Positions 1-64,000 of a stretch of DNA of 64,000 nucleotides are shown piece after piece; the stretch's first letter is position 1; every line of letters starts with the position of its first letter. Below the pieces are notes generated by a model that ran no database searches, had not been told where the DNA came from, and was given only the letters and a program-made list of their open reading frames with translations. Both the position numbers and the translations under genes were made by a program. Source of the stretch: Streptomyces griseiscabiei (lineage in GTDB: Bacteria > Actinomycetota > Actinomycetes > Streptomycetales > Streptomycetaceae); NCBI RefSeq assembly GCF_020010925.1, contig NZ_JAGJBZ010000001.1, positions 3,575,001 to 3,639,000 on the forward strand, given 5' to 3'.

Positions 1-1
1 G

Positions 2-613
2 CGCGCGTGGGACGCGCCGGAGGCGGATTCCGCACCCGCGCCGAAGCCCCCTCGCGGGCCGTTCGCGCCGGTGTACGCCCGGCACCGCCGTGCCGTGCTC
101 GCCATGGCCGCGGCCGTGGTCGTGCTCGCGGGCGGCGGCGCCCTGTACGCCACCCGCCCGCACCCGGCACCGACGACGCCGGAGCCGACACCGCGCGAGG
201 CGCCCTACCCCTCCCAGGCGGTCGGCGTGAGCTATCTCGGCCCGGTGCCCCGGTCCGCCGGGGCGTCGCTCGGGAGTTTCGGTTTCGAGCTGGAGCTGCG
301 CGTGCGGTACGGCTCCGCGATCACGGTGGAACGGATGACCCAGCCCTATAGGGGTCTCACTCTGCGGACGGACCCGCGCACTCCGTTCCGGATCGGGACG
401 AAAGGGCCCCAGAAGATCGTCATCACCATGCGCGTCACCGAATGCGGAAAAGTGCCGAAGAACGCCGGGCTTCCTTTCCTGGATGTAACTCTACGTAATA
501 CACGCGCAATAGAAGCGCACAGTTTCATCTTGGGCGAACGCTATGCGCAGGACCTCTCCGACGCCCTTCAGGTCGCCTGTAGCAACGATTCCATGTCATC
601 ACCAAAAGCCTGA
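2..613 (+). CDS. Membrane-anchored hypothetical protein, 5' end cut by window
   Basis: The reading frame is open from base 2 and runs to a TGA at 611-613, so the gene starts before the window. An in-frame GTG at 71 exists, but the residues before it form a normal proline/alanine-rich cytoplasmic head, so I treat this as a partial gene. About 30 residues in, a basic stretch (YARHRRAV) is followed by one alanine/valine-rich transmembrane segment. A proline/threonine-rich linker and a roughly 140-residue outer domain come next. I see no catalytic motif. The topology is that of a type II membrane or Tat/Sec-anchored protein common in actinomycetes. Function is unknown. Confidence 0.6.
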   Translation, partial: RAWDAPEADSAPAPKPPRGPFAPVYARHRRAVLAMAAAVVVLAGGGALYATRPHPAPTTPEPTPREAPYPSQAVGVSYLGPVPRSAGASLGSFGFELELRVRYGSAITVERMTQPYRGLTLRTDPRTPFRIGTKGPQKIVITMRVTECGKVPKNAGLPFLDVTLRNTRAIEAHSFILGERYAQDLSDALQVACSNDSMSSPKA

Positions 614-892
614 ACACTGCTGAACCTACCCGCGTCGACCCTGCACGTTCTCAGCATGCGGACAGGGCGAATCGGCCTGAATTCCGCGCATCCACCCACT
701 GAGTACCGCTCTGCATTACCTCGTGTCATAACAAGAGAGTCACAGCCTTGGTCAGACTCTCCTCCACGTTCCCCACACACGCTTAGAGTCACGCCCAGTC
801 ACCGCGCCGACGGAATCGAAGTCACGTCTTCGGCCCAGCGCTCGACTCGGCCACTTCCAACAGGGAGGGCCGTGCCAGGGAAAGGACTGATC

Positions 893-2122
893 GTGCGTCA
901 ACGTTCGCTCATAGCCATCACCGCCGCGCTGGCGGCGGGAGCACTCACTCTCACCGCCTGCGGTTCGCGCGACGAGGGCGACGGCGGCTCGGACACCGGC
1001 GGTGGCACCAAGATCGTCATCGGCGTCGACGCCCCGCTGACCGGTGACCTCTCCGCCATGGGCCTCGGCATCAAGAACTCCGCCGACCTCGCGGCCAAGA
1101 CGGCCAACAAGGAGAAGTACGTCGAGGGCGTCACCTTCGAGATCGAAGCCCTCGACGACCAGGCGCAGCCCTCCTCCGGCCAGCAGAACGCCGCCACCTT
1201 CGTCGCCAACAAGGACGTCCTCGGTGTCGTCGGCCCGCTGAACTCCGGCGTCGCCGAGTCCATGCAGAAGGTCTTCGACGACGCCAAGCTCGTCGAGGTC
1301 TCCCCCGCCAACACCGGCCCGACCCTCACCCAGGGCCCCAAGTGGGAGACCGAGAAGGTCCGCCCGTACAAGTCGTACTTCCGCACCGCGACCACGGACG
1401 CCGTCCAGGGCCCGTTCGCCGCGCAGTACCTGTACAACAAGGCCAAGAAGACCAAGGTCTTCGTCATCGACGACAAGAAGACCTACGGCGCCGGCCTCGC
1501 GGGCACCTTCACCAAGGAGTTCGAGAAGCTCGGCGGCAAGGTCGTCGGCACCGAGCACATCGACCCCGAGACCAAGGACTTCTCCGCGGTCGCCACCGAG
1601 GTCAAGTCCTCCGGCGCCGACGTCGTCTACTACGGCGGCGAGTACCCGCAGGCCGGCCCCCTCACCAAGCAGATCAAGGCCGCGGGCGCCAAGATCCCCG
1701 TCGCCGGCGGCGACGGCATCAACAACCCCGCGTACATGGACCTCGGCGGCGACGCCGCCACCGGCGACTTCTCCACCTCCGTCGGCGCCCCGGTCGAGAC
1801 GCTCGACTCCGCCAAGGAGTTCGTCGCCAACTACACCGAAGCGGGCTACAAGGAGCCCTACGCGGCCTACGGCGGCTACTCCTACGACAGCGCCTGGGCG
1901 ATCATCGAAGCCGTGAAGAAGGTCGTCGAGGACAACGACGGCAAGCTCCCCGACGACGCCCGCGCGAAGATCACCGAAGCCATGCAGAACATCTCCTTCG
2001 AGGGTGTCACCGGCAAGGTCTCCTTCGACGAGTACGGCGACACGACCAACAAGCAGCTGACCGTCTACAAGGTCGAAGGCGGGGAGTGGAAGGCGGTCGA
2101 CTCCGGTACCTACACCGGCTGA
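893..2122 (+). CDS. Branched-chain amino acid ABC transporter, substrate-binding lipoprotein (LivJ/LivK type)
   Basis: This is the extracellular binding protein of the liv operon, 409 residues. I chose the GTG at 893 because an AAAGGA ribosome site lies six bases upstream and the product then begins with a clean lipoprotein signal: basic N-terminus, hydrophobic core and lipobox L20-T21-A22-C23, with Cys23 the lipidated residue. An upstream in-frame GTG at 872 has a poorly spaced site. From about residue 41 the periplasmic-binding type I fold begins (KIVIGVDAPLTGD, then AMGLGIKNSADLA), typical of Leu/Ile/Val receptors. The true ligand (amino acid, urea or short amide) cannot be read from sequence. 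It is followed by the permease and ATPase genes. The 279 bases before it presumably hold the promoter, but I see no convincing -35/-10 pair. Confidence 0.93.
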   Translation: MRQRSLIAITAALAAGALTLTACGSRDEGDGGSDTGGGTKIVIGVDAPLTGDLSAMGLGIKNSADLAAKTANKEKYVEGVTFEIEALDDQAQPSSGQQNAATFVANKDVLGVVGPLNSGVAESMQKVFDDAKLVEVSPANTGPTLTQGPKWETEKVRPYKSYFRTATTDAVQGPFAAQYLYNKAKKTKVFVIDDKKTYGAGLAGTFTKEFEKLGGKVVGTEHIDPETKDFSAVATEVKSSGADVVYYGGEYPQAGPLTKQIKAAGAKIPVAGGDGINNPAYMDLGGDAATGDFSTSVGAPVETLDSAKEFVANYTEAGYKEPYAAYGGYSYDSAWAIIEAVKKVVEDNDGKLPDDARAKITEAMQNISFEGVTGKVSFDEYGDTTNKQLTVYKVEGGEWKAVDSGTYTG

Positions 2123-2143
2123 CCCCACCCGCACACACATGAG

Positions 2144-2178
2144 CCGCGCGGGGCGCTGCACCACAGCGCCCCGCGCGG
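2144..2178 (+). promoter_or_regulatory. Intercistronic stem-loop between binding protein and permease genes
   Basis: A perfect 15-bp inverted repeat (CCGCGCGGGGCGCTG and its complement, at 2144-2158 and 2164-2178) encloses a five-base loop. It lies 21 bases after the binding-protein stop and about 50 bases before the livH start. No T-run follows. In transporter operons such hairpins usually stabilise the upstream mRNA or act as partial terminators, so that the binding protein is made in excess. That role is inferred. Confidence 0.7.
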
Positions 2179-2228
2179 ACTCGCATCCGGTCACATTCGT
2201 CGAACATCCGAATCTCGGAGGACATGCG

Positions 2229-3161
2229 GTGAACGAACTGCCGCAGCAGCTGGTCAACGGCCTGCTACTGGGATCCATGTACGGGCTGGTCGCCATCGGC
2301 TACACGATGGTCTATGGCATTGTCCAGCTCATCAACTTCGCCCACGGTGAGATATTCATGCTGGGCGGCTTCGGTGCCATCACGGTCTACCTGTACGTGC
2401 TGCCCGACGGCACCAACCTGTGGGTGGCGCTCCCCCTCATGCTCGTCGGCGGCATCATCGTCGCCGTACTCGCGGCCGTAGGAGCGGAACGCCTCGCCTA
2501 CCGCCCCCTGCGCACCGCCCCACGCCTGGCGCCCCTCATCACCGCCATCGGCCTCTCCCTCGCGCTCCAGCAGGCCGTCTGGGCCTGGTACCCGGACGCC
2601 AAGGAATCCGTCAACTTCCCGCAGATCAAGGGCGGCCCCTTCGAGATCGCCGGTGTCACCATCCAGACCGGTGACATCTTCCTGCTCATCGCCGCCCCGA
2701 TCAGCATGGCGGTCCTCGCCTACTTCGTCATGAAGACCCGCACCGGCCGCGGCATGCAGGCCACCGCGCAGGACCCCGACACCGCCAAGCTCATGGGCAT
2801 CAACACCGACCGCATCATCGTGGTCGCCTTCGCCCTCGGCGCCGCGTTCGCCGCCGTCGGAGCCGTCGCCTACGGCCTCAAGTACGGCCAGGTCCAGTTC
2901 CGCATGGGCTTCATCCTCGGCCTCAAGGCGTTCACCGCCGCCGTCCTCGGCGGCATCGGCAACATCTACGGCGCCATGCTCGGCGGCGTCGCCCTCGGCC
3001 TCGCCGAAGCCCTTTCCACCGCATACATCTCGGACATCCCCGGCATGGACCAGTTCGGCAGCCAGTCCTGGGCCAACGTCTGGGCGTTCGCACTCCTCAT
3101 CCTCGTCCTCCTCTTCAGGCCCCAGGGCCTGCTCGGGGAGCGCGTGGCGGACAGGGCGTGA
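2229..3161 (+). CDS. livH: Branched-chain amino acid ABC transporter permease, LivH type
   Basis: Integral membrane permease of 310 residues with about eight hydrophobic segments. The GTG at 2229 is preceded by GGAGGA with six-base spacing and gives VNELPQQLVNGLLLG, the standard LivH beginning. The longer frame from 2139 has no such site. Family marks are the early INFAHGEIFMLGG segment (about residues 34-46) and the C-terminal GGIGNIYGAMLGG loop that contacts the ATPases. It pairs with the LivM-type permease that begins at its stop codon. Substrate is inferred from family only. Confidence 0.93.
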   Translation: MNELPQQLVNGLLLGSMYGLVAIGYTMVYGIVQLINFAHGEIFMLGGFGAITVYLYVLPDGTNLWVALPLMLVGGIIVAVLAAVGAERLAYRPLRTAPRLAPLITAIGLSLALQQAVWAWYPDAKESVNFPQIKGGPFEIAGVTIQTGDIFLLIAAPISMAVLAYFVMKTRTGRGMQATAQDPDTAKLMGINTDRIIVVAFALGAAFAAVGAVAYGLKYGQVQFRMGFILGLKAFTAAVLGGIGNIYGAMLGGVALGLAEALSTAYISDIPGMDQFGSQSWANVWAFALLILVLLFRPQGLLGERVADRA

Positions 3162-3166
3162 CACCG

Positions 3167-4993
3167 ATGACCACACAGACCACCGCATCCCCGGCGCCCG
3201 CCGCCAAGCACGACGACACTTCGAGGGGTCTCGTGGGCCTCCCGGAGAACACCGGCCGCGCACTCGCCACCGGCGGCGGCGCCCTCGCCGTCGTCTCCGC
3301 CTTCCTCTCCTGGACCTGGACCTCCGCCTTCCCCGGCAACCTCACCGTCTACGGCTACCCCGGCGGCCTCCAGGTCCTCGTCCTCATCGGCGGCGCCCTC
3401 ACCGCGCTCTTCGGCCTCGCCTCCTACGGCGTCAAGGGCCTGCGCTGGCTCACCCCCTCGGGCGCCGACAGCGCCATCAAGCTCGCCGCCCTCGGCACCT
3501 TCGCCACCGCCTGGTACACGGTCCTCGCCATCAGCATCCAGCTCGGCGGCATCGTCAACCTGGAACCCGGCGGCTACGTCGCCGCCGTCGCCAGCCTCGT
3601 CGCCCTCCTCGGCGCCCTCGCCCTGCCCTTCACACGGCCGCAGCCCGAGACAGCCGACCCCGAGGACAGCTCCTGGGAGCACTTCCAGCTCGGCCTGCGC
3701 AACGCCTGGTCCGTCGTCAAGGCCTGCTTCACCGGCGGCACCGCCACCCCGGCCCGCCAACTCCCCGCCTACGCCGAGATCCTGGTCATCGTCGCGGCAC
3801 TCGCCCTCGGCCTGACCGTCTTCACCTACGGCATCGGCACCGAGTACGACGAGCTCTTCATCGGCTTCCTCATCACCGCCGGCTTCGGCTTCGCCGCCCT
3901 CTCCAAGGCCGGCCTCGTCGCCCGCGTCTCCGCACTCACCGCCAAACACCGCACCGTCACCATGATCGGCGCGTTCGCGGCAGCGGCGGCCTTCCCCTTC
4001 ACCCAGTCCGACGACCGCTACGCGACCATCGGCGTCTACATCCTGATCTTCGCCACCGTCGCCCTCGGCCTCAACATCGTCGTCGGCCTCGCCGGCCTCC
4101 TCGACCTCGGATACGTCGCCTTCCTCGGCGTCGGCGCCTACACCGCGGCCATGGTCTCCGGCTCCCCCTCCTCCCCCTTCGACATCCACCTGCCCTTCTG
4201 GGCCAGCGCCATCCTCGGCGCCGCCGTCGCCATGATCTTCGGCGTCATCATCGGCGCCCCCACCCTGCGACTGCGCGGCGACTACCTCGCCATCGTCACC
4301 CTCGGCTTCGGTGAGATCTTCCGCATCGCCGTCCTCAACATGGACGGCACCTCCGGACCCGACATCACCAACGGCTCCAACGGCATCGCCTCCATCCCCA
4401 ACCTCAACATCCTGGGCTTCGACTTCGGCGCCGAACACACCATCGCCGGATTCACCATCGCCCGCTTCGCCAACTACTTCTTCCTCATGCTGCTCATCAC
4501 CCTCGTCGTGGTGATCGTCTTCCGACGCAGCAGCGACTCCCGCATCGGCCGCGCCTGGATCGCCATCCGCGAGGACGAGACCGCCGCACTGGCCATGGGC
4601 ATCAACGGCTTCCGGGTCAAGCTCATCGCCTTCGCCCTCGGCGCCGCGCTCGCCGGCCTCGCCGGCACCGTCCAGGCCCACGTCACCTACACCGTGACAC
4701 CCGAGCAGTACCAGTTCGCCCACGTGGTCCCGCCCAACTCGGCGTTCCTCCTCGCCGCCGTCGTCCTCGGCGGCATGGGCACCATCAGCGGACCCCTCGT
4801 CGGCGCCGCACTGCTCTACCTCATCCCCGCCAAGCTCCAGTTCCTCGGCGACCTCCAGCTCTTCGCCTTCGGCATGGCCCTCGTGCTCCTCATGCGCTTC
4901 CGCCCGGAAGGACTCATCCCCAACCGGCGCCGCCAGCTCGAATTCCACGAAGAAGCCGAAGCACCCACAGTCCTCAGCAAGGCAGGGGCCTGA
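3167..4993 (+). CDS. livM: Branched-chain amino acid ABC transporter permease, LivM type with long N-terminal membrane extension
   Basis: The second permease of the liv operon, about 608 residues, roughly twice the length of E. coli-type LivM. The canonical LivM core begins near residue 289 (YILIFATVALGLNIVVGLAG, then LDLGYVAFLGVGAYTAA) and ends with GTISGPLVGAALLYLIP. The first 285 residues add several hydrophobic helices and a polar loop around residues 155-200. The ATG at 3167 lies ten bases after AGGG. A GTG at 3158 overlapping the livH stop is the alternative and would add three residues. The stop is three bases before the next gene, so translation is probably coupled. Confidence 0.9.
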   Translation: MTTQTTASPAPAAKHDDTSRGLVGLPENTGRALATGGGALAVVSAFLSWTWTSAFPGNLTVYGYPGGLQVLVLIGGALTALFGLASYGVKGLRWLTPSGADSAIKLAALGTFATAWYTVLAISIQLGGIVNLEPGGYVAAVASLVALLGALALPFTRPQPETADPEDSSWEHFQLGLRNAWSVVKACFTGGTATPARQLPAYAEILVIVAALALGLTVFTYGIGTEYDELFIGFLITAGFGFAALSKAGLVARVSALTAKHRTVTMIGAFAAAAAFPFTQSDDRYATIGVYILIFATVALGLNIVVGLAGLLDLGYVAFLGVGAYTAAMVSGSPSSPFDIHLPFWASAILGAAVAMIFGVIIGAPTLRLRGDYLAIVTLGFGEIFRIAVLNMDGTSGPDITNGSNGIASIPNLNILGFDFGAEHTIAGFTIARFANYFFLMLLITLVVVIVFRRSSDSRIGRAWIAIREDETAALAMGINGFRVKLIAFALGAALAGLAGTVQAHVTYTVTPEQYQFAHVVPPNSAFLLAAVVLGGMGTISGPLVGAALLYLIPAKLQFLGDLQLFAFGMALVLLMRFRPEGLIPNRRRQLEFHEEAEAPTVLSKAGA

Positions 4994-4996
4994 CCC

Positions 4997-5914
4997 ATGA
5001 CCACCGACACCACCACCAAGGACGCCACACCCGGCGCCACCCCCGCCGAGACCGTCCTCGACGCCCGCGGCGTGACCATGCGCTTCGGCGGCCTCACCGC
5101 CGTACGCAACGTCAACCTCACCGTCAACAGCGGCGAGATCGTCGGACTCATCGGCCCCAACGGCGCCGGCAAGACGACCTTCTTCAACTGCCTCACCGGC
5201 CTCTACATCCCCACCGAGGGAGAAGTCCGCTACAAGGGCCAGGTCCTGCCGCCCAAGTCCTTCAAGGTCACCGCCGCAGGCATCGCCCGCACCTTCCAGA
5301 ACATCCGTCTCTTCGCCAACATGACGGTCCTGGAAAACGTGCTCGTCGGACGCCACACCCGCACCAAGGAAGGCCTCTGGTCCGCCCTCCTGCGCGGCCC
5401 CGGCTTCCACAAGGCCGAGAAGGCCTCCCGCGAACGCGCCATGGAACTCCTGGAGTTCGTCGGCCTCGACGCCAAGGCCGAACACCTCGCCCGCAACCTC
5501 CCCTACGGCGAACAGCGCAAGCTGGAGATCGCCCGGGCACTCGCGAGCGAACCCGGCCTGCTCCTCCTCGACGAGCCCACCGCAGGCATGAACCCCCAGG
5601 AGACGCGGACGACCGAAGAACTGGTCTTCGCCATCCGCGACAAGGGCATCGCCGTCCTCGTCATCGAGCACGACATGCGGTTCATCTTCAACCTCTGCGA
5701 CCGCGTCGCCGTCCTCGTCCAGGGCGAAAAACTCGTCGAGGGCGACAGCGCCACCGTCCAGGGCGACGAACGCGTCGTCGCCGCCTACCTCGGCGAACCC
5801 TTCGAGGACGCACCCGGCCAGGACGAGGTCGCCGAAGTCGAAGCCGCCGAAGCCAACGCCGAGCCCCCGAAGGACACCGCGCCCGGCGCGCCCGGCAAGG
5901 AGAACGACCGATGA
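4997..5914 (+). CDS. livG: Branched-chain amino acid ABC transporter ATPase, LivG type
   Basis: Cytoplasmic ATPase of 305 residues. Walker A (GPNGAGKTT) is at about residues 53-61 and Walker B (LLLLDEPTAGMN) near 188-199. The signature position carries the LivG-type variant YGEQRKLEIARAL instead of LSGGQ, normal for this subfamily. The last 30 residues form an acidic alanine/glutamate-rich tail outside the ABC fold. The ATG lies three bases after the livM stop, and the stop overlaps the livF start as ATGA. Confidence 0.94.
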   Translation: MTTDTTTKDATPGATPAETVLDARGVTMRFGGLTAVRNVNLTVNSGEIVGLIGPNGAGKTTFFNCLTGLYIPTEGEVRYKGQVLPPKSFKVTAAGIARTFQNIRLFANMTVLENVLVGRHTRTKEGLWSALLRGPGFHKAEKASRERAMELLEFVGLDAKAEHLARNLPYGEQRKLEIARALASEPGLLLLDEPTAGMNPQETRTTEELVFAIRDKGIAVLVIEHDMRFIFNLCDRVAVLVQGEKLVEGDSATVQGDERVVAAYLGEPFEDAPGQDEVAEVEAAEANAEPPKDTAPGAPGKENDR

Positions 5915-6627
5915 CCGCACTCCTCGAAGTCGAAGACCTCCGGGTCGCCTACGGCAAGATCGAAGCCGTCAAGGGCATCTCCTTCAAGGTCAACGCCGGC
6001 GAGGTCGTCACCCTCATCGGCACCAACGGCGCCGGCAAGACCACGACCCTGCGCACCCTCTCCGGGCTGCTCAAGCCCGTCGGCGGCCAGATCAAGTTCA
6101 ACGGCAAGTCGCTCAAGAAGATCCCCGCGCACGACATCGTCGCGCTCGGACTCGCCCACTCCCCCGAGGGGCGGCACATCTTCCCGCGCATGACCATCGT
6201 GGACAACCTGCGCCTCGGCGCGTTCCTCCGCGACGACAAGGCCGGCATCGAGAAGGACATCCAGCGCGCCTACGACCTCTTCCCCATCCTGGGAGAACGC
6301 CGTAACCAGGCCGCCGGCACCCTCTCCGGCGGCGAGCAGCAGATGCTCGCCATGGGCCGCGCGCTCATGTCCCAGCCCAAGCTGCTCATGCTGGACGAGC
6401 CCTCCATGGGCCTGTCCCCCATCATGATGCAGAAGATCATGGCCACCATCGCCGAACTGAAGTCCCAGGGCACCACGATCCTGCTCGTCGAACAGAACGC
6501 GCAGGCCGCGCTCTCCCTCGCCGACCAGGGTCACGTCATGGAGATCGGCAAGATCGTCCTCTCGGGCACGGGCGGCGATCTGCTGCACGACGAGTCCGTC
6601 CGCAAGGCGTACCTCGGCGAGGACTAG
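5911..6627 (+). CDS. livF: Branched-chain amino acid ABC transporter ATPase, LivF type
   Basis: Second ATPase of the importer, 238 residues, the usual LivF length. Walker A (GTNGAGKTT) starts near residue 37, the full signature LSGGEQQ near 138 and Walker B (LLMLDEPSMGLSP) near 157. It starts inside the livG stop (ATGA), so the two ATPases should be made in equal amounts. It is the last gene of the operon and is followed by a strong terminator. Confidence 0.94.
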   Translation: MTALLEVEDLRVAYGKIEAVKGISFKVNAGEVVTLIGTNGAGKTTTLRTLSGLLKPVGGQIKFNGKSLKKIPAHDIVALGLAHSPEGRHIFPRMTIVDNLRLGAFLRDDKAGIEKDIQRAYDLFPILGERRNQAAGTLSGGEQQMLAMGRALMSQPKLLMLDEPSMGLSPIMMQKIMATIAELKSQGTTILLVEQNAQAALSLADQGHVMEIGKIVLSGTGGDLLHDESVRKAYLGED

Positions 6628-6649
6628 CCCCCGGCCCCCTCACGACGAC

Positions 6650-6687
6650 GAGGCCCGCACCCCCCTTCAAGTGGGGGTGCGGGCCTC
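6650..6687. terminator. Bidirectional terminator hairpin after the liv operon
   Basis: Perfect 15-bp inverted repeat, GAGGCCCGCACCCCC at 6650-6664 and its complement at 6673-6687, with an eight-base loop. It sits between convergent genes (livF ends 6627; the ANTAR regulator ends 6713), so it can serve both strands. There is no long U-tract, as is usual in streptomycetes. Confidence 0.85.
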
Positions 6688-6712
6688 GCTGTATACCGGG
6701 GGGGGCGCGGAC

Positions 6713-7366
6713 TCAGCCCTTCGCGGCCTTCTTCTCGTCGGCGTCCTGGATGACCGCCTCCGCCACCTGCTGCATCGACATCCGACGATCCATCGACGTC
6801 TTCTGGATCCACCGGAACGCGGCCGGCTCCGACAGCCCGTACTCCGTCTGCAGAATCGACTTCGCCCGGTCCACGAGCTTGCGGGTCTCCAGGCGGAGCG
6901 TGAGGTCGGCGACCTCCTTCTCCAGCTCCTTCAGCTCCGTGAACCGCGACACGGCCATCTCGATCGCCGGCACGACATCACTCTTGCTGAACGGCTTCAC
7001 CAGATACGCCATCGCCCCGGCGTCCCGGGCCCGCTCCACCAGGTCGCGCTGCGAGAACGCGGTCAGCATCAGCACGGGGGCGATACGCTCCTCGGCGATC
7101 TTCTCCGCCGCCGAGATACCGTCCATCTTCGGCATCTTCACATCGAGGATCACGAGGTCCGGCCGGTGCTCCCGGGCCAGCTCGACAGCCTGCTCCCCGT
7201 CCCCGGCCTCACCCACGACCGAGTAGCCCTCCTCCTCCAGCATCTCCTTCAGATCGAGACGGATCAGCGCCTCGTCCTCGGCGATGACGACACGGGTCGT
7301 CAGCGGAGGCACGTGCGACTTGTCATCGTCGTCGGCGACGGGCTGGGGCGACTCGGGGGAGGTCAC
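6713..7366 (-). CDS. pdtaR: ANTAR-domain response regulator (PdtaR-like)
   Basis: A 217-residue response regulator: receiver domain about residues 24-140 with acidic pair E30/D31, phospho-acceptor D75 (ILDVKMP) and K124 (LVKPF), then a helical linker and a C-terminal ANTAR domain (about 150-210) that binds RNA and acts as an antiterminator. The GTG at 7366 has AAGGAG five bases upstream. An upstream ATG at 7401 lacks one. No histidine kinase gene is adjacent. By analogy with mycobacterial PdtaS-PdtaR the partner is probably elsewhere. Gene symbol by family resemblance only. Confidence 0.88.
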   Translation of the reverse strand: MTSPESPQPVADDDDKSHVPPLTTRVVIAEDEALIRLDLKEMLEEEGYSVVGEAGDGEQAVELAREHRPDLVILDVKMPKMDGISAAEKIAEERIAPVLMLTAFSQRDLVERARDAGAMAYLVKPFSKSDVVPAIEMAVSRFTELKELEKEVADLTLRLETRKLVDRAKSILQTEYGLSEPAAFRWIQKTSMDRRMSMQQVAEAVIQDADEKKAAKG

Positions 7367-7463
7367 GGGGGCTCCTTGCTGCAGGCAGGTTACTGCTGAC
7401 ATGAGGGTACCTAGCTGCGGGTGGCTCCGGTGAACCGGTACACTTCCGGCAGCTACACAGGTT

Positions 7464-7546
7464 GCCCGGTTGGAGGAACTGGTCAGACTCGCGGTGCTCA
7501 AACCACCGTGCCTTAGGGCATGTGGGTTCGAATCCCACACCGGGCA
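7464..7546 (+). tRNA. tRNA-Leu (anticodon CAA)
   Basis: An 83-base class II tRNA. Acceptor arms GCCCGGT (7464-7470) and ACCGGGC pair fully with discriminator A at 7546. The anticodon stem is CGGTG/CACCG with loop CTCAAAC, giving CAA, which reads UUG. A long variable arm typical of tRNA-Leu follows, then the T arm GTGGG-TTCGAAT-CCCAC. The 3' CCA is not encoded. This is not the bldA tRNA, which has anticodon UAA. Confidence 0.96.
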
Positions 7547-7627
7547 CTTCAGAAGCGGATGTTCACCTTCTCGTGAACATCCGCTTTTTACTGCGCCTGG
7601 CCGCCATAAGTAACACAGAGTGGCCGC

Positions 7628-8374
7628 ATGTACGACATCAGCACACGCAAGCGGGCACTGGCGCTGGTCGCCCAGGGACGCAGCCTGAACTCCGTGAGCC
7701 GGGAGACCGGCATCTCCCGCGCCGCGATCCGCTCTTGGCAGGAACGCCTTGAGCCTCTGCCCCGTATGACGGTCCCCGACCCGGGGCCACCTGCCGATGA
7801 GCACGCGTACGCCTACCTGCTCGGCCTCTATCTCGGCGACGGCTGCATCAGTGCCCATCCACGCGGCACCGGCTACTACCTCCGTATCGCGTGCGCCGAC
7901 GCGTGGCCCGGACTCATCCAGCAATGCCGTGAGGCCATGACGAAGGTGCGTCCCGGCGTCGGTGTCTACGCGCTTCAGCAACAGGGCTACTCGATGGTGA
8001 CGAGCTACTTTCGCCTCTGGCCCAGCCTCTTTCCACAACACGGCCCCGGCAAGAAGCACGAGCGGCGGATCGTTCTCGAACCCTGGCAGCAGGACATCGT
8101 CGACGCCCACCCGTGGCAGTTCATCCGCGGCCTCATCCACTCCGACGGGTGCCGCATCACCAACTGGACGACCCGCCTCGTCGGCGGTGAGCGCAAGCGC
8201 TACGAGTACCCCCGCTACTTCTTCACCAACCTGTCGGCCGACATCATCCGGCTCTTCACGGACACGCTGGACCGGGTGGGCGTCGAATGGAAGCCGGCCA
8301 ACGCGCGCAACATCTCTGTCGCCCGCAAAGCCTCCGTAGCCCTCATGGACGCCCACGTAGGCCCCAAGTACTGA
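7628..8374 (+). CDS. HTH protein with two LAGLIDADG-like motifs, next to tRNA-Leu
   Basis: A 248-residue protein. Residues 1-42 form a small helix-turn-helix of the transposase/recombinase kind (RKRALALVAQGRSLNSVSRE, then TGISRAAIRSW). Two LAGLIDADG-type helices follow: YLLGLYLGDGC with Asp71 and FIRGLIHSDGC with Asp173, spaced about 100 residues as in single-chain homing endonucleases. The two acidic residues expected at the active sites are both present. It is a stand-alone gene starting 82 bases after an intact tRNA-Leu, with no intron or intein visible. It may be a free-standing endonuclease or a DNA-binding regulator derived from one. The ribosome site is weak. It converges on pyk with ten bases between stops. 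Confidence 0.75.
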   Translation: MYDISTRKRALALVAQGRSLNSVSRETGISRAAIRSWQERLEPLPRMTVPDPGPPADEHAYAYLLGLYLGDGCISAHPRGTGYYLRIACADAWPGLIQQCREAMTKVRPGVGVYALQQQGYSMVTSYFRLWPSLFPQHGPGKKHERRIVLEPWQQDIVDAHPWQFIRGLIHSDGCRITNWTTRLVGGERKRYEYPRYFFTNLSADIIRLFTDTLDRVGVEWKPANARNISVARKASVALMDAHVGPKY

Positions 8375-8384
8375 CCCCCACCCC

Positions 8385-9821
8385 CTACTTGGGCCTCGCG
8401 CCCTCCCCGATCCGATGCACTCGGACCATGTTCGTCGTCCCCGCCACCCCCGGGGGTGACCCGGCGGTGATGACGACCACGTCACCCTTCCCGCAACGGC
8501 CGTACTTCAGCAGCAGCTCGTCCACCTGGTCGACCATCGCGTCCGTGGAGTCGACCTCGGGGCCGAGGAAGGTCTCCACGCCCCAGGTCAGGCTCAGTTG
8601 GGAGCGGGTGGCCGGGGTGGGGGTGAAGGCGAGCAGGGGGATCGGGGAGCGGTAGCGGGAGAGGCGGCGGGCCGTGTCGCCGGACTGGCTGAGGGCGACG
8701 AGGAACTTGGCGTCGAGGAAGTCGCCGATCTCGGCCGCCGCGCGGGCCATGGCGCCGCCCTGGGTGCGGGGTTTGTTGTGTTCGGTGAGGGGTGGGAGGC
8801 CCTTGGCCAGCAACTCGGATTCCGCCGCCGCGACGATGCGGCTCATCGTGCGGACCGTCTCCGCGGCGTACTTGCCGACGCTGGTCTCGCCGGAGAGCAT
8901 GACCGCGTCCGTGCCGTCGAGGACGGCGTTGGCGACGTCGCTGACCTCGGCGCGGGTGGGCCGGGAGTTGTGGATCATCGAGTCGAGCATCTGGGTGGCG
9001 ACGATGACCGGTTTGGCGTTGCGCTTGGCGAGTTTGACCGTGCGCTTCTGGACCAGGGGGACCTGTTCCAGGGGCATTTCGACGCCCAGGTCACCGCGCG
9101 CGACCATGATGCCGTCGAAGGCGGCGACGATCTCGTCGATGTTCGCCACCGCCTGCGGCTTCTCGATCTTGGCGATGACGGGGAGGCGGCGGCCCTCCTC
9201 GTCCATGATCCGGTGGACGTGTTCGATGTCGCGGGCGGAGCGGACGAAGGAGAGGGCGATGATGTCGAAGCCGGTGCGCAGGGCCCAGCGGAGGTCTTCC
9301 TCGTCCTTCTCCGACATGGCGGGGACGGACACCGCGACGCCCGGGAGGTTGAGTCCCTTGTGGTCGGAGACCATCCCCCCTTCGACGACCCTTGTGCGGA
9401 CGCGGGGCCCGTCGACCGCCGTGACCTCCAGCGTCACCTTGCCGTCGTCGACGAGGATCTGTTCGCCGGGGCTGACGTCGGCCGCCAGGCCGTCGTACGT
9501 CGTGCCGCAGCCGTCGCTGTCGCCTTCTGCCCCCTGCTCCACGCTGATGGTGAAGGTGTCGCCGCGTTCGAGGAGTACGGGGCCTTCGGTGAAGCGGCCG
9601 AGGCGGATCTTCGGGCCCTGAAGGTCGGCGAGGGTGCCGACGCTGCGGCCGGTCTCGTCGGCGGCCTTGCGGACGTGGTGGTAGCGCTCGTCGTGTTCGG
9701 CGTGGCCGCCGTGGCTGAGGTTGAAGCGGGCGATGTCCATGCCGGCCTCGACCAGGGCCTTGATCTGGTCGTACGAGTCGGTGGCGGGCCCGAGGGTGCA
9801 GACGATCTTTGCTCGGCGCAT
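8385..9821 (-). CDS. pyk: Pyruvate kinase
   Basis: Glycolytic enzyme making pyruvate and ATP from phosphoenolpyruvate, 478 residues, the usual bacterial length. It starts MRRAKIVCTLGPA and shows ARFNLSHG, LADLQGPKIRLG (active-site loop), the catalytic-lysine segment VIAKIEKPQAV, MVARGDLGVE and the substrate loop ATQMLDSM-(9)-RAEVSDVANAVLDG. The C-terminal regulatory domain includes LVALSQSGDTAR. All expected active-site segments are intact. It is transcribed alone. The 133 bases upstream (9822-9954) presumably hold its promoter. Confidence 0.97.
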   Translation of the reverse strand: MRRAKIVCTLGPATDSYDQIKALVEAGMDIARFNLSHGGHAEHDERYHHVRKAADETGRSVGTLADLQGPKIRLGRFTEGPVLLERGDTFTISVEQGAEGDSDGCGTTYDGLAADVSPGEQILVDDGKVTLEVTAVDGPRVRTRVVEGGMVSDHKGLNLPGVAVSVPAMSEKDEEDLRWALRTGFDIIALSFVRSARDIEHVHRIMDEEGRRLPVIAKIEKPQAVANIDEIVAAFDGIMVARGDLGVEMPLEQVPLVQKRTVKLAKRNAKPVIVATQMLDSMIHNSRPTRAEVSDVANAVLDGTDAVMLSGETSVGKYAAETVRTMSRIVAAAESELLAKGLPPLTEHNKPRTQGGAMARAAAEIGDFLDAKFLVALSQSGDTARRLSRYRSPIPLLAFTPTPATRSQLSLTWGVETFLGPEVDSTDAMVDQVDELLLKYGRCGKGDVVVITAGSPPGVAGTTNMVRVHRIGEGARPK

Positions 9822-9954
9822 GGTTCGAGCCTAGGGCTTACCCGTCGGTAGTGATTTGGTGGAGCGTGACTACTCAACGGCCGTCAGGTGAAGGGTAATT
9901 GACAAGTGGTCACCACAATGGGCCCGATGGCCGCCAAGCAGTGAAGGGATCGGG

Positions 9955-10665
9955 TCACAGGCGTGGGGGCAGCATCGTGAAGCGTGCGTCGACCTGTGCG
10001 TGGACGTGTTGACGCTGGGGTTCGAGGTCGAGGGGCGCGGCGGTGCTGTCGGCTTGGGCGGCCATGGAGCGCATGCGGGCGCCGTGGGGTGCGGGGCCGG
10101 TGGGCTGGGGGGTCTCGGCTCCGATGTCGGCGAGTTCGACGAGGGCGGCGAGGGTGGTGCCGAGGGCTTCGGCGTATTCGCGGGCGCGTTGTACGGCTTC
10201 TTTGACGGCCTGCTGCCTGGCGCGTTTGTGGGCGGGTGAGTCGGGGCGCAGGGCCCACCAGGGGCCGTCGACGTGGGTGAGGTCGAGGTCGGCGAGGCGG
10301 GTGGTGAGTTCGCCGAGGGCGGTGAAGTCGGTGAGTTCGGCGGTGATGTGGACGCGGCCGTGGTAGGCGTGGATGCGTTCGCCTCTGCCCTTTTCCTTGA
10401 GTTCGGGGGTGAGGGAGAAGGTGCCGGTCTCCAGTCGTTCGACGGCTTCGCCGTAGCTTTTGACGAGGTCGAGGACGGTGGTGTTGCGGTGGGTGAGGTC
10501 GTCGAGGGCGGCGCGGCGGTCCTTGCCGCGGGCGAGGACGGTGACTCCGATGCGGGCTGTCTCGGGGTCGACTTCGAGGTGGGCTTCGCCGCGGACGGCG
10601 ATGCGGGGGGCGTCCGGGGTGCCGTAGGGGACGGCGGGCGGGGCTTCCTCTGCGCTGGTGGTCAT
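9955..10665 (-). CDS. SIMPL domain protein (DUF541)
   Basis: A 236-residue protein of the SIMPL/DUF541 family, whose members bind signalling molecules or are periplasmic. The fold is seen from RIAVRGEAHLEVDPETARIGVTV through the long helix AHKRARQQAVKEAVQRAREYAEALG. No signal peptide is visible, so this copy is probably cytoplasmic. I start at the ATG at 10665; a GTG nine bases upstream would add MGR. Its function is not established. It is divergent from the 5'-nucleotidase gene. Confidence 0.8.
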   Translation of the reverse strand: MTTSAEEAPPAVPYGTPDAPRIAVRGEAHLEVDPETARIGVTVLARGKDRRAALDDLTHRNTTVLDLVKSYGEAVERLETGTFSLTPELKEKGRGERIHAYHGRVHITAELTDFTALGELTTRLADLDLTHVDGPWWALRPDSPAHKRARQQAVKEAVQRAREYAEALGTTLAALVELADIGAETPQPTGPAPHGARMRSMAAQADSTAAPLDLEPQRQHVHAQVDARFTMLPPRL

Positions 10666-10764
10666 ACGCCCCACTCTGTCACCGATGGCCTGGTGGCAGG
10701 GGTGTGCGGGTCACCAGATCGCAACCTGTGGGGTCTGTTGCGTCGGGGGTGGTTCGGGTCAGAA

Positions 10765-10820
10765 TCTACGCGCGTCGTCACCTTTGGTCGGGTGTTTTGT
10801 CGTCCATGGTCTACGCGCGT
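10765..10820 (+). promoter_or_regulatory. Paired direct repeats with palindromic core upstream of the nucleotidase
   Basis: The 11-mer TCTACGCGCGT occurs at 10765-10775 and again at 10810-10820, 45 bp apart, and its core ACGCGCGT is self-complementary. Both copies lie in the 187-bp gap between the SIMPL gene and the nucleotidase, the second ending 32 bases before the ATG. The arrangement suggests two operator half-sites or two weak palindromes, but I cannot name the regulator. Confidence 0.45.
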
Positions 10821-10852
10821 TGAGATCGTCCGTTCTCCGAGGAGTACCCGAG

Positions 10853-12664
10853 ATGCCCTTGAACCGCCGGAAGTTTCTGAAGAAGTCGGCCGTGACCGGT
10901 GCGGGCGTGGCCATCGCCGGTTCGGCCATGGCTCCGAGCGCGCAGGCGGCGGAGGCGAAGGCCACCGGCCGGAAGAAGGACACGGACCGGTACAGCTTCA
11001 CCGTGATGGGGACGACCGACCTGCACGGCAACGTCTTCAACTGGGACTACTTCACGGACAAGGAGTTCGACGACAAGGCGCACAACGACGTCGGTCTGGC
11101 GAAGATCTCGACGCTGGTGAACCGGATCCGTAAGGAGAAGGGGCGTCGGAACACGCTGCTGATCGACGCGGGTGACACCATCCAGGGCACGCAGTTGTCG
11201 TACTACTACGCGAAGGTGGACCCGATCACCGCCAAGGGCGGTCCGGTGCACCCGATGGCGCAGGCGATGAACGCGATGGACTACGACGCGGCGGCGCTGG
11301 GGAACCACGAGTTCAACTACGGCATCCCGGTGCTGCGGAAGTTCCAGAAGCAGTGTCGTTTCCCGCTGCTGGGGGCGAACGCGCTGGACGCCAAGACGCT
11401 GCTGCCGGCGTTCCCGCCGTACAGCATGCACCGGATGCGTACGCCGCACGGGCCGGATGTGCGGGTGGCGGTGCTGGGGCTGACGAACCCGGGTATCGCG
11501 ATCTGGGACAAGGCCAATGTGCAGGGGAAGATGACGTTCCCGGGGCTGGAGGAGCAGGCGGCGAAGTGGGTGCCGAAGCTGCGGTCGATGGGTGCGGACG
11601 TGGTCATCGTGTCGGCGCACAGTGGGTCGTCGGGGACGTCGTCGTACGGTGACCAGTTGCCGTACATCGAGAACGCGGCGGGGCTGGTGGCCGAGCAGGT
11701 GCCGGGGATCGACGCGATCCTGGTGGGGCACGCGCACACGGAGATCCCGGAGTACTTCGTCACCAACAAGGAGACCGGCAAGCGGGTCGTGCTGTCGGAG
11801 CCGCTGAAGTGGGGGCAGCGGCTGACGTTGTTCGACTTCGAGATGGTGTGGAGCAAGGGCTCCTGGAAGCTGGAGAAGGTCGGCGCGCAGGTCCTGAACT
11901 CCAACACGGTGGAGGAGGACCCGAAGATCGTGTCGATGCTCGTGGACGAGCACGAGAAGGTCGTGGCGTACGTCAACCAGATCATCGGTACGAACGCGGC
12001 CGAGATGACGTCGGTGGAGGCGCCGTACAAGGACGTCCCGATCATCGATCTGATCAACCACATCCAGGCCGACACGGTGAAGCAGGCGCTCTCCGCGACC
12101 GAGTACGCGTCGCTGCCGGTGCTGTCGCAGGCGGCGGCGTTCTCGCGGAGCGCGGTGATCCCGGCGGGGAACGTCACCATCCGTGATGTGGCCGGTCTGT
12201 ATGTCTTCGAGAACACGCTGGAGGCGCGTCTGATGACGGGTGCGCAGATGAAGGCGTATCTGGAGTTCTCGGCGAACTACTTCGTGCAGACGGCGGCGGA
12301 CGCGGTGGTCGATCCGGCGCTGCTGACGAACGCGAACGGTACGCCGGACTACAACTACGACGCGGTGAGCGGTCTGTCGTACGAGATCGACATCGCGAAG
12401 CCGGCCGGGTCGCGGGTCACGAACGTGCGGTTCGAGGGTGCGCCTCTCGCGGACGACCGGAAGTTCGTGTTCGCGGTGAACAACTACCGGGCCAACGGCG
12501 GTGGCAACTTCCCGCATGTCGCCGCGGCCCAGATGGTGTGGTCGAACTCGGACGAGATCCGTAACACGATGATCGCGTGGGTGAAGGCGAAGGGGTCGAT
12601 CGACCCGGCGGCGTTCGCGTCGGTGGACTGGAAGCTGACGCGGAACGGTACGCCGGTCTTCTAG
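10853..12664 (+). CDS. Tat-exported 5'-nucleotidase / 2',3'-cyclic phosphodiesterase (UshA family)
   Basis: A 603-residue secreted metallophosphoesterase. The N-terminus carries a twin-arginine signal (R5-R6-KFLKK, hydrophobic core, AQA-AEA cleavage region near residue 32). The catalytic domain has TTDLHGN (D56, H58), the NHEFNYG block near residue 150 and GHAHTEIP near 296, the di-metal ligands of this family. A 5'-nucleotidase C-terminal domain follows (from about residue 370). It should hydrolyse extracellular nucleotides or cyclic 2',3'-phosphates and so release phosphate and nucleosides. The ATG at 10853 has GAGGAG eight bases upstream. It converges on the SGNH hydrolase gene 13 bases away. 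Confidence 0.92.
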   Translation: MPLNRRKFLKKSAVTGAGVAIAGSAMAPSAQAAEAKATGRKKDTDRYSFTVMGTTDLHGNVFNWDYFTDKEFDDKAHNDVGLAKISTLVNRIRKEKGRRNTLLIDAGDTIQGTQLSYYYAKVDPITAKGGPVHPMAQAMNAMDYDAAALGNHEFNYGIPVLRKFQKQCRFPLLGANALDAKTLLPAFPPYSMHRMRTPHGPDVRVAVLGLTNPGIAIWDKANVQGKMTFPGLEEQAAKWVPKLRSMGADVVIVSAHSGSSGTSSYGDQLPYIENAAGLVAEQVPGIDAILVGHAHTEIPEYFVTNKETGKRVVLSEPLKWGQRLTLFDFEMVWSKGSWKLEKVGAQVLNSNTVEEDPKIVSMLVDEHEKVVAYVNQIIGTNAAEMTSVEAPYKDVPIIDLINHIQADTVKQALSATEYASLPVLSQAAAFSRSAVIPAGNVTIRDVAGLYVFENTLEARLMTGAQMKAYLEFSANYFVQTAADAVVDPALLTNANGTPDYNYDAVSGLSYEIDIAKPAGSRVTNVRFEGAPLADDRKFVFAVNNYRANGGGNFPHVAAAQMVWSNSDEIRNTMIAWVKAKGSIDPAAFASVDWKLTRNGTPVF

Positions 12665-12677
12665 AGCCCCTGTTGTT

Positions 12678-13841
12678 CTAGAGGTCCAGGAGGGACAGGT
12701 CGACGGCGTCGGCGAGGGCTTTCGCGCCGGCGTCGTTGACATGGAGGCCGTCGCCGCTGTTGTAGGGGGCGTGGATGCGGGTGGGGTGGTCCGGGTCCGC
12801 GACGGCGGCGGCGGTGTCGACGACGGCGTCGAAGGGGTGGGTGTCGCCGAGGAGCCAGGTGTTGACCTGGGCGCGTACGGTCTGGCCCTCGTCGGTGTCG
12901 TAGCCGGGGTAGACGGTGCCGGCGTAGGGGCCGACGGTGGCGGCGATGACGGTGAGTCCGGCGTCGTGGAGGCGGTCGGCGAGGGTGGTCAGGCCGGTGA
13001 TCAGGTCGGCGGCGGTGGGGAGTTTGGCGGGTTCGGGGAAGGCGATGGCGCCGGGCAGGCCGAGGTCGTTGAGGCCGGTGTGGATGATGACGTGGCTGAC
13101 GCCGGGGATGTCGAGGACGTCCCGTTCGACTCGGGACAGCAGGTGGGCGCCGATCTCGTCGGTGAGGAGGCGGTTGCCGGAGATGCCGGTGGCGACGATC
13201 CAGCCGGTGGTGAGGCGGCGGTCGAGTTGGGCGGGGAAGCTGTTCGAGGTGCCGGGGGTGGTGGCCATGCCCTCGATCCAGGAGTCCCCGAAGGCGACGG
13301 CGATACGGGTGGTGTCGGGGGCGAGGACGTCGAGGCCGGTGAGGAAGTGCCCGGTGATGAGTTCGTCGGACTCGTCGAGGGATGCGGCGGTGAGCTGGTC
13401 GCCGGGGACGGCGTGGCCGACGTCGTAGGGGATGGCGGTGTGGGTGGTGAGGCCGGTGTCGCCGGGGAGGTAGAGGCTGAGGGCGAGTTCCCGGCCGGCG
13501 GTGACGGGGCCTTCGACGGGGTCGCTGACGATCTCTTCGCCGGGCGGGACGGTGGCGGTCTCGGCGCCGGCGAAGCGGAGGGTGACATCGGTGGCGGGGT
13601 CGATGGCGCTGCATTCGACGCGGTGGGCGAGGTGGGCGCCGCCGATCTCCAGTGGGGTGCGGCCGTAGCGGTTGCTGAGGCGGACGCGCAGGGCGTCGCC
13701 GCCGCCCGCCGGGCGCAGGGTCTGGCGGACGGTCTGGTCGGTGAAGCCTCGGACCTCGAAGAGCTTGAAGGCTTCGTGGGGGTCGATGACGGCGGAGCGG
13801 TGGGCGGCGATCCAGGTCTTGCCTGCGCGGGTGCGGGTCAT
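12678..13841 (-). CDS. SGNH/GDSL-family hydrolase
   Basis: A 387-residue esterase-like protein in two parts: a beta-rich N-terminal domain (about 1-165) and a C-terminal SGNH hydrolase. The four SGNH blocks are visible: block I FGDSWIEG with Ser187, block II GISGNRL near 219, block III HTGLNDLG, and block V DGLHVNDAG carrying the catalytic Asp/His near the end. No signal peptide is apparent. The substrate is unknown; relatives act on acetylated sugars or lipids. Confidence 0.88.
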   Translation of the reverse strand: MTRTRAGKTWIAAHRSAVIDPHEAFKLFEVRGFTDQTVRQTLRPAGGGDALRVRLSNRYGRTPLEIGGAHLAHRVECSAIDPATDVTLRFAGAETATVPPGEEIVSDPVEGPVTAGRELALSLYLPGDTGLTTHTAIPYDVGHAVPGDQLTAASLDESDELITGHFLTGLDVLAPDTTRIAVAFGDSWIEGMATTPGTSNSFPAQLDRRLTTGWIVATGISGNRLLTDEIGAHLLSRVERDVLDIPGVSHVIIHTGLNDLGLPGAIAFPEPAKLPTAADLITGLTTLADRLHDAGLTVIAATVGPYAGTVYPGYDTDEGQTVRAQVNTWLLGDTHPFDAVVDTAAAVADPDHPTRIHAPYNSGDGLHVNDAGAKALADAVDLSLLDL

Positions 13842-13905
13842 GGCCGAAAGGTAGGCAGTTTCCCTGCAGCCGTCACCACTTCTGCCCTACTTCTTTACTC
13901 TTCGA

Positions 13906-15342
13906 TTACCTGACGTCGGCGAGGGGCGTCAGCCGGGGTGCGGACTTCTCGCCGCGCGCGGGCGGGATCCGCGGCCCGGGTTCGAGGCCGAAGGTGGTGA
14001 ACGCGGTGCGGCCCGGCAGGGGGTAGGGCTCCTTGTCGGTGAGGGTGTTGAGGATGCGGGCGCTGCGCCAGGCGGCGAGGCCGAGGTCGGGGGCGCCAAC
14101 GCCGTGGGTGTGCAGTTCGGCGTTCTGGACGTAGACATGGCAGCCGGCGGCGGTGACGGACGGGTCGAGGATCATCCGGAACCGGTCGTCGACGCGGGGC
14201 CGTTCCCGGCTGTCGCGCCGCATGTACGGGTCGAGGCCGGCGAGGACCCGGTCGAGGGGCCGCTCGCGGTAGCCGGTGGCGAGGACGACGGCGTCGGTGG
14301 TGAGGCGGGAGCGGGTGCCCTGTTCGCTGTGTTCGAGGTGGAGTTCGACCTTGGTGGTGGCGAGCCGGCCGGCCGTGCGGACGTGGACGCCGGGGGTGAG
14401 GACGGCGTCGGGCCAGCCGCCGTCGAGGGTGCGGCGGTACAGCTCGTCGTGGATGGCGGCGATGGTGTCGGCGCCGATGCCCTTGTGGAGCTGCCACTGG
14501 GCGGCGACGAGCCGGTCCCGGGTGGCTTCGGTGAGGGCGTGGAAGTAGCGGGTGTAGTCCGGGGTGAAGTGTTCGAGGCCGAGCTTGGAGTACTCCATGG
14601 GCGCGAACGCCTCGGTGCGGCCGAGCCAGTGCAGCCGCTCGCGGCCCGCGGGCCGGTGGCGCAGCAGGTCGAGGAAGATCTCGGCCCCCGACTGTCCGGC
14701 GCCGATGACGGTGACGTGTCCGGCGGACAGCAGGCGGTCGCGCGCGCCGAGGTAGTCCGCGGCGTGGATCACGGGCACGCCGGCGGCCTCGACGAGCGGC
14801 TTCAGGGGTTCGGGGACATGGGGTTCGGTGCCGACGCCGAGCACGATGTTCCGGGCGTACGTACGGCCGAGGATCTCGGTCTCGCCGTCGTCGTCGAGGT
14901 GGGTGTGGTCGACCTCGAAGAGGTCCCGTTCGGGGTTCCAGCGGACCGAGTCGACCTGGTGTCCGAAGCGCAGTCCGGGGAGGTTCTCGGCGACCCAGCG
15001 GCAGTAGGCGTCGTACTCGGCGCGCTGGATGTGGAACCGCTCGGCGAAGTAGAACGGGAAGAGCCGGTCGCGGGTCCTGAGGTAGTTCAGGAACGACCAG
15101 GGGCTCTTCGGGTCGGCGAGGGTCACCAGGTCGGCCAGGAAGGGCACTTGGACGGTGGCGCCCTCGATGAGCAGGCCCGGGTGCCAGTCGAAGCCGGGGC
15201 GCTGTTCGTAGAAGACGGCGTCGAGTTCGGTGAGGGGGTGGGCGAGGGCGGCGAGGGAGAGGTTGGCGGGTCCGATGCCGACGCCGACGAGGTCGCGGGG
15301 GGCTTCGGGTTCGCGCCGGTCGTGCGCGGGGGGCGTGCTCAT
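13906..15342 (-). CDS. Lysine/ornithine N-monooxygenase (SidA/IucD/PvdA family)
   Basis: A flavin N-hydroxylase of 478 residues that would hydroxylate the side-chain amine of lysine, ornithine or a diamine. FAD site GVGIGPANLSLA lies at about 20-31, an NADPH-binding GAGQSGAEIF block in the middle, and the ATGYRERPLD motif near the C-terminus. The N-terminal DWHPGLLIEGATVQVPFL segment is typical of the family. The ATG at 15342 overlaps the stop of the decarboxylase gene (ATGA), so the pair is translationally coupled. This order matches desA-desB of desferrioxamine clusters, but no acyltransferase or NIS synthetase follows. Confidence 0.9.
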   Translation of the reverse strand: MSTPPAHDRREPEAPRDLVGVGIGPANLSLAALAHPLTELDAVFYEQRPGFDWHPGLLIEGATVQVPFLADLVTLADPKSPWSFLNYLRTRDRLFPFYFAERFHIQRAEYDAYCRWVAENLPGLRFGHQVDSVRWNPERDLFEVDHTHLDDDGETEILGRTYARNIVLGVGTEPHVPEPLKPLVEAAGVPVIHAADYLGARDRLLSAGHVTVIGAGQSGAEIFLDLLRHRPAGRERLHWLGRTEAFAPMEYSKLGLEHFTPDYTRYFHALTEATRDRLVAAQWQLHKGIGADTIAAIHDELYRRTLDGGWPDAVLTPGVHVRTAGRLATTKVELHLEHSEQGTRSRLTTDAVVLATGYRERPLDRVLAGLDPYMRRDSRERPRVDDRFRMILDPSVTAAGCHVYVQNAELHTHGVGAPDLGLAAWRSARILNTLTDKEPYPLPGRTAFTTFGLEPGPRIPPARGEKSAPRLTPLADVR

Positions 15343-16721
15343 CTGGGGGTGTGTCCTTCGGGAGGTTCGGTGAGTGCGGCGGCTTCCACGAGCTTCAGCA
15401 GGGCGGTGAGGTCGGCCGGCCGGGTGTGCGGGTTGAGCAGGGTGGCCTTGAGCCACAGGCGGCCGTCCAGCGCGGCGCGGCCTATGACGGCCCGGCCGTC
15501 GTGGAGGAGCCGGCGGCGTACGGCGGCCACGGTGTCGTCGGTGGCTCCGGCGGGCCGGAAGAGGACCGTGCTGAGGGTGGGCCGGTCGTGCAGGTCGAAG
15601 CCGGGGTGTGCCTCGACGGCGGTGGCGAACTCCTGGGCGAGTGCGCAGACCTGGTCGACGAGACGGCCGAGTCCGGTGCGCCCGACGGTCTTGAGGGTGA
15701 CGGCGATCTTGAGGATGTCGGGCCGCCGGGTGGTGCGCAGGGACCGGCCGAGCAGATCGGGCAGTCCGGCCTCGGTGTCGTCGTCCGCGTTGAGGTAGTC
15801 GGCCCGGTGCCCGAGGACGGCGAGGTCGTGCGCGTCCCGTACGGCGAGGAGGCCGGCGGCGACCGGCTGCCAGCCGAGTTTGTGCAGGTCCAGGGTGATG
15901 GTGTGGGCGCGGGCGAGGCCGTCCAGGCGGGCCCGGTGCCGGTCGCTGAAGAGGAGGCCTCCGCCGTAGGCCGCGTCGACGTGGAGGCGGGCGCCGTGGG
16001 CCGCGCACAGGTCGGCGATCTCGGGCAGCGGGTCGATGAGCCCGGCGTCGGTGGTGCCGGCGGTGGCGGCGACCAGCAGGGGCCCCTGGAGGTGGGTGAG
16101 GGCGTCGTCGAGGGCGGCGGGGTCCAGGGTGCCGGCCGGGGTGGGGACGGCGACGGGTTCGGGGAGGCCGAGGAGCCAGGCGGCGCGGGGCAGGGAGTGA
16201 TGGGCGGCGGCGCCGTGGACGAGCCGTACGCCGGGGTGTGCCTCGCGGGCCAGCAGGACGGCGAGGTGGTTGGCCTCGGTGCCTCCGGTGGTGACCAGCG
16301 CGTCGGCGGCGCCGGCCGCCTCGGCGAGGGCCCGGGTGACCAGCGCTTCGAGCGCGGAGGCGGCCGGGGCCTGGTCCCAGGAGTCGAGGGAGGGGTTCAG
16401 TACGGAGACGGCGAGGTCGGCGGCGGCTGCCACGGCCAGGGGCGGGGTGTGGAGGTGGGCCGCGCACAGGGGGTCGGCGGGGTCGGCGGTGCCCGCCGCG
16501 AGGACCCGGACCAGCCGGTGGAGGGCGTCCGGCTCACCCTCGGCGGGGAGCGGCTCCCCGAGCGCGTCCCGCACCGCCGCGGCGACCGCCTCCGGGCCGC
16601 CGGCCGGGAGGGGCCCGCCGCGCGCCTCGGTCCCCTCCCGAAGCGCGTCGAGCACGGTGTCGAGCAACGGCCGGAGCGCGTCGGGACCTTGGGGTCCCGA
16701 GGCGAGGGGCGGGGTGGTCAT
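15339..16721 (-). CDS. PLP-dependent amino acid decarboxylase (group II, DesA-like)
   Basis: A 460-residue pyridoxal-phosphate decarboxylase. Asp249 in LHVDAAYGG contacts the cofactor nitrogen and Lys281 in TITLDLHKLGWQP forms the Schiff base; TTGGTEANH (about 144-152) is the phosphate-binding segment. Coupling to an N-hydroxylase suggests it decarboxylates lysine or ornithine to the diamine, as DesA does, but diaminobutyrate or aromatic substrates cannot be excluded. The ATG at 16721 has GGAGGA upstream. I find no palindrome resembling the actinobacterial iron box (TTAGGTTAGGCTAACCTAA type) in its leader, so iron control is not evident. Confidence 0.87.
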   Translation of the reverse strand: MTTPPLASGPQGPDALRPLLDTVLDALREGTEARGGPLPAGGPEAVAAAVRDALGEPLPAEGEPDALHRLVRVLAAGTADPADPLCAAHLHTPPLAVAAAADLAVSVLNPSLDSWDQAPAASALEALVTRALAEAAGAADALVTTGGTEANHLAVLLAREAHPGVRLVHGAAAHHSLPRAAWLLGLPEPVAVPTPAGTLDPAALDDALTHLQGPLLVAATAGTTDAGLIDPLPEIADLCAAHGARLHVDAAYGGGLLFSDRHRARLDGLARAHTITLDLHKLGWQPVAAGLLAVRDAHDLAVLGHRADYLNADDDTEAGLPDLLGRSLRTTRRPDILKIAVTLKTVGRTGLGRLVDQVCALAQEFATAVEAHPGFDLHDRPTLSTVLFRPAGATDDTVAAVRRRLLHDGRAVIGRAALDGRLWLKATLLNPHTRPADLTALLKLVEAAALTEPPEGHTPR

Positions 16722-16842
16722 GGGTTCCTCCGAGCACGGGGAATCCCATCTTGTACGCCGATCGGGTGCAGGTCCCGGAAAGGCCGTTGATTACAGCCGA
16801 AAGAGGGTACGGGAGATCACCCTCGACAGCAGCGGGCCCCAA

Positions 16843-16872
16843 AGGGGCGCGGGGAACTGCGCGACCGGCCCC
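16843..16872 (+). repeat. Dispersed intergenic repeat, single copy
   Basis: This copy, AGGGGCGCGGGG followed by AACTGCGCGACC and GGCCCC, matches the arms of the large inverted repeat at 50612-50760 over about 24 bases and then diverges. It lies in the 200-bp gap between the decarboxylase gene and the aminopeptidase. The rest of that gap shows nothing I can name. Confidence 0.7.
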
Positions 16873-16921
16873 ATACGGCCGCAAGCCCGCAGTACACCCG
16901 AACCCCTACGTCGAGCCCCGG

Positions 16922-19426
16922 TTATCCCTCCCGCACCCGCAACGCCCTCGCGAGATCATCCAGTTGATCCACGAGCTTCCGCCGCAGCGCCGGAATCGCC
17001 TCCCCGCCCTCCAGGCACCGCTCCCCCAGCGCGAGCGTCCCCGCGTCCACCGCGTACACCGGGAACGCCCAGCGGCCCGCCGCCTCGGCGATCGCCGGCC
17101 CGCGCCGAGCGGCCAGCGCCACCGCGTCGCCCCAGTACCGCTCGACGTACTCCGTGAGGAGTTCCGCCTGCTCCGGCTGCCAGAACCCCTGGGCCGTCGC
17201 GGTGAACACGTAGTTGGAGAGGTCGTCGGTGGTGAACATCGCCTCCCAGGCGGCCCGCTTGGCCTCGGCGTCGGGCAGTGCGGCCCGGCAGCGGGCGGCG
17301 CCCTCCCGGCCGCTGGCGCTGGGGTCGCGTTCCAGTTCCGCGTCGATCGTGGCGGCGTCCACCGCACCGAGCACGGCGAGCCGGCCGAGGACGCGCCAGC
17401 GCAGTTCGGGGTCCAGCTCCGGGCCGCCCGGGACCGTGCCGTCGGCGAGCCAGGCGGCGATCGTCTCGGGGTGGGCGGCGACGTCGATGAAGTGGCGTAC
17501 GGCGGTCAGCCGCAGGCCGGGGTTGTCGCCGTCCTCGGTGCGGCGGATGAGGTCGCGGCACAGGGAGCCGAGCGTGGCGAGGCCGGCGGCGCGCTGCTCG
17601 GGGGCGAGGAAACGGTCGGCGACCTGGGTGGTGGCGAAGGCGAGGACGCCCTGCACGACGGCGAGGTCGGTCTCGCGCGGGAGGTGGGTGCGGGCCGCCT
17701 CCAGGTAGGCGGTGGGCGGGAGTTCGGCGTCGCGCACGGCGTCGCGCAGGGCGTTCCAGACGACCGCGCGGGTGAGCGGGTCGGGGAGGCCGCTGAGGTG
17801 GGCGGTGACGGCGGCGAAGGACTCGGGGTCGAAGCGGACCTTGGCGTAGGTGAGGTCGCCGTCGTTGAGGAGGAGCAGCGCGGGCCGTTTGCCGATGGGC
17901 TGGTCGGCGCTCTGCGGGAGGTCGAGTTCGACGCGGCCGCGGAGGGTGAGGTGGCCCTGGTCGTCGCCGGGGTCACGGTCGTAGACGCCGACGGCGATGC
18001 GGTGGGGGCGGCTGCCGGTGTGGTCGACGGTGAGGGTGTGGGTGCCGTCGGCGGCGCGGGCGATCCTGGGGGTGAGGGTGTCGACGCCGGTGGTGCGCAG
18101 CCAGGCGTCGGCCCAGGCGTGGACGTCGCGTTCGGTGGCGCCGGCGAGGTTGTCGATGAAGTCGGCGAGCGTGGCGTTGCCGAAGCGGTGCCGGGTGAAG
18201 TGGGCGTTGATGCCGGCGAGGAAGTCCTTCTCGCCGAGCCAGGCGACGAGTTGGCGCAGCGCGGAGGCGCCCTTGGCGTAGGAGATGCCGTCGAAGTTGA
18301 GGAGGGCGGCGGCGGTGTCGTCGACGTTCTCGGGGGCGACGGGGTGGGTGGAGGGGCGCTGGTCGGCGTCGTAGCCCCAGGCCTTGCGGGCGATGCCGAA
18401 GTCGACCCAGGTGTCGGTGAAGCGGGTGGCCTCGGTGAGGGTCTGGTAGCCCATGTACTCGGCGAAGGACTCGTTCAGCCAGATGTCGTCCCACCACCTG
18501 AGGGTGACGAGGTCGCCGAACCACATGTGCGCCATCTCGTGGGCGATGACCATGGCGCGGGTCTGGCGTTCGGTGTCGGTGACGGCGGAGCGGTAGACGA
18601 ACTCGTCGCGGAAGGTGACGAGGCCGGGGTTCTCCATGGCGCCGGCGTTGAACTCGGGGACGAAGGCCTGGTCGTAGGAGTCGAAGGGGTAGGGCTCCTC
18701 GAACTTGTCGTGGTAGCGGTCGTAGAGGGCGCGGGTGATGTCGAGGATCTCGTCGGCGTCGGTGTCGAGGTGGGGGGCGAGCGAGCGGCGGCAGTGGATG
18801 CCGAAGGGCAGGCCGCGGTGCTCGGTGCGCACCGAGTGCCAGGGGCCGGCGGCGACGGCGACGAGGTAGGTGGAGATCAGCGGGGTGGTGGCGGCCCGCC
18901 AGGTGCCGTCGCCCTGGTGTTCCGTGACGCCGTTGGCGAGGACGGTCCAGCCCTCGGGGGCGGTGACCGTGAGGTCGAAGACGGCCTTGAGGTCGGGCTG
19001 GTCGAAGGCGGCGAAGACGCGCTGGACGTCGTCCATGAAGAGCTGGGTGTAGACGTACGTCTCGCCGTCGGTGGGGTCGGTGAAGCGGTGCATGCCCTCG
19101 CCGGTGCGGGAGTAGCGCATGGCGGCGTCGACGCGCAGTTCGTGGTCGCCCGGGGTGAGGCCCTTGAGGGTGAGGCGGTTGCCGTCCAGGGTGCCGGGGT
19201 CGAGGGGCTCTCCGTCGAGGGTGACGGAGCGCAGTTCCGCGGGCTTCAGCTCGACGAAGGTGTCCGCGGCCTTCTTCTTCCCCCGTACGGTGAAGTGGAT
19301 GGCGGTACGGGAGTCGAAGGTCTCGTCGCCGCGCGTGAGGTCGAGGGTGATCTCGTAGCGGTGGACGTCGAGGAGCCGAGCACGGGCATGCGCTTCGTCG
19401 CGCGTCAGTACGGACATGAGGGACAT
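16922..19426 (-). CDS. pepN: Aminopeptidase N (M1 family zinc metallopeptidase)
   Basis: A cytoplasmic-type M1 aminopeptidase of 834 residues. Diagnostic features are the substrate-recognition GAMEN (about residue 261), the zinc motif HEMAHMWFG (about 293) with the third ligand in NESFAEYMG about 20 residues later, and an ERAP1-like C-terminal helical domain with no signal peptide. It releases neutral or basic N-terminal residues from peptides. The start is uncertain: ATG at 19426 gives MSLMSVLTRDEA and ATG at 19417 gives MSVLTRDEA; neither has a strong ribosome site. Streptomycetes usually have more than one M1 enzyme, so it may be a paralogue of the main PepN. Confidence 0.93.
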   Translation of the reverse strand: MSLMSVLTRDEAHARARLLDVHRYEITLDLTRGDETFDSRTAIHFTVRGKKKAADTFVELKPAELRSVTLDGEPLDPGTLDGNRLTLKGLTPGDHELRVDAAMRYSRTGEGMHRFTDPTDGETYVYTQLFMDDVQRVFAAFDQPDLKAVFDLTVTAPEGWTVLANGVTEHQGDGTWRAATTPLISTYLVAVAAGPWHSVRTEHRGLPFGIHCRRSLAPHLDTDADEILDITRALYDRYHDKFEEPYPFDSYDQAFVPEFNAGAMENPGLVTFRDEFVYRSAVTDTERQTRAMVIAHEMAHMWFGDLVTLRWWDDIWLNESFAEYMGYQTLTEATRFTDTWVDFGIARKAWGYDADQRPSTHPVAPENVDDTAAALLNFDGISYAKGASALRQLVAWLGEKDFLAGINAHFTRHRFGNATLADFIDNLAGATERDVHAWADAWLRTTGVDTLTPRIARAADGTHTLTVDHTGSRPHRIAVGVYDRDPGDDQGHLTLRGRVELDLPQSADQPIGKRPALLLLNDGDLTYAKVRFDPESFAAVTAHLSGLPDPLTRAVVWNALRDAVRDAELPPTAYLEAARTHLPRETDLAVVQGVLAFATTQVADRFLAPEQRAAGLATLGSLCRDLIRRTEDGDNPGLRLTAVRHFIDVAAHPETIAAWLADGTVPGGPELDPELRWRVLGRLAVLGAVDAATIDAELERDPSASGREGAARCRAALPDAEAKRAAWEAMFTTDDLSNYVFTATAQGFWQPEQAELLTEYVERYWGDAVALAARRGPAIAEAAGRWAFPVYAVDAGTLALGERCLEGGEAIPALRRKLVDQLDDLARALRVREG

Positions 19427-19516
19427 GCTGCCTGATGCCTCTGGCGCAGGACAGGGGCGGGCCTGGTACGCGACCTTTGTCCGGTCGCGCGCGCCGCGCG
19501 TCCGGCCGTATGCGGC

Positions 19517-20050
19517 CTATGCCCGGTCCGCCGTCCTGCCCTTCGCGCCGTCGCGCCGCGCCGGGACGCGCCCTTGGTGGTGGCCGTCGTCGGGGTCGCC
19601 GGTGAGGTGTTCGTGGTCCTTGAGGCGGGCGCGCAGGTCGCGGACCTCGCGTTCCAGGGCGTGGGCGCGTTCGTGGGCGTCGTAGAGGTAGCGGACCTTG
19701 GTGCGCAGGGCCCAGGGGTCGACCGGTTTCATGACGAGGTCGGCGACGCCGAGGCGGAAGGCGGTGGCGGTGAGTTCGGCGTCGGGGCCGAAGCCGGTGA
19801 GGAGGATGACGGGGATGTGCTGGGTCTGTTCGAGGCCGCGCAGGCAGCGGACGACGTCGAGGCCGCTGACGCCGGGCATGCGGACGTCGAGGAGGAGCAG
19901 GCCGACCTGGCCGCGGAGGACTTCCTTGAGTGCCGCGTCGCCGCTGGTGGCGCGGGTCAGGCGGTAGCCCAGCGGGGCCAGGGCGCTCTCCAGGGCGTAC
20001 AGCGTGTCCTCATGGTCGTCGACGATGAGGATCTTGGCTTCCGACGGCAT
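19517..20050 (-). CDS. Orphan CheY-like response regulator
   Basis: A 177-residue protein with a complete receiver domain: acidic D11/D12, phospho-acceptor D55 in LLLLDVRMPG, Thr in ILLTGFG and K108 in VMKPVD. After it comes a short helical coiled-coil (about 120-150, heptads ALEREVRDLRARL) and a basic, disordered tail. No output DNA-binding domain is present, so it probably acts by protein contact or dimerisation. No kinase gene is next to it. Confidence 0.85.
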   Translation of the reverse strand: MPSEAKILIVDDHEDTLYALESALAPLGYRLTRATSGDAALKEVLRGQVGLLLLDVRMPGVSGLDVVRCLRGLEQTQHIPVILLTGFGPDAELTATAFRLGVADLVMKPVDPWALRTKVRYLYDAHERAHALEREVRDLRARLKDHEHLTGDPDDGHHQGRVPARRDGAKGRTADRA

Positions 20051-20121
20051 GGCCTCTCACCGTGAGTGGTCGGTTCCCGACGAGGAGTGCTCACGCAGGA
20101 TGCCCGCTGCGGGCCGCGATG

Positions 20122-20532
20122 TCACTCCCCCGCGTGCGGTGCCGTGGCGGCCGTGCCCGCCGCGCTGTTCAGGGCGTCGTCCGCGATGCGTTCATGGTGG
20201 CGGATGACCTCGGCGATGATGAAGTTGAGCAGTTTCTCGGCGAACGCCGGGTCGAGCTTGGCGCTTTCGGCGAGTCCGCGCAGCCGGTCGATCTGCTGGG
20301 CCTCGCGGCCCGGGTCGGCGGCGGGCAGTTGGTGCGCGGCTTTCAGGTGGCCGACCCGCTGGGTGCATTTGAAGCGTTCGGCGAGCATGTGGACGACGGC
20401 GGCGTCGATGTTGTCGATGCTGTCGCGCAGCCGGGTCAGTTCCGCGCGGACGTCCGCGTCGACCTCGCCGGCCGGCGTGGTGCCGGTGTTCGTCCGGCCG
20501 GTGTTCGCCTCGTCGGTGTTGCTGGTGGTCAT
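20122..20532 (-). CDS. Chorismate mutase (AroQ type)
   Basis: A 136-residue helical chorismate mutase converting chorismate to prephenate for Phe/Tyr synthesis. The AroQ signatures are LTRLRDSIDNIDAAVVHMLAERF, the KAAHQLPAADPGREAQ segment with the active-site Arg/Lys, and FAEKLLNFIIAEVIRHHERI. An N-terminal threonine/glycine-rich stretch of about 25 residues is likely disordered. The ATG at 20532 has AGGG eight bases upstream; a GTG nine bases earlier is possible. Confidence 0.92.
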   Translation of the reverse strand: MTTSNTDEANTGRTNTGTTPAGEVDADVRAELTRLRDSIDNIDAAVVHMLAERFKCTQRVGHLKAAHQLPAADPGREAQQIDRLRGLAESAKLDPAFAEKLLNFIIAEVIRHHERIADDALNSAAGTAATAPHAGE

Positions 20533-20615
20533 GGTCGTCACCCTACGACGCCGCGGTTCGCGGCCCGCACCGGCTTAGAGTGGAACGTATCGAGGCGTCT
20601 TCTGGGGGTGCGGAC

Positions 20616-21515
20616 GTGGCGAACGGCGGTCCTGTCGAGCACGGCTACCCGCATCTGGAGACCGTGCGGGCGTCGATCACCGCGCTGTACAAGCGGCTCT
20701 CCTACGACACGGTGCAGACCTTCGCCACCAGTGTGGCCCCGGTCGACGTGGCGTTCTGCGACACCGACGACCTGCATCTCGGCGCGCAGCGGGTGGCGCG
20801 GGAGCTGGTGCGGCACTACCGGCTGCCGGACGCCCGGATGATCGTCGGGTTCCGGGAGATGACGCAGGCGGCGAGTGTGGAGCTGACGGCGGGGCCGGAG
20901 TACTTCGTCGAACTGAACGACCGGTTCCGCAACCATCGCCGGGACATCGGGGCGGCTCTCGCGCACGAGGTCATGCACGTCTATCTGCACCGGCTCGGGC
21001 TGTCGTTCCCCGGCACCCGTGACAACGAGATCCTCACGGACACGGCGGCGACCTATCTGGGGGCGGGGTGGCTGCTGCTGGACGCGTTCCGGGAGGACGG
21101 CGCGTCGTCGCAGAAGCTGGGGTATCTGACGCCGGAGGAGTTCGGGTACGTGCTGGCCAAGCGGGCGCAGGTGTTCGGGGAGGATCCGTCGGTGTGGTTC
21201 ACCAGCGCGCAGGCGTACTCCGCGTTCGCGGAGGGCCGGGTGCGGGCGCTGCGGGACGAGCGGCAGCCGCCGCTGACGGCGGCGGGGTGGGCGGGGCGGC
21301 GTCGGTACGCGCGGGATCGCCGCCATGCGCGGGACGACCTGCGGTCGGCCTCGCCGGGGGTGGGGGTGCCGTATGTGTTCTCGCCGGAGGGGCGGGGGGC
21401 GTTGCGGGTGTCATTTCCCTGTCCTACGTGTCATCAGCGGATTCGGGTGCCGGTGCGGGGGCGGGTGCGGGCTCGGTGTGGGTTGTGCCGGACGGTGTTG
21501 GAGTGCGACACGTAG
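20616..21515 (+). CDS. Uncharacterised HExxH zinc-protease-like protein with C-terminal zinc ribbon
   Basis: A 299-residue protein of unknown function. Residues 115-126 read ALAHEVMHVYLH: an HEVMH gluzincin-type motif at 117-121. A following acidic segment (RDNEILTDTAATYLGAG) resembles the third-ligand helix of small intracellular metallopeptidases. The last 33 residues form a zinc ribbon with C269, C272, C288 and C291. There is no signal peptide or membrane segment. I choose GTG 20616 because GGGGG sits seven bases before it; an upstream GTG at 20580 is in frame. It is divergent from chorismate mutase and followed by a dispersed repeat. Confidence 0.75.
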   Translation: MANGGPVEHGYPHLETVRASITALYKRLSYDTVQTFATSVAPVDVAFCDTDDLHLGAQRVARELVRHYRLPDARMIVGFREMTQAASVELTAGPEYFVELNDRFRNHRRDIGAALAHEVMHVYLHRLGLSFPGTRDNEILTDTAATYLGAGWLLLDAFREDGASSQKLGYLTPEEFGYVLAKRAQVFGEDPSVWFTSAQAYSAFAEGRVRALRDERQPPLTAAGWAGRRRYARDRRHARDDLRSASPGVGVPYVFSPEGRGALRVSFPCPTCHQRIRVPVRGRVRARCGLCRTVLECDT

Positions 21516-21580
21516 GTTTTTTTGGGGGGCGCGGGGCGCGGGAGGGGTGGGTTGGTGCGGTGCGTCGGCGGTGCGGGTGA

Positions 21581-21612
21581 GTGGGGGCTTGTCGTGCGGT
21601 TCCCCGCGCCCC
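21581..21612 (-). repeat. Dispersed intergenic repeat, diverged copy
   Basis: GTGGGGGCTTGTCG followed by TGCGGTTCCCCGCGCCCC matches the left arm of the 50612-50760 repeat with three mismatches. It lies between the convergent ends of the HExxH gene (21515) and the SDR gene (21631) and may double as a terminator region. Confidence 0.55.
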
Positions 21613-21630
21613 TTCGATGCCCCGGTCCGG

Positions 21631-22563
21631 TCATGAGGCGCCGTAGACCGGGTGGGGTGTCTTCGCCTCGGCCAGGAGATTTCGTACGGTCTCTCCCGCC
21701 TCCTCCGGGGTGCGGCGGGCGCCCTTGTCCTCGGTCGGGCCCGGGCGCCAGCCCTCCATGACGGTGATGCGGCCGCCCTCCGTCTCGAAGACCCGGCCGG
21801 TGACGCCCTCGCTCGCGGGGGAGCCCAGCCAGACGACCAGGGGGGAGACGTTCTCGGGGGCCATCGCGTCGAAGCCGGTGCCCGGGGCCGCCATGGTCGC
21901 GGCGAAGGCCGTCTCGGTCATACGGGTGCGGGCGGCGGGGGCGATGGCGTTGACCTGGACGCCGTAGCGGGTGAGTTCGGCGGCGGCGACGAGGGTGAGG
22001 CCGACGATGCCCGCCTTGGCGGCGCTGTAGTTGCCCTGGCCGAGTGAGCCGAGCAGGCCCGCGCCGCTGCTGGTGTTGACGACGCGCGCGGCCGGGACGC
22101 GGCCCGCCTTGGTCTCGGCGCGCCAGTGGGCGGCGGCGTGTCTCAGGGGGAGGAAGTGGCCCTTGAGGTGGACGCGGAGGACGGCGTCCCAGTCGTCCTC
22201 GTCGAGGTTGACGAGCATGCGGTCGCGCAGGAACCCGGCGTTGTTGACGAGGGTGTCGAGGCGTCCGTAGGTGTCCAGGGCGGTGTGGACGAGGGAGGCG
22301 GCGCCGGTGGTCGTGGCGACGTCCCCGCCGTGCGCGACCGCCTCGCCTCCCCGGGCGCGGATCTCCTCGACGACGCGGGCGGCCGGGCTGTCGGGGGCCG
22401 GGGTGCCGTCGAGTCCCACGCCGAGGTCGTTGACGACGACACGGGCGCCCTCGGCGGCGTACGCGAGCGCGTGCGCCCGTCCGAGGCCGCGGCCCGCGCC
22501 GGTCACGATGACCACGCGCCCCTCGCAGAGCCGCTCGGTGCGGTACGGGTGGGTGCCGCTCAT
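21631..22563 (-). CDS. Short-chain dehydrogenase/reductase (Rv3548c-like)
   Basis: A 310-residue SDR with cofactor motif TGAGRGLG at 21-28, NNAG and the YSAAK catalytic pair. The extended early loop (VVVNDLGVGLDGTPAPDSPAARVVEEIRA) is typical of the 17-beta-HSD4-like bacterial SDRs. It is the outermost gene of the catabolic island and starts within the stop of the upstream SDR (ATGA). In mycobacterial KstR2 clusters an SDR of this length (Rv3548c) sits beside a second SDR and echA20; the match in order supports the assignment. The reaction is not established. Confidence 0.85.
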   Translation of the reverse strand: MSGTHPYRTERLCEGRVVIVTGAGRGLGRAHALAYAAEGARVVVNDLGVGLDGTPAPDSPAARVVEEIRARGGEAVAHGGDVATTTGAASLVHTALDTYGRLDTLVNNAGFLRDRMLVNLDEDDWDAVLRVHLKGHFLPLRHAAAHWRAETKAGRVPAARVVNTSSGAGLLGSLGQGNYSAAKAGIVGLTLVAAAELTRYGVQVNAIAPAARTRMTETAFAATMAAPGTGFDAMAPENVSPLVVWLGSPASEGVTGRVFETEGGRITVMEGWRPGPTEDKGARRTPEEAGETVRNLLAEAKTPHPVYGAS

Positions 22564-23312
22564 CGTCGTTCTCCTTCGTCGGTGGGGGCGTTCGCCGCGT
22601 CCAGGAAGGCCGGGCGTTCGCCGCCGCCGTGGACGAGGAGGGAGGCTCCGGTGATGTAGGACGCCGCGTCGGAGGCGAGGAAGACGGCCGCCCCGCCGAC
22701 GTCGGCGGGGGTGGCGAGGCGGCCCAGCGGGACGGTCCGGGCGACGGCGGCCACGCCCTCCTCGTCGCCGTAGTGGAGGTGGGCGAGTTCGGTGTGGACC
22801 AGGCCGAGGACGAGGGTGTTGACCCGGATCTCCGGGGCCCATTCCACGGCCATGGAGCGCGCGAGGTGGTCGAGGCCTGCCTTGGCCGCGCCGTACGCCG
22901 CCGAGCCGGGTGAGGGGCGGCTGCCGCTGACACTGCCGATCATCACGATCGTGCCCCGGGCCCGCCGGAGCTGGGCGTGGGCGGCGAGGGAGACGGTCAG
23001 CGGGGCGGTGAGGTTGAGTTCGATCACGCGCGCGTGGCGGCGGGCGTCGGCATCGGTGAGGGGGCGGTAGGGGGTGCCGCCGGCGTTGTTCACGAGGACG
23101 TCCACGCGGGGCAGTTCGGCGAAGAAGCGGTGCGCGGCGTCGGGGTCCCGGACGTCCAGTGGTCTGAACTCGGTTCCTTCGAGCGGTACTTCGGGCGGGC
23201 GGCGGGCGCAGGTCACGACCTCGGCGCCGGCTTCGGCGAGGGCGCGGGCGATGCCGGCGCCGATGCCGCGTGTGCCGCCGGTGACGACGGCGAGCTTCCC
23301 GTTGAGCGGCAT
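22560..23312 (-). CDS. Short-chain dehydrogenase/reductase (Rv3549c-like)
   Basis: A 250-residue classical SDR: TGGTRGIG at 11-18, NNAGG, a serine in MIGSVSGS and YGAAK as catalytic Tyr/Lys. It begins MPLNGKLAVVTGG with a GGAAGG ribosome site nine bases upstream. It is divergent from the EchA20-like gene, and the 65-bp gap between them contains the proposed KstR2-type operator. By position it equals Rv3549c of the mycobacterial cluster. Substrate unproven, probably a hydroxyacyl-CoA of the ring C/D pathway. Confidence 0.87.
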   Translation of the reverse strand: MPLNGKLAVVTGGTRGIGAGIARALAEAGAEVVTCARRPPEVPLEGTEFRPLDVRDPDAAHRFFAELPRVDVLVNNAGGTPYRPLTDADARRHARVIELNLTAPLTVSLAAHAQLRRARGTIVMIGSVSGSRPSPGSAAYGAAKAGLDHLARSMAVEWAPEIRVNTLVLGLVHTELAHLHYGDEEGVAAVARTVPLGRLATPADVGGAAVFLASDAASYITGASLLVHGGGERPAFLDAANAPTDEGERR

Positions 23313-23340
23313 CCGCTGCTACCTTCCGCACAAGGACGCA

Positions 23341-23356
23341 CCAAACAAACGTTAGG
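23341..23356. promoter_or_regulatory. Proposed KstR2-type operator, copy 1
   Basis: The 16-mer CCAAACAAACGTTAGG is an imperfect palindrome in the 65-bp divergent promoter between the two island arms. It shares 13 of 16 bases with copy 2 at 29530-29545. Against the published KstR2 motif (AnCAAGnnCTTGnT) this copy matches about six of ten fixed bases, so the case rests mainly on similarity to copy 2 and on position. Confidence 0.6.
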
Positions 23357-23377
23357 TGGAAGGTAGCTGATGCTCCG

Positions 23378-24172
23378 ATGAGTGTCTCCACCTCGTCCCC
23401 GGAAAAGGGGATTTCCGTCGTCACCGTCGACTTCCCACCGGTGAACGCGCTGCCGGTGCGCGGGTGGTTCGAGCTGGCCGACGCCGTGCGCGCGGCGGGC
23501 CGCGATCCCGGGACGCGGTGTGTGGTGCTGGGTGCGGAGGGGCGCGGGTTCAACGCCGGGGTGGACATCAAGGAGATCCGGGCGGCGGGGCAGGGTGCGC
23601 TGCTCGGCGCCAACCACGGCTGCGCGGAGGCCTTCGCCGCCGTGTACGAGTGCGAGGTTCCGGTGGTCGCCGCCGTGCAGGGGTTCTGTCTGGGCGGCGG
23701 GATCGGGCTGGTGGGCAACGCGGACGTGATCGTGGCCAGCGAGGACGCGACGTTCGGGCTGCCGGAGCTGGACCGGGGCGCGCTGGGCGCGGCGACGCAT
23801 CTGTCACGGCTGGTGCCCCAGCATCTGATGCGCGCGCTGTTCTACACCTCGCGTACGGCGACCGCCGCCGAGCTGTTTGCGCACGGTTCGGTGTGGCGGG
23901 TCGTACCGCGTGCCGAACTGCCTTCCGCAGCACTGGAGTTGGCGCGGGAGATCGCCGCGAAGGACGGCCGGCTGCTGCGGCTGGCCAAGGCCGCGCTCAA
24001 CGGTATCGACCCCGTGGACGTCCGCCGCAGCTACCGCTTCGAGCAGGGCTTCACCTTCGAGGCGAACCTCAGCGGGGTGGCCGACGAGGTCCGCGACACG
24101 TTCGGGACGGCCGGGAAGGCGATGGGGTCCGGGAAGGCGATGGAGTCCGGGAAGGAGCGCTCGGGTGAGTGA
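23378..24172 (+). CDS. echA20: Enoyl-CoA hydratase/isomerase family hydrolase (EchA20-like)
   Basis: A 264-residue crotonase-fold protein: oxyanion-hole segments RGFNAGVDIKEI and GFCLGGGIGLVGNADVIVAS, trimerisation helix toward the C-terminus. The last 20 residues contain a short repeated unit (GKAMGSGKAMESGK). In the mycobacterial ring C/D pathway EchA20 hydrolyses the ring D of HIEC-CoA. Position directly before IpdA- and IpdB-like genes on the same strand is the basis for the specific call. Its stop is inside the start of the next gene. Confidence 0.82.
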   Translation: MSVSTSSPEKGISVVTVDFPPVNALPVRGWFELADAVRAAGRDPGTRCVVLGAEGRGFNAGVDIKEIRAAGQGALLGANHGCAEAFAAVYECEVPVVAAVQGFCLGGGIGLVGNADVIVASEDATFGLPELDRGALGAATHLSRLVPQHLMRALFYTSRTATAAELFAHGSVWRVVPRAELPSAALELAREIAAKDGRLLRLAKAALNGIDPVDVRRSYRFEQGFTFEANLSGVADEVRDTFGTAGKAMGSGKAMESGKERSGE

Positions 24173-25013
24173 CAAGACCATGACCGCCGAGGAGGCCGTC
24201 GCGCGGCTGGAGAGCGGGATGACGCTCGGCATCGGCGGCTGGGGCTCGCGCCGCAAGCCGATGGCGCTGGTGAGGGCGCTGCTCCGGTCCGGGGTCACCG
24301 ATCTCACGGTGGTCTCGTACGGCGGTCCGGACGTCGGCATGCTGGCCGCCGCCGGTCGCGTCCGGAAGCTGGTCGCCGCCTTCGCCACCCTCGACTCCAT
24401 CCCCCTGGAACCGCACTACCGCGCGGCGCGCGAGCGGGGCGCGTTCGAGCTGATGGAGATCGACGAGGCGATGTTCATGTGGGGTCTGCGGGCCGCCGCG
24501 CACCGGCTGCCCTTCCTGCCGGTGCGGGCGGGCATCGGCTCGGACGTGATGCGGGTCAACCCCGGTCTGCGGACGGTCACGTCGCCCTACGACGACGGGG
24601 AGACCTTCGTCGCCGCGCCCGCCCTGCGCCTGGACGCCGCGTTCGTGCACGTCAACCGGGCCGACCGGCAGGGCAACGGCCAGTATCTGGGCCCGGACCC
24701 GTACTTCGACGACCTCTTCTGCGAGGCGGCCGACACGGCGTACGTGTCGTGCGAACGGCTCGTGGAGACGGCCGAGCTGGCGAAGGAGGGCCCGCCCCAG
24801 TCGCTGCTGGTCGGCCGCCATGTGGTGACGGGAGTGATCGAGGCCCCGAACGGCGCGCACTTCACCTCCTGCGCCCCCGACTACGGCCGGGACGAGGCCT
24901 TCCAGAAGCTGTACGCGGGCACGCCGTGGGAGGAGTTCGCCGGGCGGTTCCTGGCGGGTGACGAGGCCGCCTACCGGTCGGCCGTGCGGGAGTGGCAGGG
25001 GGAGGGCGCGTGA
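24165..25013 (+). CDS. ipdA: CoA-transferase family alpha subunit, IpdA-like ring C hydrolase
   Basis: A 282-residue class I CoA-transferase alpha-type subunit (LESGMTLGIGGWGSRRKPMAL at the start; VNPGLRTVTSPYDDGE in the middle). In the KstR2 regulon, IpdA and IpdB act together not as a transferase but as a COCHEA-CoA hydrolase opening the last steroid ring. The GTG at 24165 has GAAGGAG seven bases upstream and overlaps the EchA20 stop. The stop overlaps the next start. Assignment rests on subunit sizes, family and island context. Confidence 0.83.
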   Translation: MSDKTMTAEEAVARLESGMTLGIGGWGSRRKPMALVRALLRSGVTDLTVVSYGGPDVGMLAAAGRVRKLVAAFATLDSIPLEPHYRAARERGAFELMEIDEAMFMWGLRAAAHRLPFLPVRAGIGSDVMRVNPGLRTVTSPYDDGETFVAAPALRLDAAFVHVNRADRQGNGQYLGPDPYFDDLFCEAADTAYVSCERLVETAELAKEGPPQSLLVGRHVVTGVIEAPNGAHFTSCAPDYGRDEAFQKLYAGTPWEEFAGRFLAGDEAAYRSAVREWQGEGA

Positions 25014-25759
25014 ACGAGGGGCCGATGACGAACGGTGCGACCCGCGCCGAGTACTGCGTGATCGCGTGCGCCGAGGCCTGGCGCGGCGCCGGGGAGATCC
25101 TCGCCAGTCCGATGGGGCTGGTCCCGGCACTGGGCGCCCGCCTCGCCCGGCGGACCTTCGCACCGGACCTGTTGCTGACCGACGGCGAGGCCCTGCTCGT
25201 CGACGTCGACGGCGCCGTGGAGGGGTGGCTGCCCTACCGCCGGCACCTGGAGCTGGTCACCGGCGGCCGGCGGCACGTGATGATGGGCGCGAGCCAGCTC
25301 GACCGGTACGGCAACCAGAACATCTCGTGCGTCGGCGACTGGGCGAGGCCGAGGCGGCAGCTGCTGGGGGTACGGGGCGCGCCGGTCAACACCCTGAACA
25401 ATCCGACCAGTTACTGGGTTCCGAAGCACTCCCGGCGGGTCTTCGTCGAGAAGGTCGACATGGTGTGCGGGGTCGGCCACGACCGGGTGGCCGAGCATCC
25501 CGCCGCCGCCAGCTTCCACCACCTCCCGCGTGTCGTGTCCGACCTCGGGGTGTTCGACTTCGCCACGCCGGACCGGACGATGCGGCTGGCCTCGCTGCAT
25601 CCCGGGGTCACGGTCGAGCGGGTCCGGGAGGCGACCGGCTTCGCGCTCGCCGTCCCCGACGAGGTGCCGTACACCCGGGAGCCCTCGGCGGAGGAGCTGC
25701 GGTTGATCCGTGTGGTGCTCGACCCGGCGGGCACCCGCGCCCGTGAGGTCCAGGGCTGA
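25010..25759 (+). CDS. ipdB: CoA-transferase family beta subunit, IpdB-like ring C hydrolase
   Basis: A 249-residue beta-type subunit, the length I recall for mycobacterial IpdB (about 250). It begins VNEGPMTNGATRAEYCVIACAEAW; the ASPMGLVPALGARLA and MGASQLDRYGNQNISCVGD segments mark the CoA-transferase beta fold. The catalytic glutamate found in true transferases is replaced in IpdB enzymes; I cannot align it by eye here. GTG 25010 overlaps the IpdA stop; ATG 25025 is an alternative. Confidence 0.83.
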   Translation: MNEGPMTNGATRAEYCVIACAEAWRGAGEILASPMGLVPALGARLARRTFAPDLLLTDGEALLVDVDGAVEGWLPYRRHLELVTGGRRHVMMGASQLDRYGNQNISCVGDWARPRRQLLGVRGAPVNTLNNPTSYWVPKHSRRVFVEKVDMVCGVGHDRVAEHPAAASFHHLPRVVSDLGVFDFATPDRTMRLASLHPGVTVERVREATGFALAVPDEVPYTREPSAEELRLIRVVLDPAGTRAREVQG

Positions 25760-26808
25760 TGGAGACGGCACTCACCCGGCTCGTCGGCGTCCGCCATCCG
25801 CTCGTGCAGACCGGGATGGGCTGGGTCGCCGGCCCCCGGCTGGTCTCCGCCACGGCGAACGCGGGAGCGCTCGGCATCCTGGCCTCCGCGACCATGACGC
25901 CCGCGCGACTCCGGGACGCCGTGAGGGAGGTGCGGTCCCGTACGGACGGCGCGCCCTTCGGGGTGAACCTGCGGGCCGACGCGGGTGACGCGCGGGAACG
26001 GGTGCGGATCATCGTCGAGGAGGACGTGCGGGTCGCGTCGTTCGCGCTCGCGCCGTCCAGGGAGCTGATCGCCGAGCTGAAGGACGCGGGTGTGGTCGTG
26101 ATCCCGTCGGTCGGTGCCCGGCGGCACGCCGAGAAGGTCGCGGCGTGGGGTGCGGACGCGGTGCTGGTGCAGGGCGGCGAGGGCGGCGGCCACACCGGGG
26201 AGGTGGCGACGACCGTGCTGCTGTCGCAGGTCGTGGACGCCGTCGACATCCCCGTCGTCGCGGCCGGCGGCTTCCACGACGGGCGCGGGCTGGTGGCGGC
26301 GCTGGCGTTCGGGGCGGCCGGGGTCGCGATGGGCACCCGGTTCCTGCTCACCTCGGACTCGACGGTGCCCGACGCGGTGAAGGCCCGCTATCTGGCCGCG
26401 ACGGTCAAGGACGTCACCGTCACCAGGGCCGTGGACGGGCTGCCGCACCGGATGCTGCGCACGGAGTTGGTGAGCGCGCTGGAGGCGTCCGGTAGGGCGC
26501 GCGCCCTGCTGCGCGCCGTGCGCCACGCGGCCGGCTTCCGGCGGCTCTCCGGGCTCACCTGGCGCCGTATGGTCCGCGACGGCCTCGCGCTGCGGCACGG
26601 CAAGGACCTCACCTGGAGTCAGGTCCTGCTCGCCGCCAACACGCCGATGCTGCTCCGGTCCGCGATGGTGGACGGCCGTACGGACCTGGGGGTGATGGCG
26701 GCCGGGCAGGTCGCCGGGGTGATCGACGACCTGCCGTCGTGCGCGGAGCTGGTGGAGCGGATCATGAAGGAGGCGGACGAGGTACGGACGCGGCTCGGAC
26801 GCGGCTGA
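25759..26808 (+). CDS. ipdC: FMN-dependent nitronate monooxygenase-family enzyme, IpdC-like
   Basis: A 349-residue TIM-barrel flavoprotein of the 2-nitropropane dioxygenase family. FMN-binding marks: QTGMGWVAGPRL at the start, VQGGEGGGHTGEV in the middle and AAGGFHDGRGLVAALAFGAAGVAMGTRF after it. In the KstR2 pathway IpdC is a reductase/dehydrogenase acting on the bicyclic acyl-CoA rather than a nitronate oxidase. The start overlaps the IpdB stop by one base (TGATG). Last plus-strand gene of this arm, 18 bases from the convergent FadA6-like stop. Confidence 0.84.
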   Translation: METALTRLVGVRHPLVQTGMGWVAGPRLVSATANAGALGILASATMTPARLRDAVREVRSRTDGAPFGVNLRADAGDARERVRIIVEEDVRVASFALAPSRELIAELKDAGVVVIPSVGARRHAEKVAAWGADAVLVQGGEGGGHTGEVATTVLLSQVVDAVDIPVVAAGGFHDGRGLVAALAFGAAGVAMGTRFLLTSDSTVPDAVKARYLAATVKDVTVTRAVDGLPHRMLRTELVSALEASGRARALLRAVRHAAGFRRLSGLTWRRMVRDGLALRHGKDLTWSQVLLAANTPMLLRSAMVDGRTDLGVMAAGQVAGVIDDLPSCAELVERIMKEADEVRTRLGRG

Positions 26809-26826
26809 CCCCGGCACGCCCTCGGT

Positions 26827-27984
26827 TCACAGCCGCTCGACGATCGTCACGTTGGCCTGCCCGCCGCCCTCGCACATCGTCTGGAGCCCGTACCGGCCGC
26901 CCGTGCGCTCCAGTTCGTGCAGGAGGGTCGTCATGAGCTTGGCGCCGGTCGCTCCCAGGGGGTGGCCGAGCGCGATCGCGCCTCCGTTGACGTTGACCTT
27001 CTCCGGGTCGGCGCCCGTCTCCTTCAGCCACGCCAGGACGACCGGTGCGAAGGCCTCGTTGATCTCGACGAGGTCGATCGCGTCGAGGGTGAGGCCGGTC
27101 TTCTTCAGGGCGTACGCGGTCGCGGGGATCGGCGCGGTGAGCATCCGGATGGGGTCCTCGCCGCGTACGGAGAGGTGGTGCACGCGGGCGCGCGGGGTCA
27201 GCCCGTGCTCCCGTACGGCCCGTTCGGAGGCGAGGAGCAGCGCGGCGGCGCCGTCGGAGACCTGGGAGGAGCAGGCGGCGGTGACGGTGCCGCCGTCGAT
27301 GACCGGCTTCAGGGCGGCCATCTTCTCCAGGGAGGTGTCCCGGCGCGGCCCCTCGTCGACGGTCACGTCCCCGTACGGCACGGTCTCGCGCGCGAAGCGG
27401 CCCTCGTCGACCGCCCGTACCGCCCGCCGGTGGGAGCGCAGCGCGTACTCCTCCTGGTCGCCGCGGCCGATGCCCCACTTGGCGGCGATCATCTCGGCGC
27501 CGGCGAACTGGTTCACCGGCCGGTCCCCGTACCTGGCCCGCCACCCCTCGCTGCCCGCGAAGGGCCCCTCGGTGAGGCCGAGCGGTACGGCGGCCTGGCG
27601 GGAGGCGAAGGCGATGGGGATCATCGTCATGTTCTGGACGCCGCCCGCGACCACCAGGTCCTGGGTGCCGGAGAGCACGGCCTGGGCGGCGAAGTGCACC
27701 GCCTGCTGCGAGGAGCCGCACTGCCGGTCGACGGTCGTGCCCGGCACCTCCTCGGGCAGCCCGGCCGCCAGCCAGCTGGTGCGGGCGATGTCACCGGCCT
27801 GCGGTCCGACGGTGTCCAGGCAGCCGAAGACGACGTCCTCCACGGCGGCGGGGTCCACCCCCGCGCGCGCGACCAGCGCTTTGAGGACGTGTGCGCCGAG
27901 GTCGGCCGGATGGACCCGGCCGAGCCCTCCCCCGCGCCGCCCGACGGGCGTCCGGACCGCTTCGACGATATAGGCCTCGGCCAT
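26827..27984 (-). CDS. fadA6: Acetyl-CoA acyltransferase, FadA6-like thiolase
   Basis: A 385-residue degradative thiolase with nucleophile Cys89 (VDRQCGSSQQA), catalytic His in NGGAIALGHPLGATGA and the second Cys in CEGGGQAN near the C-terminus. It is complete and typical in length. In the ring C/D pathway FadA6 cleaves the open-chain product (MOODA-CoA). It is the last gene of the ipdF-kstR2-fadA6 unit, the same order as Rv3559c-Rv3557c-Rv3556c. Confidence 0.88.
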   Translation of the reverse strand: MAEAYIVEAVRTPVGRRGGGLGRVHPADLGAHVLKALVARAGVDPAAVEDVVFGCLDTVGPQAGDIARTSWLAAGLPEEVPGTTVDRQCGSSQQAVHFAAQAVLSGTQDLVVAGGVQNMTMIPIAFASRQAAVPLGLTEGPFAGSEGWRARYGDRPVNQFAGAEMIAAKWGIGRGDQEEYALRSHRRAVRAVDEGRFARETVPYGDVTVDEGPRRDTSLEKMAALKPVIDGGTVTAACSSQVSDGAAALLLASERAVREHGLTPRARVHHLSVRGEDPIRMLTAPIPATAYALKKTGLTLDAIDLVEINEAFAPVVLAWLKETGADPEKVNVNGGAIALGHPLGATGAKLMTTLLHELERTGGRYGLQTMCEGGGQANVTIVERL

Positions 27985-28025
27985 GGCAACTCCCCTGGTG
28001 TCAAAGGTGCTTCATGTGCGGCGCT

Positions 28026-28709
28026 TCACGTGCGGCTGTTCCGTGCGGGTGTTTCCGTGCCGCCGTGCCCGTGCGGCTGCGCGCGTACGGCGATCCCGTC
28101 CAGCACCATCGACAGGTACTGCCGGGCGATCTCCTCCGGGCTGTACCGTCCGCCCGGCCGGTACCAGGAGGCGGCGACCCAGACGGTGTCGCGCACGAAC
28201 CGGTAGGTGACCCTCGTGTCGAGGTCGGCCCGGAACTCCCCTACGGAGACCCCGCGTTCCAATGTCGACAGCCAGGCCTTCTCGAACTTCGTCCGCGACG
28301 CGTCGAGGAACAGGAACCGGTCCTGGGCGACCAGCTGCTTGGCCTCGTTCTGGTAGATCTCCACGGCGGGCCGGTGCCGGTCGATGGCCCGGAACGACTC
28401 GACGACCAGCGCCTCGAAGGTCTCCCGCGGGCTCCGCCCGGCGTCCAGGACGGCGTCGTACGCCTCCCAGAGCTCGTCGAGGAAGGTCCGCAGGATCTCC
28501 TCCAGCATCGCGTCCTTGGACTCGAAGTAGTAGTAGAGGCTGCCCGCGAGCATGCCCGCGTCGTCCGCGATCCTGCGCACGGTGGTGGCGGTGTACCCCA
28601 CGGCGGCGAAGACGTTGGCGGCCTTGTCGAGGAGTTCCCGGCGACGGGCGGGCGCGGTGTCGGGGGCCTGGGGCCTCTTGGCCGGCTGGGGCTTCTTCTT
28701 GGTCGGCAC
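28026..28709 (-). CDS. kstR2: TetR-family repressor, KstR2-like
   Basis: A 227-residue TetR regulator. The HTH (about 28-65) reads ATTVRRIADDAGMLAGSLYYYF, and the ligand domain contains IYQNEAKQLVAQ and RFVRDTVWVAASWYRPGG. As I recall the M. tuberculosis KstR2 sequence, all three stretches have close counterparts there. KstR2 is released from DNA by the CoA ester of HIP. A lysine/proline-rich head of about 18 residues precedes the domain. GTG 28709 has AAGGAC upstream. It lies 14 bases after the IpdF-like stop, so it is probably in its own regulated operon. Confidence 0.87.
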   Translation of the reverse strand: MPTKKKPQPAKRPQAPDTAPARRRELLDKAANVFAAVGYTATTVRRIADDAGMLAGSLYYYFESKDAMLEEILRTFLDELWEAYDAVLDAGRSPRETFEALVVESFRAIDRHRPAVEIYQNEAKQLVAQDRFLFLDASRTKFEKAWLSTLERGVSVGEFRADLDTRVTYRFVRDTVWVAASWYRPGGRYSPEEIARQYLSMVLDGIAVRAQPHGHGGTETPARNSRT

Positions 28710-28723
28710 GCTGTTCGTTGTCC

Positions 28724-29512
28724 TTACGGGTGCTGGTTGCTGACGGAGACGATCTCACCCGTCATGTACGAGGAGTAGCCGGACGCCAGGAAGACGATCA
28801 CATTGGCCACCTCCCAGGGTTCGGCGTACCGCCCGAAGGCCTCCCGCGCGGTCAGTTCCTCCAGCAGCTCCGGGGTGGTGACCTTCACCAGGTGCGGGTG
28901 CAGGGCGAGGCTCGGCGACACGGCGTTGACGCGGACCCCGTACTCGGCCGCCTCGATCGCCGCGCACCTGGTCAGCGCCATCACCCCGGCCTTCGCCGCG
29001 GCGTAGTGCGCCTGGCCTGCCTGGGCCCGCCAGCCGACGACGGAAGCGTTGTTGACGATCACGCCTCCACCGCTCTCCCGCATCAGCCGCAGGGCGGCCC
29101 GGGTGCACCGGAAGGTGCCGTTCAGGGTCACGTCCAGCACCTTGGACCACTGCTCGTCGGTCATGTCGACGACCGCCGAAGTGCCGCCCAGGCCCGCGTT
29201 GTTGACGACGATGTCGAGCCGTCCGTGCAGCCGGGCGGCCGCCTCGAACAGCGCCCGTACCTGGTCCTCGTCGGTCACGTCGCACGGCACGGCCCGGACG
29301 TTCTCCGCCCCGAACTCGTCGGCCAGCTCGGCCTTGTACTCCTTGAGTCTGCGCGTGTGGGCGTCGCTGATGACGACGCGCGCGCCCTCCTCCAGGAAGC
29401 GCCGCGCCGTCGCTCCGCCGATGCCCGCGCCGGCCGCCGCGGTGATGACGGCGGTGCGGCCGGTGAGGAGGCCGTGGGCGGGGAGGTACGCCGGAGTCTC
29501 GACGTTGCTCAT
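28724..29512 (-). CDS. ipdF: Short-chain dehydrogenase/reductase, IpdF-like
   Basis: A 262-residue SDR, the same length as I recall for Rv3559c (IpdF). Cofactor motif TAAAGAGIG is an unusual variant of TGxxxGxG, with alanines at the start; NNAGLGG and the YAAAK catalytic pair (HYAAAKAGV) are intact. IpdF acts on the 5-hydroxy/5-keto bicyclic CoA ester in the KstR2 pathway. It is the first gene of the minus-strand unit, divergent from the FadE31-like gene, with the second proposed operator in the gap. Confidence 0.84.
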   Translation of the reverse strand: MSNVETPAYLPAHGLLTGRTAVITAAAGAGIGGATARRFLEEGARVVISDAHTRRLKEYKAELADEFGAENVRAVPCDVTDEDQVRALFEAAARLHGRLDIVVNNAGLGGTSAVVDMTDEQWSKVLDVTLNGTFRCTRAALRLMRESGGGVIVNNASVVGWRAQAGQAHYAAAKAGVMALTRCAAIEAAEYGVRVNAVSPSLALHPHLVKVTTPELLEELTAREAFGRYAEPWEVANVIVFLASGYSSYMTGEIVSVSNQHP

Positions 29513-29529
29513 GCGGGCACGCTAACCTA

Positions 29530-29545
29530 CCAAACACTTGTTAGG
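29530..29545. promoter_or_regulatory. Proposed KstR2-type operator, copy 2
   Basis: CCAAACACTTGTTAGG lies in the 49-bp divergent promoter between the IpdF-like and FadE31-like genes. The 14-mer at 29529-29542 fits the published KstR2 motif AnCAAGnnCTTGnT at nine of ten fixed bases (one G to A). It ends just before the GAAGGAG ribosome site of the FadE31-like gene, where bound repressor would block both directions. Confidence 0.75.
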
Positions 29546-29561
29546 GAAGGAGCAGCGCTCC

Positions 29562-30701
29562 ATGGACCTGACCCACTCCCCCTCCGACGAGACCTTCCGC
29601 GCCGAGGCCCGTGCCTGGCTGCGCGCCCACGTCCCCGCCGAGCCGCCGCCCTCCCTGGAGACCGAGGCGGGCTTCGCCGCCCACCGCGCCTGGGAGGCCG
29701 AACTGGCCGCGGACCGCTGGTCGGTGGTGAACTGGCCTGCGGAGTACGGCGGCCGGGACGCGGACCTGTGGCGCTGGCTGGTCTTCGAGGAGGAGTACCA
29801 CGCGGCGGGCGCCCCGGGACGGGTCGGCCAGAACGGCGTCACCCTCCTCGCCCCCACCCTCTTCGACCACGGTACGGCGGAGCAGCGGGCGCGCGTACTG
29901 CCCCCGATGGCCACCGGCGAGGTGGTCTGGGCGCAGGCCTGGTCGGAGCCGGAGGCCGGGTCGGACCTGGCCTCGCTCACCGCCGGGGCCGTACGCACGG
30001 ACGGAGGCTGGCTGCTCACCGGCCAGAAGACCTGGTCGTCGCGGGCGGCCTTCGCGGACCGGGCGTTCGGCCTGTTCCGCAGCGAGCCGGGCACCCCGAA
30101 GCCGCATCAGGGCCTCACCTATCTGATGTTCGACCTGCGCGCGCCGGGCGTGACCGTCCGCCCGATCGGCCGCCTCGACGGGAAGCCCGCCTTCGCGGAG
30201 CTCTTCCTGGACGACGTGTTCGTCCCGGACGAGGACGTGATCGGCGAGCCGGGCCGGGGCTGGCAGATCGCCATGTCCGCCACCGGCAACGAACGCGGTC
30301 TGATGCTCCGCTCCCCGGGCCGCTTCCTCGCCTCCGCGCACCGGCTGTTCGACCTCTGGCGCGCCCAGGGGGCTCCGGCGTCCGCGCACGACCGGGTGGC
30401 CGACGCGCTGATCGGTGCCCGCGCCTACCAGCTCTTCACCCACGCGGCCGCCTCCCGTCTGCTGGAGGGCGCCCCGGCCGGCCCCGAGTCCAGCCTCAAC
30501 AAGGTCTTCTGGTCCGAGTACGACATCGCCCTGCACGAGACGGCACGCGAACTGCTCGGCGAGGAGGGCGAGTCGGCGGACACGGGGTGGTCCGAGGGCT
30601 ATGTCTTCTCCCTGGCCGGCCCGATCTACGCCGGCACCAACGAGATCCAGCGCGACATCATCGCCGAGCGCCTCCTCGGCCTGCCGAAGGGCCGCCGCTG
30701 A
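29562..30701 (+). CDS. fadE31: Acyl-CoA dehydrogenase, FadE31-like
   Basis: A 379-residue flavin acyl-CoA dehydrogenase. Typical segments are NWPAEYGGRDADL, WAQAWSEPEAGSDLAS, TGQKTWSSRA and IYAGTNEIQRDIIAERLLGLP. The last carries Ala where medium-chain enzymes have the catalytic Glu, usual for steroid ACADs whose base lies elsewhere. The overall pattern resembles FadE31 rather than FadE30 as I remember them. The ATG at 29562 has GAAGGAG nine bases upstream. The following smaller dehydrogenase is its likely partner in an alpha2-beta2 complex. Confidence 0.8.
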   Translation: MDLTHSPSDETFRAEARAWLRAHVPAEPPPSLETEAGFAAHRAWEAELAADRWSVVNWPAEYGGRDADLWRWLVFEEEYHAAGAPGRVGQNGVTLLAPTLFDHGTAEQRARVLPPMATGEVVWAQAWSEPEAGSDLASLTAGAVRTDGGWLLTGQKTWSSRAAFADRAFGLFRSEPGTPKPHQGLTYLMFDLRAPGVTVRPIGRLDGKPAFAELFLDDVFVPDEDVIGEPGRGWQIAMSATGNERGLMLRSPGRFLASAHRLFDLWRAQGAPASAHDRVADALIGARAYQLFTHAAASRLLEGAPAGPESSLNKVFWSEYDIALHETARELLGEEGESADTGWSEGYVFSLAGPIYAGTNEIQRDIIAERLLGLPKGRR

Positions 30702-30737
30702 TGCGGGGCCTCCTCATGAAGGGCCGCCGCTGATGCG
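30686..30737 (+). repeat. Short direct duplication at the gene junction
   Basis: GAAGGGCCGCCGCTGATGCG occurs at 30686-30705 and again at 30718-30737, offset 32 bp. The first copy holds the stop of the FadE31-like gene and the second the start of the FadE32-like gene. It looks like a small tandem duplication that moved the original stop-start overlap (TGATG) apart. Confidence 0.7.
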
Positions 30738-31713
30738 TTTCCTCCTGGACACCGAGCAGCGGGCGTTCGCCGCGTCGCTGGACGCCATGCTGACGGCCGC
30801 CGACACCCCGTCCGTCGTACGGGCCTGGGGGCGCGGGGAGCATGAGCCGGGGCGCGCGGTGTGGTCGCGGCTCGCGCAGGCCGGTGTGTTCGCACTGGCG
30901 GCGCCGGAGAAGTACGCGGGAGTCGGCCCGCTCCCCGTCGAACTGGCCGTCGCCTTCGTGGAGTTGGGCCGACACGCGGTACCGGGCCCGCTCGTGGAGA
31001 CGGTGACGGCGGCGGTCCTGCTGGCCGGGCTGGCGGACCCGGGTCCGGCCGAGCGGCTGCTTCCGGCGCTGGTGTCGGGGGAGACCATGGCCACGGTGGC
31101 GCCCGCGCCGGGGGCGTACGCGCTGGACGGCGATGTGGCGACGGCCCGTTTCTCGCTCGACCCGGACGCGGGCGGCGTACGCCTCTCCCCCGGCCACGGC
31201 CCGGTCCGCCCCTCCCTGGACCCGGCCCGCCGCAGGACCCCGCTCTCCCCCGGCGGCGCCCTCCTCCCCACGCACCCGCCCGTCCTCGCCCAGGCCCTGA
31301 CCTGGGCCCGTCTCGCGGTGGCCGCGCAGGCCCTGGGTGTCGGCCTCGCCCTGCTGGACCGGACGGTGACGTATGTCGGGCAGCGCACCCAGTTCGGGGT
31401 GCCCGTCGGCTCGTTCCAGGCGGTGAAGCACCGGCTGGCGGACGCGAAGATCGCCCTGGAGTTCGCGCGCCCCCTGGTCCTCGGCGCGGCGGTCACCCTG
31501 GACCCGGCGGATGTGGCGGCGGCCAAGGTGACGGCGTGCGAGGCGGCGTACGCGACCGCGCGCACGGCGCTCCAGCTGCACGGCGCGATCGGCTACACGG
31601 CCGAGTACGACCTGTCGCTCTGGCTGACCAGGGCCACCGCGCTGCGGTCCGCGTGGGGCGGCCCGAGCGAGTGCCGAGCCGTGGTGCTCAGTGGTGGTGC
31701 CCGCCACCGCTGA
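30733..31713 (+). CDS. Acyl-CoA dehydrogenase small subunit, FadE32/FadE33-like
   Basis: A 326-residue, short acyl-CoA dehydrogenase. The N-terminal helical domain is reduced and the middle beta-domain is divergent (residues about 120-185), while the C-terminal domain keeps RTQFGVPVGSFQAVKHRLADAKIALE and LQLHGAIGYTAEYDL. This is the pattern of beta subunits in heterotetrameric steroid ACADs such as FadE31-FadE32. The ATG at 30733 follows the duplicated junction. Its end overlaps the convergent cytochrome b gene by 26 bases. Confidence 0.8.
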   Translation: MRFLLDTEQRAFAASLDAMLTAADTPSVVRAWGRGEHEPGRAVWSRLAQAGVFALAAPEKYAGVGPLPVELAVAFVELGRHAVPGPLVETVTAAVLLAGLADPGPAERLLPALVSGETMATVAPAPGAYALDGDVATARFSLDPDAGGVRLSPGHGPVRPSLDPARRRTPLSPGGALLPTHPPVLAQALTWARLAVAAQALGVGLALLDRTVTYVGQRTQFGVPVGSFQAVKHRLADAKIALEFARPLVLGAAVTLDPADVAAAKVTACEAAYATARTALQLHGAIGYTAEYDLSLWLTRATALRSAWGGPSECRAVVLSGGARHR

Positions 31714-33340
31714 TCTCGCGGTACTCCTCGGCCGTCGGCTTCGGGATCCGGGTGCCGGGCCCGAACATGGCGCGGGCGAGCCGCGCCCGTACGCGGTCGA
31801 CGCGCCGCACCCGCCGCCGCACCCCGTTCGCGTCGACGACCGGCCCGGGTTCGTACGGCGGGTCCTGTTCGTGCTGGGTGAGCGCGAACAGCTGTGCCTG
31901 GGTGAGGGGTTCGTGGACCTCGACGTACTCGCCGTGCGGAAGCCGTTTGACGATGCCGGTCTCGCGGCCGTGGAGCACCTTGTCGCGGTCGCGGCGTTGC
32001 AACCCCAGACAGATCCGCTTGGTGACGACGAAGGCGAGGACGGGCACCACGAAGAAGCCGATGCGGACGAACCAGGTGATGGCGTTGATGGAGAGATGGA
32101 GACGGGTGGCGACGATGTCGTTGCCGCCGCCGATCAGCAGCACGCCGTAGAGGCTGAGCCAGGCCACGCCCAGGCCGGTGCGGACGGGGACGTTGCGGGG
32201 CCGGTCGAGGAGGTGGTGCTCGCGTCTGTCGCCGGTGATCCAGGCCTCGACGAACGGATACACACCGATGGCCAGCATGATCAGCGGGAAGAGGGAGAAG
32301 GGGATGAGGACGCCGAGGGCGAGGGTGTGTCCGAAGGCGTTGATCTCCCATCCCGGCATCACCCGGATCAGGCCCTCGGAGAAGCCGAGGTACCAGTCGG
32401 GCTGGGCGCCGGTGGTGACCAGGTCCGGGCGGTACGGGCCGAAGGCCCACACGGGGTTGATGGTGGCGACGGCGCCCATGCACGTGAGCACGCCGAAGAC
32501 GAGGAAGAAGAAGCCGCCCGCCTTGGCCATGTAGACCGGCATGAACGGCATGCCGACCACCGACTTCTGGTCCCGTCCGGGCCCGGGGTACTGCGTGTGC
32601 TTGTGGTGGAAGACCAGGATCAGATGGGCGACGATCAGCGCCAGCATGATCCCCGGCAGCAGCAGGACGTGGATCGGGAAGAGCCGGGAGATGATCTCGT
32701 GCCCCGGGAACTCCCCGCCGAAGAGGAAGAACGACAGATACGTGCCCACGATCGGCACGGACAGGATGGCGCCCTGCGCGAAGCGGAGGCCGGTGCCGGA
32801 GAGCAGGTCGTCCGGGAGCGAGTAGCCGGTGAGTCCGGTGATGATGCCGAGGAACAGCAGGGTCCAGCCGAACGCCCAGTTGACCTCGCGCGGCTTGCGG
32901 AACGCGCCGGTGAAGAAGACCCGCATCATGTGGATCAGCATCCCGGCGACGAAGACCAGCGCCGCCCAGTGGTGGATCTGCCGGATCAGCAGACCGCCGC
33001 GTACATCGAAGCTGATCTCCAGCGTGGATTCATAGGCCCGGGTCATCAGGACGCCGTTGAGCTGCTCGTACGTGCCGTGGTACTCGACCTGGACGCCGCT
33101 CGGCTCGAAGAACAGGGTGAGCCAGACACCGGTGAGGATCAGGACGAGGAAGCTGTAGAGGCAGATCTCGCCCAGCATGAAGGACCAGTGGTCCGGGAAC
33201 ACCTTGCGCAGATTGGCCCTGGCGATCCCGTACAGCCCGAGCCGCCCGTCGGCCCAGTCCGCGACCCGCTCCCCCCGGCCCGGCGCGGCCTTCCTCCGGC
33301 CCTCGCCGGCACCCGCCCCGACCGCCCGCACCCCACCCAC
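31688..33340 (-). CDS. qcrB: Orphan cytochrome bc1 complex cytochrome b subunit (QcrB paralogue)
   Basis: A 550-residue membrane protein, close in length to actinobacterial QcrB. Haem-ligand histidine pairs are seen in RQIHHWAALVFVAGMLIHMMRVF and FPIHVLLLPGIMLALIVAHL. The quinol-site motif is present as PDWYLGF, and the C-terminal cytoplasmic tail is rich in basic residues. No qcrC, qcrA or cytochrome oxidase gene is adjacent, so it is a second, solitary copy that would need partners from the main qcrCAB locus. GTG 33340 has GGGAGGG six bases upstream. It is convergent with, and overlaps, the FadE32-like gene. Confidence 0.92.
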   Translation of the reverse strand: MGGVRAVGAGAGEGRRKAAPGRGERVADWADGRLGLYGIARANLRKVFPDHWSFMLGEICLYSFLVLILTGVWLTLFFEPSGVQVEYHGTYEQLNGVLMTRAYESTLEISFDVRGGLLIRQIHHWAALVFVAGMLIHMMRVFFTGAFRKPREVNWAFGWTLLFLGIITGLTGYSLPDDLLSGTGLRFAQGAILSVPIVGTYLSFFLFGGEFPGHEIISRLFPIHVLLLPGIMLALIVAHLILVFHHKHTQYPGPGRDQKSVVGMPFMPVYMAKAGGFFFLVFGVLTCMGAVATINPVWAFGPYRPDLVTTGAQPDWYLGFSEGLIRVMPGWEINAFGHTLALGVLIPFSLFPLIMLAIGVYPFVEAWITGDRREHHLLDRPRNVPVRTGLGVAWLSLYGVLLIGGGNDIVATRLHLSINAITWFVRIGFFVVPVLAFVVTKRICLGLQRRDRDKVLHGRETGIVKRLPHGEYVEVHEPLTQAQLFALTQHEQDPPYEPGPVVDANGVRRRVRRVDRVRARLARAMFGPGTRIPKPTAEEYREISGGGHHH

Positions 33341-33426
33341 GCGAAGCCCTCCCCTCGGCTCCCGTCAGCCTGGCACGCACCCCCGCGAATGTAAATGGGG
33401 CCCACTCCCCACTTCGCCGACTCCCT

Positions 33427-34146
33427 CTACTTCACGATCCCTTGGGCCCGCGCCGCCACCAGCCACTGCGGGAACTCCCCCAGCAGCCGGTCGTACAGCT
33501 CCCCGTCGGACACGGCTTTCGGATCCGAACCGGCATGGAAGAAACCGGCGTTGTCGACCACCCGCTTCCCCGGCACCGCCAGCTCGTCGAGCCTGCGCAG
33601 GAAGTCGAACTGCTTGCTGTGGGGGTCGCCGAAGCCGATGAACTGCCAGAAGAGGGGGAGCCTGGCGGCCTTGCACATGTACCGCTCGGCGGCGAGCTTG
33701 CCGGTCGGACCGCCGTCCGTCTGGAACACCACGAAGGCCGGGTCCCGCGCGCCGCAGTCGAGGTAGTGGTCGATGACGGCGTCCATGGCCAGGTGGTAGT
33801 TAGTCTGTCCCATGTGCCCGAGCCCGGAGACGATCCGCCCGATCCGGCCGTGGTGTTCGGCGAGCCCGATCTCCGTGACCGCGTCGATCCCGGTGGAGAA
33901 GAAGACGACCGGCACGGTCCCGTCGTCGTCGAGCTGCGCCGACAGCCCGAGCACACGATCGGCGAGCGCCTGCACACTGCCGTCCTTGTAGTACGGCCGC
34001 ATGGACCCGCTGTGGTCCACCACGAGGTAGACGGCCGCCCGCTGCCCCTGCAGCCCGTGTCTGTCGAGAGAGGCTCCGGCGGCCTTGTACAGGTCCACCA
34101 GCGCGGGGGCGGTCTCCCGCATCTTGCTGAGGCTGATCGCGGGCAT
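33427..34146 (-). CDS. VWA domain protein
   Basis: A 239-residue von Willebrand A-type protein. The MIDAS metal motif DHSGS is at D44-S48, with the conserved Thr in MGQTNYH and Asp in FQTDGGPTG. It has no signal peptide or membrane segment. It resembles the TerF/TerY-like VWA proteins of tellurite-resistance-type systems, but no ter genes surround it, so the function is unassigned. I start at ATG 34146, seven bases after GGAGG. Confidence 0.82.
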   Translation of the reverse strand: MPAISLSKMRETAPALVDLYKAAGASLDRHGLQGQRAAVYLVVDHSGSMRPYYKDGSVQALADRVLGLSAQLDDDGTVPVVFFSTGIDAVTEIGLAEHHGRIGRIVSGLGHMGQTNYHLAMDAVIDHYLDCGARDPAFVVFQTDGGPTGKLAAERYMCKAARLPLFWQFIGFGDPHSKQFDFLRRLDELAVPGKRVVDNAGFFHAGSDPKAVSDGELYDRLLGEFPQWLVAARAQGIVK

Positions 34147-34291
34147 GAGAGGGCCTCCTGACACTGAAGCGCGACGAAGCCCCTGAGGCTAGGCCCACTC
34201 CCCCTCACCAGACCCCCACCCAGGTTCGCTATTTTGTTCGCCGCCGTCCTCACCGGCTCGTCATCAGTCCCGCACCCACAAGGAGCCGGCC

Positions 34292-35221
34292 GTGGAACCC
34301 GAGTCCCCGTCGTCGTCCGAGCCCGCCGTCACCACCTGCTACCGCCACCCGAAAGTGGAGTCGTACGTCCGCTGCACGCGCTGCGAGCGGTTCATCTGCC
34401 CGGACTGCATGCGGGACGCGGCCGTGGGCCACCAGTGCCCGGAGTGCGTGCAGGAGGGCGCGAGAACGGTCCGCCAGGCCCGTACGGCGTTCGGCGGCCG
34501 TATCTCGACCGTCCCGCTGGTGACGTACGTCCTCATCGGCCTGAACGTCGTCGCCTACGTCGCCGAACTCCTCCGCTCCACGGTCGTGGACGACTTCGCG
34601 ATGCTCGGCCGCGGCCTGCTCGGCGCGGACGGCCTCCACTACGTATGGCAGAGCACCTACCCGGCGGACTTCCGGCTCGAAGGCGTGATCGACGGCGAGT
34701 GGTACCGCCTGATCACCGGCGCCTTCCTCCATCTCCCGCCCACCGAGGGCACGTTCGGCATCCTGCACATCGTGATGAACATGGTCACGCTGTGGAACGT
34801 CGGCAGGATCGTCGAAGCCCAGCTCGGCCGCGCCCGCTATCTGGCCCTGTACCTGCTCTCCGCCCTCGGCGGCTCCGTCCTCGTCCTTCTCCTCGCCCCC
34901 GACGCCAGCACGGTCGGCGCCTCCGGCGCGATCTTCGGCGTCTGCACCGCCTACTACGTCCTGGCCCGCCGCCTGGGCGCCGACCCGGCCGGCATCAACC
35001 GCTTCATGGCGGGCCTGCTGGTGTGGCTGGTCATCTCGGCTGTCGTCACGTCCTGGCAGGGCCACCTCGGCGGCCTGATCACCGGCGGCCTGATCGCCCT
35101 CGGCTTCGCCTACGCGCCCCGGGACCGGCGGCGGGTGCCGGTGCAGGCGGGGGTGTGCGTCGCGGTGCTGGCGCTGCCGCTGGTGGCGGCGGTGGCGAGG
35201 GTCGCGGCGATGACGGGCTGA
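34292..35221 (+). CDS. Rhomboid intramembrane serine protease with N-terminal zinc-binding region
   Basis: A 309-residue rhomboid protease. The catalytic pair is Ser211 in GASGAIFG and His258 in GHLGG, with the structural HIVMNM helix near 160. Six or more hydrophobic segments start at residue 74. The first 55 residues hold a B-box-like zinc cluster (C16, H19, C28, C31, C36, C39, H47, C49, C52), a common head on actinobacterial rhomboids. GTG 34292 has AAGGAG six bases upstream. Substrates unknown. Confidence 0.92.
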   Translation: MEPESPSSSEPAVTTCYRHPKVESYVRCTRCERFICPDCMRDAAVGHQCPECVQEGARTVRQARTAFGGRISTVPLVTYVLIGLNVVAYVAELLRSTVVDDFAMLGRGLLGADGLHYVWQSTYPADFRLEGVIDGEWYRLITGAFLHLPPTEGTFGILHIVMNMVTLWNVGRIVEAQLGRARYLALYLLSALGGSVLVLLLAPDASTVGASGAIFGVCTAYYVLARRLGADPAGINRFMAGLLVWLVISAVVTSWQGHLGGLITGGLIALGFAYAPRDRRRVPVQAGVCVAVLALPLVAAVARVAAMTG

Positions 35222-35231
35222 CATGCGACGA

Positions 35232-35271
35232 CGCCCGCCCAGTAGTCCGGTCGGGGACTGGTGGGCGGGCG
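35232..35271 (+). terminator. Terminator hairpin after the rhomboid gene
   Basis: CGCCCGCCCAGTAGTCC (35232-35248) pairs with GGACTGGTGGGCGGGCG (35255-35271) with two internal mismatches and a six-base loop, starting 11 bases after the rhomboid stop. It lies between convergent genes and may also serve gltD. Confidence 0.7.
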
Positions 35272-35282
35272 CCGTCAGTGTT

Positions 35283-35300
35283 CCGTACGCCTTTGTACGG
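35283..35300 (-). terminator. Small hairpin downstream of gltD
   Basis: CCGTAC-GCCTTT-GTACGG, six-bp perfect arms, 54 bases past the gltD stop. Short, so a terminator role is only possible. Next to it, the 17-mer GGTCAGAGCTGGGTCAG is repeated at 35320-35336 and 35341-35357, the second copy containing the gltD stop codon. Confidence 0.4.
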
Positions 35301-35353
35301 GACGTCTGTCGACCCGGCGGGTCAGAGCTGGGTCAGCGCTGGTCAGAGCTGGG

Positions 35354-36806
35354 TCAGACCATCAGGGAGCGGTCCGTGGGCCGGATCGGGGCCGGGAGTT
35401 CGCTCGCCCCCGTCAGGAAGCGGTCGCAGCCCTGGGCGGCCGAGCGGCCCTCGGCGATCGCCCAGACGATGAGGGACTGGCCGCGGCCCGCGTCACCGGC
35501 GACGAAGACGCCGGGGACGTTGGTCTGGAACTCCGCGTCGCGGGCGATGTTGCCGCGCTCGTCGAGGTCCAGGCCGAACTGGTCGACCAGGCCGTTCTCG
35601 CGGTCGGTGCCGGTGAAGCCCATCGCCAGCGTGACCAGCTGGGCGGGGATCTTCCGCTCCGTGCCCGGCTTCTGCGTCAGCTTGCCGTCGACGAACTCGA
35701 CCTCGACGAGGTGCAGGGACTGGACGTTGCCGTCCTCGTCGCCCTCGAAGTGGGTGGTGGAGACGGAGTAGACCCGCTCGCCGCCCTCCTCGTGCGCCGA
35801 GGTGACCTTGTAGAGCATCGGGAAGGTCGGCCACGGCTGGTTCGGGGCACGGTCCTCGCCCGGCTGCGGCATGATCTCCAGCTGGGTGACGGAGGCCGCG
35901 CCCTGGCGGTGGGCGGTGCCCACGCAGTCCGCGCCGGTGTCGCCGCCGCCGATGACCACGACGTGCTTGCCCTCGGCCGTGATGGGGGGCGCCACGAAGT
36001 CGCCCTCCTGCACCTTGTTGGCCAGCGGCAGGTACTCCATGGCCTGGTGGATACCGGCCAGCTCGCGGCCGGGGACCGGGAGATCACGGGCGGCGGTGGC
36101 ACCGGCCGCGATCACGACGGCGTCGTACCGCTTCTTCAGGTCCGTGGCCTTGAGGTCGCGGCCGATCTCGATGCCGGTCCGGAAGCGGGTGCCCTCCGCG
36201 CGCATCTGCTCGATACGGCGGTTGATGTGCCGCTTCTCCATCTTGAACTCGGGGATGCCGTAGCGGAGCAGACCACCGATGCGGTCCGCGCGCTCGTACA
36301 CCGCGACCGTGTGACCGGCCCGGGTCAGCTGCTGGGCGGCGGCCAGACCCGCCGGGCCCGAGCCGATGACCGCGACCGTCTTGCCGGAGAGACGCTCCGG
36401 GGCCTGGGGCGCGACGTCGCCGCTGTCCCACGCCTTGTCGATGATCGAGACCTCGACGTTCTTGATGGTGACGGCCGGCTGGTTGATGCCGAGCACACAC
36501 GCCGACTCGCAGGGAGCGGGGCACAGACGGCCCGTGAACTCCGGGAAGTTGTTCGTCGCGTGCAGGCGCTCGCTCGCCGCCGCCCAGTCCTCGCGGTAGG
36601 CGTAGTCGTTCCACTCGGGGATGAGGTTCCCGAGCGGACAGCCGTTGTGGCAGAACGGGATGCCGCAGTCCATGCAGCGCGACGCCTGCTTGCTGATGAT
36701 CGGCAGCAGGGAGCCGGGGACGTAGACCTCGTTCCAGTCCTTCAGCCGTACGTCGACGGGGCGGGACTTGGCGACCTCGCGCCCGTGGTTGAGGAAGCCC
36801 TTCGGG

Positions 36807-36814
<8 letters not shown>
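35354..36814 (-). CDS. gltD: Glutamate synthase (NADPH) small subunit
   Basis: A 486-residue FAD/iron-sulfur subunit of GOGAT passing NADPH electrons to GltB. N-terminal cysteines C47, C50, C55 and C59 ([14 protein letters not shown]) bind a 4Fe-4S cluster, with a second cysteine set in [14 protein letters not shown] site [14 protein letters not shown] and NADPH site [14 protein letters not shown] follow. The ATG at 36814 overlaps the gltB stop by eight bases, so expression is coupled. Confidence 0.97.
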
Positions 36815-41429
<4,615 letters not shown>

Positions 41430-41491
41430 CGGCTCTCCCGTCGTCGTCATCTGGCATATGTGATTGCCGAGGGACGACGTTGGCCCTCTGC

Positions 41492-41531
41492 GTAATAGCG
41501 CGGTAATAGCGCAAAATTTCGTGCAGGTTAC
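41492..41531 (-). promoter_or_regulatory. gltB leader: 11-bp tandem repeat and GlnR-like half box
   Basis: On the plus strand GTAATAGCGC(G) is repeated at 41492-41502 and 41503-41512, exactly one helical turn apart. Immediately beyond, read on the minus strand, GTAAC-CTGCAC-GAAAT (41531 to 41516) fits one half of the GlnR consensus gTnAC-n6-GaAAc. The elements lie 63-102 bases before the gltB start, the right place for a promoter-proximal site. Confidence 0.45.
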
Positions 41532-41637
41532 ATGATGGAACGGTTCTCGGGAACCGGATACTTCGTCCCAACATGCGGACGCCACGGGCGCGGATGGGTG
41601 TGCGCTCGGCGGCGTGATCAAACGCGATCAAAGGGAG

Positions 41638-41666
41638 TCGACCGGACAGATCGATGTCGGTCGACC
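41638..41666. repeat. Short inverted repeat in the gltB upstream region
   Basis: GTCGACCG at 41638-41645 and its complement CGGTCGAC at 41659-41666 flank a 13-base spacer. Either an operator or a weak hairpin; no partner protein can be named. Confidence 0.4.
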
Positions 41667-41752
41667 GAGGGGGCGCAGGGGGCGCCGTCGCCCACTGCTT
41701 CAGGTGCTGTACAGGCGTCGTTGCCTGCGGCGCTTACGGCTCATGCCCAGCG

Positions 41753-41790
41753 GTTAAGCATTCGAAACCGCGCGGTAACGACTACTTATG
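41753..41790. promoter_or_regulatory. GlnR-like binding box upstream of gltB
   Basis: The segment reads GTTAA-n6-GAAAC-n6-GTAAC-n6-TTATG. The Streptomyces GlnR consensus is gTnAC-n6-GaAAc-n6-GtnAC-n6-GaAAc. Two of the four elements match fully, the first at four of five, and the last is poor; all spacings are exact. It lies 324-361 bases before the gltB start and just past the stop of the VIT1 gene, so gltBD is the natural target. This suggests nitrogen control of GOGAT by GlnR. Confidence 0.6.
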
Positions 41791-41821
41791 CGGTCCCGCG
41801 CATACGTAGCCATCCGACCCA

Positions 41822-42550
41822 TCATACGGCCGCGCCGATCAGACTGCCCAGGGCGTACGTCACACCCGCCGCCGCGCCCCCGAGAGCCAGCTGCCGGAGC
41901 CCGCTGAACCACCAGCTCCTGGCCGTCACCCTGGCCACCACCGCCCCGCACCCGAAGAGCCCCGCGAGCGCCACCAGCACGGCGGGCCACAGCGCGCCCG
42001 CGCCGAGCAGATACGGCAGTACGGGCAGCAGGGCCCCGAGCGCGAAGGCGCCGAAACTCGACACGGCAGCGACGGCCGGCGACGGGAGGTCGCCTGGGTC
42101 GACACCCAGCTCCTCACGGGCATGGATCTCCAGCGCCCGCTCCGGATCGCGCGACAACTGCCTCGCCACCTCCCGCGCGAGCCCGGCCTCGACCCCACGA
42201 CTCACGTAGAGCGCCGCCAGTTCCTCCTCCTCGTCCTGGGGGTGCTTGCGCAACTCCCGGCGCTCGACGTCGAGTTCGGCCTCGACCAGTTCGCGCTGCG
42301 AGGCCACGGAGGTGTATTCGCCGGCGGCCATGGAGAAGGCCCCGGCGGCGAGCCCCGCGAGTCCGGCGACGACCACCGCCTCCCGGCCGGCCGTCCCGCC
42401 CGCGACACCGGTCATCAGCGCCAGATTGGACACGAGCCCGTCCATCGCCCCGAACACGGCGGGCCGCAGCCAGCCGCCGTTCACGTCCCGGTGGGTGTGG
42501 TTGTCGCGGTGCGCCTCGTGCAACGCGGCTTCGGTGTCGATGATCGCCAC
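41822..42550 (-). CDS. VIT1/CCC1-family transporter
   Basis: A 242-residue membrane protein of the vacuolar-iron-transporter family (VIT1/CCC1/Nodulin-21). The core is seen in LRPAVFGAMDGLVSNLALMTGVAGG and GLAAGAFSMAAGEYTSVASQRELVEAE; the glutamate-rich middle segment (about 85-125) is the cytoplasmic metal-binding loop, and three hydrophobic segments close the protein. Substrate is probably Fe2+ or Mn2+ efflux. I start at GTG 42550, seven bases after AAGGAAG; a GTG 21 bases upstream is in frame. Confidence 0.88.
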   Translation of the reverse strand: MAIIDTEAALHEAHRDNHTHRDVNGGWLRPAVFGAMDGLVSNLALMTGVAGGTAGREAVVVAGLAGLAAGAFSMAAGEYTSVASQRELVEAELDVERRELRKHPQDEEEELAALYVSRGVEAGLAREVARQLSRDPERALEIHAREELGVDPGDLPSPAVAAVSSFGAFALGALLPVLPYLLGAGALWPAVLVALAGLFGCGAVVARVTARSWWFSGLRQLALGGAAAGVTYALGSLIGAAV

Positions 42551-42810
42551 GATCCGGCTTCCTTTCCTCACGCTTCCGACCTCGAACGTACGCTCGGAAA
42601 ATCGCTTCTGCCAGCAAGGAAGGCCGTACTTACCAGGGTGCGACGCTGTTCGAGAAACCGTATCCGCTCATTCGTACATGGGCCTGCACAGATGTCGACC
42701 GGGTGATACGTGAGCGTTCCGCGCGCCGCCGGGCCGCCCGGTGTGGGAGAGATCTTCACAGCGAAAGCCGGCACATCCTCAGAGCGGATCGACCGCCCAT
42801 CGGGCCGGAC

Positions 42811-42836
42811 CTGCCCACGGGTCCTGCCCACGGGTC
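42811..42836 (+). repeat. 13-bp tandem repeat before the ADP-ribosylglycohydrolase operon
   Basis: CTGCCCACGGGTC is repeated head to tail at 42811-42823 and 42824-42836, ending 13 bases before the first start codon. It is part of the 299-bp divergent gap (42551-42849), in which I see no other clear element. Confidence 0.5.
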
Positions 42837-42849
42837 AGAGAGGCGTCCT

Positions 42850-43956
42850 ATGCCTTCCATCGCCTGCATTCCCCCGGCCCCGGCGTCCGGCGACGCCGCC
42901 GATCTGCGTGAGCGGGCACGCGGGGCCATGCTCGGGCTCGCCGTCGGGGACGCGCTGGGGGCGCCCGCCGAGAACATGAAGCCCTCCGAGATCCGCGCAC
43001 GCTGGGGGCGCATCACCGGGTACGTGGCCGAGAACCCCTCGGGCACGGACGACACCGAGTACGCCATCTTCTCCGGGCTGCTGCTGGCCCGGCACGGCTC
43101 GGCGCTCACGGTCGCCCATGTGGAGACGGCCTGGCACCAGTGGATCGCGGACCTGGACGAGGGCCCGTTCCGGGGCGCGGGCTTCAGCGAACGCGGCACC
43201 CTGGAGAACCTCCGCCGGGGCCTCGCCGCGCCGATCTCCGCCCAGCACCGGCACGCCTGGAGCGACGGCCTGGCCATGCGCGCTGCCCCTTTCGGTGTCT
43301 TCGCGGCGGGCCGCCCCGCGGAGGCCGCCCGGCTGGTCGCCGTCGACGGCTCGGTCAGCCACGACGGCGAGGGCATCTACGGCGGCCAGGCGGTCGCGGC
43401 GGGAGTGGCGGCGGCGATGGCGGGCGCCCCGACGATCGCGGTCGTGGCCTCCGCCCTCGCCGTCGTCCCCGACGACTCCTGGACGGCCCGTTCCCTGCGC
43501 CGGGCGGTGGCCGTCGCCCATCGCGGCGAACGCGCGGTCCGCTCCGCCGTCGTCATCGGCGGCTACCCCTGGACCGACCTCGCCCCCGAGGCCGTCGCCC
43601 TCGCCTTCGGCGCCTACGCGGCGGCCGACGGCGACTTCACCGAGTCCGTGCTGACGGCGGTGAACATGGGCCGCGACGCCGACACGACCGCCGCCGTCGC
43701 CGGCGCGCTGGCCGGAGCGACCCGGGGCGCGTCCGCGATCCCGCCCGAGTGGACCAGCGCCATCGGCCCGGCACGAGGCAGCTGCCTCCCCTCCATGGCC
43801 GGCCACCACGTCCTGGACGTGGCCGAACTCCTGGTACCGGGCGAGTGCGGCAAGTGGGCCACCACGACAACCCCCCTCCATCGCGAGGAACGGCCCACCC
43901 CACCCCCGACCGCCTTCACCCTGGCCCCGGCCCCCACCTCGGAGACCCCCACATGA
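42850..43956 (+). CDS. ADP-ribosylglycohydrolase family protein, paralogue 1
   Basis: A 368-residue DraG/ARH-type protein with complete metal sites: GLAVGDALGAPAE near 29-41, T66-D67-D68 (GTDDTEY) and D276-A-D278-T279 (NMGRDADTTAAVAGALAG). Such enzymes remove ADP-ribose from proteins, nucleic acids or small molecules using two Mg ions. The last 45 residues are a proline/threonine-rich tail. ATG 42850 has AGAGAGG upstream. It is the first of four coupled paralogues; the stop overlaps the next start (ATGA). Confidence 0.9.
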   Translation: MPSIACIPPAPASGDAADLRERARGAMLGLAVGDALGAPAENMKPSEIRARWGRITGYVAENPSGTDDTEYAIFSGLLLARHGSALTVAHVETAWHQWIADLDEGPFRGAGFSERGTLENLRRGLAAPISAQHRHAWSDGLAMRAAPFGVFAAGRPAEAARLVAVDGSVSHDGEGIYGGQAVAAGVAAAMAGAPTIAVVASALAVVPDDSWTARSLRRAVAVAHRGERAVRSAVVIGGYPWTDLAPEAVALAFGAYAAADGDFTESVLTAVNMGRDADTTAAVAGALAGATRGASAIPPEWTSAIGPARGSCLPSMAGHHVLDVAELLVPGECGKWATTTTPLHREERPTPPPTAFTLAPAPTSETPT

Positions 43957-45881
43957 CCCCACCGACACCGTGGGAGGAGACCACCCCCCTCACCACACCC
44001 GGCGGTACCGATCCCACGACCACGGCGAAGCGGACCGCCACCGACGAACTCACGACCACACCCGAGCCGACCGCAGCCGAACCCACGACCACGGCGAGGC
44101 CGACCGACCCCGCCCTCACGGTGCCGACGAAGCGAGCCGACACCGAGGACACGGTCGCGGCGAAGCCGACCGGCACCGAACGCAGGGGCGCGGCGAAGTC
44201 GACAGGTACCGGAGAGACGGTCCCGGCGAAGCCGACCGGGCGCGGACGGAGGGACGTGGCGAGGCCGACCGGCACCGAACCCACGGCGGGAGCGAGGCCG
44301 GCCGACATCGAAGACACGGTCGTGGCGAAGCCGACCGGCACCGAACGCAGGGGCGCGGCGAAGTCGACAGGTACCGGAGAGACGGTCCCGGCGAAGCCGA
44401 CCGGGCGCGGACGGAGGGACGTGGCGAGGCCGACCGGCACCGAACCCACGGCGGGAGCAAGGCCGGCCGACATCGAAGACACGGTCGTGGCGAAGCCGAC
44501 CGGTGACGAACTCGGAGGCGCGGCGGAGCCGACCGGGCGCGGACGGACGATCATGGCGAAGCCGACCGGAAGCGGACGGACGATCGTGGCGGAGCCGGTC
44601 GCCCCCCGACCCGCGGTCGCCGACGGCGAGGACGCCCCACAGGGGCCACCCGCACCCGACGACGAAACCCGCACGGGCGGTGCGGGTGGGAACGACGAAC
44701 CGGCCGAAGGCGAAGCCGAGGCCGGCAGGGCCACGCGCCTCGGCACGCCGCACCCCCCGGCGGGCCGACGTATCGAGGGCCTCCTCCTCGGCCTCGCCGC
44801 GGGCGACGCCGCCGGCTGGCCCGCCGCCCGCCACCGCGCCGCCCGTATGCCGGAGTGGACCCGCCGCCTCACCCGCGAACTCGACACCTTCGCCGAGCAG
44901 AACGCCACCACCACCCTCCCCGTCCCCATCGCCCTCAACCAGCCCCCCGAGCCCCTCCGCCTCGGCCCCTCCGACGACGCGGAATGGGCGGCCTTCGCCG
45001 CGGAGTCCCTGCTCCGCGCGGCCGACACCGCCGCCCTGGGCGACCTCAGCCTCGAACGCCGCACCCGCGCCTCGATCGACCTCTCCTGGAACGCCGTCGC
45101 CAGCGAGATCGCCGCGGCAGCGGAACGCGCCCCCGAGGTCGAGTCCGCCGTGCTCCCCCTGCGCGCCCGTATCTCCGTACGCGCCGGCCTCGGCAACCTC
45201 GCCACCGGCCTGCGCCCACCCGCCACCGGCCACGACAACCCGCACTACTTCGACGACGCGGCCTGTGTCCGCGCCTGCGTCCTGGCCGTGGCCCACCCCG
45301 GCGACCCGCACCGCGCCGCCGACCTCGCCGAGTTCGACGCCCGCTACACCCAGGACGGCGACGGCGTGCACGGCGCCCGCGCGATGGCCGCCGCGCTCGC
45401 GCTGGCGCTCGTCGGCGCGGACGTCGACGACTGCACGGCGGCGGCCCTCGCCGAACTCCCCGCCGGGACGGAGATCGGCCGCAACGCCCGCCACGCCCTG
45501 GACCTCGCCCACCGCCACAAAAGAGAAGGAACATTCGCTCTGGTCCCGCTCCTGGAGCACCAGATCGTCGACCACGTCTACAGCTACGGCATCGCCGCCG
45601 CCGAGACCGTCCCCGTGGCCCTCGCCCTGGCCACCGCCGCCCGGGGCCGGATCGCCGAGGCCGTCCCCGCCGCCGCCTGTCTCTCCCGCGTCGCCGACTC
45701 CGCCCCGGCCCTGGCCGGCGCCCTGACCGGCGCGCTCAGCGGCGGCACCGCCGTCCCGGACACCTGGCGGGACGCCTGCCGCACCCTCTCCGGCTGCGCG
45801 CTCCCCCGCCTCACCGGCACCGATCTCGTACACCTCGCCGAACTTCTCGCAGCCACGGAACTCGCCGCCCCAGGAGGATGA
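43953..45881 (+). CDS. ADP-ribosylglycohydrolase family protein, paralogue 2, with repeat-rich N-terminus
   Basis: A 642-residue protein. Residues 1-265 are low-complexity, built from variants of KPTGTE/ARPTG/AKPTG and including two near-identical 55-residue units. The ADP-ribosylglycohydrolase core begins near 270 (IEGLLLGLAAGDAAGWPAA). The first metal motif is S340-D341-D342, but the C-terminal DxDT motif is degraded: position 580 is Val where Asp is expected, and only D582 remains. Catalysis is therefore doubtful; it may bind ADP-ribose or act as a scaffold. It is coupled to its neighbours by ATGA at the start. Confidence 0.82.
   Translation: MTPPTPWEETTPLTTPGGTDPTTTAKRTATDELTTTPEPTAAEPTTTARPTDPALTVPTKRADTEDTVAAKPTGTERRGAAKSTGTGETVPAKPTGRGRRDVARPTGTEPTAGARPADIEDTVVAKPTGTERRGAAKSTGTGETVPAKPTGRGRRDVARPTGTEPTAGARPADIEDTVVAKPTGDELGGAAEPTGRGRTIMAKPTGSGRTIVAEPVAPRPAVADGEDAPQGPPAPDDETRTGGAGGNDEPAEGEAEAGRATRLGTPHPPAGRRIEGLLLGLAAGDAAGWPAARHRAARMPEWTRRLTRELDTFAEQNATTTLPVPIALNQPPEPLRLGPSDDAEWAAFAAESLLRAADTAALGDLSLERRTRASIDLSWNAVASEIAAAAERAPEVESAVLPLRARISVRAGLGNLATGLRPPATGHDNPHYFDDAACVRACVLAVAHPGDPHRAADLAEFDARYTQDGDGVHGARAMAAALALALVGADVDDCTAAALAELPAGTEIGRNARHALDLAHRHKREGTFALVPLLEHQIVDHVYSYGIAAAETVPVALALATAARGRIAEAVPAAACLSRVADSAPALAGALTGALSGGTAVPDTWRDACRTLSGCALPRLTGTDLVHLAELLAATELAAPGG
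44172..44501 (+). repeat. 165-bp in-frame tandem duplication
   Basis: Two consecutive 165-bp units (44172-44336 and 44337-44501) differ at one base (G to A in the second). Each encodes the same 55 residues, from GTERRGAAKSTG to EDTVVAKPT, so the difference is silent or nearly so. The similarity also continues upstream of the first unit at lower identity, suggesting older duplications. The near-perfect identity indicates a recent event or active copy-number change. Confidence 0.93.
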
Positions 45882-45888
45882 TTCGGGC

Positions 45889-47082
45889 ATGACGCCCCCA
45901 ACCGAACCCCCCACCGCAGCGCCCCGCGAAACGCGGACCCCCGCCGCGACCCTCGAAGAACGCATCACCGGAGCCCTCGTCGGCGCGGCCGTCGGCGACG
46001 CCCTCGGCGGCCCGGTCGAGGGCTACACCCCGGAGCAGATCCTCGAACGCCACGGTGGCCGCGTCCACGGCGTCGTCGGCCCCTGGAACGGCGACGACTG
46101 GCGCACCGCCCGCCCCATCGCCCCGTACCACAAGGGCGACGGCCACGTCACCGACGACACCTTGATGACCCATGCGCTGGTACGGGTGTACGACCGGGTC
46201 CGCGACCACCTCGACGCCTACTCCGTCGCCGAGCACCTGGTGCCGGACATGATGACGACTCCGCGCTGGATCCCCGAACTGGAGGCGGAGGCCCTCCCCC
46301 TCCAACGGGTCTTCCTCGCCGAGAAGTGGCTCGTCGCCCGCATCCACTACGGCCACATCGACCCGCGCGAGGCCGGCACCGGCAACATCGTCAACTGCGG
46401 CGCCGCGATGTACATGGCCCCGGTCGGCCTGGTCAACGCGGCCGACGCGCCCGGCGCGTACGCCGAGGCGCTGGACGTCGCGGGCGCCCACCAGTCGTCG
46501 TACGGCAGGGAGGCGGCGGGCGTGTTCGCGGCGGCGGTCGCGGCGGCGTGCACGCCGGGCGCGACCGCGGAGTCGGTGATCGAGACCGCGCTGGCCCTGG
46601 CGAAGGACGGCACCCGCGCGGCGATCGAGGCGGTGTGCGAAACGGCCCGCCGTCACACGGACTTCGAGTCGGCACTACGACCGCTGCGCGAGGCGGTCAC
46701 CCCGTTCGACACGGTCGGCCCCGACTACCGCACCCCCTCCCTCGGCGCCCGCCGCCCCTCCCGCCTCCACGCGATCGAGGAACTCCCCATCGCGCTCGGC
46801 ATGTTGCTCGTGGCCCGCGGCGACTACCGGCACGCGGTGCTGGGTTCGGTGAACTACGGCCGCGACTGCGACTCGATCGCCACGATGGCCGGTGCCCTGG
46901 CGGGCGCGCTGGGCTCGGAGATCCCGTCCGACTGGGCCAAGACGGTGGCGGAGGCCAGCCGTCTGGACCTGCACGCCCCCGCCGCGACCCTGGCGGAGGT
47001 CACCCGCCAGATCCACGCCCAGGACGTACGGCGCCGCCGCGCCCACGAGTCCGCCTTCGCCACGCTGGTCTCTCTCCGGTGA
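45889..47082 (+). CDS. ADP-ribosylglycohydrolase family protein, paralogue 3
   Basis: A 397-residue paralogue with intact ligands: GAAVGDALGGPVEG near 33-46, T88-D89-D90 (HVTDDTLMT) and D326-C-D328-S (NYGRDCDSIATMAGALAG). The insertion with WNGDDWRTARP and the long MMTTPRWIPELEAE helix distinguishes it from paralogue 1. AGGAGG lies about a dozen bases before ATG 45889, and the stop overlaps the next start. Of the four, this and paralogue 1 look most likely to be active hydrolases. Confidence 0.9.
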   Translation: MTPPTEPPTAAPRETRTPAATLEERITGALVGAAVGDALGGPVEGYTPEQILERHGGRVHGVVGPWNGDDWRTARPIAPYHKGDGHVTDDTLMTHALVRVYDRVRDHLDAYSVAEHLVPDMMTTPRWIPELEAEALPLQRVFLAEKWLVARIHYGHIDPREAGTGNIVNCGAAMYMAPVGLVNAADAPGAYAEALDVAGAHQSSYGREAAGVFAAAVAAACTPGATAESVIETALALAKDGTRAAIEAVCETARRHTDFESALRPLREAVTPFDTVGPDYRTPSLGARRPSRLHAIEELPIALGMLLVARGDYRHAVLGSVNYGRDCDSIATMAGALAGALGSEIPSDWAKTVAEASRLDLHAPAATLAEVTRQIHAQDVRRRRAHESAFATLVSLR

Positions 47083-48476
47083 CCCCGCTGCGTCTGACCT
47101 GGGTGCAGCCGGAGGACCTCCTCGGCCACGAACTCCACCAGGCGGTGCAGGACGGCCGTGAACCGTCGGCCGTAGCGGCCCGCTGGCGAGCGGCGGGCGG
47201 CCCCGCGGCCCCCCTGCGCGCCGGCGCCTCCCCGGGGCGGGTCTCCCGCTACCTGCGGCAGCTCGCCGAGGACCTGCTGGACGAACTCGCCGATCTGCCG
47301 AGCGGGTTGAGCGAGGTCGAGCCGACGGCCCTGAGCGGGATCAAGGCGCTGTGCCCCCACTGGCCGACGCTCCCGGCCGGCCCCGGCACCCCGGGCGCGC
47401 CACCCCGCCCCGCCCCGGCCGCGTACCTCCCCCGCCTGGAGGCCGCGTGGCTGGGGCGCGCCGCAGGCTGCCTCCTCGGCAAGCCCGTCGAGAAGCTCCC
47501 CCTCGCCGCGATCCGCGACCTCGCGCGGGCGTCCGGCAACTGGCCCCTCACCACCTGGTTCACCGCCCGGGGCGTCCCCGCGGACCTGCTCGCCGCCCAC
47601 CCCTGGAACCGCCGCTCGGCCCCCACCTCCCTCGCCGAGAACATCGACGGCATGCCCGAGGACGACGACCTCAACTACCCCCTCCTCAACCTGCTCCTCC
47701 TGGCCCGCCACGGCCGCGCCTTCACCACCACCGACGTGGCGACCCTCTGGCTCGACGAACTCCCCGCCGGCCGCACCTTCACCGCCGAACGCGTCGCCTA
47801 CCGCAACCTCCTCAGCGGCATCGAGCCTCCGCACACGGCCCGCCACCGCAACCCGTTCCGCGAGTGGATCGGCGCCCTGATCCGCGCCGACGTGCACGGC
47901 TGGACCAACCCCGGCGACCCGGCCGGCGCGGCGGAACAGGCGCACCGCGACGCCACCCTCACCCACACCGCGAACGGCGTCTACGCGGCGATGTTCGTCG
48001 CGGCCACCATCGCGGAGGCGGCCACCGGCACCCACGACATCCACCACTGCCTGCGCACCGGCCTGACGGTCGTCCCCCCGGACTCCCGCCTGGCGAGGGC
48101 GGTCGCCCACGCCGTCCGACTCGCCCGGGAGATCAGGGACTTCGACGAGGTCGTCGACACCCTCCACACCACCTACGCCGACCACCACTGGGTCCACGCC
48201 CTGCCCAACACGGCCCTGCTCACCGCCGCCCTCACCCACGCGGACGGCGACTTCACGGCCTCCATCTGCCGTGCGGTGTCCGGCGGTTGGGACACCGACT
48301 CGGTCGGCGCGACGGCGGGCAGCATCGCCGGCCTCCTGACCGGTTCCCCGGACGCGCTCCCCGACCGCTGGACGGCCCCCCTCAAGAACCGCCTGGCCAC
48401 CTCGATCGCCGACTTCAACGGCATCGGCTTCGACACCCTGGCCCATCTCACCCTCCGGGAGACCCCCCACCCATGA
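47079..48476 (+). CDS. ADP-ribosylglycohydrolase family protein, paralogue 4
   Basis: A 465-residue divergent paralogue. An extra N-terminal domain of about 115 residues precedes the core, which opens GRAAGCLLGKPVEKL: Lys stands in the GDALG block, as in the GCLLGKPVE subgroup. Metal ligands are E194-D195-D196-D197 (PEDDDLNY) and D405-T-D407-S (GGWDTDSVGATAGSIAG). GTG 47079 overlaps the previous stop, and its own stop overlaps the CoA transferase start. Confidence 0.87.
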   Translation: MTPLRLTWVQPEDLLGHELHQAVQDGREPSAVAARWRAAGGPAAPLRAGASPGRVSRYLRQLAEDLLDELADLPSGLSEVEPTALSGIKALCPHWPTLPAGPGTPGAPPRPAPAAYLPRLEAAWLGRAAGCLLGKPVEKLPLAAIRDLARASGNWPLTTWFTARGVPADLLAAHPWNRRSAPTSLAENIDGMPEDDDLNYPLLNLLLLARHGRAFTTTDVATLWLDELPAGRTFTAERVAYRNLLSGIEPPHTARHRNPFREWIGALIRADVHGWTNPGDPAGAAEQAHRDATLTHTANGVYAAMFVAATIAEAATGTHDIHHCLRTGLTVVPPDSRLARAVAHAVRLAREIRDFDEVVDTLHTTYADHHWVHALPNTALLTAALTHADGDFTASICRAVSGGWDTDSVGATAGSIAGLLTGSPDALPDRWTAPLKNRLATSIADFNGIGFDTLAHLTLRETPHP

Positions 48477-49693
48477 CCCAGGCGCCACCTACGACGACCC
48501 AGGCGTACGACCCCCCGCTCAGCGGGCTCCGCGTCCTCGACCTCGCCACCCTCTTCGCCGGCCCCCTCGCCGCCACGATGCTCGGCGACTTCGGCGCGGA
48601 GGTCATCAAGGTCGAGCACCCCACGAAACCGGATCCGTCCCGGGGCCACGGCCCGTCGAAGGACGGCGTGGGCCTGTGGTGGAAGCTGCTGGGCCGCAAC
48701 AAGCGCACCCTGACGCTGAACCTCTCCACCCCCGGCGGCCGGGACACCCTCCTGCGCCTCGCCGCCACCGCCGATGTGATCATCGAGAACTTCCGCCCCG
48801 GCACCCTGGAGAAATGGGGCCTGGGCTGGCAGGAGCTGTCGGCGGCCAACCCGCGCCTGGTGCTGGCCCGGGTCACCGGCTTCGGACAGTTCGGCCCGTA
48901 CGCGCACCGCCCCGGCTTCGGCACGCTCGCCGAGGCGATGAGCGGCTTCGCGGCGATCACCGGCGAGCCGGACGCCCCGCCCGTGCTGCCGCCCTTCGGC
49001 CTGGCCGACTCGATCGCGGGTCTGGCGACGGCGTACGCGGTGATGACCGCGCTCACCGCGCGTGACCGCACCGGTCAGGGGCAGACGGTCGACATGGCGA
49101 TCATCGAGCCGATCCTCACCGTCCTCGGCCCCCAGCCCCTCTGGTACGACCAGCTGGGCCACGTCCAGCCCCGTACGGGCAACCGCTCCGCCAACAACGC
49201 GCCCCGCAACACCTACCGCACGGCGGACGGCTCCTGGGTGGCGGTCTCCACCTCGGCCCAGTCGATCGCCGAACGCGTGATGCGCCTGGTGGGACGGCCC
49301 GAGCTGATCGACGAGCCCTGGTTCGGTTCGGGTGCGGAGCGGGCCCGGCACGCGGACGTCCTGGACGAGGCGGTCGGTGCGTGGATCGCCCGCCACACCC
49401 GGGAGGAGGTCATCGAGGTGTTCGAGAAGGCGGAGGCGGCGGTGGCCCCCATCCAGGACGTCCGGGAGGTGATGACCGACCCGCAGTACCGCGCCCTGGA
49501 CACGATCACGACCGTCGACGACCCCGACCTCGGTCCGCTGCGGATGCAGAACGTGCTCTTCCGGCTCTCCGCGACCCCCGGCGCGATCCGCTGGGCGGGC
49601 CGCGCGCACGGCGCCGACACGGACGCGGTCCTCACCGAACTGGGCCTGTCCGAACCGGACATCGAGACCCTCCGCGCGGAGGGCGCCCTATGA
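48473..49693 (+). CDS. CaiB/BaiF-family (class III) CoA transferase
   Basis: A 406-residue class III CoA transferase. The N-terminal segment LRVLDLATLFAGPLAATMLGDFGAEVIKVE and the VIIENFRPGTLEKWGLG block are standard. Asp179 (FGLADSIAG) is at the place of the catalytic Asp that forms the acyl anhydride. It should move CoA between organic acids; the acid is unknown. It is coupled by ATGA on both sides, linking it to the ADP-ribosylglycohydrolases and to a lyase. Confidence 0.9.
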   Translation: MTQAPPTTTQAYDPPLSGLRVLDLATLFAGPLAATMLGDFGAEVIKVEHPTKPDPSRGHGPSKDGVGLWWKLLGRNKRTLTLNLSTPGGRDTLLRLAATADVIIENFRPGTLEKWGLGWQELSAANPRLVLARVTGFGQFGPYAHRPGFGTLAEAMSGFAAITGEPDAPPVLPPFGLADSIAGLATAYAVMTALTARDRTGQGQTVDMAIIEPILTVLGPQPLWYDQLGHVQPRTGNRSANNAPRNTYRTADGSWVAVSTSAQSIAERVMRLVGRPELIDEPWFGSGAERARHADVLDEAVGAWIARHTREEVIEVFEKAEAAVAPIQDVREVMTDPQYRALDTITTVDDPDLGPLRMQNVLFRLSATPGAIRWAGRAHGADTDAVLTELGLSEPDIETLRAEGAL

Positions 49694-50544
49694 CCCCGCC
49701 GCCGTCGGCGCCCCTCCCGCTGACCTGGCTGTACGTCCCCGGCGACCGCCCGGAGGTGGTCACCAAGGCCCTGTCCTGCGGCGCGGACGTGGTGATCGTG
49801 GACCTGGAGGACGCGGTGGCCCCCGACCGCAAGACCTACGCCCGCGCGGCCACCGCCGAACTCCTCTCGGCCCCGGCGCCCGTCCCGGTCCACGTCCGGG
49901 TGAACGCCCTGGGCACCCCGGAGGCCGAGGAGGACCTGAGAACCCTCTCCCCCCTCCCCGCCCTGGCGGCCCTCCGTCTCCCGAAGGTCACCTCCCCCGA
50001 CGAGATCGCGAGGGTCGCGGAGCGCACCGCACCGGCGGACGGCGGAGCGCTCCCGCTCTACGCCCTCCTCGAATCGGCGCTGGGTGTGGAACGGGCGTAC
50101 GACATCGCCACCGCGCATCCCGCCCTGCGCGGGATCGCCCTCGGCGAGGCGGATCTCCGCGCGGATCTGGCCGCGGCCGATGACCGGGCGCTGGACTGGC
50201 CCCGCTCCCGGGTGATCGTGGCGGCCCGTGCCGCGGGGCTCCCCTCCCCCGCGCAGTCGATCTACCCGGACACGCGGGACCTCGAAGGTCTGGCGTCCTC
50301 CTCCGCGCACGGCCGCGCGCTGGGGTTCCTGGGCCGAGCCGCCATCCACCCGCGCCAGCTGCCGGTGATCGAACGGGCCTACACCCCGACTCCTCAGGAG
50401 GTGGAGTCGGCCGAGCGGACGCTCCGAGCAGCGACCACCACGGCCGGGGCCCAGGCCCTCCCTGACGGCCGCTTCATCGATCCGGCCGTCGTCGCCGCGG
50501 CCCACAGAACCCTGACCCTTGCTGCCCGCCCCAGCAGACTTTGA
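49690..50544 (+). CDS. HpcH/HpaI (CitE-like) CoA-ester lyase
   Basis: A 284-residue TIM-barrel aldolase of the CitE/malyl-CoA lyase family: LYVPGDRPEVVTKALSCGADVVIVDLEDAV at the start, VRVNALGTPEAEEDL, the metal glutamate in ALLESALGVE and Asp in GEADLRADL. With the CoA transferase before it, the pair could activate a dicarboxylic acid and cleave a malyl- or methylmalyl-type CoA ester; alternatively it may be a beta-methylmalyl/malyl-CoA thioesterase. Last gene of the operon. Confidence 0.86.
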   Translation: MTPPPSAPLPLTWLYVPGDRPEVVTKALSCGADVVIVDLEDAVAPDRKTYARAATAELLSAPAPVPVHVRVNALGTPEAEEDLRTLSPLPALAALRLPKVTSPDEIARVAERTAPADGGALPLYALLESALGVERAYDIATAHPALRGIALGEADLRADLAAADDRALDWPRSRVIVAARAAGLPSPAQSIYPDTRDLEGLASSSAHGRALGFLGRAAIHPRQLPVIERAYTPTPQEVESAERTLRAATTTAGAQALPDGRFIDPAVVAAAHRTLTLAARPSRL

Positions 50545-50611
50545 TCGCCCCCGCCGCCCCTACCCGTCCCATCCACCAGGGGTTGCGCCCCTTCGACCCC
50601 CAGACGTCCGC

Positions 50612-50760
50612 CCGGTGGGGGCTGGTCGCGCAGTTCCCCGCGCCCCTGAAAAGCGGGGCTGCGCCCCGTGCTTTTCCAGGCCCGCCGCCGGTCGCCTTTC
50701 AGGGCCGCGGGGGCCTGGTCTCTTAGGGGCGCGGGGAACTGCGCGACCAGCCCCCACCGG
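50612..50760. repeat. Large inverted repeat with 36-bp perfect arms
   Basis: Arms at 50612-50647 and 50725-50760 are exact reverse complements (right arm begins AGGGGCGCGGGGAACTGCG). The 77-base centre holds two further hairpins: AAAAGC-GGGGC with a short loop, and CCAGGCCC paired with GGGCCTGG. The element fills most of the 324-bp gap between the lyase and lgt genes and has single-arm relatives at 16843 and 21581, so it belongs to a dispersed streptomycete repeat family. The rest of the gap holds the lgt terminator. Confidence 0.9.
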
Positions 50761-50806
50761 ACCCGCACCCGACCACGCACCCCCAGCCACCCCAGTCCCC
50801 CGAACC

Positions 50807-50839
50807 AAAAACCCACCCGCCCCGAAGGGGCAGGTGGGT
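50807..50839 (-). terminator. Intrinsic terminator of lgt
   Basis: Read on the minus strand, ACCCACCTGCCCC-TTC-GGGGCGGGTGGGT forms a 13-bp stem with one mismatch, followed by five T residues. It starts 30 bases after the lgt stop. This is the clearest canonical intrinsic terminator in the window. Confidence 0.88.
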
Positions 50840-50868
50840 GGGCACCACATCAACCGGAACAGCGACGC

Positions 50869-51867
50869 TCAGCTCTTCTCCGCGGACTCGGGCTCCTTCT
50901 TCCCGCCCTCCGCGCCGGAGGCCTCCGCATCCTTCTTCTCGTCCTCTTCGTCGCCCTTCGCCTTGCCGGACGACTCCCCCGACACCGACTCCGACTTCGA
51001 CTCCGCACCATCTTCCAGCGCGGCAGCGCCCTCGTCCCCTCCACCGTCGGAGACCCCCGGCTCGACGATCTCCTCCCGCCCCGGCCGCTTCCGCGCCGAC
51101 AGGACGATGTAGACGACGGCGAGGACGAAGACGAAGATCGCGGTCCAGTTGTTGAGGCGCAGCCCGAGAATGTGGTGGGCCTCGTCGACCCGCATGTACT
51201 CGATCCAGAACCGCCCCGCGCAGTACGCGGCGACATACAGCGCGAACGCCCGCCCGTGCCCGAGCTTGAACCGGCGGTCCGCCCAGATGACGAGGAGCGC
51301 GACACCGATGCACCACAGCGACTCGTAGAGGAAGGTCGGGTGGTACGTCCCCGGCAGCCGTCCGTCCGTGGAGGACGTGATCTCCACGGCCCACGGCAGA
51401 TCCGTCGGCTTGCCGTACAGCTCCTGGTTGAACCAGTTGCCCCAGCGCCCGATCGCCTGGGCGAGCGCGATACCGGGGGCGACGGCGTCGGCGTACGCGG
51501 GCAGCGGGATCCCCCGCCGCCGGCACCCGATCCACGCGCCCACCGCGCCGAGCGCGATCGCGCCCCAGATGCCGAGCCCGCCCTCCCAGACCTTGAAGGC
51601 GTCGACCCAGTCACGGCCCTCGCTGAAGTACAGCTCGTAGTCCGTGATCACGTGGTAGAGCCGTCCGCCGATCAGACCGAACGGCACGGCCCAGACGGCG
51701 ATGTCGGCGACCGTACCGGCCTGTCCGCCCCGAGCGACCCAGCGTTTGTTGCCGAGCCAGACGGCTACGAAGACACCGATGATGATGCAGAAGGCGTAGC
51801 CGCGCAGCGGGACGGGACCGAGGTACAGCACCCCGCGCGACGGGCTGGGAATGTAGGCAAGTTCCAT
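50869..51867 (-). CDS. lgt: Prolipoprotein diacylglyceryl transferase
   Basis: A membrane enzyme that attaches diacylglycerol to lipobox cysteines, 332 residues. The Lgt signature GRWGNWFNQELYG is present, with VPFGLIGGRLYHVI early and GRAFALYVAAYCAGRFWIEYMR in the last part. Seven hydrophobic segments end near residue 262. A 65-residue acidic, serine/glutamate/lysine-rich cytoplasmic tail follows, a streptomycete addition. ATG 51867 gives MELAYIPSPSRG; no strong ribosome site is seen. Confidence 0.95.
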   Translation of the reverse strand: MELAYIPSPSRGVLYLGPVPLRGYAFCIIIGVFVAVWLGNKRWVARGGQAGTVADIAVWAVPFGLIGGRLYHVITDYELYFSEGRDWVDAFKVWEGGLGIWGAIALGAVGAWIGCRRRGIPLPAYADAVAPGIALAQAIGRWGNWFNQELYGKPTDLPWAVEITSSTDGRLPGTYHPTFLYESLWCIGVALLVIWADRRFKLGHGRAFALYVAAYCAGRFWIEYMRVDEAHHILGLRLNNWTAIFVFVLAVVYIVLSARKRPGREEIVEPGVSDGGGDEGAAALEDGAESKSESVSGESSGKAKGDEEDEKKDAEASGAEGGKKEPESAEKS

Positions 51868-51985
51868 GGCAGGGTCGACGCTACCCTGCCGGGCCCGGCC
51901 GACGGCGGGCGCCCCGGCAACGGGTCCATAACGCCGTACCACGCCCGCCTTGACACCCCACGGCCCCCACGGGACACCCGGAATC

Positions 51986-52759
51986 TCACCCCGCGGCCCT
52001 GGCCTCCACCATCTGCTTCAGCTTGGCGGGGGTCATGGACTGGTCCGCGTAGATGTTGGTGCCGTTGAGGAAGACGCTGGGCGTGCCGGAGAAGCCGCCC
52101 TTCTGGAAGGCCTCGTTCGACTTCGCGACCCAGCTGTTGTGCGTGCCGTCCTCGACGCAGCCGCGGAATTCCGCGGTGTCCAGGCCGTCCACCTTCTTCG
52201 CCAGGTCGAGGAGCTTGGCCTCGTCGGCGAAGGCGTCGTCCGTCTCGGGCGGCTGGTTCTGGTACAGCACGTCGTGGTACGCCGGGAACTTGCCCTCGTT
52301 CTGCGCGCACGCGGCGGCGTTCGCGGCCTTGCGGGAGCCGCTGCCACCCATGTTCCCGTCGATCAGGGTGGCGAGGTGGTACTCGACCTTCAGCTTTCCG
52401 GCCTCGGTCAGCTCGTGGATCGTCGAGCGGTAGGCGTCCTCGAAGGATTTGCAGGCCGGGCAGCGGAAGTCCTCCCACACCGAGAGGGTCGACCTGGCGC
52501 CGGCGTCCCCGACGGGGATCGCGAGGCTGTCCTCGCCGTTGGCCCCCGAGGGCGCGACGACCGGGCCCGCGCTGTCGGCGTCGTCCTTGCCCGCGTTCGC
52601 CGCCACGACGCCGATCACTGCGGCCAGTCCCAGCACGCCCACCACCGAGGCGCCCACGATCAGGGCCCGACGACGCTTCTCGGCGGTCTTCTGCTTCTCG
52701 CGCTCCTCCGCCAGCCGTTCCCGGGCGGTGCGCTTTCCCTCACGGTTCTTCTCGCTCAC
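51986..52759 (-). CDS. Membrane-anchored DsbA/thioredoxin-fold protein
   Basis: A 257-residue protein with a charged cytoplasmic head (1-30), one membrane segment (about 32-54) and an extracellular DsbA-like domain. The redox motif is C100-P-A-C103 (FRCPACKSF); the cis-Pro loop is GTPSVFLNG near 230. It should act as a thiol oxidase or isomerase on exported proteins. Two further cysteines occur (AAACAQ, FRGCVED). The start is GTG 52759. It lies between lgt and the trp genes but shares no operon with either. Confidence 0.9.
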   Translation of the reverse strand: MSEKNREGKRTARERLAEEREKQKTAEKRRRALIVGASVVGVLGLAAVIGVVAANAGKDDADSAGPVVAPSGANGEDSLAIPVGDAGARSTLSVWEDFRCPACKSFEDAYRSTIHELTEAGKLKVEYHLATLIDGNMGGSGSRKAANAAACAQNEGKFPAYHDVLYQNQPPETDDAFADEAKLLDLAKKVDGLDTAEFRGCVEDGTHNSWVAKSNEAFQKGGFSGTPSVFLNGTNIYADQSMTPAKLKQMVEARAAG

Positions 52760-52776
52760 ATCCCGCAGAACGAACC

Positions 52777-52799
52777 GGGGAGGCGCTCAGCGCCTCCCC
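52777..52799 (-). terminator. Terminator hairpin after trpA
   Basis: Perfect 10-bp arms GGGGAGGCGC (52777-52786) and GCGCCTCCCC (52790-52799) with a three-base loop, about 125 bases past the trpA stop and 18 bases before the DsbA-like start. Most likely it ends trp-operon transcription. Confidence 0.75.
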
Positions 52800-52923
52800 G
52801 ATCCCACTTCCACCCGTTCGAGTGAGCGTATTGCCCGTTACGTCCAGGCCTCCCGTACGAATAACGGGTGAACGTCACGAGCCCCCTCGGCGCGCCGGAT
52901 CACACATCCGCCGGCCGACCGGC

Positions 52924-53742
52924 TCACGCGCCCCGGCGTACGCCCTTGGCCAGGTCGCCCGCCAGTTCCCGTACGGCGTCCAGTCCTGCGGCCTCGTCCG
53001 GCGCGTCCAGCATTCGCTTCACGAACGCGGACCCGACGATCACCCCGTCGGCGAACCCGGCGACCTCGGCGGCCTGCTCGGCGTTGGAGACCCCGAGCCC
53101 GACGCAGACCGGCAGGCCGGAACCGGTGGCCCGGGTCCGCTCCACCAGGTCCTGGGCCTGTGCGCCCACCGACGCCCGGGTGCCGGTGACCCCCATCAGC
53201 GAGGCGGCGTAGACGAAGCCGCTGCCCGCCGCGGTGATCTCGGCGAGGCGGGCGTCCCTGCTGCTGGGCGCGACCACGAAGACCGTGCCGAGGCCGTGCT
53301 TCCCGGCGTGCTCCCTCCACAGCGCCGACTCCTGGACGGGCAGGTCGGGCAGGATGCAGCCCGCGCCGCCCGCCTCGGCCAGCTCGGCCGTGAAGCGCTC
53401 GACGCCGTAGCGGTCGATGGGGTTCCAGTACGTCATGACGAGGACGGGCTTCCCGGTGGCCTCGAAGGCCTCCCGGACCGTCCGCATCACATCGGCGATC
53501 TTGACGCCGCCCCGCAGGGCGATGTCGTCGGCGGTCTGGATGACGGGTCCGTCGAGGACCGGGTCGCTGTGCGGCAGTCCGACCTCGACGACGTCGGCGC
53601 CGCCCTCGAAGACGGCCTTGATCGCGGCGATGCCGCCGTCGACGGTCGGGAACCCGGCCGGCAGATAGGCGATCAGCGCGGACCGTCCCTCCGCCCTGGC
53701 GGCGGCGAGGGTGTCGCTCAACAGCTGGATGTTGCCGCTCAC
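52924..53742 (-). CDS. trpA: Tryptophan synthase alpha subunit
   Basis: TIM-barrel subunit of 272 residues that cleaves indole-3-glycerol phosphate to indole. Catalytic Glu53 ([10 protein letters not shown]) and Asp64 (VLDGP) are in place; the GVTGTRAS loop and VGLGVSN phosphate site are intact. GTG 53742 overlaps the trpB stop by four bases, coupling the two subunits. Confidence 0.97.
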
Positions 53743-55028
53743 TTGGCGTCCCCCTCGATCTCCGCGAGATCGGCCGCGTCGGCGGCCACCTCGGCGTCGG
53801 CACCGCTGTCGTACAGACCGAAGTAGCGCGCGGCCGTGTCCATGTCCTTGTCGCCGCGCCCGGACAGGTTGACGACGATCAGCCCGTCCTTGCCCAGCTC
53901 CCGGCCGACCTCCAGGGCCCCGGCGAGCGCGTGGGCGCTCTCGATCGCCGGGATGATGCCCTCGGTGCGCGACAGCAGCCGCAGCGCCTGCATGGCCGCG
54001 TCGTCGGTGACCGCGCGGTACTCGCCGCGCCCGCTGTCCTTGAGGTAGGAGTGCTCGGGGCCGATGCCCGGGTAGTCCAGACCCGCCGAGATCGAGTAGG
54101 GCTCGGTGATCTGGCCCTCCTCGTCCTGGAGGACGTACGAGCGCGAGCCGTGCAGGATGCCCGGCTCACCGGCGGTCAGTGTCGCCGCGTGCTCACCGGT
54201 CTCGATGCCGTGCCCGGCCGGTTCGCAGCCGATGAGGCGTACGCCGGCGTCCGGGATGAAGGCGTGGAAGAGCCCGATGGCGTTGGAGCCGCCGCCCACG
54301 CAGGCGACGGCGGCGTCGGGGAGGCGCCCGGCGCGTTCGAGGATCTGCCGCCGTGCCTCGACGCCGATCACCCGGTGGAAGTCGCGGACCATGGCGGGGA
54401 AGGGGTGCGGCCCGGCCACGGTGCCGAACAGGTAGTGGGTGCGGTCGACGTTGGCGACCCAGTCACGGAACGCCTCGTTGATGGCGTCCTTGAGGGTCCG
54501 GGAGCCGGACTTCACGGCGACGACCTCGGCGCCCAGCATGCGCATACGGGCGACGTTGAGGGCCTGCCGCTGGGTGTCGATCTCGCCCATGTAGATGGTG
54601 CAGTCGAGGCCGAAGAGCGCGCAGGCCGTGGCCGTGGCGACGCCGTGCTGGCCCGCTCCGGTCTCGGCGATGACCCGGGTCTTGCCCATGCGCTTGGTGA
54701 GCAGGGCCTGCCCGAGCACGTTGTTGATCTTGTGCGATCCGGTGTGGTTGAGGTCCTCGCGCTTGAGGAACACCCGCGCCCCGCCGGCGTGTTCGGCGAA
54801 CCGCGGCACCTCGGTGAGCGAGCTGGGCCGCCCCGTGTAGTGCACGAGCAGATCGTCGAGCTCACGCGCGAACTCGGGGTCGTGCTTCGCCTTGTCGTAC
54901 TCCACGGCGACCTCGTCCACGGCGGCGACCAGCGCCTCCGGGATGAACTTGCCGCCGAACGCGCCGAAATACCCCTCGGCGCTGGGAACCTGACCCTCGG
55001 GGTCGGGAATGAAGAACTCACTGGACAT
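53739..55028 (-). CDS. trpB: Tryptophan synthase beta subunit
   Basis: PLP enzyme of 429 residues joining indole and serine. Lys100 in HTGSHKINN binds the cofactor, with [10 protein letters not shown] and GGGSNAIG as substrate and phosphate loops. I choose ATG 55028 (MSSEFFIPD) because GAGGT lies six bases upstream; the longer frame to 55049 is less well supported. The 122 bases between it and trpM carry no gene. Confidence 0.97.
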
Positions 55029-55150
55029 GCGCATACCTCGCAGGGGCATGGATGGCCCCGTCGTCGGTCGGACTATGGCTCACGGCGGTCACACACGCAC
55101 GCGCTGCCCGAGGGCCCGCCGACCGCCGTCCCGAGGAAGAGGGACGCGGC

Positions 55151-55345
55151 TCAGCCGCCCGCAGGGTATCGGCGCGTACGTGACCGGGGCCATCGCATGC
55201 CGTTCACCTGACCCGGCTCGTCACCGATGACATAACGGACCCGGCGCCCGTGGACCCGGCGGGCGGGCGCCCGGCAGCCACGGGGACGGCACCCGCGCGC
55301 GAGGCGGGCGTAGGGGTCCCTGGGAGTCATGGTGATCGAGAACAT
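55151..55345 (-). CDS. trpM: TrpM-like small basic protein
   Basis: A small arginine-rich protein of about 64 residues lying between trpC and trpB, where streptomycetes carry trpM. It contains RDPYARLARGCRPRGC followed by RAPARRVHGRRVRYVIGDEPG, with two cysteines and no membrane segment. TrpM is reported as a modulator of tryptophan synthesis and growth in S. coelicolor. The start is uncertain: ATG 55345 (MFSITM) or ATG 55330 (MTPRDP); neither has a clear ribosome site. Confidence 0.65.
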   Translation of the reverse strand: MFSITMTPRDPYARLARGCRPRGCRAPARRVHGRRVRYVIGDEPGQVNGMRWPRSRTRRYPAGG

Positions 55346-55418
55346 CGAGGCACAGCCTACCGCTCCGGTGTCACCCGGGTGGGCGACACCGGGTGCGGCG
55401 GGGTCCGTCATGGCCGGG

Positions 55419-56228
55419 TCAGTTCCGGCCGTGCCGCAGCGCCGGGTGCTCGCCCGCGGCGACCAGGTCGGCGACGGCCGTCCTGGGGTCCTTGCCGGTG
55501 ACGAGGGACTCGCCCACGAGGACCGCGTCGGCGCCGGCGTTGGCGTAGGCGATGAGGTCGTGCGGGCCCCGGACGCCGGACTCGGCGATCTTGACGATGG
55601 AGTCGGGGATCTCGGGGGCGACCCGCTCGAACGTGGTGCGGTCGACCTCCAGGGTCTTGAGGTTCCGGGCGTTGACGCCGATCACCCGGGCGCCGGCGTC
55701 AACGGCCCGCTCGACCTCGTCCTCGTCGTGGACCTCGACGAGCGGGGTGAGCCCGATGGACTCGGCGCGCTCGATCAGCGACTCCAGCGCCGGCTGGTCG
55801 AGGGCCGCGACGATCAGCAGGGCCACGTCGGCGCCGTAGGCCCGCGCCTCCCACAGCTGGTAGGAGGTGACGATGAAGTCCTTGCGCAGGACGGGGATGT
55901 CCACACGCGCGCGAACGGCCTCCAGGTCGGCGAGCGAACCGCCGAAGCGGCGCTGTTCGGTGAGGACGGAGATGATCGCCGCACCGCCCGCCTCGTAGTC
56001 GGCCGCGAGTCCGGCCGGGTCGGCGATCGCGGCGAGCGCGCCCTTGGAGGGGCTGGACCGCTTCACCTCGCAGATCACCTTGACGCCGTCGCCGCGCAGC
56101 GCGGCCGCGCCGTCCTTGGCCGCCGGAGCCTTCGCCGCGCGCTCCTTGAGCTCGTCGAGGCTGACGCGCGCCTGCCGCTCCGCGAGGTCGGCACGGACTC
56201 CGTCGATGATCTCGTCGAGCACACTCAC
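55419..56228 (-). CDS. trpC: Indole-3-glycerol phosphate synthase
   Basis: A 269-residue TIM-barrel enzyme of tryptophan synthesis. The catalytic segment [11 protein letters not shown] contains Glu54 and Lys56; VLRKDFIV holds the second catalytic lysine and IGVNARNL and AESGV the phosphate site. GTG 56228 has AAGGGGA upstream. It is the first gene of the trpCMBA block; the 188-bp gap upstream (56229-56416) probably contains its promoter. Confidence 0.97.
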
Positions 56229-56416
56229 GCGAGCGGTCCCCTTTCAGACGGTGAAACGGTGGAAACGGCAAAAATCAGTGACAACGTTTGACGGTCATGT
56301 ATTGACAGCCGAGCGTTCCCAGGGTTCAGGCAGTTCACTGTGATGGTATCCGCAGGAGGGCGTAGGCCTCGCATCCGGTTGACGGCGGTCCCACTACCTG
56401 GACGTTCGCCATTTGA

Positions 56417-56869
56417 TCAAGGATGGAGCCAGCCACCGAACGGCGAGTTCCGGACAACCGTGAAGACCAGCGCCAACGCGCCCAGTGACCACATCTGCAC
56501 CGGCCCGAGCCGCAGCCGCAGCGGTCGCCCGCGCGCCACATGGACCACCCAGACGGTCCACAGCACCGCGAAGCCCAAAAAGCCCGCGACGGCCAGCGCG
56601 TTGTCGGTGAGCGCGGTCGCGAGGTCGCCGTGCGCGAAGGCGTGCGCGCTGCGCAGACCGCCGCAGCCTGGACAGTAGAGACCGGTGAAACGCCACAGCG
56701 GGCAGACCGGGTAGTGGCCGGGTTCGTTGGGGTCCACGGCCGCGACATACGCGAAGGCCCCGCCCACGGCCGTGAGCACCGCGGCGGGCAGCCAGAGCCC
56801 GGCGCGCGCCGGGCGCGGCGTCGGGTGTACGGGCGCGGTCGGCTGGGTCTCGGCGTTCACACACCGCAT
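56417..56869 (-). CDS. DUF2752 membrane protein
   Basis: A 150-residue protein with three hydrophobic segments and the DUF2752 signature CPLWRFTGLYCPGCGGLRSAHAFAHGD (cysteine-containing loop near 56-82). No function is known for the family. Position in the trp region is conserved in streptomycetes as I recall. A GTG nine bases inside is an alternative start. Confidence 0.82.
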   Translation of the reverse strand: MRCVNAETQPTAPVHPTPRPARAGLWLPAAVLTAVGGAFAYVAAVDPNEPGHYPVCPLWRFTGLYCPGCGGLRSAHAFAHGDLATALTDNALAVAGFLGFAVLWTVWVVHVARGRPLRLRLGPVQMWSLGALALVFTVVRNSPFGGWLHP

Positions 56870-56953
56870 TCTGCCCCGCGCGGGCCGTACACGCGCACGA
56901 GGGACGGCCGGGCGGTGTGCCCGGTCGTCCCTCGTGCGGAAGTCCGGCTGGAG

Positions 56954-57223
56954 TCAGCTCTTGGCGCCGGCCGGCTCGGGGGTCGCGGTCCGGGCGCGGA
57001 CCGTCGCCGTCTCGTACACGGCGTGCGCGTCCTTCGGCTGGCCCAGGCCCATGGACCTCATGACCATGCCGACGACGCCGCCGAGGACGACGATGACCAT
57101 GCCGGCCCAGAATCCCAGCGGCTGGGCCATCACCATGTAGGCGCCCGAGACGCAGAAACCGATGAAGGCGATGGTGACGCCGGTCCAGGCGGCCGGGGTG
57201 TGACCGTGGCTGCTGCCCGCCAT
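56954..57223 (-). CDS. HGxxPAAW-motif small membrane protein
   Basis: An 89-residue protein with two membrane helices (about 16-36 and 39-59) and the HGHTPAAW motif at residues 6-13 that defines the family. The C-terminus is a polar alanine/proline tail. I start at ATG 57223, six bases after GAGGAG; the longer frame upstream has no such site. Function unknown. Confidence 0.85.
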   Translation of the reverse strand: MAGSSHGHTPAAWTGVTIAFIGFCVSGAYMVMAQPLGFWAGMVIVVLGGVVGMVMRSMGLGQPKDAHAVYETATVRARTATPEPAGAKS

Positions 57224-57391
57224 GACTTGCTCCTCGTTGTTCATTGCGCGGTGCTCGATGCGTGTCGCTCGATGCCTGTGCTGAGTCGGACGCTCGCCGT
57301 CCATTGTCCCGTACGGATGCGGGTGCCATGAGCGGGGGTGTCCACTCTCACGTTCGGCGGCACCTTCCCGGCTCCGTACGGCCGGTACGGC

Positions 57392-58036
57392 CTAGGCGGT
57401 GTCCGGGCCCGTCGGGTCCTCGCCCCGGTCCAGGGCCTTCCACATGTCCTCGGGCCGGTCCGGGTCGACCGGTTTCGCCTTGCGCGGCCGGGGGGTGCCG
57501 TCGCGTTCGTAGCGGCCGGACATCGCGGGCCACAGCCGTCCGTAGCGCAGCGCGAGCAGCCCGGCGAGCAGGATGAGCGCGCCGCCCACGGCCGCGACGT
57601 ACGGCCAGCCGGTGTGGCTGAGCGTCTCGACGGTCGCGGCGTTGTCGCCGGAGGCCTCGGCCGCCTTCTCGTCGAGCGCCGAGCCGTCGTACGCGCCGAG
57701 CAGCGCGGCGGCGACCGTGCCCGCGCCGGAGAGGGCGAGCAGGGCGGCGACCAGGACGCGCCCGGACCGGCGTACGGCGAAGACGGCGACGAGCGCGGCG
57801 AGGCCCACCACGGCGAGCGCCGCGGGCACACCGGTGACGTCGCTGCCCTGGGCGGTCAGCGGGAAGTCGCCGCCGGCCAGCGAGATGGTGCCCTCCGACC
57901 AGCGCTGGCGGCTGGCGAGCAGCGCGACGGCCGCGCCGAGGGCACCGCTGAGCAGCGCCACGGCGAGGCTGCGCCGGCCGGCGCGGAGGGCCACGGGTTC
58001 GGAACGGGGGTGCGGTACTGCGGTCACGTACTCCAC
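57392..58036 (-). CDS. Trp biosynthesis-associated membrane protein (TIGR02234 type)
   Basis: A 214-residue membrane protein with four hydrophobic segments and a polar C-terminal tail (PRKAKPVDPDRPEDMWKALDRGEDPT). It sits 25 bases after trpE on the same strand, the position that defines the actinobacterial Trp-associated membrane family. No catalytic motif is seen. Start GTG 58036 or GTG 58027. Confidence 0.83.
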   Translation of the reverse strand: MEYVTAVPHPRSEPVALRAGRRSLAVALLSGALGAAVALLASRQRWSEGTISLAGGDFPLTAQGSDVTGVPAALAVVGLAALVAVFAVRRSGRVLVAALLALSGAGTVAAALLGAYDGSALDEKAAEASGDNAATVETLSHTGWPYVAAVGGALILLAGLLALRYGRLWPAMSGRYERDGTPRPRKAKPVDPDRPEDMWKALDRGEDPTGPDTA

Positions 58037-58061
58037 TATCGCCTGCCGCCCGGGTGGATCG

Positions 58062-59567
58062 TCACCCGGGGTTCACGTGAGAAGCGTCCTGTCGTGCGAG
58101 CCGGTTGGCCGTGTGCACCGCGCGGAGGACCGCCGCCGCCTTGTTGCGGCACTCGGTGTCCTCGGCGACGGGGTCGGAGTCGGCGACGATGCCGGCGCCG
58201 GCCTGGACGTAGGCCGTGCCGTCCCGAAGGAGGGCCGTGCGGATGGCGATGGCCGTGTCGGAGTCGCCGGCGAAGTCGAGATAGCCGACGCAGCCGCCGT
58301 ACAGACCCCGGCGGGACGGCTCCAGCTCGTCGATGATCTGCATCGCGCGGGGCTTCGGGGCGCCGGAGAGGGTGCCTGCGGGGAAGCAGGCGGTCAGCAC
58401 GTCGAAGGCGGTGCGGCCCGCCGCGACCCGGCCGGTGACGGTGGACACGATGTGCATGACGTGCGAGTACCGCTCGACGGACATGAAGTCGACGACCTCC
58501 ACCGAGCCCGGCTCGCAGACCCGGCCCAGGTCGTTGCGGCCCAGGTCGACGAGCATCAGGTGCTCGGCGCGCTCCTTGGGGTCGGCGAGCAGTTCCTCGG
58601 CGAGGGCCTGGTCCTCCTGCGGGGTGGCGCCCCGGTGCCGGGTGCCGGCGATGGGGTGGACCATGGCCTGGCCGTCCTCGACCTTGACCAGGGCCTCGGG
58701 GGAGGAGCCGACGACGTCGAAGCCGTCGAAGCGGAACAGGTACATGTACGGCGACGGGTTGGTGGCCCGCAGGACGCGGTAGACGTCCAACGCGCTTGCC
58801 GTGCACGGGGTTTCGAAGCGCTGGGAGGGGACGACCTGGAAGGCCTCGCCGGCCCGGATGCGCTCCTTGATGTCCTCGACGGCCTCCTGGAAGTCGGGGC
58901 CACCCCACAGCGCGGTGTACTCGGGCAGCTCCGAGGGCGGGAGGACCGCCGGAGGCTGGGCGACGGGCCGGGCGAGGTCGGCCTGCATCGCGTCGAGGCG
59001 GGCGACGGCGTCGGCCCAGGCCTCGTCGACGCCGGTGTCGAGGTCGTTGTGGTTGATGGCGTTGGCGATGAGGAGGACCGAGCCCTCCCAGTGGTCCATG
59101 ACCGCCAGATCGCTGGTCAGCAGCATGGTCAGCTCGGGCAGCCCGAGGTCGTCCCGCTCGCCGGGGCCGATCTTCTCCAGGCGGCGCACGATGTCGTAGC
59201 CGAGGTACCCGACCATGCCGCCGGTGAAGGGGGGCATGCCCTCCTGGTGGGGGGTGTGGAGGGTCTCGATGGTGGCGCGCAGGGCGGCGAGGGGGTCGCC
59301 GTCCACGGGGACGCCGACGGGCGCGGTGCCGAGCCAGTGGGCCTGTCCGTCCCGGGCGGTGAGGGTGGCGTGGCTGCGGACGCCCACGAAGGAGTAGCGG
59401 GACCACGAGCGGCCGTTCTCCGCGGACTCCAGCAGGAAGGTGCCGGGGCGCTCGGCGGCGAGCTTGCGGTAGAGCGCGACCGGGGTGTCGCCGTCGGCGA
59501 GGAGCTTGCGGCTGACGGGGATGACCCGGCGGTCGTCGGCCAGCTTGCGGAAGGTCTCGAGGTCCAT
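58062..59567 (-). CDS. trpE: Anthranilate synthase component I
   Basis: A 501-residue chorismate-using enzyme. The N-terminal LLESAENGRSWSRYSF segment carries the tryptophan feedback site. The catalytic domain includes GEAFQVVPSQRF, PSPYMYL, IAGTRHRG, ERAEHLMLVDLGRNDLG and FPAGTLSGAPKPRAM. No trpG (amidotransferase) gene is adjacent, so the glutaminase must be encoded elsewhere. ATG 59567 lies 11 bases after the hisI stop. Confidence 0.96.
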   Translation of the reverse strand: MDLETFRKLADDRRVIPVSRKLLADGDTPVALYRKLAAERPGTFLLESAENGRSWSRYSFVGVRSHATLTARDGQAHWLGTAPVGVPVDGDPLAALRATIETLHTPHQEGMPPFTGGMVGYLGYDIVRRLEKIGPGERDDLGLPELTMLLTSDLAVMDHWEGSVLLIANAINHNDLDTGVDEAWADAVARLDAMQADLARPVAQPPAVLPPSELPEYTALWGGPDFQEAVEDIKERIRAGEAFQVVPSQRFETPCTASALDVYRVLRATNPSPYMYLFRFDGFDVVGSSPEALVKVEDGQAMVHPIAGTRHRGATPQEDQALAEELLADPKERAEHLMLVDLGRNDLGRVCEPGSVEVVDFMSVERYSHVMHIVSTVTGRVAAGRTAFDVLTACFPAGTLSGAPKPRAMQIIDELEPSRRGLYGGCVGYLDFAGDSDTAIAIRTALLRDGTAYVQAGAGIVADSDPVAEDTECRNKAAAVLRAVHTANRLARQDASHVNPG

Positions 59568-59578
59568 GGCGGCTGACC

Positions 59579-60034
59579 TTACTGATCCCGTGACGGTACG
59601 CCGGAATCGGCGCCGCCCTCGGCGCCTTCCACGGCCTTGAGGACGTCCTCGTCGAAGCAGGTGCGGGCGCCGGTGTGGCAGGCGGCGCCGACCTGGTCGA
59701 CCTTGACGAGGAGGGTGTCGGCGTCGCAGTCCAGGGCGACGGACTTCACCCACTGGAAGTGGCCGGAGGTGTCGCCCTTCACCCAGTACTCGCGGCGGCT
59801 GCGCGACCAGTAGGTGCAGCGGCCGGTGGTGAGCGTGCGGTGCAGGGCCTCGTCGTCCATCCAGCCGAGCATGAGCACCTCACCGGTGTCGTACTGCTGG
59901 GCGACGGCGGGCAGGAGCCCGTCGGCGCCGCGCTTGAGGCGGGCGGCGATCTCCGGGTCCAGCGCGCTGGAAGTGCCGGGGCCGGCGGGGGCTCCGGGAC
60001 CGGGAGGGCTGCTGGGGGACGGCGTGCTGGTCAT
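59579..60034 (-). CDS. hisI: Phosphoribosyl-AMP cyclohydrolase
   Basis: A 151-residue histidine enzyme. The zinc/Mg motif [14 protein letters not shown] with [11 protein letters not shown] shows the conserved cysteines and histidine; the [12 protein letters not shown] segment is also diagnostic. The first 27 residues are proline/serine-rich. The protein lacks the HisE domain, as in other actinobacteria. Start at ATG 60034 (MTSTPS) or ATG 60043; both have weak sites. Confidence 0.94.
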
Positions 60035-60189
60035 GCGTGCCATTGTGCCGCGCCGCGCGGACCGGCCTCGCCGGTTGTCCACAGGCCGGACCCGCTTGTC
60101 GTACGAACACCACCCCGGGCGCGGGGGTCCGTCCCGTCTCGACCGCACCCGCGCTGGGCGGAGCGTCGGCCCGGTCGTAGGCTGGCGGC

Positions 60190-60825
60190 ATGTCGACCCA
60201 TGCCAAGCGTGAACGGCTTCTCTTCGCCGACCTGTTGGAGACCGCGGGCCCCGAGGCCCCCACCCTCTGCGAGGGCTGGACGACCCGTGACCTCGCCGCG
60301 CACGTCGTGGTGCGCGAGCGCCGCCCCGACGCCGCCGGGGGCATCCTCATCAAGCAGCTCGCGTCGCGCCTGGACCGGGTGATGGCGGAGTTCGCCGCGA
60401 AGCCGTACGAGGAGCTGATCCAGCTCGTGCGCACCGGTCCGCCGCGTTTCTCGCCCTTCAACCTCAAGCAGATCGACGAGGCGTCGAACACGATCGAGTT
60501 CTACGTCCACACCGAGGACATCCGCCGCGCCGGGCCGGAGTGGACGCCGCGCGAGCTGGACCACGTCTTCCAGGACGCCCTGTGGTCCCGTCTGGAGCGC
60601 ACCGCCCGCCTCATGGGCCGCGGCTCCCCCACCGGGATGGTGCTGCGCCGCCCGGACGGCCGGACCGCGGTCGCCCACCGCGGCGCCCCGGTCGTCACCG
60701 TCACCGGCGAGCCCTCCGAGCTGCTCCTCTTCCTGTACGGCCGCCAGCAGGTCGCCGACGTGGAGCTGGAGGGCGACAAGGAGGCGATCACCAAGCTGCA
60801 CGAGACGAAGCAGCTGGGGATCTGA
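60190..60825 (+). CDS. TIGR03085-type DinB-like metal-binding protein
   Basis: A 211-residue protein of the mycothiol-dependent maleylpyruvate isomerase/DinB-like group. The early helix [32 protein letters not shown] and [16 protein letters not shown] contain the histidines expected for the metal site. No enzymatic role is known. It is the only plus-strand gene between hisI and hisF. Confidence 0.83.
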
Positions 60826-60860
60826 GCCGGGCCACCGCGCGCGTGCTGTGACGAGCCTTG

Positions 60861-60900
60861 GGCGGTAAGCCCCGGCCACCAGGTGACCGGGGCTTACGCC
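60861..60900. terminator. Bidirectional terminator hairpin before hisF
   Basis: GTAAGCCCCGG and CCGGGGCTTAC form perfect 11-bp arms, and the inner CACC/GGTG pairs extend the stem past one mismatch. It lies between the convergent stops at 60825 and 60925, so it can end both transcripts. Confidence 0.85.
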
Positions 60901-60924
60901 AGGATCCGAGGAGACGCCTCGGCG

Positions 60925-61680
60925 TCAGCGCACCGGGTGTCCCGCGCCCCGCAGCGCGTCCTTGACCTGACCGATGCGCAGGTCGCCGAAGTGGAACACG
61001 GAGGCCGCGAGGACGGCGTCGGCGCCCGCCTCGACGGCCGGGGCGAAGTCCCCCAGCCCGCCGGCGCCGCCGGAGGCGATGACGGGGACGGTGACGTGCT
61101 TGCGGACGGCGGTGATCATCTCCAGGTCGTAGCCGTCCTTGGTGCCGTCCGCGTCCATCGAGTTGAGCAGGATCTCGCCGGCGCCGAGGTCGGCGGCGCG
61201 GTGGGCCCACTCGACGGCGTCGATGCCGGTGCCCTTGCGGCCGCCGTGGGTGGTGACCTCGAAGGACCCGGACGCGGTGCGGCGCGCGTCCACCGACAGG
61301 ACCAGCACCTGGCGGCCGAAGCGCTCGGCGATCTCGCGGATCAGCTCGGGGCGGGTGATCGCCGCGGTGTTGACGCCGACCTTGTCCGCGCCGGCCCGCA
61401 GCAGCTTGTCCACGTCCTCGGCCGTGCGGACGCCGCCGCCGACCGTGAGCGGGATGAAGACCTGCTCGGCGGTGCGGCGCACCACGTCGTAGGTCGTCTC
61501 GCGGTTGCCCGACGAGGCGGTGATGTCCAGGAACGTCAGCTCGTCTGCGCCCTCGGCGTCGTACACCTTGGCCATCTCGACGGGGTCGCCCGCGTCGCGC
61601 AGGTTCTGGAAGTTGACGCCCTTGACGACCCGGCCGTTGTCCACGTCCAGGCAGGGGATGACTCGGACCGCCAGGGTCAT
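60925..61680 (-). CDS. hisF: Imidazole glycerol phosphate synthase, cyclase subunit
   Basis: A 251-residue TIM barrel that closes the imidazole ring using ammonia from HisH. Catalytic Asp12 ([12 protein letters not shown]) and the second Asp in VLSVDARR are present, with phosphate sites GGGVRTAED and [11 protein letters not shown]. It is the last gene of the his block, 35 bases after the RidA-like gene. Confidence 0.97.
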
Positions 61681-61715
61681 GAATCCACGGCTCCTTAACC
61701 TAGGCCCGGGAAGGC

Positions 61716-62108
61716 CTAGCCTCTGAATGCTTCGATCTCTACTTCGACCAGGATGCGAGGGTCGACGAAACCCTCCACGACCAGCAGGGTCGCGGCCGGA
61801 CGCACCGGGTCGAAGATCTCCTTGTGGGCCCGCCCCACGGCTTCCACGTCCCGCATGTGCGTCAGATACATCCGCGTACGGATCACGGACCCGGCACCGA
61901 GCCCGAACTCTCCGAGCGCCTCGACCGCGGTGGTGAAGGCCACCTTGGCCTGTTCGTACGGGTCGCCCTCCCCGTACAGCACATCGCCCTTGAAGGCCGT
62001 CGTGCCCGCCACCAGGACGCGGTCGCCCGCCGCGACGGCGCGCGCGAAACCGAAGGACTCCTCCCAGGGACTCCCGCTCTGCACCCGCCGTACGGCATCG
62101 GACGTCAT
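61716..62108 (-). CDS. RidA-family deaminase
   Basis: A 130-residue Rid protein: [11 protein letters not shown] at the trimer interface, [12 protein letters not shown] with the conserved Arg, and [25 protein letters not shown] ending in the conserved Glu region. Rid enzymes hydrolyse reactive imine/enamine products. It lies between priA and hisF, 16 bases after priA, so it belongs to the his operon. Confidence 0.9.
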
Positions 62109-62124
62109 GACACTGTGTCCCGTC

Positions 62125-62850
62125 TCAAGAGGTGGCCTCCAGGGCCTCTTCCAGGGTGAACGCCTTCGCGTACAGGGCCTTGCCGACGATGGCGCCCTCG
62201 ACGCCGAGGGGCACCAGTTCGGCGATGGCCCGCAGGTCGTCGAGGGACGACACGCCGCCGGAGGCCACGACCGGGCGGTCGGTGGCCGCGCACACGTTCC
62301 TCAGCAGCTCCAGGTTGGGGCCCTGGAGGGTGCCGTCCTTGGCGATGTCGGTGACGACGTACCGCGCGCAGCCCTCCTTGTCGAGGCGCTCCAGCGCCTC
62401 GTAGAGGTCGCCGCCCTCGCTGGTCCAGCCGCGGCCCTTCAGGGTCGTCCCGCGGACGTCGAGGCCCACGGCGATCTTGTCGCCGTGCTCGGCGATGGCC
62501 TTGGCGACCCACTCGGGGCTCTCCAGGGCGGCGGTGCCGAGGTTGACGCGGGTGCAGCCGGTGGCCAGGGCCTTCGCCAGGGAGGCGTCGTCCCGGATGC
62601 CGCCGGAGAGTTCGACCTTGATGTCCATGGCCCGGGTGACCTCGGCGACCAGGTCCCGGTTGTCGCCGGTGCCGAACGCGGCGTCCAGGTCGACCAGGTG
62701 CAGCCACTCGGCGCCCGCGCGCTGCCAGGCGAGGGCGGCCTGCAGCGGGGAGCCGTAGGAGGTCTCCGTGCCGGACTCGCCGTGGACGAGCCGGACCGCC
62801 TGGCCGTCACGGACGTCCACGGCGGGCAGGAGTTCGAGCTTCGAAGCCAT
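62125..62850 (-). CDS. priA: Bifunctional phosphoribosyl isomerase (HisA/TrpF)
   Basis: A 241-residue TIM-barrel isomerase. In Streptomyces and Mycobacterium this protein serves both histidine (HisA) and tryptophan (TrpF) synthesis. Asp12 ([13 protein letters not shown]) and the later [15 protein letters not shown] are the catalytic segments; SGGIRDD and ASGGVSS bind phosphate. No separate trpF appears among the trp genes here, consistent with dual use. Its start overlaps the hisH stop by one base. Confidence 0.95.
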
Positions 62851-63494
62851 CAGAGGGTTCCGATCCAGTTGTTCAGCAGCTGCGCTCCGGCGTCGCCGGA
62901 CTTCTCGGGGTGGAACTGGGTGGCCCAGAGCGCGCCGTTCTCCACGGCCGCGACGAAGGGCTTGCCGTGCGTGGACCAGGTGACCCTGGGCGCGGTGAGC
63001 GCGGGGTTGTGCGTCTCCAGGGACCAGTCGTGGACGGCGTAGGAGTGCACGAAGTAGAAGCGGGCGTCGGCGTCGAGGCCGGCGAACAGCCGGGTGCCGG
63101 CCGGGGCGTCGACGGTGTTCCAGCCCATGTGCGGCACGATCTCGGCCTGGAGCGGCTCGACCGCGCCGGGCCATTCGTCGAGGCCCTCGGTCTCCACGCC
63201 GTGCTCGATGCCGCGGGCGAAGAGGATCTGCATGCCGACGCAGATGCCCATGACCGGACGTCCGCCGGAGAGCCGGCGGTCGATGATCCAGTCGCCGCGC
63301 GCCTCCTTCAGGCCCTTCATGCAGGCGGCGAAGGCGCCGACGCCGGGGACGAGCAGCCCGTCGGCGTTCATGGCGGTGTCGAAGTCACGCGTGATCTCGA
63401 CCTGGGCACCGGTGCGCGCGAGGGCGCGCTCGGCGGACCGTACGTTCCCGAAGCCGTAGTCGAAGACGACGACCCGTTTCGAGGCGGCGCTCAA
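62850..63494 (-). CDS. hisH: Imidazole glycerol phosphate synthase, glutamine amidotransferase subunit
   Basis: A 214-residue class I glutaminase feeding HisF. Cys85 ([10 protein letters not shown]) is the nucleophile and [10 protein letters not shown] holds the catalytic His/Glu. I propose TTG 63494 as start: GGAGG lies seven bases upstream and the protein then begins (M)[22 protein letters not shown] 63500 is too close to the ribosome site. The TTG overlaps the stop of the upstream small gene. Confidence 0.93.
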
Positions 63495-63655
63495 TTCCAC
63501 ACCTCCAGCCGCAGGATGCCCGCGACGAGACACATCGCGGCGCCGATCGACAGCAGGGTGATGAGGCTCTTCGGCATCTGCTGCTTGGCGAACGAGATGA
63601 TCCCGCCGACCAGGAAGAGGCCGACGACGATCAGGACGGTGGACAGCCCGTTCAC
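63491..63655 (-). CDS. Small membrane protein inside the his operon
   Basis: A 54-residue protein with two hydrophobic helices (about 4-20 and 30-48) joined by the polar turn [13 protein letters not shown] 63655 has AAGGG four bases upstream and overlaps the hisB stop; its stop overlaps the proposed hisH start. Tight coupling on both sides suggests it is real and co-translated. Function unknown. Confidence 0.78.
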
Positions 63656-64000
63656 AGCGCGCCCTTCGTGGAGGGAAGGATGCCGGCCGCGCGCGGGTCG
63701 CGCTCGGAGGCGTAGCGCAGGGCCCGCGCGAGCGCCTTGAACTGGCATTCGACGATGTGGTGCGCGTTGCGTCCGTACGGCACGTGCACGTGCAGCGCGA
63801 TCTGGGCCTGGGCGACGAAGGACTCCAGGATGTGCCGGGTCATCGTGGTGTCGTACTCGCCGATCATCGGCGCCATCTTCTCGGGCTCGGTGTGCACGAG
63901 GTAGGGGCGGCCGGACAGGTCGACGGTGACCTGGGCGAGGGACTCGTCCAGCGGGACCGTGCAGTTGCCGAAGCGGTAGATGCCCACCTTGTCGCCGAGG
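63652..64000 (-). CDS. hisB: Imidazoleglycerol-phosphate dehydratase, C-terminal part (cut by window end)
   Basis: The last 115 or so residues of HisB; the frame is open to base 64000 and the start lies outside the window. The metal-binding histidines are in [21 protein letters not shown], and [19 protein letters not shown] and [13 protein letters not shown] are family segments. The enzyme removes water from imidazoleglycerol phosphate. Confidence 0.95.

Follow-up and report, generated by a model that had tools for sequence, protein, structure and literature searches.

It was asked whether eleven genes of a streptomycete, at positions 21631–31713 of the window (the whole 64,000-nucleotide stretch of Streptomyces griseiscabiei DNA analysed), belong to the pathway by which mycobacteria degrade the last two rings of steroids, and what the strain could degrade with them. 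An earlier note had read these genes, from the letters and their translations, as a KstR2-type catabolic island. In the part of a 2016 survey drawn on here, 55 of 57 Streptomyces genomes were without a steroid catabolism pathway (PMC4810484).

Gene content and orthology of the cluster

The region contains 11 adjoining intact ORFs (Table 1), with a GTG at 25010 as an alternative start for IpdB. Their products were compared with those of the KstR2 loci of M. aurum (L122), M. chubuense (L088), M. terramassiliense (L055), and M. houstonense (L110), and reciprocal best hits (RBH) were sought between cluster genes and the cluster genes of the fetched stretches, not whole proteomes. Wherever the partner lay within the fetched stretch of these four loci, each of the 11 genes was the RBH of its positional counterpart, and gene order and orientation were identical to those seen in mycobacteria at the KstR2 loci (HIP, steroid C/D-ring). 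RBH were found for SDR1 in 2 of 2 loci; for SDR2 in 3 of 3, with one partner cut by the locus end; for EchA20, IpdA, IpdB, and IpdF in 3 of 3 each; for IpdC (one partner cut), FadA6, and KstR2 in 4 of 4 each; for FadE31 in the 2 loci with a whole partner; and for FadE32 in 2 of 2. The pairs without RBH were SDR1 with M. aurum, the locus of which ends ahead of the partner, and FadE31 with M. terramassiliense, the partner of which is cut. The available stretch of M. houstonense gave matches only for IpdC, FadA6, and KstR2, and none for the other eight.

Table 1. Genes and putative operator sites of the cluster (positions in the window; bit scores against model cut-offs)
Feature	Position	Strand	Assignment	Evidence
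SDR1	21631-22563	-	Rv3548c orthologue	RBH 65-66%; NCBIfam NF005861, 499 bits (cut-off 373)
SDR2	22560-23312	-	Rv3549c orthologue	RBH 52-53%; NF005893, 370 bits (cut-off 255)
Operator-like site	23339-23358		Putative KstR2 operator, SDR2/echA20 divergent promoter	CACCAAACAAACGTTAGGTG
EchA20	23378-24172	+	Predicted HIEC-CoA ring D hydrolase	RBH 66-68%; NF005925, 409 bits (cut-off 260)
IpdA	24165-25013	+	Predicted COCHEA-CoA hydrolase, alpha subunit	RBH 53-58%; structure match; Glu101
IpdB	25025-25759	+	Predicted COCHEA-CoA hydrolase, beta subunit	RBH 52-54%; structure match; no ENG motif
IpdC	25759-26808	+	Predicted NMO/FabK-type 5-OH-HIC-CoA oxidoreductase	RBH 66-68%; PF03060, 290 bits
FadA6	26827-27984	-	Thiolase	RBH 64-66%; NF005865, 701 bits (cut-off 591)
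KstR2	28026-28709	-	TetR repressor	RBH 46-47%; KstR2 structures; motifs
IpdF	28724-29512	-	SDR	RBH 63-64%; NF005880, 453 bits (cut-off 336)
Operator-like site	29528-29547		Putative KstR2 operator, ipdF/fadE31 divergent promoter	TACCAAACACTTGTTAGGGA; one mismatch from mycobacterial motif
FadE31	29562-30701	+	Acyl-CoA dehydrogenase	RBH 60-61%
FadE32	30733-31713	+	Acyl-CoA dehydrogenase	RBH 44-48%

FadE31 shared only 37% identity with FadE30 of the same mycobacterial loci, against 60–61% with FadE31. FadE32, for which the best curated model was IpdE2 (142 bits, far under its cut-off of 450), is probably the small-subunit partner of FadE31. No solved structure related to EchA20 was found at 1e-25.

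When compared with solved structures, IpdA scored 329 bits to IpdA (6co6), with the next family at 89, and IpdB scored 301 and 275 bits to IpdB, with the next family at 59. IpdA keeps the catalytic glutamate: in the alignment, its Glu101 corresponds to the position changed to Ala in 6coj. IpdB is without the ENG motif of true CoA transferases, which is present in the transferase beta subunits encoded elsewhere in the same genome. As the earlier note had foreseen, generic annotation blurs the pathway: IpdA and IpdB matched only a generic CoA-transferase Pfam model, and IpdC only NMO and, under the cut-off, FabK.

The reading of these genes as a KstR2-type cluster for HIP, proposed from gene families and order, was thus confirmed at the level of sequence comparison, since RBH, order, and strand agree with the mycobacterial loci. 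A reading of the region as an ordinary set of CoA transferase, thiolase, and crotonase genes that serves some other acid and has nothing to do with HIP would fit the generic library annotation and is very improbable in view of the eleven-gene orthology and synteny, the retained catalytic residue, and the membership of its TetR protein in the KstR2 family; the best matches were KstR2-locus genes, not unrelated CoA-transferase or thiolase clusters.

The KstR2-like regulator and operator-like sites

The TetR protein scored 214 and 186 bits to the KstR2 structures 2ibd and 4w97, with the next family at 80. Five ligand-domain motifs of KstR2 have been published (PMC13176608), and four of them have, by eye, a similar counterpart in the window protein, for example STFLDELWAGYDAVL versus RTFLDELWEAYDAVL and YRFIRDTVW versus YRFVRDTVW. 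The third motif, found solely in Mycobacteriaceae according to the same paper, was unmatched in the window protein. Together with the RBH, these results bear out the suggested kinship with KstR2.

The exact mycobacterial KstR2 box is absent from both divergent promoters of the cluster, where a variant motif is found instead, with the core CAAACAAACG or CAAACACTTG versus CAAGnnCTTG in mycobacteria. At the equivalent echA20 promoter the mycobacteria carry the exact box (3 of the 3 loci containing that promoter). Within the genus, an operator-like site was present in 14 of 14 echA20 promoters and 11 of 13 fadE31 stretches, as scored with a consensus derived from these same sequences. A tighter palindrome pattern was uninformative, and in another family, from which 2 loci were examined, the motif did no better than in shuffled sequence. 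The window has three one-mismatch matches to the mycobacterial motif, two of them away from the cluster.

A wider regulon in this genome was considered and rejected, with gene context read at four places beyond the two cluster sites. The background in the genome is high, with 43 matches to the operator pattern at up to 2 mismatches versus 24 for the reversed control. A group of four near-palindromes at C1:2674421–2674503 extends through, and slightly beyond, a roughly 100-base interval that separates the 3′ ends of two convergent ORFs, and the match at C3:399882 is likewise flanked by the 3′ ends of two ORFs; the other two places read fall in coding sequence, C1:3640075 inside an ORF of 369 aa and C4:206167 at the end of one of 385 aa.

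A second locus and the ring A/B pathway

The 11-gene cluster is without fadE30, fadD3, and fadE33. A FadD3-family acyl-CoA ligase is encoded on contig C4, different from that of the cluster, at C4:599115–600740 (NCBIfam NF005801, 783 bits; cut-off 657), and it groups with mycobacterial FadD3 in the tree with a support of 100/100. The same contig encodes FadE30 (63% identity) and a FadE33-like protein; HIP degradation by this strain would therefore rely on FadD3 and FadE30 encoded away from the cluster. The core of the C4 locus, consisting of fadD3, an ltp2-type thiolase gene, a gene for a ChsH2-type DUF35 protein, and a crotonase gene, was syntenic in all 9 FadD3 loci fetched from relatives. 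In this strain, the locus also contains acyl-CoA dehydrogenase (ACAD) genes, an HsaB-like reductase gene, and its own TetR gene. The Ltp2-type protein scored 586 bits with NF005892 (cut-off 469), and the HsaB-like reductase scored 183 bits, under the cut-off of 230. In 120 kb around the fadD3, fadE30, and FadE33-like genes, no operator of the cluster type was found at up to 3 mismatches, and the one near-match to the mycobacterial KstR2 box is inside the fadD3 coding sequence.

No clear orthologue of KshA or HsaA was found in the genome. The best KshA match, 25% identical to KshA of M. aurum, scored 91 bits, which is over the 23-bit cut-off of Pfam but belongs to a low group, the high group being at 263–321 bits; the best HsaA match scored 79 bits (26% identity). 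The M. aurum hsa reference genes were located by way of an HsaB search. HsaC-like enzymes at 44–45% identity are encoded; the HsaC matches scored 219, 199, and 131 bits, and 26 of the 28 KshA-positive genomes of the genus were at 261–307. A gene for an HsaD-like hydrolase (28%) adjoins that of the 199-bit enzyme. The genome also encodes a ChsE2-like ACAD and an Ltp2-like thiolase, both at 47%. In the 20-kb stretches around the two best HsaC-like genes, no KshA-, HsaA-, or HsaB-like gene was found.

Degradation of the bicyclic remains of sterols or bile acids, implied by the earlier note, was therefore borne out in part: the only activity that these comparisons support is the breakdown of HIP or of a bicycle resembling it, and growth on sterols is not supported; nor, with no clear KshA or HsaA, are sterols and bile acids as substrates.

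Distribution in the genus

Of the 295 genus genomes sampled, 209 carry an orthologue of IpdA. FadD3 was present in 189 of the 209 IpdA-positive genomes and 3 of the 86 IpdA-negative ones, as raw counts that ignore phylogeny. Tallies from the genus-wide FadD3 scan are lower bounds; since scoring covered just 5 of 83 candidates, the scan missed the gene in this very genome. KshA at full score was found in 28 of the 295 genomes, all of them IpdA-positive, and therefore the C/D module occurs without the classical A/B pathway in 181 of 295 (approximately 61%).

The description of the cluster as a horizontally acquired island was abandoned, because its GC content is that of its surroundings, IpdA is widespread in the genus, and 7 of the 10 genus loci listed have a neighbouring ORF of the window, recognised by eye, next to the cluster as well.

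Proposed pathway and source of its substrate

The cluster, with KstR2 as its predicted repressor, probably serves to convert HIP-CoA or a close 7a-methyl-hydrindane acyl-CoA into central metabolites. Support comes from orthology, synteny, the IpdA glutamate, the conserved operator-like sites, and the presence and co-occurrence of FadD3. We infer every reaction, the effector, and the substrate, with the steps following the part of Crowe et al. (2017) drawn on here (PMC5380842). FadD3 would form the CoA thioester, and FadE30, likewise encoded outside the window, would shorten the propanoate together with beta-oxidation enzymes. IpdF and IpdC would then lead to HIEC-CoA, of which EchA20 would hydrolyse ring D, followed by hydrolysis of ring C by IpdAB. 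FadA6 would yield MOODA-CoA, to be oxidised by the FadE31/FadE32 enzyme, and KstR2 would repress at the two divergent promoters until an acyl-CoA effector builds up.

Since the module is present without the classical A/B pathway, its substrate would come either from imported HIP-like or scavenged steroid fragments or from an upper pathway that has escaped recognition. It is quite conceivable that an upper pathway is lacking and that the strain takes up HIP or similar acids which other steroid degraders leave behind; the presence of FadD3 and FadE30 beside the lack of clear KshA and HsaA orthologues is consistent with such cross-feeding, and both extracellular steroid intermediates and cross-feeding are discussed in the part of PMC8399759 drawn on here. 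Cross-feeding alone, however, leaves the conserved Ltp2, ChsH2, and crotonase genes next to fadD3 unexplained. These genes would have a place if the ipd cluster formed the lower part of a pathway, so far undescribed, that is split between two loci and in which the C4-type locus trims a non-steroid or an unusual steroid to a HIP-like acyl-CoA. We regard this only as a possibility: the conserved core, the above-cut-off Ltp2 score, and the tracking of IpdA by FadD3 despite the location of the loci on different contigs here argue for it, but the chemistry suggested is limited to retro-aldol cleavage and beta-oxidation, with no ring-opening oxygenase identified, the HsaB-like reductase is under its cut-off, the synteny in relatives is that of the four core genes, and the co-occurrence may stem from a few shared losses. 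Its extension to most genomes of the genus is put forward as a speculation that we consider somewhat doubtful: the upper part would be a C4-type locus centred on a ligase of the FadD3 family and a retro-aldolase of the Ltp2/ChsH2 type, the lower part would be KstR2/ipd, and the two would degrade, without KshA or HsaA, some plentiful hydrindane compound of a non-classical kind, such as a terpenoid or a part-degraded sterol.

Full steroid catabolism by way of divergent ring A/B enzymes, as the earlier note implied, is unlikely. The HsaC-like enzymes, one with the HsaD-like hydrolase adjoining, the HsaB-like reductase, and the ChsE2- and Ltp2-like proteins would fit such a pathway, but the KshA- and HsaA-like matches are low and the surroundings of the two best HsaC-like genes lack the companion genes.

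Comparison with known systems

The cluster is most like the KstR2 regulon of mycobacteria and Rhodococcus jostii RHA1, as given in the part of PMC5380842 drawn on here: the repressor is of the KstR2 family, the 11 genes are arranged as in the mycobacterial loci, and an operator-like site occurs at the same echA20 divergent promoter. The cluster differs from that regulon in its missing fadE30, fadD3, and fadE33 and in the lack of a classical A/B pathway found in the genome. In one genome of the genus with a complete steroid cluster (G275), the same ipd genes are 59–85% identical to those of the window; kshA, kshB, and hsaA–D are beside them and fadE30 is beside ipdF, whereas in the window strain these genes were not found or are elsewhere. 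The names ipdAB and fadE30 are also used for the ipdAB region of Rhodococcus equi, a steroid-degrading species, in the part of PMC3161971 drawn on here.

If the enzymes act like their orthologues, a widespread soil genus, in which the module for the last two rings tracks a FadD3-family ligase and is seldom joined by KshA, would finish steroid skeletons begun by others or feed another ring system into the same route, and ipd genes alone would be no evidence of steroid degradation. Laboratory streptomycetes may serve as hosts for the study of HIP enzymes. The cluster also gives a genetic setting for an observation of 1977, cited in the part of Crowe et al. (PMC5380842) drawn on here, that a streptomycete accumulated MOODA on HIP.

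Gene content of the cluster

The window occupies C1:3575001-3639000 in the genome of its strain (10.6 Mb, 8 contigs, 99.94% complete). Eleven ORFs, all intact, were found at 21631-31713 (SDR1, SDR2, echA20, ipdA, ipdB, ipdC, fadA6, kstR2, ipdF, fadE31, and fadE32), and all were recovered by a codon-usage caller whose training set was these 11 genes plus two more from the window. As the earlier note had anticipated, general libraries blur the pathway, yielding mostly generic names: SDR, crotonase, CoA transferase, nitronate monooxygenase/FabK, thiolase, TetR, and acyl-CoA dehydrogenases.

From the best 80 named loci with a KstR2-like gene among the matches listed (titles mostly Mycobacterium or Mycolicibacterium), four were compared: L122 (M. 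aurum), L088 (M. chubuense), L055 (M. terramassiliense), and L110 (M. houstonense). The 11 window proteins and 8 from relatives were searched reciprocally against the genes called in these loci, not against whole proteomes. Every window gene was the reciprocal best hit of the equivalently placed mycobacterial gene wherever the fetched stretch contained the partner (in L110, IpdC, FadA6, and KstR2 only), which bears out the proposal that the cluster consists of the families of the mycobacterial KstR2 cluster. Rv names were transferred by gene order from Table 1 of PMC5380842. The M. tuberculosis genes themselves were compared via solved structures only: against the solved IpdAB chains, IpdA scored 329 bits (next family, 89) and IpdB 301 bits (next family, 59). 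Glu101 of the window IpdA aligns to the catalytic residue, which is replaced by Ala in the 6coj variant. The ENG motif of the strain's own CoA-transferase beta subunits is missing from the window IpdB, as from the two known IpdBs aligned.

Gene order and distribution

Order and strand were those of mycobacteria: two SDR genes (-), echA20-ipdABC (+), fadA6-kstR2-ipdF (-), and fadE31-fadE32 (+). The M. aurum and M. chubuense loci carry fadE30, fadD3, and fadE33, all three absent from the window cluster. Relatives' clusters are intermediate in this content: fadE30 adjoins ipdF in L033, L036, L040, and L188 (from G275, a genus genome with a complete steroid cluster), L036 has a FadE33 homologue 3' of fadE32, and L035 has a FadD3 gene close to the cluster.

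A helicase-like gene that follows ipdC, or sits between it and fadA6, splits the cluster in L031, L032, L033, L034, L040, L041, and L188, accompanied in several of them by a small cold-shock-type gene (both named by eye from sequence). Three loci have an extra crotonase gene 5' of fadE31 (see table), with just 32-34% identity to EchA20 and no counterpart in the window cluster. A look-alike of the window cytochrome b gene adjoins fadE32 in L028 (by eye).

The island postulated in the earlier note did not hold. A horizontal island was rejected on three grounds: the GC content of the cluster is ordinary, equal to that of its surroundings; a neighbouring ORF (20580-21515, without Pfam match) recurs, look-alikes (by eye, first residues) lying close to the cluster in 7 of the 10 genus loci listed; and IpdA is widespread, being present at E <= 1e-60 in 209 of 295 sampled genus genomes (206 of 288 high-quality ones). 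Among the genes flanking the cluster in the window are those for peptidase M1, chorismate mutase, and a cytochrome b. Full-strength IpdA (>=459 bits) occurred in 21 of 25 genus genomes, the strain's own included; in a further family, 10 of 14 genomes had IpdA at 367-385 bits.

KstR2 and putative operators

The TetR protein scored 214 and 186 bits against KstR2 structures and 80 against the next family, confirming its assignment to the KstR2 family. Arg162 and Trp166, the ligand contacts of KstR2, are both conserved. Of the five ligand-domain motifs described in PMC13176608, four have similar counterparts in the window protein; it lacks the third, which that paper found in Mycobacteriaceae only.

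Reading of both divergent promoters gave the common pattern ACCAAACAnnnGTTAGG. A 20-base operator consensus was derived from the genus echA20 promoters and scored on the same sequences, so that scores reflect conservation, not binding. The score was 18-20 in all 14 genus echA20 stretches (window and 13 loci), and 200 base shuffles per stretch never reached it. Among the fadE31 stretches, 11 of 13 scored 15; in the other two, L035 and L041, the scored stretch is not the divergent promoter because the extra crotonase gene precedes fadE31. The two loci examined from another family were not above shuffles. These scores show putative operator sites conserved in the genus.

The mycobacterial KstR2 motif, AnCAAGnnCTTGnT, had three one-mismatch matches in the 64-kb window (0.23 expected), one at the ipdF/fadE31 promoter and two away from the cluster. 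In the four mycobacterial loci, all nine exact boxes were intergenic: three loci have one at the echA20/SDR2 promoter (every locus containing it), three at the fadD3/fadE30 promoter, and three 5' of kstR2; two more one-mismatch matches lay within coding sequence. Elsewhere on C1, four near-identical palindromes with a AAACGTTTG-like core lie between two convergent ORFs whose 3' ends face each other.

A distant FadD3 locus

Features in the window, elsewhere in the strain's genome (contigs C1 and C4), and in relatives' loci
Feature	Position	Remarks
FadD3	C4:599115-600740	single strong match in own genome, 594 bits; next 228
FadE30	C4:563011-564186	63% to relative's in-cluster FadE30; 56% to M. 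chubuense FadE30
FadE33-like	C4:584700-585953	42% to relative's FadE33; IpdE2 model 209 bits, below cut-off 450
Catabolic region (L146-L149)	C4:554182-620319	
Cytochrome b	window 31688-33340	tail-to-tail overlap with fadE32 3' end
Extra crotonase	L035:4261-5112	
Extra crotonase	L041:16143-16967	
Extra crotonase	L188:5913-6770	
Palindromes	C1:2674421-2674503 (L023:8422-8504)	
HsaC-like	C1:454933-455787	adjoined by HsaD-like hydrolase (28%)
HsaC-like	C1:320948-321799	adjoined by HsaD-like hydrolase (37%)
HsaC-like	C1:1775839-1776687	
ChsE2/FadE29-like	C1:1748219-1749388 (L165:8219-9388)	47% to M. aurum gene taken as ChsE2/FadE29

The C4 FadD3 scored 783 bits against NF005801 (cut-off 657). In a tree of 22 ligases it grouped with mycobacterial FadD3 and the cluster-adjacent FadD3 of G023 (support 100/100), and eight other ligases of the strain lay outside this group; several of the branches involved are long. 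Nearby are an Ltp2-type thiolase (NF005892, 586 bits, cut-off 469), a ChsH2-type DUF35 protein, and a crotonase; the fadD3/ltp2/DUF35/crotonase arrangement was identical in all nine relatives' FadD3 loci fetched, chosen among the matches listed. No cluster-type operator was found at <=3 mismatches across the 120 kb of C4 covered, and a one-mismatch mycobacterial box fell inside the fadD3 coding sequence. The locus has its own TetR (TetR_C_38). The large catabolic region around it holds, besides the tabulated genes, two Ltp-type thiolases, two ChsH2-type proteins, an HsaB-like reductase, luciferase-like (LLM) oxidoreductases, and Amidohydro_2 proteins.

At E <= 1e-190, the FadD3 family was present in at least 192 of 295 genomes (191 exceeding the curated cut-off). 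Scoring was limited to about five candidates per genome, so that this count is a lower bound, and the strain's own genome is a known false negative. It occurred in 189 of 209 IpdA-positive vs 3 of 86 IpdA-negative genomes, and two of these three (G001 and G097) are just 78-79% complete. Fisher's test gave p ~1e-49, uncorrected for shared ancestry, and a few ancient losses could inflate this value.

Ring A/B genes and interpretation

KshA_C (PF19298) scores were bimodal across the 295 genomes: of 79 passing E 1e-10, 28 scored 263-321 bits, all IpdA-positive, and the remaining 51 scored <=101. The strain belongs to the low group; its best protein (91 bits, over the Pfam cut-off of 23) shares just 25% identity with M. 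aurum KshA at 82% coverage. HsaC matched at 1e-25 in 78 of 295 genomes, with >=261 bits in 26, all KshA-positive, and 233 as the next score; the strain's matches reached 219, 199, and 131 bits. Its best HsaA match had just 79 bits (26%) and its best HsaB-like match 178 bits (cut-off 230). CYP125 was searched in fetched stretches only. As a positive control, kshA, kshB, and hsaA-D adjoin the ipd cluster in G275. On these matches the classical 9,10-seco route is unlikely in the strain, but a divergent form of it keeps a low probability.

The best reading of these genes is that the cluster would encode a KstR2-controlled pathway of the HIP type (HIP, a steroid C/D-ring fragment), the activation step probably being encoded at the distant, conserved FadD3 locus. 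By the same best reading, a HIP-type module without KshA is present in about 61% of sampled genomes (181 of 295); FadD3 was found in 161 of these 181 IpdA-positive genomes without high-group KshA. As to what feeds the pathway, we lean slightly towards cross-feeding on excreted fragments, which is simpler than a second upper pathway; however, the Ltp2 and ChsH2 genes point to more chemistry, and on this argument a second upper pathway may supply the cluster.

In the literature passages covered, which include those from PMC5380842, PMC4810484, PMC3388012, PMC9782250, PMC5790920, PMC8399759, PMC4482099, and PMC13176608, no statement was found that Streptomyces widely carry the C/D module in the absence of ring A/B genes; this search was incomplete and prior publication is possible. 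Bergstrand et al. (PMC4810484) report the pathway absent from 55 of 57 Streptomyces genomes, and Crowe et al. (PMC5380842) cite Hashimoto and Hayakawa (1977) for a streptomycete that accumulated MOODA on HIP.

The adjoining HsaC-like and HsaD-like genes on C1 perhaps serve aromatic meta-cleavage. The ChsE2/FadE29-like acyl-CoA dehydrogenase gene is distant from other steroid-like genes.
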